Part shown: positions 1 to 64,000 of the stretch, in pieces
Position numbering within the stretch: position 1 is the stretch's first letter
Layout of the letters: every line of letters starts with the position of its first letter
Source of the DNA: Ectocarpus siliculosus
Taxonomy: Eukaryota; Sar; Phaeophyceae; Ectocarpales; Ectocarpaceae
Direction of reading: 5' to 3'
DNA: 64,000 nt
NCBI GenBank assembly: GCA_000310025.1
Contig: FN648885.1
Coordinates: forward strand, 637,807 to 701,806
Translations under genes and position numbers: made by a program
Notes under the pieces: generated by a model
The model's input: the letters and a program-made list of their open reading frames with translations, nothing else
Database searches by the model: none
Told to the model about the DNA's origin: nothing

Positions 1-245
1 GGTACCCCCCGGTCACACCCCGATCGTGCCAGAACGAGAAACTACACCGTCTGCTGGCCAAACAGAGGCCAGTATCATAACGTCATGCACAAACCCTCAG
101 CAGTTCTAAAATTCAGGGCGTTCTGCGCCGTGTTGGCCGCACACGAGCCGAAAACGTCAGCCCTGCCACATTTCTCTGCTGACGTTCTTGCCTATGGGCC
201 GAAAAGAGCCGATTTTGCGCCTGCTGCATGTGTGACCAGTTCAAA

Positions 246-860
246 ACGCATGCCAGAGAGAGGCCTTAAGCCGTCGACATCCACAAACTGCAGCCAATGG
301 CGTGTGTTCATACTCATACCCTCTGCTCGTGTACCAGAAACAGAGCGTGTTGTCCAGTTTTGAATGCACACGGCCTGCAAACGTGAACCAAAGTGTGTTG
401 CGGTGTTGACTTTTTGGTCTTTTTTCTTGTTCCGCCGCGTGTTTGCTCCGTGTGTCACCCGCGACCAATCAAAGACGCATGCCAGAGAGAGGTCTTTGGC
501 CGACGACATCCACAAACAGCAGCCAGTGGCGTGTGGTCATACACATACCCTTTGCTCGCGTCCCAGAAACAGAGCGTATCGTCCAGTTTTGATTGCACAC
601 GGCCTGCAAACGTGAATCGAGGTGTGGTTCGGTGTTGCCTTTTTTGGACGTTGCTTTTTTTTTCTGCCGCTTGCTCTGAGTCGAGTGTGATCAATGTACA
701 ACGCATGCCATCAGAGAGAGGCCTTTGGCCGACGGCATCCACAAACTGCAGCCACTGGCGTGCGATGATACGCATGCCCTGTGCAGGCGACCCATAAACA
801 GGGCTCTCTGTGTCTTGTTGGCCGCACACGAGCAAAAACCGTGTACTGAAGCATGTTGTG
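246..860. repeat. Tandem repeat, about 229-bp period, three copies
   Basis: A block beginning ACGCATGCCAGAGAGAGG recurs at about 246, 475 and 701 (the last with a small insertion). Each copy is followed by the same order of motifs: CATCCACAAAC, GCAGCCA, TGGCGTG, then a CATACC-like stretch and AAACAG. The first two copies share nearly the whole unit, including ACGGCCTGCAAACGTGAA; the third decays after about 160 bp. A fragment GTTGGCCGCACACGAGC occurs both before the first copy (about 132) and inside the third (about 818), so the array probably extends leftwards as a degraded unit. Confidence 0.8.
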
Positions 861-2833
861 ACCCACAAGAACATGAATCAGCCTCTTTTTTCCCTTAAAA
901 AAAAAAAACCTTTTTTCCCTTCAAAAAAAAATATACCTCGAGGAACCGTATGACGGTCGTTTGGATCTTGACATTTATTTCCGTGAGGTCATTCCCCCCG
1001 ACCGAGAGAAAAAAAAATCTCCGAAATAATGACGCCGTACGACTCAGCCTTCGTGCCAGGCTGTCGTCAATTTAGAATTTTTGCTCAGAACACGACGTAC
1101 ATGGCAACACTTAGCTGAGTGCTGTTCGCCTTCATTGCCGGGGCCATGTGGTTACCACCTGGTATGTCGCCCCTCGTCTGCACACGACAACAAGTTGTAG
1201 CGTGGAAGGAAGTTCACTGTAGTGCACTACAGAGTACATCGTCTATATATATGCATACGGTGGTACCAGTGACATCACCCCCGCTCAGCGCAACACACCA
1301 TGCGAATGCGGCAGTGTTATCATACCCCTGGTTATCACTTACCCTTGTTCATGGCTGCCGAGATCTTTACTTTATCACCCGGGCTACGGGCTACAAGAAA
1401 AAAGAGGCGATGTCCCGGGGCGCCGGGGTGTGTTATCTTACATAAGCGTTACGACAACCATTGCAACCCATGGAATATCCAGAAAATATCTTCTCGTGGT
1501 CTTTGATGCACCTGAGCACCGCAGATTTTCACTCAGAGCATCAGTCAAGATCGCAAGGTAGGTACATGTAGGTAGATGTTCGATTGGCTTGCGGAATATC
1601 GCTACTGTTTGGCAAAAAGACGAAGTACTGTATCAACTTGAACGACGGACCCAATTCGGTACTCACGTAGTCTTTCGTGGTCTCCGCCTGGTGCGTCTTG
1701 GAGCGTTGCGCAGACGACAATTTGCTTCCCATGATGCGGTCAAAGAGAGCCGAAGAGGCGGAGGAAGTGGCGATCCAGTTCAGTACCAACAGCCAAGAGA
1801 GCCAACACCGAGCCCAGTCAGCGGTTAAACGTTGAGAACAGCAAACACCACGCCATGTGTGTAATGCAGCAGCAGGCAGAGTTTAGAGGGGCTCCGCATG
1901 ATGGATGCTGGGGGCGGGTTCGTGCGTGGTGTATGAACGGGGCAGTGGCTGACATGGTTGACCCGAATGCCGGCCGTTGGCCGCTGCAGTATTCGACCAT
2001 GCCGACACGACTCGAAGCGAAAGGCGTGTGAGAGAAGCGAGGCCAGGGCGTGGAGGAATCAGCGTTGTCCAAGCGGGTGAGATTGATTAACAATACCTGG
2101 TAGAGACTACTGCTGTTGTTGAACCTGGGGTAGAACATCGGACACACGGAGTGTTGCCAACGGCACCGCTAGAGACGTAAGGTGTCAGCACTGCATAGAC
2201 CCGCAGATCACCAGCAGCAGTAGAGACATTCACACCACTTCAATTCGCGGGCCGTCTACTTCATCAGCTTTGCAAAAGCTGGCCATCTATAACTCTTTTG
2301 GTCCATCTTTTAGCAGGGCGTCGGCAAGCTTGGCAAGTGCGGGAAAACCCCCATCTTCCCAGCCACCGATGCGGACGAACAGCCTGTATTTTTCTCTTTT
2401 TTTAGAGTACATGGTTTACCACAAGCAGCAGGATCTTGGCCTTGAAAACAAGACTGGCCCGTGGTTTCACTATGCCGTGTTATTCTAGTTGGGTGGAACA
2501 TTCAACTCTAACCCCACGGCAGCATGAATGGGAGGACGCTCACATCGTGAGGAACTGAGGAACTGCCAAATATTCTTCTTGATGTTCCGACAGCGGAAAA
2601 GTCCGAGGTGGAGAGCGAACCCCTAAAGGCAGACAAACCCCTGATTCCTTGAATAATCTGTGAGAACGACTCCGAACCATCTGCGGTACGTATTTGGTCT
2701 TCGCGAAAAGTTGGAGCTGTCATGGAGGTAGGTGCCTGGGAGATCACTTGCTTATTTGTGTGGGTAGGGTTGGCAGGGTCGACTTTTTGTTTGGGGTAGA
2801 CAAAAAAGAGTTGGTACATAAGTCAATACTGCT

Positions 2834-3546
2834 GTACCCACCCCTTTATCTCGAATTTTGCATTTTGGAGACCACGTGTGACAGGGCACACACAACCACT
2901 GAAGACATCATTCCCATGCATGGAAAACATGAGCAGGGCCCATGCGCAGCATAAACACCAACTGTTGCAAACTTTCGGGCGCGTCTTCACCCTATGCACC
3001 GCCGCGCGAACAAGGCGTCAACAGGTGCCCGATTTTGTCCGAAATTCGGTGGGTATTTTACTAGACAAAAGTACTCACCATTGTATGTATACATTTTCAT
3101 GTACCCACCGTTGTCGGCTGTGCGACCCACCTTTGTCCGAAACGCACTTTTGTCCAATTTGTTCATTCGAAAAATCGACCTCCACGTCATCGCACGGGGG
3201 AACTGTTCGAATGAAAAAATCGGGTAAGGGTGGGTACATTTCGCACAAAGGTGGGCCACACAGCAGACGAAGGTGGGTACGTGAAAATGTACTAGTAGTA
3301 GATTTCGGTGGGTATTCCCACCGGAATTTCGGACAAAATCGGGTAACCCGTTGAGACCTTGTATGCCTCGGCGGTGTATAGGGTGAAGACGTGCCCGAAA
3401 TCCTGTAAAAATTGATGTGCATGGGCCCTGCCCATGTTTTCCATGCATCGGAATGATATGTTGAAGTGGTTGTGCCCTGTCACGAGTGGTCTCCGAAATG
3501 TAAATTTTCGAGCACCCACTGGGGGTGTGAGGAAGGAGTGGGTATA
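2834..3546. mobile_element. Foldback (long inverted repeat) element
   Basis: The left half (about 2834-3195) is repeated in inverse orientation in the right half (about 3195-3546). Matching landmarks are GGAGACCAC at the outer ends, GACAGGGCACA against TGTGCCCTGTC, CCATGCATGGAAAACATG against CATGTTTTCCATGCATCGG, and CGTCTTCACCCTATGCACCGCCG against its inverse. The motif GATTTTGTCCGAAATTC and its inverse lie nearer the centre. The arms are diverged but collinear over some 330 bp with almost no loop. No transposase is encoded, so this looks like a nonautonomous foldback element or an old palindromic duplication. Target-site duplications were not identified. Confidence 0.75.
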
Positions 3547-4281
3547 CCCATTTCTGTCTATTTCCCTCTTTTTTTGTCATTGGTGAGGTTTGATTTTGTT
3601 ATTTTTGGGGAGTACATGAAGCGTCGGCAATTTTGCAGTAACACCCGTCCGAGGCTAGCTTCCAAGACTTCGTATGCAGTATGTATCATGTATTCTTGCA
3701 TACCTGTCACCGGAGACGCGTGCTTTGCGAATCTTGGTTGAAATGGAAAAGTTACACCTTGCCTCTGCCAAAACAGATGGGTGGCTGGCCTACGGACACC
3801 TCGGTGACAGCTGCAACTTTCTTGAAAACCGAACGGTGTTTCGGAGTCGTTCGCGGCGCAGACAGCCCGAACAGCAGTGGTAAACGCAATAGCCAACATG
3901 TTTGGACGAAGAGTTCTGCGATATGATTCTACAACACGGGTACAAGTGGATAAAGTATACAGATGTGAACAATATGTACGGGGTGAGGCACTCGTCGAGA
4001 CCACAGAAAGGTTTTCTCATGGAATACTTTAGTTGCTGGTGTCGACGGGCTCCCGGGAAGCACGAGCGTTTCCTCTCCCCGAGACGAGGGACTGATGAGC
4101 TCACAAAACAGCGGACGGAAGGGCTGTTAGTCTATCATCCATCCGGAGAACTCCTTCGTTGTTCTTATCCCAGAGTATCACCCCTCGCCCAGTCTACGCT
4201 CAATCCAGGCAGTTCATTCTTCTCGCTGGCCTGTTGGTCGGCCCGATCCCGTTTTACCGCTTCGTTCGAATTTCGCGACTC

Positions 4282-7200
4282 ATGCATGGCCCAGGCTCGG
4301 CTGCAATGTTAAGTGCACCATCCTCAGTTCGTAGCGACACAACGGAAACTACTAAGACTGCCAGCGAGAGAAAGCGGCGATGGGCGGTCTGTGCGGCGAA
4401 GGTGAAAGCAGGGGCGCTGAGAGCGAAAACGTTCGTCACCAGTAGTGACAGCGAGAGCTGCAACGGCAGCAGCGAGAGCGAACACGAACGTGAAGGTGGC
4501 AGCAACAAAGGGTCCGACTCAGGGGTTCGAGATTGTGGGTCCCGCCCTCATTCTCTCAAGGTGTGATGCCGTTGTTTTTGCAAGAAACATCACACGGGCG
4601 TTTCTTCGCGCAACTCGTAAAGCGCAGCTTTACGCCATCTTTCTGTGTCTGGAATATCGAGAGAGCACGTTTGTTACGGCCAAACACGCTTATGTCGCCG
4701 GGTGCTTTACGTACGACTTGTGTTTTTCGTTGCTCACTCGGACAGCATCAAAGTAGCCGTTGTTTCCGTGTGATCTCCCGTGCGGACCGGCCGTGATTGC
4801 TGGGATCGATACGTTCTTGATCGCGCTTGACACTACCAATAATCCACGCTTGTCCGTTACCGACAAAGGTTCCTGCTTGGCATGCGCCAGTATTCGTAGC
4901 TGTTTGGTTGACCCTTCCTAATGCTGTCCCCCAAACCCGACATGTACACTTTGAATCTTTGTTGGGTTGCCCAGAGGGCTCCTTCTGTGTCATTTCCCTG
5001 CACACTTGACCTCGCCAAACAAGCACAAGCTCGAGAGATACCCGACTCAGAGGCTGAACTGGGTGTCGTCGGCCCAAGACCATGTGGTGATGCGGTGACG
5101 ATTCTCAACGGCGCTACCAGCACAGAGGGCGGGAGAGATATCATCGTTCGAGACCGCCCCGACCAAGCCGCCCGAGATGACGTGGAGGCTGACACGGACG
5201 TGGAGGCTGAAGTTGATTCGGGCCCTAATATTGGTGGTGGTGGTGGTGGTGCGGATACACCGTTGCGTTCGCCGCCTGATGCGACCAGGGAAGCACTCGT
5301 CGATCCGCTCTCGCTTGCCGAGGAGGCCGGTGAGGGAGAGGGTGCGGGGGAGGAAGAAGATTCCACCTTGTGGGAGCTGTCTTCCTCAAGCGAGGAGAGC
5401 AACGCGCTCTCACCGACATGGTGCGTCCCACTCGGAGAGCGGGAGTAAGTCTGAGCAGGCTGTGCATGTACTGCGTGAAGAGTGTACGGTATTTCCGGCG
5501 TGTTCGCTGCGCTGGGTGTCGCTTTGGCCGTGGCACCATCGCCGTATACGTTCGTTTCCTTTGGGCAGCGTCGGTATTGGGGTCGTCATCTATCCAAAGC
5601 GATGTCAAAGTACTTCTCTCTCACAGAGCACTGTCACGTACAGCGAAGACAATTGATCATTGTGTCCTCGTCCACTACAGCTCATGCCAATCAACGTGCC
5701 TCGTGTGCCGCTTTCGCTTTCCCCGTTCAGGCCGAGATCGACGTCGAGATCGAGGGTGAGGCGGAAAGATGGTGGCCGAGAGAACGGACACGGACACGCT
5801 AACTCCCCCCCGCGCGCTATTTCGTCGGCCCAACAAGTGCTTCCGGAGTCGCCGGGGTCATATGTCGCGCGCATGAGCCGAATCTTGGCTCAAGTGCGGC
5901 AGACTACGAGCCCAAGCGCGTCTGCGACCAACAGCCAAGCTCCCGACAACGGGAGAAAGGCATTCGGCCGCCCCTTGGGAGGTTCCTCTTCCGGCAGCAA
6001 CGAAATTGCTGCCGGGGGCGAAAATACTGTCGGCGGCGAGACTGTCGCTCCGGTCGAGGACTGCTTGAAAGATTCCGAGACAAGTGAGCACCAGCAGCCC
6101 GGCATTAGCGCTGTCGATATAACGGAAACATCGCCTTCGGAGGGGCTGGGTATCGGGCACCAGCGCTTGGAAGGGGCCGTGGGGATGAACCAGAAGCCAG
6201 CGGCTCCGGATCAGAAGCGATGGCAAGGCGGGAGGGTGTTGGAGGGGGCAGAACTTGGTGAGGAACATCATGGACTCGTCTACCACAAAGAGCAGCCGGA
6301 GAGCCGCGGCGATGTGGAGCTCATGATTGCGGCAGTTTCGGTAATGGTCGGGATGATCGTGCCCGAGCAATACCAGTGGATCCTATGGATCGGGTGCTGC
6401 GCGGTTACCGTGTGGTTCCCGTTGCGGCGACATTTCCGGTGGCTGTTGTGGTGGGGATCGGATGCTTCGGCGTGGCAGCAACCGTCGCTGGAAGTCCTCA
6501 TTGATGCCGGTGACGGCCTAGACCCACCACCGCCGTACTACGATATCCATGTCGATGGTGTGGATGTTGGTGGCGCGGGAGTTCTTCTGAAGGCAGGTGA
6601 ACCACCAACACCTTCCCACGAAAAATTAGACGGTAGAGCTGGAACACCGATGTTCCGTGGCGAATCAGAGAAGAGTATAAAGGCGGGGGAGGGCGTAGGT
6701 GAAAGCAGCGGTGTCTTGGGAGGGGGGGGAAAGCATGAGGAAGAGCTCGAGGAACGGTACCAGCAACTGCTGGCAGGCTTGTCGAAGACAGAGCTGGAGT
6801 TTGTCGAATCGGCTGGAGATGAGGAGAAAACAAGGCTGCTACACCAGGTGTGGTAACTGCACCAGTAGAGGTACCGCATTCTCTGCCGTAGGGCTCTCAG
6901 GAGGTAGGATCAGTTGGTTGCCTTTAAGACGCTTTTATCAATCAAATTCGTCCTCGTGGAGTGAGCGACGAAGTCAGCCCTTCAATAGTGTGGTGGTTTC
7001 ACCGCAGAGCCGAGGGGACGTTGTGTTGGGCACCATGGTAGGCCCACTTTGCCGAACAGACGGGACTGATTTTCGAAGCCCCCTCCGAATATATACTTCA
7101 TTTTTTTTCAAGACGATTATCGTACCGTGGAACTTAGATTGTGCTCCTGTGTGGCATCGTGGCCTAGGGGGTAAGGTCGAATTGGTTCGCCACTTCATTC

Positions 7201-10200
7201 CATCGCCTCCCCCATCCTTGTCGACTTTACCTGTTTTGCATACCCCATTTTCGAGAAACAAGAATGAAATATTCAAGTATGGCAGCATTCTTTGTCGAGG
7301 CACACCCTTCTAACTCGCGAGAAGCACCCTGACGCGGGGGGTCATGGAGATTTTTCGTTGCTATGCTTTGCACCGCTTTGAAACGCTTTGGTTCCTTGTC
7401 GTTCCCGTCCTTGCTCGAAACGACTTCATTTTCTGTTCTGTGCTACCCATGCTGAAGTGCTTGGAGTACGCGAACTACGACATGGCAGGGGCGATCAAGG
7501 TGTGTAGCACTTTCTGCAAGTTTAGACTCCAGGAGGGTTGGGACCTGGTGCTCTCTGCTCCAGAGCTGGAAACTCCTCTCCGAAGCCGGGTGCACACTTT
7601 GACGACGAACAGAGATAGGTGAGAATATATCAGCAACGTTGTATCGAGACCCTGCAAACTGCCCGTGGCCGTGGGTGTTGGCACGTCTTCTTTTCTAGTT
7701 TGCATGAAGGCGTCCGTGCGTATTCTTCTCCGGATGATACTGATACGAAGATGGTCTTGATGTTCGAGGGTTAACCAACTGTCATTTCTTTTAGTCGCTG
7801 CATTAGTGCCGTTCTTGGTCCACTTTTTTTGTCGTGTCCTTAAAGGATGCGCCGGAAACCAAAACACACAATCTCGTGGACAGGTCATAGCCTCTTCTGT
7901 CCCATCTTGACGGCGTAAGCCGCCGAGTCCCTCTTCTTGCAAATTGCACAACTCCGACTTGTCAAGTAATACCCAACAACCCTCTTCCCAAAATCAAACA
8001 CTCACCTAAGAATAACAAGTCCTCACAATGATTCAGTAGCAGCAAGTGGAGTGCTGACAAGTGATGCTGGTTGCGGGCGAACATGTTCCCACGTAACCAG
8101 CATCGCCTCTCAGCACTCGGCCTACTGCGACTGAAGAGGCTAAAACCCTCCCGCAAGGTTGTTTCTTGTGGTTTCCACCACAACTATGTGCCCAAGACCT
8201 GTATTACTGGACCAAGAAGTACACTACTGGAGGAAGACTATTTACCTCGGGGTGCGCTTTTGCCAAGGTTTTTTAAGCGGTGATAGCTTGCTGTGGGATC
8301 AACTGCCAGCTGCGCACACCAGCGAAATAATTGTGCTACTTGTATTTGGAACGTTTGTTGCATTGTCAAACGTAAGTTTTGCTACCAATGTTGGTTATGC
8401 TCCGCAGCCTTGATAGCGCTCGCTGCGGGGACAAACGGCGCTTTGGTTGAAGAATGGAGAAGGCGATGTGGTTTCCACCCGATTGGTTTTCAAGTTGATG
8501 ACACATGTTGGCCACCCGGCACACGGGGCCAACCACGGCGTGATCAAAAGATGAATGCGGCGCGGTCGAATATCCTTTTTTCACTTTAAGATTCACTCGA
8601 AAAGTGAGCAGAAATTTCTCTCGGGCTCTCACGGCGCTGCATTCGGCCTCTCTGGACGGCTCACAGGCCTGCATTTCTCCAATCTTAATTTTCCCGTTTT
8701 CCCGATTTCCCGCTTTTTCCCGTTATCTCGCCGCTATTTTCCGCTTTTTTCATCTCTGCCATGTTTCCACCCTTCCTTTCGCATGCCTCTTACACGGGGC
8801 CTTCATCTTCATCTCTCGGTTGTCACACACACATCCATTCTTCACACATCCAGTCTGCTTTTGCCCGTTGCTCTCCACTTCTGTATATCGTTCAACATTC
8901 ATAACATTCAACTTTCCTTTTCGTTGCTTTTCAGTTCCGAAACTTGACTACTGTACCTGTCAGTCTCGTTCTGCGCGGACGGGTTAAATCGGGAATGCCC
9001 GTCCGTTTCATCTGCTGCTGCTCTCATCCATCCACACATCACGTGTTACACCAGTCAGTCTCTCTGTCTCCCCTCACGCACCATCGTCAGTCTGTCTCTC
9101 CCCTCTCGCATGGCCCAGCACCATCTGTCCTGGGTCTTTGGGGGCCTCAGCTCCTTTCATTCCACTTCTTCTCTCCGGAACGCTTCTCTTCCGAATTTCC
9201 CGGGCGAGGGGCGGGGTTCTTAGGAAATATACATGAACAGCTGTTCTGAGCGGGGCGGCGAAAGCCGCCAGAGTACGCCCTCTCTCTCTCTTTGTGCACT
9301 AAGCCGTTTTTGATTTATTTGCACTACATTGCTACCGCTGGCCAATCGCGTATCTTGGAATCGATCGACTGAGCGAGGCGGCGAAAGCCGCCAGACCACC
9401 TTGTATAGCTACGACTTATTTTACTTCGCAGCAGTGTTGACACAACAGGGACAATTTCTGGAAGAATCATTATAACGACTTTGATGGCAGTTTCAGCGTG
9501 CGCAACAGGCGCGTTTTCGCCAAAGGTAACCTCTACTGTTGTCAGCTACGAGAGCAATGTGCGTTTACCCCCCGGACGAGGTGTACCAACTAACACCACC
9601 ACTGTTTTGCTCCTTTCCATCACAAAACAAATGCGTCATCAGGACTGGGCGAGGGGTGCTGACGTTCTCTCCGGGTAAGTTGGACATGGACAAGGCCCCG
9701 CCGGCCGCTTACCACAAGATGCTCTGCTACGTCTTGCAAGAGGTGCGACAAAACGTTCTTTGAAGGATAGTTCAGTCATGGGGAGTACATCCGAGCGCAA
9801 TCGTTTTGCTGGTTAGGTGTTGTTGTTGTTGTTCGTCGTCTTGGGGTTGTCTTGGCAGAATCCCTACATTTGTCATTGATCACCCTAATCGTCGGAAGGA
9901 CAGCATCCCTCGTGAGCTGGGTACTTCGGAAAGGTGCACGGCAGGGCTCCCCTGTTCTGTGTACGCCATCTAGATGCATGCGTTCATTGGAATACGTCTT
10001 TTTGTTGTCCCTGGTATCGTGGCTCGCATGCTACTGGTTTGCTCACGGTCTCCCCGCCTGGTTGCGGTGACACTTCCACCAACTCGGGCCCAAATACGCT
10101 GCAGTATCCCAGGGTTGCACGCCATGGTGCAGCGTTTTACGGCTAGTTCCTCGCTCGTTCACATTGAAGCGTGTGCTATGATGCACAGCAACTGGTCGAT

Positions 10201-12034
10201 GTCTGATGTCTGGACTCGGACAGGTTATTAAGGATGAGGAGCTGCAGACGAAGGGCCTCGTTCTTCTTGTCGATGCAAGGGGCGTGGGCTTCGGACTACT
10301 GAGACGCTTTACTCGTGAGTCTATCCGCGCGTTAGTTTTGGCTAGGTTTTGTTCAAAGGTTCTCTCACCTCTGTCGGACAGCAAGGTTGTCGTACAGACC
10401 ATACTTGTGGTGTTGTGAAGTGCACTGATTCACCGGGTCCTTCCCACTTAACGATGTTTCATTTGTTGTTTGTATTCTCGATTGGTCTTGGTACGTCCTT
10501 GGCCAGAGTTTGGCGCGGTACGTGGTAGATACACATGCCTTTTACCTGTTTTTCCACCGTTCCCTACAGCAGAAAATGTCTTCCTCTTCTCTTCGAGTGT
10601 ATGCACTTGTGGCTCAAAATCTCCCGTCGGTCCCCGGTTAGCCTCTTAGAATTCTCCAAGACTGTTCGGTGTAAACATCACGCTATCTCGTGATATATGG
10701 TGAACACGAGCCTATTATGTTGCACGAGTTTTGAAACCGGCGTAAGAACCCTGCGATTGAAGCAGCGCAAGCTGTACTGCTCTAGAGTAGATGCTGATTT
10801 CGGCAAAGAGGGCATACGCGGGCAGCATGCGCAAGTCGTTTGGGGAGTACTGCTGAAACAATGCAAATGCAAGAACTGAAGGTGCTCTCAATGTTTGTTT
10901 TTGCTGCAGTGGCGGACTACAAGAGGGGGTTGCGCATGCTAGGCGGGGCCTTTCCAGCGAAGGTCAAAGCTATTCGCATCCTGCACCTCAACCGAGTAAT
11001 CGGCATGGCACTGAAGATCGCCATGCCGCTTCTCTCCGCAAAGATGAGGGCCAGGCAAGTAGAGCTCGCTGTAATGATTGCATACATACGCTCTAATTTT
11101 CCTGTTTGTCATGCACACTGTACAGCGTAGAAGTGCGAGACTTGAAATGAAGACAGGAGCGTAAGAGCTTGGTCATAAGTCTGTTGATCATTGTGCCTAT
11201 AATAGGGAGCAGGCCCCCGCGCACGCCTTTGGTGGTTCAGGGGTTCGGGGGTATGCTTGGAAGCGTAGCCGGAACAGGGGCGTTGTCGATTGTATCACGT
11301 GACGTATGCTGAGCAATGCGCTGGTGCGGTTGGTGCCGAAGACACCGGACAGGCGCGGGAATGTGGGCACTAAGTTGATGTCGTGGTCGTCGAATGACTA
11401 TGTTCGGCGTCGTCCGTAGTGTAAGTTTGTCGATTTCGCACAACCTGGGACAGCAGTTGGTACCAGTTATTGCCTGCAGGTTTACCGCGGGTTCAGTCAT
11501 AGTGTACTTGGCGGCATGAGGGCGCTATAGGCGAAGCAGGTATTTGTTTCGGGAATGCATAGAATTCACAGGGTGTTTTTGCCGTACGTGTCAATCCGGT
11601 GCCTCTTGCCAGCCAAGTGTCCTGCCGTACCTGCGAGACATGCGGCATCCTCTGGGCAACGCATAGTTCACCTTCCCGCATTATTCATATTGTACACTCG
11701 TGCACGGCCGTGGGCTGTTTTGTTGGAGGGTCCTTCGCTACAGCAGTAGACCAAAAGTGCTATACCTCCTTCGAAAAGGGTATGTATCGAGCTTGGTCAG
11801 CCCATCAACTTTCTATTATTGCGCACACTGAATATTTATCATGTCTCTTTTTTTGTGAGCAGGGTGGAGTTCGTCACCGACGAAAGGGCCAGCGATGGGA
11901 GCTTCACGAAGGAGCTGGCAGACCCGTCTTCAATACCGGTGGAGCTGGGCATCAAAGGCACCTGGACCGGATCCCGTGACTTTTGGGATGAGTGGGTTGT
12001 ACGGAGGGTTGATGAGCATGGATCCGAACGGTAG
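4282..12034 (+). CDS. CRAL-TRIO (Sec14-like) domain protein with membrane-associated N-terminal extension, 8 exons
   Basis: Proposed exons: 4282-4560, 4975-5444, 5731-6847, 7458-7618, 9643-9742, 10224-10314, 10910-11054, 11863-12034. Together they keep one frame of 844 codons plus stop, every junction matching in phase. Residues 1-440 are acidic, Ser/Gly-rich and probably disordered, with an RKRR-type basic patch near the start. Residues about 447-484 form two hydrophobic runs split by PEQYQ, which suggests a membrane hairpin or anchor. Residues 623-650 (CLEYANYDMAGAI) resemble the CRAL-TRIO N region. Exons 5-8 give the lipid-binding domain (KGLVLLVDARGVGFG; GGAFPAKVKAIRI; MPLLSAKMRAR). The family binds and transfers hydrophobic ligands such as phosphoinositides or tocopherol; the ligand here is unknown. 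The last intron has a GC donor. The least certain parts are the start codon (upstream sequence is also open) and the join over the TAA at 6854-6856. If that stop is used, this is two genes. Confidence 0.72.
9254..9269. repeat. GNRA-type hairpin, copy 1
   Basis: GGCGGC-GAAA-GCCGCC forms a perfect 6-bp GC stem closed by a GAAA tetraloop. It sits in the intron between the 7458-7618 and 9643-9742 exons of the CRAL-TRIO gene. The same block with its flanks (CTGAGCG before, AGA after) recurs 123 bp downstream. Confidence 0.7.
9377..9392. repeat. GNRA-type hairpin, copy 2
   Basis: Second copy of GGCGGC-GAAA-GCCGCC with the same CTGAGCG and AGA flanks; the two ~25-nt blocks differ at a single base. 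DNA between the copies is not obviously repeated, so this is a dispersed duplicated block and not a long tandem array. Confidence 0.7.
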
Positions 12035-14389
12035 TGTGTTTCTTGAGGGATTATGTGGCATCTTGGGTCTATGAGTAAATATGCGAATTTCGCGTCGGTT
12101 TATGTTCAGGGCTCGTTAGGGCGACGTTAGACTTGGCGCTGTGTCCGCTGTACCTCGCGATTCTTTGCACAGAACCCGCTCTGGCGCCTTCAAGAGATCA
12201 CGGTATCTTGGAGGAATCACTTTGTGTTGAGATTTTGGAAGTGAAGTACGGGACGGGCATGGAATGGTCAAGTGCAAGAGCTGAGACTCAACAGACCTCC
12301 GGTTCTACATAAATGGTAGCGAGTTCTCACACCAGCTGGGTGTGATGTTGGAGCAGTGCGAGATGTCAGATATGTGCAGTAGCTGAATCGGGGTGGACAT
12401 GCGCTTGGGGGAGGTAACAGGTGCTCGGCGGTGTTCCAATGTAACAACGTTTAGGGTCATGCTTTGACGTGTTTTGAATGCGTTCACACAAAAGTCTTGC
12501 TGTTTTTTCATTTCTTAACTTGATCCCTTCCCCCATGAGTGGTTACGGGAGGTTCGGGTCACTCCGTAACCCCCCCGCGTGGTCGGGTTGAAAACGATTT
12601 TGTGTTCTGTAGGCTTGTCCTATGTTTCTCCTAGTACCATCTTAGCGGCATTGCCTCCGCGTTGTAGCACGGGTTGTGTGTTTGCGTATTGTGTATTTGT
12701 CGCGTTCCAGTTAATGATGCCCAGAATCTAAAATTATAATGTACAATAGAGTCAAATGCTGCGCGTACTTACGGTTGTTCAGCGCTGCCAGAACTGCACC
12801 GATGGGTGTGAGGTGGTGCTGTCAATGTGTTTTTTTGTAGTGTGTCCTGTTGCATGCAGGCAATTCTGATTATAATCTCTTCGCGTGCATTCTCGCCTTT
12901 GAATCCTGTACTTTTTCACCTATCTCGTTTGTGTGAGATATATTTTCCGTTATTTTGAGCCCTTTCGCAGCTCGAATTTCGACGTCTCAATCAGACTACG
13001 AACGCGTAGGCGAGTGCACTGTCCAAGGATGACAAGTGCATCACGCTTTCGCGGCGACTTGAAGCAGAGTCATTAGGATCAAATAGGAAGTGAATGTGTG
13101 GGCGCCGCTTGCACCGCAGCGTGGGCGGGGGTGGTGGTAATGTCAAGGTTGGGAATACTTGGTGCACGTGCGATCAAGATCAAGCACCACCAAGAACCAA
13201 ATTAGCTGGGTGGGAGACAGCCTTCCTAGCAAGAAGTGTAGAAGCCAAAACTGGTCGTGAAACAAATGCTGATGGCTGAGGGGCAGGAAACGACCACAAC
13301 TTGGTAAAGGGCACACGGTGCAAAGATAAGGTAGTGCTACCCTGCTGAAAAGCAGCCGGGGACCACGCATCCATCGAATGAAGCGTCAACTAGCCAAGGT
13401 GGAGCGGCTCACAAAGATTCGCGGGGGCAGTCAAAACGCTGAAGGCGTTGACAGTACACGATTGCCACGCGAGTGTCGGCAGCACAAGCAAGGTGCTCAG
13501 TACACATGCACTACGGCACTTGACCGGGGGGCACGCGGAGTTCGAGCGTACAAGCGCCATTTTGTCCAGGGCTTTGTTGTCCCGCAACACGGTTACGCTG
13601 ACAAGCAAATGTGTTGCTGCTGGACCGCATCAATGCCAGGGCGTTTCTGTATCCGCGAGGCCAAAACATCACCTTGAATAGGGAGCACACCGACTTGTTC
13701 TGCAATGTACCTGTCAACAACCACCACAATCGTACGTCAACACAGCACCCCAACCTTCAACACAGTTTTAGTACTCTGCAGGGAACGCAACTTCATTGCT
13801 GTGTCGCTAAATGTAGCTTCAAATTTATTCAGGGGGCGAAGCACTACAGTCGGCATGCTGTCCAAGATCAGCGACAGGGCGAACAGCTGTGCGTTTCATG
13901 TCGACGGGCGAATGCAAACCCGCGACGGAACCGTTCCGGTGAAGCGAAGCCAACACCTGCTGAATTGAGCTTTGACCATCCACAGCAGCGAAGGAGTACG
14001 TTAGCTTGACTGGAAGAAAGTATGACTGCGAAAGCCTAAACACAGGCTCACACGAGCTTCTCCTAGTGATCCGCCCCATTTCCGTGGCCATTGTACGAAC
14101 TCACCATAGGAGGCGATCCTAACTAATGGTATCTTTCATCGCCGCGGCGGCCTTGGCCGTGTACCGTCCAAGTACCCTTGCGTGCGCTTCAACGAACGTC
14201 CATGTTTCGCTTACGCCAGCAGTTCATCCTCCACGCGTGTGACCGCTCTGTACTCGTACATGATCGGAAATGATATCCTCAAGAGCTCTTGACTACCCTA
14301 AAAAAAATCCCAGCAATCCACACCATCCTGTTTTTGTGCAAGAGTAGGAGAGTAGCCCCTTCACCCGAACGGGTCTAAAACTTGAATGA
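12035..14389. other. Convergent intergenic region
   Basis: This lies between the stop codons of the plus-strand CRAL-TRIO gene and the minus-strand COQ8 gene, so it should hold both 3' untranslated regions. Open frames here are short, show no family signature and lack consistent splice phases. No repeat or RNA gene was recognised. Confidence 0.5.
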
Positions 14390-17300
14390 TCAACCGTAAC
14401 TATATCGGTCATGAACGTCCTCGAGGATGTCTCTGCAGGGGATCACTGCCTTGAGCTTGATGTTCATGAGGAACGCCCCCGCTAGCTTCCTGTGGAGGCT
14501 GTAGGCTTCCTGTGGAGGCGGCGTCAACCTGTTGTGCGAACAATTTACGGAAGCAAACGTCACGAAAAACAAGCGAACCTGCTGCGAGGACACATGTGCA
14601 CGCTGGTTTTTCTGTGGATTTGAGGGCGCCCCGTTGCTTGCAATATCAGCCCCACCGCATGCCTCTAGACGGGACACCGGAACTCCCAAGGTACTCTAGC
14701 GGGGTGACTTGGATTAGGGCACGGAAAGATTTCTTGACAACACCGGCATGCACAACGCAACAGCATGGAACAATACGCACAAAGCACACCGACACAAGCT
14801 TCAAGACACCAACTCACCAACCCTATGCATACCCAATGAGAGCGCACAGGACTAGACCTTGACATACATCTGGCACTGCCACCAGGGCTGTGACCCGCCC
14901 CGCACAAGTTCCCACAACGAATTATTACGGCACAAGGCTTGGCCACCCTTATCACCTGTGCTTCATGAACGTGTCTCCGTGTTGGCTCAGTCGTGCCGTA
15001 ATGTTGCTTCCGTGGAAGTCGAAAGCCTCCCCGTCTCTGCACCGGGTAAGGGCGGCACCGAACAAGCAGAGGTGTGCGGAAAACAAAAAAGGTGAAAACG
15101 CCAGCCTAAACAAAACCGGGGCAGGCTACCACACGCCGGCGACAGCAAAGTTTCACTCGCTCCACGGGGGGGGGGGGGGACTTGCAATGGCACACGAAAT
15201 GCAAAGTACCATTTCAGGCATCTCCACAATGGTTGAGTGAAGGCCTCCGTTCGCACCTGTCTATGAAAGGTTCCCCGACGACCAGGCCAGCCTGCAAGTG
15301 GGCCTTCATCATCGTCTGTGTCTCGTCTCCCGTCAAGAACTTGAGCTCCTGGCTTACCTGCAGAGTCGAAGGCGCCCAACTCAGCATCGAACATGAGCAT
15401 TCCCCTCTAGCGTAAATGTAAATGTCGAAGACGTACACATCTGGAGAGGCATGTCTGGTGTCTGTTCATCACTACTCACACATGTTTTTCGTCTCGTCTA
15501 CTGCAGAGAGTTTAGCGTTGTGAAACCTTCACGCATTCGAGAAGCGATCTTCTACATCAAGAAGCCGAGATAGTCGACAAGGGACAACGTGCCAATTTTC
15601 ATGTGCTTAGAAAACAAGCTTGTTGACACGATTTTGACCAAGAGATAATGAAAGCGGCAACACAGGAGAGTCTTACGGCGCGACAAAACACGCAATCGTC
15701 GGCAGGCCTCCATATCCCTCTTGCCCGCGCCATGCTCACGCCGGATACAAAAATAAAGTGCAATCCCATGTCGTTTCCACTGAGGCACTGAAATCACCCC
15801 TACGAGACACTCGAGCTCGTCGATGACGAATAGCTGCTGTGCTCATCGCAATGCCATACGGTTATCCTTTCAAATGAGGACCGCAGAATTCCATTGCTAT
15901 CTTCTCACAAAAGTCGAAATACCAGCTCCGCATGCTGCCAGTCACAAGCCAAGTCGCAGTACGAGCGGAGCAGCGTCGCCGTCGCCTTGAAAAACGGACC
16001 GGGCACCAAAATCACCCACCCGCATTATCTCCGCTTCGTCTTGGTTTGCGGCAGACCACACCAAGCGAAGGTAGTCGTCAACGAAGCCTTTTCGGTACTC
16101 TCGGCATGCTCCGAAGTCGATCAGACTCATCTTGCCTGAGGACAGACGCAGCGCGTCAGTTAGATTGAGAGGTGTTGCCAATGAACAAACCATGCTCAGT
16201 TTTCGGTAGTCGGGACGTGTTGACAAAAGAGCTGCGGCGAGCGCAAACGCACGGTACAGACACGCATGTTGCATATACCGGACCTCGAGGCTCGTGACTG
16301 CAAATCTGTCTCGAGAGCGTAAAATTTGATGCGGTAACGTCGCGCTCCAGCGTGAAGGAAATGTTCCAACGAAGGAGAAAACACCGGGTATCAATATGAT
16401 GTGAAGGAAAGTGTGTGGCACAAAAGCATGTCACAACAAAACCTTCACATTAATTGGCTACAACATACGCTCGGCTGCATCGATGGCCCGCCAGTAGAGG
16501 TTCTTCAAGATGGGATGTTTCCAATACTACCTCTGGCGGCCTGGACAGCCTCTTAGCTGTGGAGCATTGAAACTCGGTCTAGGATGCGTAAGACGATTAT
16601 CACTCATACCATAGCAGTGGTACCGGTGAGAGGTTAAACAAGAACAGACGGCGCCATTTCAGGCAATACTGACCTGTCTCGCGATCAAACAGGAAGTTTC
16701 CCCAGTTGGGGTCCGTCTGCATGAAGCGCCAGTCAAACAGCTCGTTGATCGTGCAGCGTAGCATGAGCCTCGCAACGTGGTTTCGGACTTCCTGCGTTCC
16801 GTTGGATTATGAACGCCAAAGACAGCAACCACAAGGTCCATCGGCATTGATCACGTTGCGTCCCACTTACCAACGAAATCATCGCTCGTGTTCCACGGTA
16901 GGTTGAAGCACCGTTCTCTTCGGATGTGCTTGTAAGAAAATAGCATTTCCATCCGCGTTAGCCGCTTTTTCAGACGTTCTCGACCAGCTGCGCGTGCCAT
17001 GGGGCACCATTTTATTCTAACGATAGATCATTGACAGTAGCAGGTTGAGGGGACCCAGCAGAATCACATGCCCGATTTCCAAATGGCACTCGCACTGCTG
17101 AACAATCTGTCAAACTCAACGCGCCAGCCTGGGACGATTTCTAGAAGGAGGGCGCACTCAGCATAGCTCAACTTACCTGTGGCATGGGCAAGACCTGGTC
17201 CACAGGGACTCCAGGAGCCAAATGTGTCGTCAATACCTGCCGTGTTCAGTGTCACCGAGACCGAGAGCACAGGGTCAGGAATAATAGCCTTCGTTGAGTC

Positions 17301-20300
17301 AAGGACACTGACTTGCTTTGAAGCCTGCCTGTCGGGCGAGATGTGACCATCGACACGGGTTCACAGGATTCGAAAGCAAACGTACACGCTGACATACTGT
17401 ACACAATGGACACAGGCGCATCGTACTGAAAGGTTTCTTGAAGGATCTGTGCAACGGGAGAAAATGCCGACGGTTCACCCAAGCTGTAGCCATGTGCCGC
17501 TGGTGACTCAGCCAAAGCCACCGCGAAAAGAGTTACACCACACAAGCAAACAGGCCTGCAAGGGCGACTTGCTGAAGGGATTGCGTGTTGAACTAAACCG
17601 CAACACATTGCTTCAAACGTCAGCACGCAAACCGAGGCACAGGCAAAACCAATGGAAGAACACAAACGCAGAGCTGAGCTAGCCACAGCGGCGAATCTAC
17701 CACTGCTTTCTGTTCTGAAGAAACAAATAGGCGACATTGATGTTATTGCAGCACTCCATAACCATGTGTTCAAAACGGAGGGGAGAGGGGGGGACCTCCT
17801 ATGTTTCAGATGACGCCGTTTGCTACACGGCCACACATCCGAGCGGCGAAAACATTACTTTGCACCATCGGGCTATTTTCAGCTTCTAAGCGAAAAACAA
17901 AACTGGCAACGAGCCCCGGGGGAAATCGTTTTCAGACGTGTGTCGGGTTTCGCGAACCGGTGAAACAGCCGCTGAATCCTATATGCGAGACCATAATGGG
18001 ATGCAATGGATGGGTTGCCTGAAAATACTCGTGGGAGCCATTGCTAGCCTTGCGTTCCTTGCCTTGGCTCACCTCTTTGCTGACCAGCTCCTGGACGACA
18101 GTCGGAACACTGACCCACTTACTGAGGCTCTCATCCGACTCTACCAGCTTCTTGAATCGTTCCTGAACACAGCAAGGGACGGCGGGTTGACGTGAGCAAC
18201 GCGCGTACCATAAACAGACGACCTCATCGGGGGATTCAAGGATGCACAGGTTTATACTCTCGGGTGTGGGATCCAATCTGGACTCGTTGAATTTCGGAAC
18301 CTCCCATCAGCATTTCGTACGTCAGCGATGCTGGCGTCGCACAAAATCTGGTCGTGGACTACAGGGATCGACAGTCACTCATGTGTTCAAACGGTGTTGA
18401 CTGTATGCCTGTATTGCCAAGCTCGAGCACTGAATCATGCACATGATGCGTGCTTCCGAGGAGGGCTGTGAATGAATGCTGTCTTACCAACAACCAATCA
18501 GATCTTCTCCCACTTTAGATTAACACTCGCTCTCACCTCCAGCGGAGATAAGCGTATAAACCCACGGCTTTAGATTCGAAACCTTTCGGGGTGAAAATTT
18601 GCATAAAACGACTTCGTGGATCGAAACAAAGGTTGTTCAAAAGCTCAACAAATGTGCTAGCGAGGGATGTATCACATGTCATCACGCCGAACAAGAATTG
18701 CTAGACTTCATCACAATGGGGTGACACAAAACGGCGGAATCTTCGTCCGATTGGGGTTGACAATACGAAAGACTTTTTACCCAAGAAACCTAGATAACCC
18801 AGTCACCTGGTTCGCAGCTTCCCTTTCGTAGTCGCACTCCTCACCCAGTTCTTCCCTCGCTACCTGATAAGCGCGTCACGGCCGAGGCAACCGCGGAGAA
18901 ACGTTCAAGGTGGGCAAGCCCGATGTGACGAATGCAGTGGGTGCAGAAACAACACTTCGACGTTGTTGCATCGCGTACGATCAAAATCATGACAAGGCTC
19001 ATGGCAGGTTTGGGGCAGGATTGAAAGCGCGGTACATCGTTGGGCTCGAACAGAAACTTCGCAATGTATCCCGTTGTGCAAGGTCGAGCTCATCTACAAC
19101 CACCAACACATGTGACGGTGGGAAGACGCCAAACTGTAAAGCATGAACCACAAATCAATCAAAGCAGGGTTCGTTGAAGTGCAAGGCGACCCCGTCGAAA
19201 TTTGCGCAGGGTGCGAACACTCACAAGTAAAGCAACCAATCGCTGAACAACGCCACGTAAAACACGCACCCTGATGATCTCCTCGATATAGAGTCCGGGT
19301 GGGATTATGTTAGTCAGCTGCACCAGCCGCTGCAAGTTCTTCAGATCCGACTCGACGCTATCCGCTACCCCCGGATACTGAATCTTCATCGCCACCTCTG
19401 TTCCGTCCGGCAGCTTGGCTCTGTGCACCTGTCACGAGTAATGCATCGAACAAAAGCGGGTGAGCTCGAAGGAGCGGCGTGTGAACGGGGTAGCGCACGA
19501 CACTTGAAACAACACGATGGAAGAAAGAGGCACAGCGTGCATCGCGAGGGACGTCAACGCACACAACACGTGACGATGCAGAACGACGCTAACACGATCG
19601 TACGCACATGAGGCGGCGACTTCTTTACGGTGGCCGACCGCCGTGCCAGCAAACAGGCGTGTCTCGGCTCAGCGTGCGTTGGCCCGACAGCAAGTTCTCC
19701 GTGGTTATCCGTACAACGAAAGTCAACATGTTGTTTACCTACATCTCGTGTGCACACACACACAGACCTTCTTCGTGCGAACCACAGAGAATACCAGGGA
19801 CAGAAAACGAATGCGGGACGAGAGAGGACGCGGGGCAGCTTCCCCACAAAGGAAAACAGGTAACCTGCCCGCAGATGTCTTGCCCAAGCGACTGCCACTG
19901 GAACCGAATACAGTCAAACGCGCCGCCGTTTACATGTCTGTCGCTGAATACAATCTTGCTGGAAAAGAAGAACGATTTTTTCCCCAGGCGTGTCGCGTGC
20001 AACATTCTCCCTGCTGGGACGGCCTCACCTGTCCGATGCTCGCCGCTGCGATGGGAGTCTCGTCGAAGGCGGCCAGCTTACTTCTCCAGTTCATGCCGAG
20101 GTTCTTTTCTAACTGCCCATGAAGCTGCTTTAATGGCATCACGTCTGCGCCTTGCCTGACTCTGTCGAGAGCTTTGGCTAGAGACGGCGGGATGACGCTC
20201 TCGTCCTGCGTTGCCGAAAAGGAAGCCCACCACAAGGTTTCAGGAGGAACAGAGAGATCGTAAGCGCAGGAAGAAGAACACCTCGGCAGAGAAGCACACA

Positions 20301-22317
20301 CCAGGCAGCTCTTGGTAGGCTATCGACAGTGTCGATGGCAAACGTCAACATATTCCGTGGTGTCCATATCCAATAATTTTATTGGCCGCTCTGCGGTGGT
20401 ACGGCAGTGTGTTGACGGCAGTCGAATCCTGTCGTTCGAAACGCATGACAACGTAGAAATGCCGACCATGAGCGAATTGTTGCCGGCACTACTTGCGACT
20501 GTTGGAAAAGTTTTCTAGTGCACCAAATCTGTGCGCTCAACACTTATCGGCATCCTTCACCTGTATGGAGAGCATCTGCCCTAGCTTCAGCGCCGCGCCT
20601 CGCATGCGGCAGAGCGTCTCGGCCAGTCGCTCCGCGTTCGCGTCAGATGCAACGTACTGTTTCACAGAACCACCCCCCTGACTTATGTCAGGTCTGCCGC
20701 TGCCACCACCTTCAGCATTGTTGCCGGGACCCCCGCCGCCCCGAACAGACTGACGAACAGCCTCCGCTACTGTGCCCATCGCTAGACCGGCGGCAAGCTG
20801 ACCGAAGCCGAAGACGCGGGCGAGCGGGGAGGAGGGGACTGTGCGCGTCCGGGAGTTGGTCATACCACCACCGGCCGCGGCTTGTGGAACGGCACCGGAA
20901 GACCCCCCTCCAAGTCCGACGCCCATCTGGTCAAGATTTAAAGGCAGCGATGAGACAAACGAAGGGGTCTTCGTGGCTGCATGGATACTCTGTACATCGG
21001 GTGACAGCGGAAAATAAATCACGAGCGCTGCAAAAATGGTAGCCGGGGCATTGCCAACCATGGTGTACATTTTTCGGCACGACACAAAGGGAACAAAACA
21101 CGAAGAACCCAAAGTTGCTGCGGCTGCCTGCAAGAAGCTGTCCTACCAGTGGCGTTCACACAAATTCACGTGCGGCATTTCGCGTTTGAGCCACGTACTG
21201 ATCGCCAGAGAACCGCTGGGTTCTGGCAAAAGCTCCGTATTTTGGTTTCATGAGCATTCTGTGACGCTTCACCCGTTCGCCAGAGTCACTCGCAGCGTGA
21301 GCGAAGGCCCATGGTCCGGATTCGTCCGCCTTATTCCTCTTGACCACTTCTGCAGGCTCAGCAGACACTTCTCTAGGCTCTGCAGACACTTCTGCAGGCC
21401 TGCTTGGCGGTGGCACCATCGCACTGACTCCTCCAGACTTAGCCAAGAACGCGCCGTTGTCAACGGCACCCGCAGGCTCCTTTTCTATCACAGGTGGCTC
21501 CGGCATGGAAGCCTTAAAACTCGGCGGCGTTGCCTCAGCAGGCAATTCCGTCCTTCCAGTGGCTTGTACTGCTACCGGCCCAACTCGGTTGGGGGCGGCG
21601 TTCTCTGGAAGCACAGAATTGGCACTCGCTGCTGTTGAAGTTTGGACAACACTCGTGCCACCGTAAGCCGGGGTAGCTGGCTTGGCACCACCGTAGGTCT
21701 GCTGGGGAGGAGGCGGTGTCTGGTGTTGCGCGGAGGAAACGGCCAAGGCCGCAGCCTGCGAGGGGAAGGTGGTTGACACGTGCGGGAATGAAGATGAACA
21801 CACGTGCTGTGGTCCAGAGCATACGACGCGTGTCTCTCACTCGTGTACATTGGAAAGTGGTAAAGATTATTCTCAGGAGGTGAGTACACTATGTTGGGCG
21901 GTTCGCAGGCATATGAAATCACTACCTGCGATCATGGCTGCCCTTGGTTGGTTGCTGTGTCTATAGTGTACAGCAGTACATGTACTGCTGTAGTAGTACT
22001 GCTGTAGTAGTGTCATCGGATCTCGAGTCAGCGCAGCATGTGACTGTTGCGAGCCGGTGCGAAAGGGTGAGCGTAGCATTAACAAACTACAGCAGCAACG
22101 ACCTTTCAGCAACTTCGATTTTGTTTGCTCGATGATACAAGTCTACGGCAAACGTAGCACACCCACGTACGTTCTTCAGGCTGGAAGCCAGTCCACTGCC
22201 GTGTTGCTTCCATTGACGCGCTTGGCGTGCGGCAACGGGCCCCTCGGCCTGCAGCAAAGCTTTGGCCACTATCCCGGCCCCCTTGGCGACTCTCGCCAAG
22301 TCTCCTCCTGCAACCAT
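14390..22317 (-). CDS. COQ8/ADCK (UbiB/ABC1 family) atypical kinase, complete 13-exon gene
   Basis: Exons in transcription order: 22171-22317, 21273-21755, 20561-20989, 20029-20205, 19270-19428, 18807-18863, 18073-18162, 17177-17236, 16674-16791, 16020-16135, 15257-15357, 14956-15036, 14390-14528. They sum to 2157 nt, 718 codons plus stop, with every GT-AG junction in phase. The ATG at 22317 has a GGCC context and an in-frame TAG just upstream. COQ8 proteins are ATP-binding members of the coenzyme Q biosynthesis complex at the mitochondrial inner membrane. Diagnostic motifs are all present: KxGQ (KLGQ, 345-348), the Ala-rich loop AAAS (406-409), VAMK lysine 427, ExD (ECD, 474-476), TDPNWGN (Asp561, Asn566) and DFG (580-582). 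The C-terminal block [15 protein letters not shown] is typical of the family. Residues about 50-240 are a Pro/Ala/Gly-rich insertion with no counterpart in animal COQ8, which makes this protein longer than human COQ8A. The intact motifs argue for a functional gene. Confidence 0.95.
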
Positions 22318-24628
22318 GGCCGCCTCCTACACGATGGCGGAGTTCTCTTGCGTTGTAGTGCCGTGCGAGCTCTGAAAAGGTCAAACAAAGGCAACTTGCT
22401 TGCTGTGCTGCGTGTGTGGCAAGCAAAGGCTATGACATATAATATACCATATAGCCTTTGGTGGCAAGTCTCGAGAAGGACGGGGCCCCGTACGATGAAT
22501 GCCAGCCCTGCTGTACGACCTTTGAGGGGAGTTGCGCGCTAAGCCCAATCGAACCTCGAACCTTGACACTGGACCAGGGCAGGCTGAGGCGGGAACTCAA
22601 AGTGCGCGGGGCACATGAGAGAATACACACATAAACGTGTGCTGAACTACACTATACCGAGCGGTTCAGGGAGCCACGCGCACTGACTGGTGGGTTATTT
22701 TCGGCGTTCTGTGTGCTGCTTGCGGTAGTTCCACAACTCGGGACTGTCAGCTTCGACTGCCTGACGCTCCGGCTGTGTGCACCTTGGTACTTGATGGTAC
22801 TTGCTGCTGTTTGTGGACAGCTTGTCACAAATGATTAAGAAACCGACACGAGGTCGATGGATACATGCACCCACTTGGTCGAAGTGGATTCTTTCGTCGA
22901 AGTGGATTCTTTCGTTCACGTGGGGATAAGCCAGAGTGCCATAGGTTGCGTTGAATTTCAGGCTCATGCGTTGCGAAGGTTTTGCCCCAACGGTCGCGCG
23001 GAACGTTTGCATATACAGAACACGATCTTGGAGATGCCATGTTGTGCTGTTGTTGCCACACTGGGACTTTCCTTTATGCCTGCCTGTCGCACCGGAGCCT
23101 AGGCCAGTGGTAGTAGTCCCCGAGGAGGTAGAGGTCTAGGCCGTTTCGGGGGGCGAGCATCCTCATCCTCGCTACAATGTGGCTGCATTTGTGGAATTTA
23201 GAATACAAAAGTAGGCGGTACAACTATTCGGTCGAACACACTCCCGCCGTTGTGCTCCAACACCCCACATCAATTAGCACATCAATTAGGGAGGCCAGCC
23301 TCGACAACGTTACTGGCCAGCAGGTGTGAAGACCTTCCCGTGCTATCGGCGACACCAGCAGTTTATGCCCGTGTCGTTGATGAACCGTACTTCAACACCA
23401 TTCCTTCTTTGTTCACCACGCCTACCGCTCGAATATGCGATGAAGGTACACAACCATCAACCCTGCTGTGTCTGCGTATCATTGAAACATGTATGCATAT
23501 TACAGCCGTTGTCCACCAAATCGAGCTGTCCTTGCGGACGTCTGCTTCCTACACAGCCACACTAGAAATTCCCGCCCGGTGTCAGAGATACGAAAAACTC
23601 GACACGCCTCCAATACTTGTATCATACAGCAGCAGCAGTGGATATCAACAGGGGCACGACCACTGCTGTATTGACACTGGCACGTGAGAAGCCGTCGTCA
23701 GGATCAAACCAGAATGCACTTTGCGGAGACGTCAGCAGCAGAGAGCTTACAGGATCCATGTTCGCCGGGTGCCGTCGACCACAGAGTGTACGGCACCATC
23801 CTTGTCTCACCCACTTACACGGATACCGGCCCAAACCGACCGTTCGTGCCCGCACACGTCCTAGAATTCCTCCAGAAGCTTTCGTGGAACCCCAACCAGC
23901 TCGTACTTGTGGAGATCTGCGCTTTTTAGAGGCCATATCAGTTCGCGGGTTCACGCTCGGTGAAGAACGACTTTTGCCCAGGAATTATACGAAAATACAC
24001 GCACGCTCTAGGCACGCACTCCGGGCAACGACCGAGGCTTGGCCATCGTACGTATCAGGGAGGGTGACAATGGCGTATTGAGAACCTAGTGCCCAATAAT
24101 TACAAATGTCCTCGCTGGTCTAAGGAGGCAGATAACTGAGGCTTTGAATACACGCGCCACGATATGAGGTCTGCCCACACAGGGCGTTTCGTTCTACAGC
24201 AGTGGCTCAGCCCTGGTGTATGGTTGAAGTTCAGCGAAAATGGAAAGTTATTGCTAAGCTGCGTGTTCGACTGGGTCGTGCCGCCAATTTGTTGTCGTTT
24301 GTTTTGTCGGATCATGGATGGTGTTTGGGAAGCATGGGTACGTCTTGGCCAGAAAGGAACATTTTGGACTTGTGCACCGTAGTCGAGTGGCGGATCCACA
24401 CACTCAATATGCATGACTGGCTTACGCCGCAATGTTTTTCATACATGAGTAAATTTCGTTTTGCTTAAGTTTTTTTCTATTGCTTGCTTCGTACAAGCGA
24501 TTGGCGGAAACAGCGCATAGAGGCGGCTTGTGGAGGATTGAAACAGGTTGCGCTTTGCTATCTATAATACGCGTTTGCAAGGCGTGCTTATTCGTTGACC
24601 AGTACGACGTAGTGGTGTTTTGTCTGAT

Positions 24629-24702
24629 GGGCGCCTTGCCTGTACCAGACCATGGTAGAATTTTTCACGAGGTATTTAGACTGTGGAACAGGCAAGGCGC
24701 CC
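24629..24702. repeat. Perfect 15-bp inverted repeat with 44-bp loop
   Basis: GGGCGCCTTGCCTGT at 24629-24643 is exactly reversed as ACAGGCAAGGCGCCC at 24688-24702. No flanking target duplication is obvious, so it may be a small inverted-repeat element or a transcript hairpin. Confidence 0.7.
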
Positions 24703-26512
24703 GTATTTCTGGCGAACACACACATCGATTGCATTTTTTGGCTAAACTCCAGTTTCATAACATGTCAATTGTGACTGAAGGCCAGCGATATTCACTCTTC
24801 CGGAGGCGCGTCCACTCCTGTACACCACACTTCGGGTTGCTATTGCTGGCCGTGCTTTAGCGTTTGAAAGTCCCGGGTCTCTTAGAAACTTCCTGCTCGA
24901 GATTTAAAAAGCGGTTGAATCTATAGGACGACGCCACGCATCAGAACTACATAAGTTTGGAACGCTTTTTAGGTGTTGCTTGCACTCTTTTGCCATCAGT
25001 CTAGCCAGCAACCAACCAGGTGGAAAAGCAGGTCGACTGTGAAGGAAAATGGCCATAAAAGTCGAACACCAAAATTGCTTGGTTGACCTGTAAGCCCAGC
25101 CATCTAACCAAAGCCTCAAGGGCCTGCAGATCAAGGCCTTCTCTGTTGGGGAGTAGTGGCGGCAGGCAGGTGTTTTCTGTATCCCGGCAGCAGCATTGGT
25201 GAATTGGTGATGACAGGCAACACCTCCATATCCAGCGGATGCAACGGATTGTTTTTCTGCCATCAATTACACATCTCTGAAAGCAAGCAGCTTTGAGGAT
25301 AAAAGCCACCCGCTCTAGGTGACCAAGGAACTGGTTACTTTGCTGGCGTCATATTGGTGTGTCTCGGTGCGGTTAGCTCGGGCAGGTATACCATGTATGT
25401 CTGATCCCTTGTCTGTGATGCAATATTTTACGCGGTGCACAAGGAAGTCTCTCGTGATTTGGTTGATTTTGTCATTCTCCATCTCGAAGATCAGGGACCC
25501 TTTTTTTGAATCAACTCCTGTGTGTTTTGCGGGCCATTTTCACCCGGAATAGTACTCAACGATGCTGACGGATGCCCATGGTTCCGGGTAATTGCCTTTC
25601 ATGCTCCTCATCTGCCGATGTGGTTATATGAGTCTTTTTAGCCAGCGCCACGCCATACGTCCGCAGGGTACAGCGGGCGAGAAAAGCAAGCATTTACCAG
25701 GGACATGGCAATTTTTGTAACAGCGGGTGGGATATCGGAATAGGCCCCCCAGCCTCGACGTTGTTGTGGCGGGTATTCCACATCTCCCCTGCAATTGATT
25801 GCCATCTTAGGAAACATATCCCGGCCAACGTTTTTTCGTTGCTCCATGTTACCATCCCGGGGAATCACACGGGAATGGTTTGTTGGGCCCCACAACCAAT
25901 TCTCGAACAACTCCGAGATGTGCGACCGTGGTGATTGTAATCCTATACCTGTATCCCGGTCCTTCAGTGAAACGCCGAGTTTGATCTGTATAGGGTTTCG
26001 TACATTTCCTGAGCGATATCATTCGACACTACGCGTGAACCCGCTACGTACGTGGCCTCTGAAGAACGCAAATCTCCTCCAGCACAAGCTCGTTTGACTC
26101 CAGCAAACGGGCGAGATCTTTCGACAACTAATTGTATGTGCCCTCTGGTGTGTTGCGACTATATGGGGTGTGGACAGAACAGGTTAGGAACACGGTGTAG
26201 AAGTTGTCTGTGGGGTGTTCTTAGCACATGCACCGTACCCTACCAGGCGTCATCTACCTTTCTATCAAAGTTCATTCTCGCAGGATCCCTCCTGTGTGTT
26301 TTTGGCGCCAGTTTGTTTCCAGGTGACCCCTCCCCACCCACCCACGCATGCAACAGCAATAACAAAGGTATCCGCCACGAGCGTAGCAGCTGTGTTCATG
26401 CTCCGTTCTTGTGTGGTGATTGATACAGACCGGGAGGCTGTAGGACGCTCAGATTTTGTGAGCGCGAGAGTCTGGGACAGCCTGAAAAATCTTAGTGCAT
26501 GGGTGCCCCTAG

Positions 26513-26545
26513 GGCGGTTTGGCAAAACTGTAGAAAGTGTGGGAG
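26513..26545 (+). repeat. Dispersed repeat end, copy 1
   Basis: GGCGGTTTGGCAAAACTG followed by AGAAAGTGTGGGAGA. The same roughly 33-bp block recurs at 34638-34668 and 37699-37733, and in inverse, more diverged form near 34162-34215. It is therefore the conserved terminus of a local repeat family. Confidence 0.7.
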
Positions 26546-26599
26546 AACCTCCCTTTAAGAGCGACGCCAAGGGGGCGCTGTTCTCATTGACTCCTTTTA

Positions 26600-27780
26600 A
26601 ATCATACCATATGCAGAGGCGGACCACTGATGGAGGGGAAACTGGAAAAGGAAAAAAATGAGAGGGAAGCACCAAGACACGTAGGAAGGTAGATACCAAA
26701 GAGCGAAAAAAACGGAAAATCTCTGTAATAAGACAGGCTGTAGTTTGTTGCAGGGCTCTCTTCTTCTATGGAGAACGTGGTGAATAATGGTTTTACGACC
26801 CCACCACTTCCGATAAGATTTAGTACCCGTCGTTGTCGCAGCACCAAACTTCGTCAGACGTGTGGTGGCTACAACGCTAGGCATTCCGACGCAACGCATG
26901 CTGTGTGGCCTGAAAAAATAAACGGCGCATAAAGGAACCGGACGCTATAGGGTCAAAAATATTGACGGAGGGGAAAATGGAAAGGAAACAAAAAGAGACG
27001 GAAGCACAACTGTGACTTTTTTGTATATACACCGCGTTGCGGTCTTTCTTGCGTCCTGTCAGTTACAAAGAGCGTGTTCCATTTTGTTTTCTCTTTTTGG
27101 TACTTTCCTGCGTGTCTTTGTGCCTCTAGGCTTCACCAAGCGTGTGTAGCTTCTTTCTGGGTTCACACATGTATGCCCGTTGCGCAGAGTCGAACCCTGA
27201 AGTCCCTGTGTGCCTTCTCCCATTTCGGGTGGGTTTTGTTCATCTCGTTCTTCCTCGGCGATGCCACCTTCCCAGCTGCTGTCAACAACGCCGGTCGTGA
27301 TCTTGCGCCTGGCGTTGTTGACTGCAGCTGGGAAGGAGTCATCGCCGAGGAAGAAGGCGATGAACAAAACCCACTCGAAATGGGAGAAGGCACATGGGTA
27401 CCGCCCTGTTTCGTGGTTCGATTTTGCGCAACTGGCACACGAACGTATTGCAAGGATTGTTCCCAAGATGAATCTGTTGACAACGGTTGGCTTCTACGTT
27501 GGTGAGGTTTTTTCGTCATGTCTACCGCTTGCAGCTGCCTGCACGTGTTCGCCACAACGCCAAGACCATACGTGCACCGTCGACAAGTGTACTCATGCCA
27601 GAGTATGACGACAGCACGTAAAGCTTTTGTACACGCCGTTGGCGCAGCACCGAACTTCGTCAGACATGTGGTGGCCACAACGCTTGGCATGCCGTCGCAA
27701 CGTGTACAGGACAAAGATTTGATGAGGAGGTTCTGTTGGGAGATCAACGATTTCGGAGGACAGCATCATCTTGGTTAGGT
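26600..27780. repeat. Nested direct and inverted repeat complex
   Basis: A block at about 26832-26905 (CGCAGCACCAAACTTCGTCAGACGTGTGGTGGC...) returns as a direct copy at 27638-27710. A second direct pair is GATGGAGGGGAAACTGGAAAAGG (26630) with GACGGAGGGGAAAATGGAAAGG (26963). In the middle, 27165-27290 is inverted as 27312-27440 around a loop of about 20 bp. Its landmarks are CTTCCCAGCTGC against GCAGCTGGGAAG, and CGAGTTCTTCCTCGGCGAT-like sequence against ATCGCCGAGGAAGAA. The arrangement suggests a foldback element flanked or invaded by copies of itself. No transposase reading frame is visible. Confidence 0.65.
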
Positions 27781-29446
27781 AGATTACTGTAGTTCGATTT
27801 GGATAGATGGGAGAGAAAGGTATGTTGCGCCTGACTCTGCCTATTTTTTTAGAAGGGTGATCCCCCTTCTGCCGTGCGTGGGCCTGCGTCCTCTCTTCAC
27901 TCAGTAGAAGCACTACCTGAAATGTCGTGCTCGGGCATGAAACGGGCGGCCGTGTGCAGGTGGCCCGTGCTCCCACGTTCGTTGCAGCGAAAAACGCGCT
28001 ATACCAGGATCGGGCTTCGCCCATTTTCTACGGGTGCGTGCCTGCTGCTCTCGCGGGTGTTTCCATGCTTGTAGCTCACCGTCCAGGCGGGGCGTTCGTG
28101 GTCCGCCACAAGGGTATGGCGGCAGCAAATTGGGCAGCCTGTCGACTTTCCTCTGATTTACGGCCGTTCCATGCAGCAAGAATACGGCACAGACCTGAGC
28201 AACGAAAACCGGCGTCGCTACAACTGCTTTTTCCTCAGGGTATTGCATATGTTTTGAGGGTTGGGCCCCAGCGAAGGAACCTCCGTTGCTTCTGAAGAAC
28301 CAATGTTTGCAACGTTTATGTTTTACTCTCAACTGAATCAGTCCCATCCTCAAGGGGTTGCCCTTGAACTCTCTCCTTTGCTCGCGACCACTGGGCTCGT
28401 GGACGCCAAGTTGCCGATCAGATCACCCGTGGTCTGTGTGAATTGTACATGTATTTTTTTCCCGCGGTACTCATCTCTGGCCAGGCTGAACTTTTAGCCG
28501 CGTTGTGCCGACATACCGAGAGAGGACGTTGCTCTCCCCTTGGCTGGACCCTCTCTACCCTGTATAAAAGTCCCCTAAAAGGCCAAACATATGCGTCAAT
28601 AGTAGAGGTGTGCTTCCGAACACGGGATATTTCCTCTCTTTGTATCTAGATCTCCCCTGGACCTGAGTTTACGGGCAGCTCATATTCCATTGGGCAGTGA
28701 ATGGTGGTATATATGCCTGGTCGGCGAATCGATTCCCAACCCCAATGACCTGAAGTCGCTTTTCCCCAACATGATGACAAGGCCTTATTGCGAAGTCACT
28801 TGCTGCTGCTCGTTTTGGTTGTTGGCTGCTGTTGCAGAGAAATTCAATTCAGCATCAGGAGCGTGGGCATCGCGTGTTTTGGACCACCCGCCTCCCCTGC
28901 ACTTACCTCGTTGCTGGATTCATCGTTTTTCTCTGCTTTCACACCAGCAGGATTTGTATATCTCATGTCGGCACGGATGTCCGGGGTGGTCACTAACCAG
29001 CCGCAAGAGGTAGGCTTGGGATTTCCTGCGTTCTTCGCCATCGGCATGAGACTCCACCGTGGATACCACGATGGACGCAAAGTGATAGAAGTAGAAGTAG
29101 AAAGACGTCTGAGATCTCACTGCTAATGTCTTGTTACAGGCTGTTTCTGGTAGACCTAAATGCACGTATTTAGGCACCTATGGCTGAGCAAACACTAACA
29201 ACTGCCTTTTGCGTCAGGACTCCTCAGTTTCCACCCAACCATGCGTCCAGGTATGTGTATTGTATCAAACGTGCCTTGTTCAATTCTGTGTCCCGGTGTT
29301 CACTCCTGAGCATGTTTTTTCCTCCCGAATATGATTCAGTCGCTTTCCGTTTACGTTCCACAATTGAACGTAGGCCACGCGCAGAAACTTGCTTTCAAGG
29401 GAGGTACTCATACGCTGCTGCTTTCGCTTCGTTTCGGCCATGCTTT

Positions 29447-29974
29447 ATGATACAGCTTCTTGGTTACCCACCACCTCCGGGGGCTCCGTCCAAAGATAGC
29501 CCACCTCCCCCAGGGGCTCCGCCGGGTGGAGAGTGGGAGGGGGAACGCCACTGTGGGAAGCACACGTGGATCATTGGAGTGTGCCTCCACTGTTGGTGTA
29601 TTGCTTGCTGCCCCGTTGACACCAGGATGGTGAGTGCGTCAATGTACATGTCTCGAAAAAAAGCATGGCCCATGGAAGCACCTAGTACAGTGTTTCATTG
29701 CTAGTTTGGATAAAGTGGAATGTCCGACGTGCTGACGAAAAGTAGTTCGAGAAGAGGCCAAGCTTGCTTTAGGCATGACCATCACACAAATTTGGAATGT
29801 GTACTTGAATTATACACCGAAGATTGTTGTACATCACCGCTCACTCCCATACAACATTTTCGCCCAACTTTTGCTCTTCTCACGCCGCAGGTTTATTATG
29901 CCGAAGGGAAAAAGTACGGCAGAACCGGGGTAGTGAAGTTTGATGCCGGGGTCTATGACTCCGACGATGACTGA
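29447..29974 (+). CDS. Small proline-rich, cysteine-rich protein (3' exons, 5' end uncertain)
   Basis: Two exons are supported: about 29447-29629, ending ACCAGGATG before a GTGAGT donor, and 29891-29974 after a CGCCGCAG acceptor. They join in phase and end in TGA. The product starts with two PPPPGAP repeats, then has a short Trp/Cys/Ile-rich hydrophobic stretch (HTWIIGVCLHCWCIACCP). It ends in an acidic, soluble tail (YDSDDD). An in-frame ATG lies at 29447, but a CAG just after it could equally be an acceptor, so upstream exons may exist. The layout is reminiscent of small Pro-rich proteins with a C-terminal membrane segment, such as the BRI3 type, but I do not recognise a specific family. 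Function unknown. Confidence 0.5.
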
Positions 29975-31050
29975 ACAGTGACTGCCTTTGTCCGTACGGA
30001 TACGCTGCTCGGTCAGATACGCTCTTGGTGTAACATGGTGGCTTTTTTGTTCTGTGTGTCTGTTTGCATGTGGCAACCGTTGTCGGCCCGGGCGGAAGTG
30101 GCTGCGGCGGTGGTATCTCTCGAAGCTACCGAACGCACGGCGCTTGTGTCTCAGCTTTGTTTGACGTGCATGTATCAGTAAGAGGGGATCAACGTTTGCT
30201 GTTCAATTTCGATGTAACGGCCATGGAGTACATGAAATCGATATTCCAAGTGGACCCTGGCCTCTTCAGGACATGCCGGCTGGGTTTTGTGACATGGTTG
30301 TTTTTCATGTGTTTTTCCCTCGGAGGTGCCTCAGCAGCATGGTCCTTGCTGCCGTACCAAAGGGCGACCGATGTTTGGGCATCGTACTCTGTCAAAGATA
30401 ATCGTACGTTGACTGCGGATGATGTGCACGGAGCACGGGGCGGGCGTGTTTGTAGCGATTCGTGTTGGTCGGCGCTTGAACCAACATCGCCAAACTTACA
30501 TACATGTGCTGTGATGTCCGTTGCCGGCATAAGCTACACACACAGAAGTGGAATCAAGCACACACACACATTAAGACTGGCGTCTTTTCGTTGGTCAGCC
30601 GGTTAGCGCGGTCGATGCTAATAATAAAGACACCCACACATTTGCGTGGAAACATTTGGATTGCAATATGTTATCAGGAAATCTACGGATCGGAGTTGTT
30701 CTTGGAGGAAGCGTAGAAACAGGCAGGGATATATTAGCCGCACATCACACAGGCGCTCCACTCCGCGGGTTATTTCTTTTGGGAGAACCGAGATTGTTCA
30801 CCGCGCAGCAAATTTATACCTCAACCAAAACTCTTGTTCGGAGGTCTAAACCATGCGAGTCTTGTTGTAGAGCCCCGTGTCACCAGCAGCCGCCCCACTG
30901 CCCACCTCGCCCGCAAGCGGAAGCTTCGTTGGTACTTCCTGAGTACGTCTAGTGCCAATGCGTTCCACCATCATCTCAGTTTCAAAACAACGCAGTTTCT
31001 CATATGGCATTAGTCATCCTGTTACCCGAAAATAATCGAGAACTATGCAC

Positions 31051-31340
31051 GTCGCGTACCTGACGGTACCTACACGCCATGGACCTCTCGCGACGCGCCG
31101 AGTCGAGTTGGGCCCGCTCGGCATACGTCTGCTTTCCGTCCAACGGGCTGGTTGGTCAAAGTATGAAGTCTTTCCATCGTGTGCGCACAATGAATTTCAC
31201 TTTTCTGCGAGGAAATTCAAAAATGTTTTTGACCAACCAGCCGGTTGGATGGAAAGCAGACGTATGTCGAGCGGGCCCAACTCGGCTCTGCGCGTCGCGA
31301 GAGGTCCACGGCGTGTAGGTACCGCCAGGTACGCGACGCG
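31051..31340. repeat. Foldback element, ~110-bp arms
   Basis: 31051-31160 is repeated inversely at 31228-31340. Landmarks are GTCGCGTACC against GGTACGCGAC, GGTACCTACACGCC against GGCGTGTAGGTACC, TTGGGCCCGCTCG against CGAGCGGGCCCAA, and GGTTGGTCAAA against TTTGACCAACC. The arms are nearly identical, so the structure is recent. The 67-bp loop (31161-31227) is itself partly copied downstream in inverse orientation. Confidence 0.85.
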
Positions 31341-31495
31341 CAGGGTTGTCGATTAATTACGGGTAAAAGGACAAAGAAACACGGATGATGATAATGCCAT
31401 GCCATGTGTAATATTGTGAGCAAATAAATGCTTTTCCTCGCAGAAAAAAAGTGAAATTCAATGTCCGCACACGATGTAAAGACTTCATTCATACT
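31161..31495. repeat. Second, overlapping inverted repeat (loop copy)
   Basis: The loop of the preceding palindrome (31161-31212, GTATGAAGTCTTTCCATCG... to TTTTCTGCGAGG) is found inverted at 31436-31495 with a few substitutions and two extra A's. The order is therefore A, B, A', spacer, B': two interleaved palindromes. Confidence 0.75.
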
Positions 31496-31801
31496 GACAG
31501 CAGCAGGCTATTGTTTCTTGCGCAAAGCGGTGTAAAATGTCTATTTAGCATCTTTTATCTAAAGTGGTAGACTCTTTCAATAGGTACGTGATATTCTGTC
31601 TCTGACTCTTTTCTATGATAGAGATGGACTCGTTGTGTCACATTAATAAGAAAAAAAAAAAAATAGTCTACAAGTCGGTCGGGGTATTTATTGAACGAAG
31701 ATCATCCGCAAAATTCGCTCACACACTTTCATTTCCCTTTTCCCTAACCCTTTCGCACACGCAGCAGGAGTGACGAGCGAAGGCGATCTCGAAAGGAGCC
31801 C

Positions 31802-34800
31802 ATGGCACTTTCACGATGCAGCCTCGCCACCCTCTCGTTACTGGCGAGTGCTTTGCTGCCAGCGGAAGCGCTGACGGTAGAGGCTGGCACGATTGTCGGC
31901 GTGTCGGTCGATGCGCCTGTGTTCGACACGCGCTCTAGCGCACCCTACGGCTGCCCGCCCGTCGGTTGTCTGGGTGAGAACACCAGGGTGAGTGCCAGCT
32001 GGGAGTCTAAGCGCGCAAGGCATCTGCTGTTTGGATGCGTTTCCCTCCGCCCGATGTTTTACAGTAGACTACAGCTGTGGTATGTATTCAGCCATCCCCG
32101 TGCTAGAACCCGCCAGTCTCTACTGTAGAACCAACCCACTTTCAGCCTCTCGTCGCGTTGTCTTATTGGTTCCTCAGGAGCACGAGCAGCGCACACTGGT
32201 GTGCTTTTATCGGTGGCACCAGTGTGTTCACTGGACATAGAGTCTTTTCAGAGTCACACACGGGCACATACCCCTACACCTTGTTGCCAATGTATGCTAT
32301 GGATACGGTTGGCTGTAGAGGCCGGGCCCAGCCTGATGAAACTGTTCATATTCGACCAACTTGACGCTGATCATGCATGCACCATATATATACAGGACGG
32401 CAGCACGAGCAGTGAATCGCGCTGGTCTTGCGAGCCTTCGCTCGACCCCTCCGGCTCTGGCTGCGGCATCACCTACACGCTGGGAGAAGAGCAGTACATC
32501 GAAGAACTCCAGATAGGTGAGGTTCCAGATTCCAACCTAATATCTGCACCGGCTGCAGCGCCGTCGGTATTATCGTTTTCGTTTGGGCTCGCAAAAGCGG
32601 GGTAATTGAAAGAATGTGTACAGACAGGGTAGATAGACCATGCAGTACCCCAAGTACCCCGTACAGAGCGTGAGGGTAGAGCGGGTAGATTCGGTTCCGC
32701 AACATCCGCCTGCGTCCTAATGAGGGCCACTCGTGTTGCCGACTATAAAAAAAATGCAGGGATGTTGACGGTGTGGAACCGCACCGCGGTGCGGATTCTT
32801 GTTTCTTGACACGGTCACGCTGTGCGGTGCGGCGCGGTTTTTTTCATCTCGATATTTGACAGGACAGCGGCTACATTCCTCACTTGCTTCTACTACTGTC
32901 GTTGGAATATGCCAGAAAAAATTGGGGAAAAAATCTGGCAGCACCACTAGGTGGCTGATGCTCGCCATTGGCTACAACCAGATGGCGGTGTGTCTGTGTG
33001 GTGTGGGGACACGGTGTTGCCTTTGTGCTGGTTTAATAGAAAAAATAAACGATGTTCCTGGTGTGTGTCCGCACGACACAACCGTGCCTTAGCTGCGGTG
33101 TTTACCGCGGTTTACTGCGGTTTTGGCTACGGGGTAGGAAAAACCGCACCGTGATAAAACCGCAACTACGGTTTTTTGTGAATCCTTACGGTGCGGTGCG
33201 GTGCGGTGCGGTGCGGTTTTGTCGTTCCACGGTGCGGTGCGGCGCGGTTTTGTGCACCTCGATATTTCACGGTGCGGTGCGTTGCGGTGCGTTGCGGTGC
33301 GTTGCGGTGCGTTTTTATTTCATCTCGAAATGCGACGGTGCGGTACGGTGCGGTTTAACCGCACCGCACCGTCGAGAAAAAACGCACCGTGAACATCCCT
33401 GAAAAAATGCCATCTAGTCTACATACTTCTTTGTTTTTTTTTATGCACACGTTACAAATCGTGTGGAATCACATCCGGAACCAGTCTGCGAGGGACTCTT
33501 AGATTTTCTGCTACAACTCTCGCCGTAGTGCTGATCCACATCATGCACATCACCTACGCGTCGCCCACATGCAAAGACACACACACACCAATTTTGGTTT
33601 GGTTCACCCTCTTTCTCAGGCCAGCGCCGTTTCGGTCCATTGCGTGCTTCCATGGCTTGGATTTTGATGATTTTATTGGAGGTAGACGCATGATCGCTCT
33701 GGAGGCCTCTCTGCTGACTACTGGAGTTTAGACTTGAAATTGGGGCGACTTTCGCAGGCCAACTGCGGTCGCTGCAGTGAGTGGTGATCCCAAACCTTGT
33801 ACATCATGGATGTATTCGTTCCATGGCCTTCTATCTCTACTATGGCCAAGCATCGGCCAAATTGGGGAACCGTAGCGTTCAGGCCACCCTGGGTGAAAGT
33901 TGCTTCCCAAGAGCTGAACAGGTTGCGCGCAGCAGCAGAAAGCTGGTTCAATTCAGATGTGGTCGTGAGGCATTTCTAGCGTCCAAGCAAATCAAAGGGT
34001 AAACACAGCTTTATTTCCGATGTAGGGTATGACATACTTGCCCGTGTACTTTGGCGGCACGTCGAGGTCTGTGTGAGGAGCACGAGGTGGCGAAAGAACT
34101 GGGCTCAGCCATGCTCAAGCTGGGGAGGGGATGAAACCAAATGGATGACCCCGCTGAACCGGGGTCTCCCACACTTTATGTAACTTTCCCAAACGACTCA
34201 TGGGACTTCCATGGGTCATCCATGGGTCACCCACGGGCCTCCAATGGGCACCCCGTTAGGCCCATGGGCAACCCATGGGAAGCCCATGAGCGGCCAATGA
34301 GAGCCCTTCAACCGAACCAGTGTACTCGTAAAAGAGAGAATATCTGCTTTGGAACGGGCACTATAACGCTAATACCTAACGCTAACCCAACCCCTAACCC
34401 CAAGCCCACACGATACGTGCTAGGTTGGCGCTGGTGGCTAAAGTTCTAGGTTGATATGCCGGTGGCGGAGCTCTAGGTTGAAGTGCCCACGGTGGGCACT
34501 TGATGGGCCGCCTGTGGGCCGTTCATGGGCATGCCCATGGGTCACCCATGGGCGGCCCATGGGCGGCCCATGGGTGGCCCATGGGCAGCCCATGATGAGC
34601 CCTGAAGAGCCCATGAATGACCCATGGGAGTCCCATGGGCGGTTTAGCAAAACTGTCAGTAGTGTGGGAAATTGCTGAACCGGGGGCGTGAATTTTTGTC
34701 CGTGCTTGTTTTCAATTTCCTCAAGGGCGGCAACACGTGTGGGGTGCCCCCTGTCAGACAAGTTTTCCGTACAGGACCCAAAAATCACAATCGATTGTGT

Positions 34801-37800
34801 CACTGATTTAACACCAGCAGTATAATCGGGCACCCCGCCCCCCCCTCCGCGCGAGATGCATCGAAGCTAAAATGACAGTAGTACCGTGTGTATGATGTCG
34901 GAGAGGAGAGGTTGCCGAGAAAAGCCTCGCAGGCGAAGTAGGCAAACAAGATAATGGGTAGATAGATGACGAAAAAAGAAGTTCGAAGTCGAACAATATT
35001 GGAAACGGTAGGCATGGAGGGGTTCAAGAAAAACGCATGCGTTGCTTTTGCCGAGAGAGAAGAACATAATCTAACCAAAGACACCAAGGATAAGGAGGGG
35101 GTAGATGTGTGCGGAATGTTGAAAGAAGGGATAGGGTTCAAGGATTACCTACTACATGAGAACCAATTGCTGCAGGGACAAAGCTGAAGGTCAAATTTAG
35201 GACTGGGGACAAGGTCTTCGAGAACGTAGACGAAGATTTCGGAAGGTAAACGATGACGACAACTTAACATAAATGTGAATGCGACTCCGAGTGCGAAGGC
35301 CGAGTTGATTTAGTTGCGGAATGTCCGTTGTACGACAAGTAGAGAGAAATGTACATGACTGAGCTGGGAAAAGTAGAAGGACGATACAGAGACGTAATTG
35401 AGGCATGGAATAACCTGGAGAAGACGGTAGCTGTACTGGGGCAGAGGAAGTGGGTTGAAGAGGCGGGAAGTGATACCGAAAGGATAGACGGGTTCGGAAA
35501 ACATTTTTGGGGCACCTTTGGCAAAGTAGGAAGGAACGATTGGCCATCGGTGATCGGTCCTGTGGGAACAGTGCTCCGTCCCCTCGAGTACGCGTAGTCA
35601 ATGGTCTAACCGCTAAGGCACGCAAAACATGAGAACGCCCCCCCCCCTCCCCCCCCCTCCGTGCGTACAGTCGACATTTCACGCGGTGCCCCCACCACTC
35701 CCGCCCCGATGTGAAAGTAACTGCTGATGTTGGGGTCACCCCCCACCATCCTGCATGCTTGTCTTGCAGCTGCCGTGCTTTGGGGCTCCGTTCTTGTCTG
35801 TAGGCGCATTGGTACACCACAAAGGCGGGTTGTTGTTCTTAATACCTCGCGGGGCCGATCACCTGTTCTTTAATGGACATGTTTTTAAATTTTGGATTCT
35901 CTGAGGGTCACGTTCTTAACTGCTAAGTTCTTAAGTGGTGGCGCGTTCTGTATCGAACTGGTAAATACGTTTGTTGTTTTATGTTGCTCATGAATCTGGA
36001 GTTCTTATTATTTCAAGGCTACCCTTTTCTGGAGCTAGGGCGCTTACCTCCCGGGGGCGACGCAAGAACACACAGCCAATGTCATTGCGGTCCCATCGTT
36101 ACATCTCAACGTCACGATGGTAGTGAGTGCCGATATTTCGTACAGCCTGCAGAATTTGACTGGAATTTGCATCATTTACTGGGTATTTTTCTTTATCCCC
36201 GTCACTTTTCGCGTGCGCGTGAGTGCGTGCTTTAAGACTAGTGACGTCTTCCTGCAGGTCCTACTGCTGCAACCCGCTGCGTTTGATCACTCACTCTTAC
36301 GCATTCGTGTTGCCCATGGTCTGTCGGACTTGTGTGCGTTGCGCAGGAACGAAAACAAAGTCTTCCTGTTTTATGCAACACGGGTTTTCTTGTATTTCTC
36401 GCGAATACTTTCTTCGCGTGGAACATGTCCCCGGGGTATAGAACCAGTTTTTTCAACTTTGGACGTCAAGTACACGCGCCACGGGGGACTGTCGGTCCTC
36501 GGGCGTTCATAGCAATGTACCGACGACACCCCTGGGTGACCCTGAGAAGGAAGCGTGAGAAAAGAATCGCTTCCGCCAGGGATATATATATATCCGGAAG
36601 CACAAAAGCAGGCGAAGTGATACATCTACATGCAAGCTTCCCCTCCGGGACGTGGTCTCCCGGGAGTACATCCAGGGGGGTGATGCCAAGAGCTCAGTTC
36701 ATAGTTTAATGTGTGCTGAAGTCCTTTGTCTGTGATTGAAAGGGCATTGTTGGACGCACACGTTATAACACGTTGCCGAAGAGTTTCAAACGAGAAACTT
36801 CCTTGGTCGTTGGTTGCCACCATAAATGATGGTTCCTCCCCCAAAACGAGTTCAACGATGTTGACACCCTATTAGTGTATTAGGTCCACGGGCCTTCTCT
36901 GGGTACCTGCCGCACACGATACCTAGCGGGCAACTGCAAGTTTACTTCTCTGCAGCTACAAACACCTGAGCGCGGGACAGCACCTTAACCATTACCCAAA
37001 CGTTCAGAGTATACGATCCAAGGGCGCGAGAGGGAATCGCTCCTCTGTGCGCACGACGTCACCGAGGTTAGTGCTCCTAATGTCAAAGGTCGCGGAAACG
37101 GACATGCTCTGACCGTCCGGGGTGCCAGCACTGGGGAAGTGGCTCGCTGCTGCGCTCCTGGTGGACTTGAAGGCACTGGCGGGTTGCTGGTTCGCGTCGT
37201 GGCGACTTTGATGTCGGCAAGGACGTCCTTCACCTCTAGGCGGACACGACATACCAGGGTTCGATGGTCCAGGCCGCGACCATCTGAGTTCCGGTATCCC
37301 TTCGACGGCGTGGGTTCCAGGGCAAGAACACGAACCATGAGAACAGTGTTGATGTTTGAAGCAAGAACTGCAGTGGCACCTACACACCCCTCTCTCAGTC
37401 GATCTTCGGACTCTTTTCCAAGGCACGCACACAGCACACAGCGCGAGTACGCAGAACAGGAGAGTGGCGCACGTCTTCAACAGCGGATGGGGGGGGGGTT
37501 GTCCGTAATAAACCGGCCGCGCCAGATTCCAGATTTGGCTGATGCGGGTGGACGAAAAACAATTGATCGATGGGTAGCAGGCAGTTACGTCTGCTTTTGA
37601 TATCCACAACAACGACACACGGCCACCTCACGTACAAAGCACTAAGGGGTTGTTGGCAATCGCTTAGGGTGAGCAGTACAGGGTTGTGAACCCTAAAAGG
37701 CGGTTTAGCAAAACCGCAGAAAGTGTGGGAGACCCGCTTGTGTAGAGCCAACCCGAAAACAACAAATAATCCAATTTGGATTTCGATTTTTGATGCACAT

Positions 37801-40800
37801 ATTTTTTGACAAGGGCCACCCACAGTTGAACCCGAGTCCTATCATGACGGAAGGTCGATACTATTTCTTTCTCATCTTTTGTTTTCGTTGCCACCGTTAT
37901 GTTTTTAGTTACATGGGCGCACGCGCGCACAGGTGAGGAACTGCTGTATACCTATGCTCATGAACGTTTGGGATAAATACAAAAATCGCATTTCTTAATA
38001 TTTAGTGTGCAATGCACAGTAGAGAGCTGTACCCACGAACACAAACGCTCACCCCACAAAGTTCTATTCCGTCTCTTTTGCGGGAAGGCGTTCTCCCTTA
38101 GACTTCCTGAAATCCTTTCTAAACTCCAGTCCGTCGTTGCTGTACTATGCTGTTAGACTTGTATGCTTCACCGGATGCGGCCCGGTCTCTTTCATGGGGA
38201 GGTTAGTCTTTGTTTGATTCCTGGTTTCTTTTTAACTCATGTGTGCTAGACTAGTAGTCTACCTGGTATGTGTGTACATATGAAAATACCAAAAAACTAC
38301 AGATAGGTGTTGTCTAGACTTGGACCTTGGTTGGTACGGAGGCACGAACAACAGCAGGCCGTACGTGATCAACTCGTGCCGATGCGTTGGGGCCGCTGAA
38401 ACGACGAAACAATTGTTTCCACCGAATCGGACATGGCTCGTTTTCGAAAATATCTGACGAGTGTACTTGGCCGGAATATTCCATAGCGGGTTCTCAGCAG
38501 GCATGCAATCTTAGTCCGCGAGGCAGGGCATGTAAAAGGTGGCACCGATACTCTGCTGCGTCGGTCGGGCAATATTCTGTCCGCTTTACCCGCCAGTCAT
38601 TCTGCCCCCCACTTTATCCCTACGTCTCCTCACTGTAGCGCCAAGGTGTCGTTCTCTTTCCTCGCTGCTGAAATGGAGTCCAGACAGCTCTTTCCGTTGT
38701 GCACAGGGTCGTTTGCGGTTGGCTATCAACACGCGGTGATAATCCTCCCAGGGCCCAACCCTTGCCTGGACCCCACTGTGCTCCCTCCCACATGTTTGCC
38801 GATTTATTTTCTACAACAGCAGGCCTGTCGGGTCGCCCGTTCGGCTGTGTTCGCAGCGGCTACCGCAAGCACCAGTCGCCCGTACCCGAATGGTGGCTCC
38901 GACAAGTATTCAACGGCGTTGCAATGAGTAGTTCTCGCGTGGCAAGGCACCACTGAAGCACATTCTAGTCCGAACACATCTCTGTGATCAACATTTCGCG
39001 TTGAGACACGTTCGGCGGGGAAGCGTTTTCTTCCTCTAGCGGATGAAGCAACCAAGACCAAATCATGCCGCCGACGCGAACTGGAGCTCTAAGGAAACAC
39101 AGACTTCGCAGCCAAACATTCCTGCCTTCACCGATGCGTGAATTATCCCAACTGTACGACCGTGAATGCGTGCACTTCCATCCAAGTGCGGCACCTAACG
39201 AGGGTGGCTTCCAGCGAAATATGAACTCCGACATTCCCCCAAGGATCGCTTCCCCTTCACTACTTGCCGGCAGCCTTGTACAAGGGGGACTCCAGGACGA
39301 GGACCGTAGACATTTTTGTGGACGGAGTCATGATAATGGAGTGGACCAGCTCGGGAGAAACCGCCGCTTTCGAGACCATTGAGCTCGGTGTCCAAGGGAC
39401 AGTCATTGGCCTCCATGGAGTGTTGGCCGACTCGGACTGGCTCAGTATCTTGGAGGTTGGTGCCGCTCAAGATATTTCTTCTTCAATCGTTTCCATTGCG
39501 CATGGTGCTTATCTCAGAAAGCCATATTAATACATTCAGCATCCGTTCGCCAGGCGATAGGCATGAACTTGACACTCTGCCGTCCCGCTGCAAGGGAAGT
39601 CGTTATAGAACCCTTGACTCCAACTCGAGCATTTACACCTTTCTTATTTTGTGCCATGCACCGCGATCGATGCGCAGGTGGGCATTCTTGTCGACGACGG
39701 AAATGACGACGGCGTTGCTGTTGTGGAGGCCGGTGAGCTTGGGCCTGTGGCGAGCAGCGCGGAGTTCTACGACCTTCGTCTGGCAGATACCGTCGGATGC
39801 GACCCCGCCGGGTGCTCAGCGGCACTGACAAGGGTGCGTCTTGTCCGTACGTTCGTGCTCCGTACCATTGGTAACATCGGGGATTGTTGGGACGGTAGAA
39901 AACTATGTAGTTCCAACGCTGTGCACCATGCCGATTTGATCTCTTGTATAATGGTGCCGTTTCCGTGCCATCGGCTTCTCCGAGGAGGCAAACACGCGTG
40001 ATTTTCGTGCATCGCCGAGCGGTCATGGGCGAAAAATGATGATGTTTTTCGATGTTGGATAATTTGGTCAGCTGTCTCAACAGCCGGCTCCCCAAAAGAG
40101 TCGCGTGAAGAAGCATCTTTGTCCCCCACGCCGCCATCCTTGAAGCGACCCGTACCCCTTACTCAGGATGGCAACATGTCCAACGGTTCCAGGTGGTCTT
40201 GCGCGCCATTCCTGGGCGGCTCTTGCCGCATTTCGTACAACCTCGGCGCCCCTCGTGACCTATCGGAGCTGCGTGTCGGTATGCCCCCAATGTTATGTTG
40301 GATAGATATATTTTGCAACCGCACGTTGGCTTTGCCTACCTACAAGAGACGAGTGTCTCCCGCCAGTACAAAACCTCCCCGGCAGCGATCGCACTTCTGA
40401 TTGGGTCACCTCCCGCCCGCGAATCATCTGCAACAATCAGCGTTGTACAAGGGCAACACCAGATTGAGGACCATGGAGGTGTCTGTAGACGGCGTTTCGG
40501 TCACGACCTGGACCAGCTCGGGAATGACGTCATCCTTTGAGAGCATTGACATATCTGGATATTCGGGAGAAGTTGTTTCAATCACCGGCGTTCAGGGCGA
40601 TAGGGAGTGGCTCAGTATCATCGAGGTGAGGCTTGTCGTCCTGAGCGGTCGAGCAGTCGTTGAGGCGAGATCAGCGAAAATCTTGCTGAAAATGTACACC
40701 ATTGACTGCTGTGTGGGCTGTGAATCAGCGTGAGAGTTTGCCCGAGCGCGGCCACTGACGAGGTACAACGCTCGAACGCCAGCATGTCAAGGTATCACTC

Positions 40801-43800
40801 ACGGTCAGGATAACTGCCAGCTTGAAGTGTTGTTCACAAGTTATGCGACGACCCGTGGATGAAATCGCCCTCATCGCTGCCCCTAATCCAAATGATGAAT
40901 TACCTACACGTGAGAACGGTCCACCCCTGTGTGTTGGCTCATTCCTGTTCCCGTGCTAACGTTTTCAATGCCGTTCCCTATTTCGGAATAGACGGAGATC
41001 ATGGTGCTGTCCGACGGCGACGATGTGGTTCAGACGCCCGGTCCCACCGACGGGCACGAGGCCATTCCGACGCCCAGTCCCACCACCACCATCACCACCA
41101 CCACCACTCCTACTCCAGTCCTGCCTCCCACCACTGGTACGTCTTGCACGTTGCTCCACCGCGTGTGAAAGAAACCATACGTTGGTGATAAAGTCGTTTT
41201 CGTGGAGAAATCGGGTTACCAAAGAGACACCTCTGCAACACCAGCAAGGACTCGTCTTGACGTATCTTAATGCGTTTCTCCCTTTTGGATTCTGTGAGTT
41301 CTTCTTTCGGGCAGGGACGTTCTTGGGCGTGTGCGGCAGCGGCCGCCGGTAGCTTCTATCGCCGAGCTCTTCACTGCGTGGCACCACCAACAAGTACGTT
41401 TTGTAGCCACCCCATAATCTTGCTATTCCGCTCGGCGAACGGCAGTGAACCCGTGCTTGGACCCGCTCCACGCGGACTACGCTTGCCAGGGGGGAGAGGA
41501 CGACGGACTGTATCCTCCACCGGACAGCGTGTGAGTTGGTATGCTGGCAATGGAAGCATCGAATGTTGTGAGCGGGGGGGTTGCCGGATTAGAGACACCC
41601 AACGGCAATATTTTTGTAGTGAACGTATCGCATGTGGCCGCGTGGGTGAGGGCCTTCGGCTGAAAACACGCATGTGCGTGCGAAGTTCGTAGTACTCCAT
41701 ATGCCGATTTTTCCTAATTGTCCGCGCACCACACCCCTTGGGATTGATTATCCCCGAAGAACATTTGGTTCATCCTCACTCGGCTCAATGATGTCGGTCA
41801 TGGACCTCGGTTGGTCGGGATGCCTATCTTGGTTTTGTGTTGGCGGTTGTTTGATGACGGTTCATGCCGTGCTTCTATTATTTCGTGTGGAACACCCCAG
41901 TGTGCTCACAGACTGCGGTCTAACGGATGCGGACTGGGAAGACATAAAGGCGTGCCTGGTCGTCGCTGGCGAAGAGACTGACACCACGATTACCACATTG
42001 TGAGTGCATTCGCGATGTGGAGGAAGCCGTGCCGTTGGCGTTGGCGTTGGCGTTGGCGTTTGCTCGAATCGTTCTTGTTGCTGTAACGACTTGTGGGAGT
42101 GTTCTCCATACCAGAAGCGGAAAACCGAAACAGATGTCTTCATTCGCGCCCAGAGGTAGTTCCCACTGCGGAGGGAGATTGAACTAGACATCCACCTTAG
42201 GGCAAGGGCGCTACCACCTCAGCATGATGGAAGTATTTCGATTTTTTGCCAATGGGCTTTGCTATCGCTACTCATTGCTAAACAGCATCGCCAATCCAAC
42301 ATGTGGAGAGGCATTGTTTCGTACGCGTTTGGTTGTTGGTCACGCCGAGATTTTATCTTCTTCGGGGATTCGAGGGGCTTCGCCGTAGTGTTTATGGCGG
42401 TACAGGGGAACATATTCACGTGATATGTTCCGGCAAGACGAGAAACGGCGAGTATAGTTCACAGTGTAGATATACGAAGTATCCTAGACTCCGTGAAGTT
42501 ATTCATGACGTGAACCTGTTCAGCTCTTACGGATGCTCTGATCATGACCAGGATAATGTCTGGCAACCCTGACATCACCACTGTTCCGGAGGGCCTGTTT
42601 GAGGTATCACCTTCTTTGGCGAGCTCGATGACATGGCTGTGAGTGACATCGCAATTGAAGCAACTATTCAACCGCATGTGTGTTTTATTTTGCCTTCACA
42701 TTTCCTGTCTTGAAGTTTTGAGGATGGCATTCGCCTCCTTGTTTCCACCCTAAGGCATATCAAAATGCCCTTCTAGACGGCTCCAGTACGACGTTGGTGT
42801 CATATTTCTGTGTTGCGCGGACGTTCGACGAACTCCTGTGCACCGCATCGCCCGCTGCCATGTTCATCTCGGTTGGAGTTGCTCACGTTTGCCCAAGCAT
42901 GCGGCCGGCATACCTGGGGAGCACCTATGGCGCTGGCCGCCAACAAGTTTACCTCTTGAGGCCTTTGAGTAACTGAGTTTCCCCTCCACTGCATTTCGTT
43001 TTTGCCGCGCTCTGCTCAAGAACACTGTCTGACACCAAGATTAGCTCTCTACCGCCGGGTCTGTTGGACCCTCTGAGTGAACTGGGATTCTTGTGAGTGA
43101 AACGAGAGAGGTTGTGAATAGCTGCAGTGGTTCGCACAGAAATCTTAGACTTCGGTGCGGGGTTAGAAACGATGACCTGAAAACCGCACATTTCAAAATT
43201 TGATTGTGACCTTCTGGGGAAGGCTGGTTGCTCCTTGCCCCTCAAAACTTCTAATGCCCTCCACCCCACTTGGGTATGCTCGACACCGTTAGGTCCCTCG
43301 AGTACAACGCGTTGACCACCATTCCAGGAGGGATGTTCGACTCGCTGGTGAAGCTGTGGGGATTGTGAGTGTATCGGTCGACGAACGGTTGCAGACGAGG
43401 TTTGCTGCGCGCCGGCAATGGCAAAAGGCAGCAGCCCGACCGTACTCGATAGCTGTTCTCACGCGTTTTTTCAATTTGGGCTTGCGGTCCCAGCAGCTTG
43501 GCTATTGATGGTGCTTGCGCAAGGCGATGTCAACTGCCAGAGTCCCCATTCTCTGGAGTACTCGGAGTGTGTGGCAAATGCAAAGCTTGAACCGACTAAC
43601 AGTTGAACCATGACCTGTTCCCGCCGCAGCTTCACTGCTCTAGATCCGTCCACCAACAAGTTTCGACACAGGACTGTTTCATCCTTGGCTATCGAAACCT
43701 GTGCAGTTGTGCCGCGTTATTGCACGATTTCGGTTCGCATGCACCTTCTTCCGCTAGCGGCGCCTGAGACTGTTTCCTTGAAGTCGAAGGGACATGCCCA

Positions 43801-46800
43801 ATGTAACTGTTGCGTTCGGGATCGATCGTTCCCGTACATGATAGATCTATTGGCGCCGGGTCAATCGTTTACTACCTTCTGTGATGTTTTCGGGAAAAAT
43901 ATGATGAGACCGAGTTGTGACTGGGCTGACACCTTATATGTTTTGCATGCCGTGTCGGTATTCTCTCGGCGTTGCAAGATTCTTGACCGGCAACGGCTTG
44001 TCTGAGCTGCCCGAGGGGATCTTCGACACTCTGGGAGCGCTAGACTGGATGTGAGTCAGCGTTTGCTCGGCGTGTGGTTGTGCAACGGAATGAGTCTAAG
44101 GTTTTCGACTTGTTGTGCCTCTTCGGAATTACTGGTCGTTGGCCTCGAAGCCACGCGCACATTCGAGGTGATTGGCGTTGCATCGTATTCCGGCGGACGC
44201 TTTGCTGACGTCGCTCTTCGCCAGAGCAGGCAAGCGGCCGATTGCTCTCACTCTTTGTCGCCGACTACTTTGAGCTTTTCGTTCACGTTGTTTGGTGTCC
44301 ATGGAACCTGTTTTCGGTTCTAATGCTCTCTCCGCCTCCAGCGGCGCTTGAAAAGGTCTACTGGTACTCGGCGGGACATGTAATAAACTGTTTTGGGGAA
44401 TTCGGGAAATTCGGTTGAACGAAATAGTTGGCCGGAAACGGGCGGTCAAAAAGAAACGGGCCCAACAATATGGGCAACACGCACATTCAGCCACGTACAT
44501 CATGTAGTTGAGGCATCCGCGGTTGACCAGTCTTTCTCGTAGACAATCGACATCGGCATCCTCAAGTGTTCATTGTTTGGGGTGGGGAGAAAAGGTGCTC
44601 TCAACAAAACTTAATAGTTGATGAATATTTCGTGACTTTGGCTGAGATTGGCCCCTTCCCTTCTCGTCTGTCCCTGTTCCGTCTCCCTTTGGCACCGCAA
44701 GGCACCTGCAAGAAAATTCATTGACCAGTCTGCCTGTCGGAATCTTCGACAGTCTCCCTAACCTGACTGAACTGTAAGTGGGTCGCCTTGACAGATATGG
44801 TGCCATGGGTTTACGACTGCGTGTCGCACGGTTGGCGAGGATGCATCAAGTATCGTTGTCTGGGCCTTGGGCTAGCACCCACGCCAGTTTTCACCCTGCG
44901 GTATGTACGGTGATAGTTCAAGGCGGAAGTGAACACAAGCGGACGTAGAAGGAACATCAGTGGTGGCGATCGGTCACCGTTCCTGGAAATTATGGCATTG
45001 TCATCACTTGGTGCTCCAGTGCTGTTTCGACTAGTCTAGTGGTCTCGCAAGGCTGCGTGTCAACATTGCCGAAACAAAGATGCAAACGAGTGAGACTAAC
45101 CCCGACTGTTGTCCCCCTCCGTACCGGCCTCTTCAACACCACAGGTTCCTGTACGACAACAGCTTGAGCAGCCTTCCAGCGGGGGTTTTCGACAATCAAG
45201 TGGCACTCTTCTACTTGTGAGTGGTTTTGTGCAGTCGCCTTGCGAGATTGACGGAACGTTACCTCTTGACAGCTGAGCATGTGGTGGAGATAATTCCGCA
45301 TGTAGGTCGAGGTGAAGCTGTCGGTTTCGCCACTGTTTTTTGACCGATCATAGCGCCCAAATAGAAGGTAATAGTCGATCCCTTTCTGCGCACAAGTAGA
45401 GGAAAAACAGGTGCTTGCGATTTACACCCGTTCGCTCTATCCGCAGATGTATGGGTTAGCGCTGCGGGGGCGTATGTGCGAAACATGTTCTGATCTTTTC
45501 CCAGCATTCCTTGCGCTTCTTTTTTGAAACCGCCAGAACGGCGGGAGTGTCAACTGCACTAGCCAGATATTTCATGGGCAGATAGATCTCAAGGCTGCAT
45601 CCGAGATACTGGCCACCGCTACCGCCCGTCACCATGAATATGAAGCCGGCCAGCCTCTTTTACTTGCACTGATATCCATGCCGTCAAAATGGATATCTTC
45701 ATTGCTAACTGACGTTGGATTTTGGATCGCCCCTGCCCTGCGCTCCTAAAAGATACCTGTACAACAACGACCTTGTGACTCTACCCGCCGACATCTTCGA
45801 GGCCCTTGGAGCGCTAGGTGAATTGTGAGTGGAACATCGGTGGGCACGGTTTGGAAGGGCATAGTGAGGTTGACGGTAGGCTGGCAGGAGATTGGAGCAA
45901 AGGCTGGGGGTCTGCACGGCATCGCTAGGTATTGACCGCGAAAGTTTCGATGGATTCGATGGCCACTCGTGAGGAAACGATATCAGACCTTTGGGGTTTT
46001 CGGCAACGCGATAAAATGTTATGCCCAAGCAGAGACACAGCGTTGTTGCATCAACACAGCACACTGGGAAATCCGCCCGAATTTCCATTCCGAGAAAAGA
46101 AGCCGTAGATCCACTTGGCTACAGTGTAGACGCGTCTTTCGCGAGGAAGGTATCGGCTGTGACTGCATGAAGTTGATGGGACACTGTTGCGATAAAGATT
46201 TAGAAAGAGTGATCCTTCGCCGGTAATATTGCAATGATTCGTACATTGCAAGTGGTGTGCTTTCCGAAGCAGACTCGTACCTAGACGTAAACTCGGACGA
46301 TCGACGAGCACGCCCAACGTAAGGCCAGCATCGTTGACGTTCGATTGCCGATGTTCAAGTTTATCCGCCGTCGGAATCTCTAAATGTAGGGATAGAAGGG
46401 GATTCGCGGCAGTGCATCGTTCGTGATAAGCGCGTCAAACTTGTGCATATTTTGTAGGATTTCTTGTTAGATAGTATCCCCCACCCCAACTTTGGTGTGC
46501 TCGCGCATGATGGAACTGGTGCTTGCCTGTCGTAGGCGCTTGGACGGGAACCCTTCCCTGCAGTGCCTGCCGGCATCGACAGTCATGTGAGTAGAGCCCG
46601 GAAGGTCATGTAGCTCAGAGAACATGTCCGCATGGGCCAGCGAGAGGTTTGACAACGTTCGGCGATCACAGGGTTCCTCCACCACTATTAAGATCCATAC
46701 CGACCATTGCCACACGTGGCATTCGCTCGCTTTGTGCATCGAGAATTTGGGAAACTCTTGCCGGTGTCTTGTCAGGTGCGCCCCACACGTTCCAATGGGT

Positions 46801-47572
46801 CCTCCTCCCCGTCTACTATAGTACTCCAAATTCCAAACAGTTTCTGAGAAGCGTGTGGAAACCGAATGGATGCAAACCCACACGGTCTGAGGTTTTGAAC
46901 ACGTCACATAGCGCGTTCGGGTACCATCACAGTCGGTCGTTTCTTCACGAGGAAAATATTTTTTCTGGCGAAAACTCCGGGAAACTGATGCTGTTTCATG
47001 CCCTTCGTTTCCCGCAACCTTGTACGTATACACGCATCAGGGATGTCCCGTGGGATGGCGGCGTGTCGGCTCCTCCAGTGTGCGGTATGCGGCTTCGTAG
47101 GGTGGTTGTTGATGGCATTGAAGGGTGTGGTTTGCATTGCGTCAATAATGCGCTTAGGGGTGATAGCGTTTGACGCCGCGGACATACGTTCGCGCTCACC
47201 ATGCCCAATGCCTCCTGCCGATCGCTTCTTGTACAAGATGCGAGATCCCGAACTTGACCGCCAACATTAAAAAGTCCGATCCCTACAACGTATCTCCCTT
47301 CATTTTACCGACATCTCGGGGAACTAACGGTTTCTCGTTATTGTAGCGGGTGTCTGTCACTTGTGCCAGCATGTTCTACTTTGTCGGCAGAGGGGGATGC
47401 AACGTGAATAATGCCAATCAGCTCCGGCCCGACTACTGTGGTTTGGCTCACCCGCTGTGTTTTCGCACAACGAACAATTTTGTGACACCTTTTCCAGGAT
47501 GCGATCCTATCGACGCCATCACGTGCGCCGACGGGACGACTTGCCAGCCTGGATCCGAAGGCTACACCTGCG
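31802..47572 (+). CDS. Secreted protein with two discoidin-like modules and leucine-rich repeats (multi-exon)
   Basis: Exons: 31802-31987, 32396-32516, 39274-39455, 39678-39833, 40167-40278, 40441-40625, 40992-41136, 41446-41530, 41901-41999, 42552-42638, 43021-43092, 43293-43364, 43979-44050, 44702-44773, 45145-45216, 45753-45824, 46536-46586. All joins match in phase. Residues 1-23 are a signal peptide (cleavage after AEA). Residues about 24-163 and 164-314 are two copies of one module with motifs SRWSC, ALYKG, VDGV, WTSSG and WLSI.E. It resembles galactose-binding-like (discoidin/F5/8C) folds of secreted algal proteins. Then come a Thr/Pro-rich linker (315-362), a Cys/acidic region and LRRs (424-614). 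A Cys-rich segment at 47498-47572 (CDPIDAITCADGTTC) probably belongs to the C-terminus, but its phase does not fit the previous exon and that join is unresolved. No membrane segment was found. Likely an extracellular binding protein; the ligand is unknown. Confidence 0.75.
32757..33401. mobile_element. Nonautonomous hAT-like element (MITE), 645 bp, with 8-bp target duplication
   Basis: The element begins CAGGGATGTTGACGGTG and ends with the inverse of CAGGGATGTTCACGGTG, 16 of 17 terminal bases matching. It is flanked on both sides by AAAAAATG (32749-32756 and 33402-33409), an exact 8-bp duplication. An 8-bp duplication and a CAGGG-type terminus are typical of the hAT superfamily. The interior is built of GGTGC/GCACC pentamer arrays (densest at 33190-33360) and has no transposase. 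It lies in the large second intron of the discoidin-LRR gene. Confidence 0.85.
34143..34690. mobile_element. Inverted-repeat element with internal CCCATGGG arrays
   Basis: The left end (GCTGAACCGGGG, TCTCCCACACTT, then CATGGGACTTCCATGGGTC) is mirrored at the right end (GACCCATGGGAGTCCCATG, GGCGGTTTAGCAAAAC, AGTGTGGGA, GCTGAACCGGGGG). The interior has two arrays of degenerate CCCATGGG/GGCCCATGG units (34190-34300 and 34500-34640) in opposing orientation. No coding sequence. It lies in the large intron of the discoidin-LRR gene and belongs to the same terminal family as the blocks at 26513 and 37699. Confidence 0.65.
34966..35560 (+). pseudogene. Degenerate LINE-like retrotransposon 3' end
   Basis: The plus strand reads, with several stops and at least one frame change, as fragments typical of the C-terminus of non-LTR retrotransposon proteins. 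These are a basic/acidic helical stretch, FRTGDKVFENVDEDFG-like sequence, then CECDSECEGRVDLVAECPLY followed by a helical tail (REMYMTELGKVEGRYRDV). The C-x-C...H/V...CPLY layout matches the zinc-knuckle region downstream of LINE reverse transcriptases. No reverse transcriptase core is present, consistent with a 5'-truncated, decayed insertion in the large intron. Confidence 0.45.
37699..37733 (+). repeat. Dispersed repeat end, copy 3
   Basis: GGCGGTTTAGCAAAACCG followed by AGAAAGTGTGGGAGA. This is the third copy of the block also seen at 26513 and 34638. The upstream flank (TTGTGAACCCTAAAA) differs from the other two, so only the terminal motif is conserved. Confidence 0.65.
42031..42060. 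repeat. (GTTGGC)n microsatellite
   Basis: Five imperfect to perfect hexamers of GTTGGC in the intron between the Cys-region exon and the first LRR exon of the discoidin-LRR gene. Confidence 0.85.
42552..46586 (+). other. LRR exon array: one repeat per exon, all phase 2
   Basis: Six exons of exactly 72 bp (43021, 43293, 43979, 44702, 45145, 45753) each encode one 24-residue LRR of the pattern L-x-x-N-x-L-x-x-L-P-x-G-x-F-D-x-L-x-x-L. Examples are YNALTTIPGGMFDSL and ENSLTSLPVGIFDSL. The first exon (42552-42638, 87 bp) holds a longer repeat with an extra VSP; the last (46536-46586, 51 bp) is a C-terminal cap (LDGNPSLQCLPAS). Every exon ends after two bases of a Leu/Met/Ile codon and every next exon supplies the third, so each can be lost, gained or duplicated without a frameshift. 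Donors are nearly invariant GTGAGT (one GTAAGT). The introns hold no further intact LRR exon. Confidence 0.9.
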
Positions 47573-48267
47573 GTGAGCAGAACCCCCCGGTTGAGCGCGG
47601 GTTTGTGGCCTCGGCGAACAGGCAGTCCTTTTGTGTTGGACGTTCAGCTAGAACGTCGTTTGATGTGTCAACGGCTGCAGTCTGTTGGTCACTGCTGTCA
47701 CCTTTGGTCATTGGTTCGTGTTTCGCGGGAGAGCAAGCGGCACGTGGAGTGGGAAAGCTTTGCTTTTTGAATCACCTAGCGGCGTCTTCACCACTTTTCC
47801 ATTCCCTTTCCCGTCGGTGATTGCAACTCGCAGAATAATGAATCGAGCGGTAGCGGCAAAGGGCGACCAAGCCTCCCACGTCGTTGTTCACGCGTGCCGA
47901 GGGCGGTAGTTCGAGAAGAGCCGATCGGCGCTGCGTGGACGCTGCAGCAGCAGATAGAGGGATCTCGCAAGTGGCCAAAGAGCATGGCCGCGCCTTGTTT
48001 TTCGCAAGGCGTGCAGAGCACAACAACAATGATCATACTCGCCTTGGAAAAATCATGATTTGGCATGCCACGGGTACTGTACTCGTACGTAGACAAAATA
48101 GGTGTTAAGCAATAGTATTTTTTTTCTCTGAAACATCGGATGGTACATGTCGGAGAACACATGTTTGTTTTTTAGACAAGTTTAGAGATGGGGATAGCTT
48201 TCGTTTGGGCTGCTGGGTCGTCGCTCGACACAAAATGCCGTAGACCATTATTAACTAGGGTATTGAA

Positions 48268-48300
48268 GGGCCCCGCCGCCCACTGCCGGCGGCGGGGCCC
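48268..48300. repeat. Perfect 13-bp GC hairpin
   Basis: GGGCCCCGCCGCC (48268-48280) pairs perfectly with GGCGGCGGGGCCC (48288-48300) around a 7-base loop CACTGCC. It lies downstream of the discoidin-LRR gene and could affect 3' end formation, or be a small palindrome of no function. Confidence 0.8.
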
Positions 48301-50066
48301 GAATCACAAGCCGAAGGTGGGTGGGGGAGTGAGTAAAACGTGCTCGAAATAACATGGACATTATAGAATGGAATAATAGTGAAAGTGTGTATCAACGGAG
48401 GTTAATGTGCGAACAGAAAGAGAGAAATAGGAGATGTCCTTTGGACGTAATGATGTCCAAACATGAGCGTGTGTGCAGCAGTTGATGGGACCGGGCACAA
48501 CGCGATAATGAAACGCTTCTTGACTAGTTGTGTATGCTGTACATTGTTTCATTGGTGCTGCCTATACGCACGTGCATGGACAGCGTGTATTGTTGCCGTA
48601 GATACAGTCAGCGACTCAACAATCCCTGCGTCTTGCACCTCCCCATTCTCTCGGTGTAAAGATGACGAAGAAAATATGTCGGTAACACCTCCTTTGAAGT
48701 ATAAGCTAATGATGTTGTTCGAAGTATACGCGGAATGCCCAACATATGGCTTATGGGTAGAAACTTCCCAAGGTTCTTCATGGACACAAGGCGTGTGGCT
48801 CTCAGGTATCGACTGCACGAACACCAGCATCATCTGGAGGTCAACCTCTGCCTGCAGCGCCAAGGCCCCCATCGGCTTTGCCAACGCATAGAGTCTACAT
48901 ATATGCATCGGACTGTAACCCCTAACGATGGTCACACCGACACGTCGGTTTGATGTTCGTGAAGGCTGTGGCAAAGGCTGCTGTGTGGTTGTTTTCTTCG
49001 CCGCTTGATGTACATGAAAAAATAAGAAAATTAGTCTAGAGAATCAGCACAACGGAATAAGAAATCCTTTCTACTCCTGCTGCTGCTGTAGAACTTGGCC
49101 GAATCGGCTAGTCCTTCTGCCATATATTCAGAAAAGAAAGAGGGAAATTCCCTCTACACCTTCAGCGTTACATAGACTACAGATAGATACACAAGATGGC
49201 TACCAAAAAAACTATAAGACGGCTACATACATACTGCAACCTCCATACATAGTAAAATTCGACGATTCATGGTAACTTTTCTAATTTCTTTCCCCTCCCG
49301 GGGGGGGGTGGGGTGGCCTAGACGATGTGTCCGGATTTTTTTCCGCGGGTACCCTTGGCAATGACTCCATTTTGTCTATCTATCCCGCGATCGATACCTA
49401 CCTATTCTATGTACTACCCAATGACCTACTACCTCCTACCTGCTGCACGGATACACAGCAGCAGCAGCAGTGGCCGCGGGTGATTGGCGCGCCTACAACC
49501 CATACACCGCCGCGGCACAACAAGGCCTAGCACAAACATCTGATGATGTATGTTTGGACCCGCAGTTGTATGATGTGTGTGTCTGTTGTCTGCATCGATC
49601 ACGCACAACCGACTGACCAATCATCATTGAAAAGACAGACGTCGTCAGTCTCAATGCGGTTGAACAGACAAAACACTTGCGCATATAATCCCTGAACTAG
49701 GACCTCGTGGCGGGGCGCGCGTGTGTGTTATTGTTTTTTGTATCAATCGCGCAAACGGCTGACTAATTAACAGATTCAGTCTCAGTGCGGTGTGTGTGTG
49801 TTCGTCCCATCTACTCTGTCAGGTCCCGCAAGACTTTTTTTCGTTTTTCTTCTGATTTTCCCACATTTCCCCCTGCGGTGCTTGTGCCTTGCAGTGAGTA
49901 TCGCTAAAAGCGTTCATTCAGTCGTTCAGCCTCCCTTTCCCTTGTCGACCGTGACGCCAAATAAATATTGTTTTCCGACGAGACCTATCCATTGATGTTC
50001 GTTCGCATTTTCAACTACGACAAGACGTTATTGCTGGAAATACATGCTGGGACAAAATCCCTCCCT

Positions 50067-50127
50067 GGAGAGGATCGAACCCACAACCTACATAGTGCCA
50101 TGACAAGACACTCTCCTGTTAAGGCGG
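50067..50127 (-). pseudogene. tRNA-like relic, possibly a SINE head
   Basis: On the minus strand, GTGTC-TTGTCAT-GGCAC forms a 5-bp anticodon stem with a 7-base loop whose middle reads GTC (tRNA-Asp type). It is followed after a short gap by GGGTTCGATCC, a good B-box/T-loop. An A-box-like GCCTTAACAGGAGAG precedes it. The acceptor strands do not pair and the T stem has a mismatch, so this is not a functional tRNA. A tRNA-derived SINE promoter or decayed tRNA copy fits better. Confidence 0.4.
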
Positions 50128-50417
50128 ACGGCCGGCCGGATTTTTCACTTCATTTGGCGTTGTGTCACGCAATAACGGATCCTCATCACTAGCAATTAGC
50201 GTGGCCCTAAATTCTGCTGCGTCACGGCCAGCGTGATCGGACATTGCTCGGTAGATGGCGACAGGAGCGAGAGTTCGACAGCCACCAGGACAGTCGGCGG
50301 CTTCCCCGTCTTTTCATGGATGCTCTAGAATACGACCGCACACTGCGACATTCGATGCAGCATATATATATATATAAACTCTGTTTTTCACCCGACTTTT
50401 TCTTCGCAATGAAATTT

Positions 50418-50482
50418 GGAGACCACCTTCATGAAGGTAGATACTCCCCAACGTCTGTCGAGGACGATTCCCTCTTTTCACA
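50418..50482 (+). repeat. Direct repeat, copy 1 (65 bp)
   Basis: GGAGACCACCTTCATGAAGG through CCCTCTTTTCACA. It matches 50803-50867 with about four differences. Confidence 0.8.
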
Positions 50483-50802
50483 ATGGCGTCGACGTGAGAT
50501 GTCAGGGTGTCTGCTTGTGGTTGCTACAGACACGGGTCCAAAACCCGCTGGTCTCACCAATTTTTCTTCCGGGCAACGGAAAAAGAAAAATGGTGGGTGG
50601 TCCAATGGAGGACGCACTGGCTATCGAACTCGGCACTTTTGATAACGTGGCGGACGTAGCGAATCCGTAAAACACGTACAGGGAATCGTGAAGAATGTAA
50701 ATCGATCGTCCCGTCGCCAGCCGGTCGGGTTCCGGTTACCCCAAGAAGACTTCTCTTGCCTGGGAAACAAGAAAAAGTCTCGAAAAAAGGGGGGGGTAAT
50801 GT

Positions 50803-50867
50803 GGAGACCACCTCCATAAAGGTAGAAACTCCCCAACGTCTGTCGAGGACGATTCCCTCTTTTCACA
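50803..50867 (+). repeat. Direct repeat, copy 2 (65 bp)
   Basis: GGAGACCACCTCCATAAAGG through CCCTCTTTTCACA. The 385-bp spacing and high identity could mark the ends of a small element or an unequal-exchange duplication. Confidence 0.8.
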
Positions 50868-52096
50868 GAAACGAAAATGAAAATACAAAGGTACACAAAA
50901 ACTCCTTCAGCATGAGGTGCTGAAATTTACGACGTAGAAGAATGATCTTGAACGGATACTGCACAACCACTATGTATACAGTAGGAACAACCACTAACGA
51001 AGGCATTCGTCATGGACTATAATATCGGAGGATGGAGACTACCTGAGTGCTCCAACCGTTTTTGGAAACACAACCCTCCTGCCGAGGAAAAAAGGAGCCA
51101 AGGTGCACAGCTCAAAAAAGTGAAAAAACAAACCAAAAGGCAGCACAAAAAAACACAGGAAGAACGGCTGGCTCGCGGCACATGCGCATTACTGTAAATC
51201 ATTGTGGTGGGTTTTTCCACCCAACCAACCGGAACCCTCCACCCCTACCCCCCTGGTTGTCCCTTTCGAGTACGGCGTCATATTCTCATAGCCTGAGAGT
51301 TGGGCAACATGCGTAATTTATGTGCGCAACGCGTCAGGCTGACCTCGAGTTCGACGTCAAATAACCCGAGAAGACAAGTGCCGAGTCCGCAAACGACGGT
51401 TGCTACGCGCGTGACGTGGGCCTTAGGACGATTGTCCCACGTACAAAAAAAAAGGGTGTGAAGTAATGAAAGCGAAGCACAGACACACACAGCTCCCAAG
51501 CTATTCCCCTGGTTTCCTGAAGCTGTTTCGTTTAAATCAAATCTGAATAGATCGCCGATTGCCACGAGCGTACACCGGGTCACACATGCGTTTGAGAAAG
51601 CGCAAACGCACCGAGACGTCAAGGGTTACTGCTCGCCCTACAAAGTCTCTGCGGAAGGATGGCGAGCAAAGGGATAAACTCAAATCATCAAAAATAGGCG
51701 AAAGCGCAGCAGAACTATTTCCAAGAGCTTCATGGAACAGCAACCGATAAAATTCTACCCCACAACCCGAGGCAATACATGGATGCCACCCCCGGTACCC
51801 GTCCAAATAACACCAGACGAACATTTCTTCGAACACTTAACGTTCACCTGTCAAGACACAGCACAAAACCAATTAATAACGCTGAGAAAACCATCTACCT
51901 GGCATATTCAGTAACATGTGGGTCGAAAACACTTTGTTGAGGTAGGTGCTTACTGCTAGGCCGGAGAAATAATATCCCCACCCGCTGGTTTTGGACTTGC
52001 GCAATTGGATAGAAACAAAAAAATGAAGCACGATTGAGGTAGTCGTTTAACATGGGAAAGGTAGTCGAGTGTTATGGCATAAGCTGTTTTCAGGTC

Positions 52097-53542
52097 TCAC
52101 ATGGTGGTGAACGACTCGATCTCGTACAAGTCGAAGGCGAGGTAGCCGCCGCAAATTTCGTTCTGCGTACAGTAACAACGCAAGAAAAACAGTCAGATGA
52201 ATCAAGACGAGGAGAGGGCATCGAGGCGGGTTAGATTATCAGGGAATTTCCAAGAAACGCATCGGTACCAATTAGGGGGTCGGGTACAGCAGGAACAGTA
52301 TGGATGTACAGCAAGGGAGTACGTTGGTTACCTCGGCTGGGAAAAGTCTAGGCGTGTTTACAAGAAGACAACCAAGAGCGACACGCGTTCGGCACAAAAC
52401 TGGAGTATTAAAATCCCTTCGTACATTGTCTCCCCCGCATTTGTAGTCGCACAACTCTTCGGCCTCTCCGTGGCGTTCGTATTCCAAGTCAGGCTCGGTG
52501 GCGCACCAGCACTCGATCCCCCACTGGGTAGCCATAAAGGGTGCGTTCTGTTCCAAGCAGTAGTCGTAGCACAACTGAAGAAACAAAAATCGAGGGGAAA
52601 ACGAATACGGTTGTACGGGTTAACAGACGTACGTACTGTTCAATATTGGTTCAATCCTTCGGCTGAAACAAGTCGTGCACCATTCCGACTGGCGCCAAGC
52701 AGATAGCTGGCCGATGCGATGAGGAAAGGGAAAAAAAGAAACGGCGAACGCGACAGAGCACACCAGCGGTACTTGATTAATGTCGTCTTACCTCGGTGTC
52801 GACTTCCTCATCGACAAGCTTGTACCCCAACACGCGGTCGCTCCGGTTGTCCACGAAGCATCCCAGGTGGGTGTAGTCCCTGGTTGGTTGGTGCACGCAC
52901 GTGGAGCAGCGGGAGGGGGGGGTACATCGGACAAACTTTGGATCTACTCCGGGGAATAGTCTATACTAACCCTAACCCTAACCCTACTCCGGGGAAGAGT
53001 CTGTAACCTAACCTTCAACGTACAACCAACGGCAGGATATATTCGAAACGTCAACACCAATGTTATTACCCGTTTTGCGCAGAAAAAGAAGGCAATTAGT
53101 AACTTCTCTCGGACTACACGCTCTCTACGCAAAATAATTGCTGCACTCAATAGACACTCGAAAAAAGAGGAGGGAATGACACCAACATCCACATGTTCTG
53201 TCGAGGGATCGATCGGCTATTTATGAATTGCAGAATGCAGAAGCAAAGAAGGTTCCAGTCAGTATGAGCCCACAAACTAACGGAAGAGTGTGTGTGCATA
53301 TGAGCAAACTCACGACACACGAGACCGAGCGTGCTAGACAATCCATCCCTGGTAGTGGCTAGACAAAAATGGGTACAGTACCGTCATCGAAATACCGAAC
53401 CAACTCACCGGTTGGAATCAGTAGCAAGGAAAGCGCTATCAAGGGAGCGAAGGTGGCGAGATTGGACGCCGGTCTGGTAGGACGCCAGAAGGCAAGCGGC
53501 GGCGATGACCGCAGGGGTGGAGTTGAACCTCATTCCAGCCAT
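52097..53542 (-). CDS. Secreted single-WSC-domain protein, complete 4-exon gene (145 aa)
   Basis: Exons in transcription order: 53409-53542, 52792-52879, 52425-52574, 52097-52162. They total 438 nt, 145 codons plus TGA, with all GT-AG joins in phase. The N-terminus (MAGMRFNSTPAVIAAACLLA) is a signal peptide. Residues about 46-145 form one WSC domain. It opens with HLGCFVDN, continues with LCYDYC, the core WGIECWCA and LCDYKCGG, and ends with EICGGYLAFDLYEI four residues before the stop. The Cys pattern expected for disulfide pairing is present. WSC domains bind carbohydrate in yeast stress sensors and fungal enzymes and are abundant in brown algal secreted proteins, so a cell-wall ligand is the natural inference. 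No membrane anchor or catalytic domain is attached. A second in-frame ATG three codons in could also be used. Intron 1 contains a short telomere-like tract. Confidence 0.9.
52966..52985 (+). repeat. Interstitial telomere-like repeat
   Basis: CTAACCCTAACCCTAACCCT, just over three CCCTAA units (TTAGGG on the other strand). It is flanked by near-identical copies of TACTCCGGGGAA.AGTCT on both sides, and lies inside intron 1 of the WSC gene. Confidence 0.85.
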
Positions 53543-54797
53543 TGCTTCGTTGTAAGTAGAATATGCTGTTCCTGAAGGTGCAAGAAGGAGGTCGGCGAGA
53601 GGGCAGGAGCAACAGCGGTTTTGCGTCATGTTCACTTCGTACGTCTGTCTCGGCATGCCGCGTGTTCCATAAACGAGAGTGCGTTGACTACTGCTGCGCA
53701 TGGTTGTGTTTGTGTTGCAAGCGGCTACCCCCGGGCACGTGCGAGAGGAAAGGAAAGTCTGTGATGCCTGTCGTCAGAAAAGTGGACACAACTCGCTTCC
53801 CCAACGACGCTTTGCGTTTGTGGGTGTAACGGTAGAATATGTGCATGCACGCGTTGTAGGCACACGCTGCCACCTCTCCACGGCTATTGCAATCATCATC
53901 AAAGCTTGGAAGGAGCGACCGCGCTATGATCCAAGCTGGGATAAAGAGATACGTACATGTAGATAGGGAGCACGCTTGGCAAGTGGGCGAATTGTTGTAG
54001 GAAGCTCCGCAGATTGTAACCGTATGGTTGAAGTTATCCCCGTTTCCCCGAAGTTCCCAAGGTATTTATTTGGATTATTCTGGTTTTCAGAAGCCGCTTG
54101 GCATAGATAGCCTCGACAAGGGTTTAGGTGAGCGTGAGTGCCGTCCCCATAGCGTTGTGTTGAGTGTGACGCCTGAGCATAGCATTGGACAGCCTCGTGA
54201 GATTGGATAGATAAGCGGTTGAGTTACAGTAGGTGTTCTTGCTGATCAGGAATTCACCTTATAGGCTGACTAAAAGAGACCACATTCGACTCTATCTACC
54301 TCTTGTGCACAACAGAGACCCGTGACTGCATCACGAGCATCGACAGCGTTGACCAAACATCCCTTGGGCCCGACGTACTAACAGAACCACCCTTGCTAGT
54401 AGAACCACACCTCACTTGTGATTGGTTCGCAGTGCTCCACGTCAGAACACAAACCCAGTTAAAAGTTAAAAGCTTATATCACAGAATGGCAGAATGGATA
54501 CAGAAAAAAATTCCGAACGCGTGTCGGAACCAAAACTAATCTGGAAAACTCGACAGCCCGGTTGCGGCTGACGTATTCTGTATCCAAGGCAACACCAACG
54601 GTGGTGCTGCTGGAATAACACGGTAGACGACGAGCAACTGATTGTGGAGGGAAGATGCAGTAGGATGGCAGATGCAAAGGACGTGTGTGTGTGTGTGTGC
54701 CGTGACGGCGGGATGGATCTGCTTGCATCGGTGTTCGGCGAGAGGTGCTGGAGGCACGACGGGAGAGAGGACGAACTTTGCGAGAGGGAACAGTTGT

Positions 54798-54918
54798 GAC
54801 AACCGACAACAGCAGCAGCAGCAGTGTCACGACGTGCAAACCGGTGCCAGGAACATTGAGCAGTTTTGACAACCGACAACAGCAGCAGCAGCAGTGTTAC
54901 TACGTGCAAACCGGTGTT
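54798..54918 (+). repeat. 70-bp tandem duplication with (CAG)n
   Basis: GACAACCGACAACAGCAGCAG...GTGCAAACCGGTG occurs at 54798 and again at 54868 with only a few substitutions; each copy carries a run of five CAG-type triplets. Confidence 0.85.
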
Positions 54919-55608
54919 CCCAGGGAGAGACGACGGAACGCATGAGAATGCAGAGACTACAGCGTATAACAGAGACCGCATGTATCTCTAGCAGCGCGTG
55001 GTGACCTGCATGCCGACATGATGGATGGTTGATACTGCTGCTGTATGCACCCGTCAATGACGCACCGCACAAGTGAAGAATTAAATACAAAAATCTGTGT
55101 CTCGTGGCTGACAGCTCTGCCGCGGGCACACACGCGGCGCACAGCGCACACGACCGGCACACTGCTGGGGCTGCAGCAGTGCACACCACTGAGATGCGAA
55201 TAAGCATAAACAACTGCCACGGTCGCGGATTGTGCACGATCTTCCAGTACTATCCTTTTGCGTATTTTGGCGGTCCAAAACCCACCCACCTCAAAATCAG
55301 AATGGAGGAACAGGCGTGAGACGTGCAACTCAAAAGGATATCACAGCACTGCTGAAGATGTACATTACTACGCTGCTGCCACATAGCCTACTTGTGAGCG
55401 TGCGCGAGACTGACCTGTTGCTGAAGCGAGGGCGTCGATGCTGATGGAGTGGTAGAAGAAGCTGAGTGAGTGGTGTGTGGTGTTGTGGTGTGTGGAGGGT
55501 GGGTGAGAGGAGGAGGCGGAAGGGCTGGCAAGCTGAGCAACCAACGTAGTTGAGGACCGCTAATAACAGCTGTTGAGCCAAGTATTTCGTAGTTTTACCG
55601 AACAGAAG

Positions 55609-55654
55609 CCAGATTTCCCTGGATTCCAGATTTCCCTGGATTCCAGATTTCGCT
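55609..55654 (+). repeat. 17-bp minisatellite
   Basis: CCAGATTTCCCTGGATT occurs twice perfectly and a third time partially (CCAGATTTCGCT). Confidence 0.85.
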
Positions 55655-55734
55655 GAGAAATCGCCACAAAAAATAATTATTCCGATCGGAACGGAGATTT
55701 TTCATCCATCCGTAATAATATTTTTAATGTGAAG

Positions 55735-55762
55735 ACAACAACAACAACAACAACAACAACAA
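55735..55762 (+). repeat. (ACA)n microsatellite
   Basis: Nine uninterrupted ACA triplets. Confidence 0.9.
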
Positions 55763-56516
55763 TAAGGGTCGGTCTTAACGAAGAAATCAGATCTCGAAAT
55801 CACATTCACATTTGGTTATAAGACCGGAAGATCCACAGAACTCTTTCGTTGAATGGCTGAAATGTTATGGAACCCGTCGAATCTTCAGGACTTATAACAG
55901 GACGACCCAAAACCAAGTCGGGATTAAAAAAAAGGTGAAATCATAACCCTCCGTCAAGGCCAGTGACAGTTCTGTCGATAGATGCGGCGGAACACGGACG
56001 GCGCGGTAGATTTTGTACTATTGTACGGCAGCAGAGCATGCCATACCTCCATCACCATCTGCATGGTGCCTGGCGCCTGATGCTATGGCGCCTGTACATC
56101 GTCCATAGCAGTTGTTGGTTCTGTCTGTCGGTGCCGCTGGTGACTCGCAAAAAATCTCTACATACAGTATCATCGTTGTCGGCGATGAGTTTTTTTTGGT
56201 GGATGAGCGACACGGACGAGTGCGATTCCGATTCCGACGGGTTGATGGCTCTGCTCGGATACCCATGACAACATGGTTGACACAAAAAATGCCTGAAAAG
56301 CGTCAAAGCGTCCGTTGCGAATGATGTTGTAGTGGTATGCACGCGTGATGAAGTCTGGTTGACCCGTGAAGAAGAACTCACTTGTTGTTACTCTTGTAGA
56401 ACAGCAGCAGCAGTAGTAGCTGTTGCCTTGGGTATCGGTAGGAATGACACCAAGGGGCACAGGATCCTCTGCACAAGCAGGGGCTACTAGATCATGTCCC
56501 CTACTTTTTATCCTTC

Positions 56517-56540
56517 CGCGGAGAGTTACATCTCTCCGCG
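56517..56540. repeat. 9-bp hairpin in presumed retroelement 3' region
   Basis: CGCGGAGAG and CTCTCCGCG pair perfectly around a 6-base loop (TTACAT). Its position downstream of the retroelement stop codon makes it a candidate LTR structure. Confidence 0.6.
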
Positions 56541-57172
56541 CCTTCTAGAAGGAACCAAGCTCTTCTATGTTCCGTCTACACATCTGAATCCTATAACACT
56601 AGCCCACCCTGGAGGTTCTCATACGCAGATACTGTAAAACCTCGAGTCTTGACAAGCAATTGTCGAGTCTCTAAATGAAAGTATCGAGGATGTGGAGCTC
56701 CAAAACAGCACAATTCACCCTCCCACACCTCTCACTCGATGAGTCGCAAGACCATCGTTTGACTTCTAAAACGACAAAAAGACACAGACAGGAAGGAACT
56801 GACGGGGCTAAGAAAAGCCTACGACGACCGGAAGAAGATCGGAACCAAAGAAAGGAAGACACAAAAAAAGGAAGAAAAACAGAAAAGAAAAACAGAAAAG
56901 AAAAACAAAGGTCGTCAAAACGACAAAAAGAAAGGGTCACTGCAGGAACCACAACAAGACCGGTATCGTAAGAAAACGACAAGATACGCCATTCACGCAG
57001 TCGCCACGGCAGTGTAGAAGGGGCATCAATGGGCGCGAAACACCTACAGGTCGTGACCAAACGCTAAAGGCACAAAATAAAGCGCGGAGAAAGCGAAATC
57101 AACCAAGGCTAAAAAAGAACAACCCAAACAACGCTGAAAACAACAGAAAGCCAAGACAACTAGCACGTCGTC

Positions 57173-58700
57173 TTAATGTGGGCGCGCAACGTTATCAGGC
57201 AACGAATCCGTCCCGGGGTCACCACGCGACATGTCGACGTTGCGAAGGATCCCCTTAAAAAGGGCACTGCCGCTGTGAACTTGGAGGCACCAGGATCCGG
57301 AGACGGCGGTTTCAGCGGTGGAGTAGCGAACATCAGGAAGGGCGAGCTTGACAGGGCCAGGATCGTCCAAGAAGCGGACGACGTAGAAGTCGGACGGTAG
57401 AGGTGGTCCAGTAATCTTGCCCAACCACCAGAATCCATCGCGAGCTTTGTACCAGAAGAAGGCGCCTGCAGGTAGCGGAGTATTGGCGAAGCGACGGTCC
57501 CAAGTTGAACGAGAGACGAGCGAATAACCCGAAGGCAAAGCTCGCTCCCCTTTAGCGCGCGCCATCTCGCGGGTGGCCGCACCAATACGCATCGCCCGAT
57601 AGCGACGATTCGTTTGGCGATGTTGATCAGGCGAACCCGTCCAGTACCGGAGAATGTGGGGCTTGGAATGCTGGAGGTCCATCTCACGTTCCCAAGAAGG
57701 ACGAAGAAGACCTTTCCAATGCGTTTGGTATAAAACAGCGATGGTGCCACCACGGCCACGAACAGACTGATGGCCACTAATGCGGTCAACCTCGAGACGT
57801 TCGACCGGAGTCGACACGTCGTCTTCCGTAACATGGTAGGGAGGAGATTTATTCGCATAGGAGTTTAGCACATACGGTGTAAGGCCGGCAGGCAGGAACC
57901 GAGGCAAGTCTTCAGTGTCATGCGGATTAGCGCAAGGTTTGCAACGCGCAACTGACACACGGTTTTTCGAGTCCGGACCCGGCAGATCCGATGGAAGGTC
58001 AAAATACAGTAATTTGGAAGCCAGAGGACAACCGTCGGGAGCGTCAGGACACGGACCCACGGCCAAGATCTTGAACGGACCAGTCCACAGGAAGGACAAC
58101 TTAGCCTTGAGGACCTTGTCATCCGTGCCTGAACGAACACCTTGGCGAATGGTAGATTCGGTGTTGTACACCCAAACCCATCCACCGACGGTGTATGAGG
58201 GGACCTTGCGCAAAGCATCCGATAGGGCGGAGTTACGCCGCTCAATCCTCGAAACGGACAGGTTGTGCTGTTCGCGAACTAAATCGTAAGAACGACGTTG
58301 GCGATCAGCAGCCAGATCGCAATACTCAAGTTGATCGCGATGCAAGCTTTGGTGGCCTCGAGCATATGGATGCTCAAAAACCGTCATCGGCATGCGTGGC
58401 AGTCGGTTCATATGCACCTCGTTGGGCGCCAAACCAGTAGCGGCACTAACCGAATTGTTGTAGGCAAACTCAACGTGCGGCAAATGAATGTCCCAATCAT
58501 CTTGCCTCTCATTGACGACCATAGCCAACATCTGAGCCATAGTGTGATTTACGCGCTCCACACCCCCATTGCCGTTGGGATGGTAAGAGCTGGTAGCCAC
58601 TTTGCGTATAGCCAGACGGGCGTATACAGCCTGCGACAGTTTAGAACAAAACTGAGAGCCATTATCAGACAAGAGACTCAAAGGGCAACCCCATAAAAGG
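57173..58700 (-). CDS. Retroelement polyprotein part 3: integrase core C-half, chromodomain, SH3/Tudor-like module
   Basis: This continues the integrase with LLSDNGSQF and YHPNGNGGVERVNHTM. The two acidic residues are separated by exactly 35 residues, the D35E spacing of retroviral-type integrases. Next come the GPF-type C-terminal integrase region (LWTGPFKIL), then a chromodomain with VERLEVDR, HWKG, SWE and LRYW (57632-57805). A further module (57308-57469) with GAFFWYKARDGFWWLGKI and YVVRFLDD looks like an SH3/Tudor-type fold. Chromodomains in such elements steer integration towards modified histones; the extra module could add a second chromatin contact. The frame ends at 57173. Confidence 0.88.
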
Positions 58701-59690
58701 GATATACCGATTGACAAGTACGTCAGCGGTGCCTTCGGCGGTGAATTCTGCAGCCGTAACCGCGTACATGTCAGCACGGCGGCTGAAACGGTCAGTGAAA
58801 AGCAGAATATATGTGTTTCCGCGCGGTGTCAACGGGAGGGGACCGAAATAATCGACGCTCACCGATACACCAGGGCCCGAAGGCAGCGGAAGGCACAAAG
58901 TAGGCCATCGAGGCGTTTGACGAGATGACTTGCGAGCTTGGCATCGCAAACAATGCCGTACCCACCACTTCGTGCAAACACTCATGCCAACCCACCAATA
59001 AAAACGTTCCAGCATGCTAAGCGTGCGAGCGGCACCGAGGTGGCAGGATGCATCAGCGTGACAGGCTTGCATGATCCACGGACGCATGAGCATGGGAACA
59101 TAAATCCGAATGGGTTCGTCGTTGAGAAGGCGAGCAGCACGCCCGCCAGGACGTGTGGTCGTAGACGACGGGGGCGCTGTTTGCTTGCGAACAAGCAAGA
59201 CCAAACCATCATCGTCAACATGTAACCGGCCTTTGTTAGACAGGTCACGAATCTCCGACAGAGGGGGTCGACGAGCGGACGGAAGATGATCCAGGAAATC
59301 CGGAGGGAGAGCCGAAGGCCGACCCAGAAGGATGAAACGAATAGCTGCATCACAAACAGGTTCGTTACGTTGCTCGCGAGCCCAATCAGCATGCGAGAAA
59401 CGTTCGACAGACGCCCGGAAGGCTAAATCTGCAGAGGAATGTAAAGCCGCCTCGATAGAAGAGGGGGCCGATTCCTGAGGCTCCGGCTGCAATCCACCCG
59501 AAGGCAGAGTAGCAGCGGAAACCGAAGACGAAGGCGTATAAGTGGTCGAAACCAAATGCGTCGAAGATTCCGAAGAATCGGGAGCAGCAGAAGACTGCTG
59601 GGCAGGAGCAACCGAAGTCGCAGGATGCGTCGAAGACGCAAGATCCCTTCCACGAGCCAGAGGCGTGGGAGGTCTGGGATCGAAGTGTCA
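58665..59690 (-). CDS. Retroelement polyprotein part 2: integrase N-terminal half
   Basis: A frame different from part 1. It starts in a Ser/Thr/Pro-rich spacer and carries the integrase zinc finger (His at HADASCH, Cys at CLRC). The first catalytic Asp follows in SVDYFGPLP, then FTDRFSR. It stops at 58665 shortly after the next frame change. Translation could begin at any of several points; in an intact element it would be part of one polyprotein with parts 1 and 3. Confidence 0.85.
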
Positions 59691-62600
59691 GCACCAGGAG
59701 CCGAAACCAACCTGGTCAAAACGGGGGGCGCCGTCGATGCTGATTGTGCAGGCGGGGAACGTCGAAACGATCTGGGCGAAGCGGAAATCCGAGTAGGAGC
59801 AGGCGGGTCCTCAGAGAAACCATAATCCACGGGCGGGAGGGGCGTGCCTGCCACAACCGCCGTGCGACGGCGAGTTCGCGTGGAAATTAGTTGAGTAGGG
59901 TCGAGAGTCCGTCGTGATGCTGCAGTCGGCGAGACGGCCGGCGAAGACTCGGGCTCGAGAGCCAAAATGTCCTCCACCGAAGAATGTAAGGAGCCAGACC
60001 AATCGAGGGTCCTGCCACACAGGCGTCGTAGCGAAGGAGACAACCCGCGGGAGTTGTTAGACGGCCAGGGTGCGATGTTCCAGACGCCAGGCGGAGACGA
60101 AAGGCCTGACGGCGAGAGACGTGGACCATGCCGACGGAAGTCGACAAAATCATCTGTAGAGGGGGCCAGCCCACCCAAGACCGAAGTCGGGGAAGTCGGG
60201 ACGAGCCCACCCAAGCCAACACCCACGGCGCGATGGCCAGAAGGCGTAAGGCCACAAGAACGGATGAAGAATACGCTCTCCTCATCGTCATCCGGTGTCA
60301 AGCGACTGCGACCAGATCGGTCACATTCCGCCGCATCGATCGGAAGGCGAGAGAGGAAATCAGCGTTGTCATTTGCTGAACCCTTGCGGTACTCGAGAGT
60401 GTAATTGTAGGCGGTAAGAAATTCAAGCCAACGCTGAACGCGGGCATTGTTCTCCCCCACCTTGGCAAAATGCTCAAGAGATTTGTGGTCGGTAAAAATG
60501 CGAAATTTCGTGCCCCACAAATAACCGCGGAGTCGTTTGATGCACCATACGATGCTACCCGCCTCGAGGTCGAGGGGAGTCCAATGACGTTCGGAGTCCA
60601 AAGTAGCTCGGCTGATGAAAACGATGGGCCGGATGGAGCCATCCGGCTGTTCTTGTTCGAGAGTCCCGCCGAACCCATCGCGACTAGCATCACAGTAGAG
60701 GCGAAAAGGTCGCGAGCCGTCCGTAACGGCATCCCAGTCTGGATAAACCAAGACAGGAGGATTGGCCAACTCAGACAGCAGGACGCGAACAGCTTGCTCC
60801 ATGGCAGGGGTGAAGGCAAACGTCGCCTGCTTCTTGAGAAGAGTGGTCAGAGGTCGAATTCGCGTGGCCATGTTGGGAAGGAACTTGCGGTAGTAGCTGA
60901 GGCCGCCGAGAAGAGAGCGAAGTTGTTTAACATCCTTTGGCATGGGCATTTGGGTGAGGGCCGCAACCTTGGCCCCGTTAGGCCGAACACCGTCCGGGGA
61001 GATGGTGTGGCCGAGGAAATCCGCTTCGGTAGCGCCAATGGTGGCCTTCGGTGGGGTGAGTTTCAAGTTGTGTGTGCGCAAGCGTTGAAACAGAGCGCGC
61101 ATGGTATCAACATGAGAAGCAGGGTTGTCGTCGAAAACGATCAAATCATCCAAGTACGATGCAACACCGTGGAGATTTTTGATGACTTCGTTGACCACCT
61201 TGCAAAACCACCCAGGGGCAGCAGAACTGCCCTGAGGCATCTTCAACCACTCAAAAAGCCCGGAAGACGTCACGAATGCCGTCAAAGGGATTGTATCACG
61301 GTGAACCGTGATTTGGTGGAATGAAGACTTCATGTCGAAAAGGGAATAAATTCGCCCTTTCAACAACTTGTCCAAAGTATCATCAACTCGAGGAATCGGA
61401 AGCTGGCTCAAAGCACAGAGCTTGTTGAGCTTGCGATAGTTGACAGTGATGCGAACACCACCAGATTTCTTCGGTATGACTACCAAAGGACTCGAGTAGG
61501 GCGAGGTCGAATGTTGGATCAGACCAGCCGCAAGATATTGATCAAGGATCGCGTCAACTTGTTTCGCCACCGGGGGGTTAACGCGGTATGGACGAGACGT
61601 GACGGGTGCACTGCCCGGAGGAACTGTAAGCTTGAAAGGAAAAAGCGAACAAGATCCAAAGTCGGTGGGGGAACTCGAGAAGACATCATGATAGTCGCAC
61701 AGGACGTTACCAAGCTGAGTGATGACATCCGGAGTCCAACCCGGACCATGGAGATCAAAAGAAATCTCCCGGAGATGGCAGGGGAGCTTATCCCATACGT
61801 GGGAAAAACTCTGACGTTGTTCAGACGTCAACCGCTCGAGAAGAGCAGGCGGAGGCGACGAAAGAGAAGCACTGGCAGAACCAGGGTCCTCTTTGCCGCT
61901 TTGCGACGGCGTGGGTCGCTCATGCAAATTATACACGAAGGGGTCATCAATGCGATGCGTGGCAGACGAATCAATGCCATCTGTCGAAACAGGACCCGGA
62001 ACCCAGCTGCCCGAAGCAGTGGTGGGATCTTGAGCCGCAGGTTGAAGACCATCGCTCAAACTGTGGTGAGACACAGCACTGAGAGGCACGCGAAGAAGGG
62101 GAGCCGAAGCTGTACCCAGAACGTCGCCTGGTTCGAGTGAAGAGATACCCGCGAGCGGGAGTCGTTGGCAACCATTTTGCACAAAGTGTTCCTCGGAAGA
62201 AAACATAGCACATTGTGGAAGCATATCCACGAGATAGTTACCCACGAGGGCTGGAGAGCCATCGCTGCGTACCAAATTAACCGGAACAAGGCTATGTTCA
62301 GGGTGAAGTTGGACGGAATGTTTTCCAGCATAGCGAAGCTGGTAGTTACCATCTGTGGAAGACAAATCGTGAGCAAATGCGGTGGCACCGCAACTGCTAT
62401 GCTGAGCCAGGGTAAGCTCACCAAAAACACGGTCACCAGGGCGTTTGGCACGCAAAGTGCGGTAAGAGCGGTCGCTAAACCGCATCCAACTGTCTCTCTC
62501 AAGGAGCACGTCATGATGCATAACACCATCGGGAACAACGTACGCCCAAACAGCGAGAGAGGAAGTAGGAAGGCGCTTGCGAAGAAACTGCACGCTCAAA

Positions 62601-64000
62601 CGGACAATAGTCGAAGTTTGAAGTGGAGCAGATTCGCCGAAACCTCCCCAACAGCGAGGTTGGGTTTGTTTCTCAGACAACGACGAAGCTGCCGAAGCGG
62701 CTTTCATGGATTCCCACGCAGATGCACTAATAAAAGACTGCGGGGAACCCGTGTCTAAAAGAGCAACACATCCAAACTGAACAGAAGCTGAACCACTGTG
62801 AGTGAGGATTTGGGTGGTGAAAGAGTCATCATCGATGGTAACAACACCATCAACCAAATCCGGACCTTGCTCAGGAAGCAAAGAAGAGGAAGAGGATGGC
62901 TGAGGGCACCCGGAAGACACGGCCCAAACAGCGGTGTCATGATCCGATGGAACATTCGCAGCGTATTGTGAAAACGACGCGAATCGTTCAGTCGACGGAG
63001 GGGTTGAGGCCATCCGAATACGCTGGTGTGTAGAAGGGCTAACTTCATAAACCGCGTTATGTTGAGACGACGTCGAAACGTGGTCGTTGGGAGGCAGCAA
63101 ACGAGAGCTGCGCTCGGGCGGCGGGGCATTGCACCGCAAAAGACTGCGTACTCGTTGAAGGGCATTGCCCAACAAATTGAGGCCACGCCATCGAGAGGTG
63201 GATAGAGCGTCGGGATCATCGGCTTGAAGGCCAATGCCCCAAATACGGTCGTAAGGACTAGCTTCGGCAAGGTTTTTGTCGCCAGATCCGAGAAGATGCT
63301 CGCGCAACTCGGAGTTTTGACTAAATTTTGCGTAAGAGCCAGTGAGCACAATATTTTCGCGCTCCTGTTCCCAAAGTGATGGGTCGAAACCACGGACACC
63401 TCGGCCAAACTTCTTGTGTAAGGCAGGATCGGACACGCGCATGATGTTTTGTAAAGCGCAATGGTCTTCGAAAAGACGAGCTTTTTCCGCAGCGAAAAAC
63501 TGCTCAGCACACGAGTATACCACTCCATCGACCACAAAAGTCGACGGGGTCCATTGGGAAAAGGGAGAGGGGGGCTGCCAAAAGAAGACCATATCAGGAG
63601 TACAATACTCGTTAGATGGGTCGAAGACAGCGGGAACTGCAGGAGTCGAAACACCTGGAGTGCGGTCAGCCGAAGCTGAGGTTGCAGCCGAAGCTGATGT
63701 AGTCGAAACGGAGGCAGCCGAAACGCCCGCATTGTAATTTACGGCGTGAACGTCCATGGGGACGGTCTCGGACATGCCAGAGACCGGCGAAGAATCGGCC
63801 GGAGCCGGATTGGTCGCAATAATTGGGCCAGCGACATGACGTTGGGTGCGCCCCAATTCTAAACCTGAAGAAACGCCTCGTAAGGTGTCATTCAACAGGT
63901 TGCTTTCGCTAGAAACGGCCGCCAAGGCCGGGTCGGTTAAAGAACCAAACCGGGCGTGGTGCTCCTGGCCATTCCTCCGTGACAAGGTACGCGAGACCGC
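59423..64000 (-). CDS. Retroelement polyprotein part 1: NADAR, protease, RT, RNase H
   Basis: The frame is open from the window edge; the first plausible codon used for numbering is TTG at 63985, so the true start is upstream. Residues about 131-283 are a NADAR domain. About 400-515 is the aspartic protease (LLDTGSP, Asp411). About 800-1000 is reverse transcriptase with MPQGSSAAP and the catalytic YLDD (944-947). About 1090-1215 is RNase H (YCDAS, TDHKSLEHF, NDNADFLSRLP). Residues 284-400 and 1220-1480 are Ser/Pro-rich linkers. Coding character in this frame fades near 59690, where it becomes an Arg/Leu-rich shadow and a different frame takes over. All RT and RNase H motifs look intact. Confidence 0.9.
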   Translation of the reverse strand, partial: AVSRTLSRRNGQEHHARFGSLTDPALAAVSSESNLLNDTLRGVSSGLELGRTQRHVAGPIIATNPAPADSSPVSGMSETVPMDVHAVNYNAGVSAASVSTTSASAATSASADRTPGVSTPAVPAVFDPSNEYCTPDMVFFWQPPSPFSQWTPSTFVVDGVVYSCAEQFFAAEKARLFEDHCALQNIMRVSDPALHKKFGRGVRGFDPSLWEQERENIVLTGSYAKFSQNSELREHLLGSGDKNLAEASPYDRIWGIGLQADDPDALSTSRWRGLNLLGNALQRVRSLLRCNAPPPERSSRLLPPNDHVSTSSQHNAVYEVSPSTHQRIRMASTPPSTERFASFSQYAANVPSDHDTAVWAVSSGCPQPSSSSSLLPEQGPDLVDGVVTIDDDSFTTQILTHSGSASVQFGCVALLDTGSPQSFISASAWESMKAASAASSLSEKQTQPRCWGGFGESAPLQTSTIVRLSVQFLRKRLPTSSLAVWAYVVPDGVMHHDVLLERDSWMRFSDRSYRTLRAKRPGDRVFGELTLAQHSSCGATAFAHDLSSTDGNYQLRYAGKHSVQLHPEHSLVPVNLVRSDGSPALVGNYLVDMLPQCAMFSSEEHFVQNGCQRLPLAGISSLEPGDVLGTASAPLLRVPLSAVSHHSLSDGLQPAAQDPTTASGSWVPGPVSTDGIDSSATHRIDDPFVYNLHERPTPSQSGKEDPGSASASLSSPPPALLERLTSEQRQSFSHVWDKLPCHLREISFDLHGPGWTPDVITQLGNVLCDYHDVFSSSPTDFGSCSLFPFKLTVPPGSAPVTSRPYRVNPPVAKQVDAILDQYLAAGLIQHSTSPYSSPLVVIPKKSGGVRITVNYRKLNKLCALSQLPIPRVDDTLDKLLKGRIYSLFDMKSSFHQITVHRDTIPLTAFVTSSGLFEWLKMPQGSSAAPGWFCKVVNEVIKNLHGVASYLDDLIVFDDNPASHVDTMRALFQRLRTHNLKLTPPKATIGATEADFLGHTISPDGVRPNGAKVAALTQMPMPKDVKQLRSLLGGLSYYRKFLPNMATRIRPLTTLLKKQATFAFTPAMEQAVRVLLSELANPPVLVYPDWDAVTDGSRPFRLYCDASRDGFGGTLEQEQPDGSIRPIVFISRATLDSERHWTPLDLEAGSIVWCIKRLRGYLWGTKFRIFTDHKSLEHFAKVGENNARVQRWLEFLTAYNYTLEYRKGSANDNADFLSRLPIDAAECDRSGRSRLTPDDDEESVFFIRSCGLTPSGHRAVGVGLGGLVPTSPTSVLGGLAPSTDDFVDFRRHGPRLSPSGLSSPPGVWNIAPWPSNNSRGLSPSLRRLCGRTLDWSGSLHSSVEDILALEPESSPAVSPTAASRRTLDPTQLISTRTRRRTAVVAGTPLPPVDYGFSEDPPAPTRISASPRSFRRSPPAQSASTAPPVLTRLVSAPGADTSIPDLPRLWLVEGILRLRRILRLRLLLPSSLLLLPILRNLRRIWFRPLIRLRLRFPLLLCLRVDCSRSLRNRPPLLSRRLYIPLQI
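63137..63595 (-). other. NADAR (YbiA-like) domain inside the retroelement polyprotein
   Basis: Motifs in order, numbered from the codon at 63985: FFWQPPSPFSQWTPSTF (134-150), YSCAEQFFAAEKA (157-169, with the conserved Glu161 and Lys168), GRGVRGFD (194-201), AKFSQN (219-224), EASPYDRIWGIG (241-252) and NLLGNALQRVR (270-280). This is the full NADAR signature at normal length (about 150 residues) with no stop or frameshift. NADAR proteins act on ADP-ribose-linked or riboflavin-pathway substrates. Some are known as glycohydrolases that remove ADP-ribose from guanine, as antitoxins to DarT-type enzymes. Whether this copy is catalytic is inference. Confidence 0.92.

Follow-up and report, generated by a model that had tools for sequence, protein, structure and literature searches.

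A NADAR domain kept under purifying selection in the Pol polyprotein of Ty3/gypsy retrotransposons of Ectocarpus siliculosus

The fusion of a NADAR domain to a gypsy-type retrotransposon is already in print. In 2025 a Ty3/gypsy lineage with NADAR, exemplified by Gypsy-12_Ec32, was described from Ectocarpus sp. 7, with chromodomains reported in NADAR-gypsy lineages and a capture from a bacterial-type source suggested for these elements (PMC12477816, Genome Biology 2025). Judged by title and the start of the abstract, no other paper among those listed combines NADAR with retrotransposons or transposable elements. The family studied here resembles the Gypsy-12_Ec32 lineage by description and may be the same one. 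We know of no retroelement context for the NADAR of Phytophthora nicotianae. That protein is a guanine-ADP-ribose hydrolase whose structure (PDB 8bau) and activity were determined on the domain alone (PMC11543638).

More distant parallels exist. The Tx1 LINE ORF1 proteins of Crassostrea gigas also place NADAR in a retroelement, but they are non-LTR elements with a divergent NADAR, unlike the element described here (PMC12477816). Positive-strand RNA viruses likewise carry an ADP-ribose-processing domain inside a replication polyprotein, though as viruses rather than retrotransposons; in animal RNA viruses NADAR and Macro are largely mutually exclusive, with some viral proteins holding both in tandem, and the term retrotranspos- is absent from that report (PMC9503650). 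In the DarT1-NADAR toxin-antitoxin pair a DarT gene lies beside NADAR; here an exon-by-exon search of the genome gave no match to PF14487. To the 2025 report, whose passages on these elements contain no selection test, gag/pol stop or count of catalytic residues, we add supporting evidence for the fusion and a lead to a combination of Macro and NADAR in the protein record P0139 (PMC12477816).

Anatomy of the element and its genomic copies

The window is a stretch of 64,000 nucleotides of Ectocarpus siliculosus DNA (GCA_000310025.1, contig FN648885.1, positions 637,807 to 701,806) whose last position is also that of the contig (C472); its features are collected in Table 1. The initial annotation had placed a complete NADAR domain at 63137-63595, in one frame with protease and reverse transcriptase (RT) and just upstream of the protease, in a pol with two frame changes elsewhere. 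Pfam bears this out: NADAR matches the minus-strand ORF 59423-64000 at residues 139-289 with E 2.1e-45 and 155 bits (cut-off 35.1), essentially the proposed span, and RVT_1 and two RNase H families lie downstream in the same frame. The motif LLDTGS, which we take to be that of an aspartic protease, lies between NADAR and RT, in a region that gave no Pfam match. The two frame changes are also correct, because the integrase parts occupy two frames other than that of RT (ORFs 58665-59687 and 57173-58828). The pocket glutamate and lysine that had been named Glu161 and Lys168 are present, but their numbering was off: they are residues 166 and 173 of the ORF. Since the window ends with the contig, gag and the 5′ LTR are absent from this copy, a frame-broken, end-truncated LTR retrotransposon of a Ty3/gypsy lineage.

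A C-terminal chromodomain is described for the published lineage (PMC12477816); in the window copy the match of the Pol C-terminal part to PF00385 stays under the curated cut-off. After this chromodomain-like part, the C-terminal 120 aa of the minus-strand ORF 57173-58828 (FFWYKARDGFWWLGKI...VVRFLDDPGPV) look Tudor-like by eye; the segment gave no Pfam match.

Table 1 Features of the window copy (positions in the window)
Feature	Position	Strand	Remarks
Ty3/gypsy element, same family as the L034 copy	56328..64000	-	5′ side cut by contig end
3′ LTR	56328..56598	-	98.5% identical to the 269-bp LTR of C23 (271 columns aligned)
1525-aa open frame: linker, NADAR, protease, RT, RNase H	59423..64000	-	open at window end
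Ser/Pro/Ala-rich linker N-terminal of NADAR	63587..64000	-	19-32% identity between elements where alignable
NADAR domain, YbiA class	63134..63586	-	PF08719, profile 1-163 of 163; eight pocket residues intact
Aspartic protease region (presumed from motif)	62453..62857	-	LLDTGS motif at 62744-62761
Reverse transcriptase RVT_1	61001..61477	-	Pfam; ORF residues 842-1000
RNase H (RT_RNaseH_2 + RT_RNaseH)	60407..60814	-	Pfam; ORF residues 1063-1198
Integrase zinc-binding domain H2C2	58923..59099	-	other frame, ORF 58665-59687
Third frame: integrase core end and C-terminal Pol part	57173..58828	-	weak rve match, E 0.0018
Chromodomain-like segment	57641..57793	-	PF00385 E 0.015 in ORF, 6.7e-4 as piece; under curated cut-off

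We searched the genome (189 Mb, 492 contigs) with PF08719 and scored 150 of 230 candidates. It holds at least 150 NADAR matches, every one of the 150 scored exceeding the curated cut-off. By hand count 129/150 contain no internal stop, and 22/150 are stop-free within frames of 2014-2580 aa, although in one of these long-frame copies (L044, on C89) the middle of NADAR is scrambled; two further rows of the genome listing gave implausibly long frames of 6365 and 10887 aa. The loci read comprise at least five families, A (that of the window) to E, and a single copy F, with the NADARs of families B-F 54-68% identical to that of the window. Five short-frame matches looked at as a possible host NADAR gene (L040-L043 and L046) were read as element fragments, though such a gene may still exist in this genome.

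Among the matches listed, the closest named proteins to the window NADAR and Pol come from Ectocarpus sp. CCAP 1310/34; P0124 from that source is 94.6% identical over 575 Pol residues and 87.5% over 208 residues including NADAR. These matches support a brown algal origin. A search with NADAR for long proteins yielded 16 of 794 candidates, and another 11 of 682. The order NADAR, RT, RNase H, integrase is repeated in the four ENA/NCBI proteins scanned (P0125, P0131, P0140 and P0141). A further ENA protein, P0142, is a NADAR-gypsy Pol that represents a cluster of 415 members, which suggests that some genome may hold this lineage in great abundance. A scan of IMG/VR with the window ORF found no matching stretch.

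Three copies were read, L033, L034 and L035. In each, the gag-side frame and pol share a frame with exactly one TGA between them, and pol runs to 2325, 2580 and 2376 aa, respectively; the gag side of the copies read contains, by eye, a zinc-knuckle-like stretch. A UGA stop with C as the next base is leaky. Walking upstream in frame from NADAR in 37 copies, we met TGA followed by C as the sole stop within reach in 14, from five families (A: L025, L030; B: L003, L004, L007, L013, L018; C: L012, L029; D: L019; E: L014, L022, L023, L035). In the remaining 23, different or extra stops occur or the sequence is too short, as it is in the window copy. We infer that Pol is made by readthrough of the TGA. 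In L037, the C36 copy of family E (frame 2-2245, minus strand), the gag-side frame stays open for about 750 aa further upstream, with a Glu/Ala/Arg-rich part.

Both copies checked for LTRs, on C36 and C23, carry pairs (300 and 269 bp, respectively) that are 100% identical within each pair, which suggests recent insertion; the elements measure 13,993 and 13,487 bp and are flanked by 3-bp target-site duplications (AAT and ATA). A TTGGCG that resembles a primer-binding site (PBS) follows the 5′ LTR in both. The elements combine RT, RNase H and integrase in one polyprotein with paired LTRs and duplications, as in Ty3/gypsy elements, the window copy having its integrase in other frames and a 3′ LTR only.

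Selection on the domain and conservation of its pocket

NADAR is kept under purifying selection. Of the 39 places sampled, 30 were the top Pfam scorers; the others were L035, the window and seven selected copies. This composition favours intact domains; exclusion of the frameshifted L044 and L045 left 37 copies (32 distinct), with stops in L001, L012, L040 and L043 masked. Omega was 0.156 for this set (IQ-TREE, GY+F3X4; lnL -3713.4 versus -3906.1 at omega 1 on the same tree) and 0.087 between families, as estimated from six representatives (lnL -2712.5 versus -2906.0 at omega 1). Within families A to E it was 0.255, 0.798, 0.484, 0.437 and 0.124, with lnL gaps to omega 1 (kappa fixed at 2) of 9.6, 0.3, 1.1, 4.7 and 9.1, so that families B and C hardly differ from omega 1.

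For four sequences from families A and E, omega was 0.110 in NADAR, 0.048 in the protease, 0.041 in RT and 0.663 in the linker between NADAR and protease, values that are rough because of saturation on the branch joining A and E (3.4 to 8.8 per codon). Among five elements, identity was 53-69% in NADAR, 44-76% in the protease and 52-92% in RT; in the linker it was 19-32% before NADAR, where alignable, and 23-57% after it. By this pattern of identity and omega NADAR behaves as a core domain, slightly less constrained than RT.

The window domain has a glutamate at the position of E125 of the P. nicotianae NADAR together with the pocket residues Glu43 and Lys50, and residues matching E125, K50 and E43 are present in 37/37 copies counted. 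In a related NADAR, a change of E125 or K50 abolished efficient hydrolysis, as did E43 to Gln, while E43 to Ala had a minor effect in vitro (PMC11543638). By its residues the ADP-ribose pocket of the element NADAR is intact, and hydrolase activity is predicted. The substrate cannot be read from the fold, since the E. coli protein YbiA cleaves an N-glycosidic bond in riboflavin intermediates (PMC11543638). The window domain, the Pylaiella protein P0018 and a planctomycete relative (3/3 given) match the PADLOC candidate defence family PDC-M42C, which is consistent with a role in conflict and is no proof of one.

Capture of NADAR by a gypsy-type element, as first proposed, is upheld by many copies, several families, purifying selection and intact pocket residues. 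The presence of the domain in other copies refutes a one-off chimera or assembly join, and selection with an intact pocket contradicts neutral decay, the two outcomes that had been set against the proposal.

Origin of the domain and a second candidate capture

In a tree of 60 NADARs, midpoint-rooted and weak at its deep forks, the gypsy NADARs of the Pol linker and the stand-alone P0018 of Pylaiella fall into a single clade (98/97) of 21 rows, two of them short records labelled bacterial. The neighbours of this clade are bacterial-type, those with names being planctomycete or myxobacterial. YbiA-class NADARs of myxobacteria and planctomycetes are among the closest bacterial sequences (named ones 52-57% identical, among 120 listed of 2229 matches) and are stand-alone bacterial proteins, unlike the Pol-fused domain; a YbiA-like antitoxin of the YarT pair has been described (PMC11125620). 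The tree fits one capture from a bacterial-type source before the present families diverged, a reading that hinges on the midpoint root and the weak deep forks. P0018 (Pylaiella littoralis, 248 aa) has its own cysteine-containing N-terminus and may have been domesticated from an element or represent a donor gene of the host; for a P0018-like host gene, no match above 54% identity was found among 150 scored of 265 genome candidates.

The eight NADAR elements used in an RT tree form one clade (100/100); 9 of 16 RNase H loci could not be used in this tree, since they lacked a long frame, were too short or were identical. L071, another element of this genome, shows a gag-side frame and pol on either side of a TAG, all in one frame, together with the protease and with no NADAR match; its RT is 44% identical to that of the window and groups with the NADAR elements through a long branch, the order of that fork being uncertain. 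The distances suggest to us that NADAR was acquired by the Pol linker once L071 had diverged, the alternative being loss in L071. L072, with an RT 68% identical to the window's, was considered as a NADAR-less member of the clade and rejected as a truncated copy, given the stop-rich DNA before its protease.

P0139 (ENA, 1919 aa, on a contig of 8569 bp) has a different architecture by Pfam: RT, RNase H and integrase are followed by Macro (residues 1226-1343, E 7e-19) and then NADAR (residues 1422-1570, E 5e-52). Its RT is 30% identical to the window RT and falls outside the NADAR-element clade, on a long branch, and its NADAR stands apart from the gypsy clade with weak support. This NADAR keeps the positions of E43, K50, W89, E125, D130 and W133, with R79 replaced by K and R93 by C; the closest PDB sequence to the Macro domain is PARP14 (3vfq, E 1.2e-14). 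When P0139 was compared with genome G000 (25 scored of 1011 candidates), 25/25 alignments ended at or before residue 1186, ahead of Macro, and a search for Macro in the genome gave one short match only. In IMG/VR, two loci matched P0139, both in the NADAR part only. P0139 is apparently an independent capture of Macro and NADAR, and, known from the protein record alone, it may be a chimera. Tandem NADAR-Macro is known in viruses, so the pair is unusual for a retroelement and not unheard of as a pair; a listing of titles yielded no literature on a Macro-bearing LTR element.

The tail of P0139 looks chromodomain-like by eye, with no match from Pfam. P0138 (1883 aa, labelled as a Bacteroidota MAG, contig of 9119 bp) has an N-terminal NADAR, the rest resembling by eye RT and a tyrosine recombinase in a DIRS-like arrangement; for this protein Pfam gave NADAR only and a PDB search only NADAR structures below E 0.01.

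Possible roles of NADAR in the element

We favour, at a probability of roughly 45%, a counter-defence role, in which a bacterial-type YbiA-class NADAR was taken into the Pol linker and, carried in the particle by readthrough Pol, removes ADP-ribose and so counters a host transferase. Readthrough of the gag/pol TGA would produce low levels of Pol, NADAR included, which would be packaged into the particle, where reverse transcription would expose single-stranded cDNA. Single-stranded DNA is the kind of substrate marked by DarT enzymes (PMC11543638). As an N-glycosyl hydrolase, NADAR would remove ADP-ribose from guanine (or related conjugates) of cDNA, RNA or proteins, and this removal would counter a host ADP-ribosyltransferase. 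Protection of the element, as the initial annotation had suggested, is plausible given the known activity of NADAR and the apparently independent gypsy with Macro and NADAR. Counting against the proposed mechanism, an exon-by-exon search of the genome for DarT gave no PF14487 match, PARP gave four short matches only, and within-family omega ranges from 0.12 to 0.80, with B and C hardly different from 1. Other gypsy lineages of the same genome are without NADAR, so the domain is not needed for retrotransposition in general.

It is possible, if on the unlikely side, that NADAR instead acts on RNA ends or on small derivatives of NAD or ADP-ribose, in processing or repair of the RNA intermediate. 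An RNA-processing or repair role has been proposed for these very elements (PMC12477816), and viral NADARs have been discussed in the same terms (PMC9503650). Cleavage of an N-glycosidic bond of riboflavin intermediates by YbiA (PMC11543638) speaks for this reading, as does the lack of a DarT match in the exon-by-exon search of the host genome.

A non-catalytic NADAR, acting as a binding module that tethers Pol to ADP-ribosylated chromatin or particle proteins, like a chromodomain at the other end of Pol, seems improbable. The same Pol does have a chromodomain-like segment (a weak match), and chromodomains occur in the published lineages (PMC12477816), but the equivalents of E125, K50 and E43 in 37/37 copies and the low omega argue for catalysis, although a binding pocket might equally be conserved, so that this conservation is not decisive. 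That the domain is a functionless neutral passenger or an assembly chimera is very hard to credit: the window copy is indeed frame-broken and at a contig end, and omega in families B and C hardly differs from 1, but many copies in several families, the omega of 0.087 between families, a protease-like, core-like identity far above most linker values and the same domain order in proteins from other sources rule out a one-off join and speak against neutrality.

The counter-defence role might extend further, and we suggest only tentatively that enzymes erasing ADP-ribose have been recruited for counter-defence by LTR retrotransposons more than once, as NADAR in the stramenopile Pol linker and, independently, as Macro plus NADAR after the integrase in P0139. 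Such enzymes, present in the particle, would strip ADP-ribose from cDNA or from particle components; we regard this as doubtful. If true, the host should possess a so far undescribed ADP-ribosyltransferase that keeps retroelements in check. To our knowledge, no nucleic-acid ADP-ribosylation defence is known in this eukaryotic lineage. If the predicted activity holds, brown algal retroelements would carry an anti-ADP-ribosylation enzyme under selection, and this would point to such a defence in the lineage, testable via the enzyme. Should DNA evidence confirm the Macro and NADAR gypsy of P0139, the capture would no longer be an isolated curiosity but a strategy that recurs and has its counterpart in RNA viruses.
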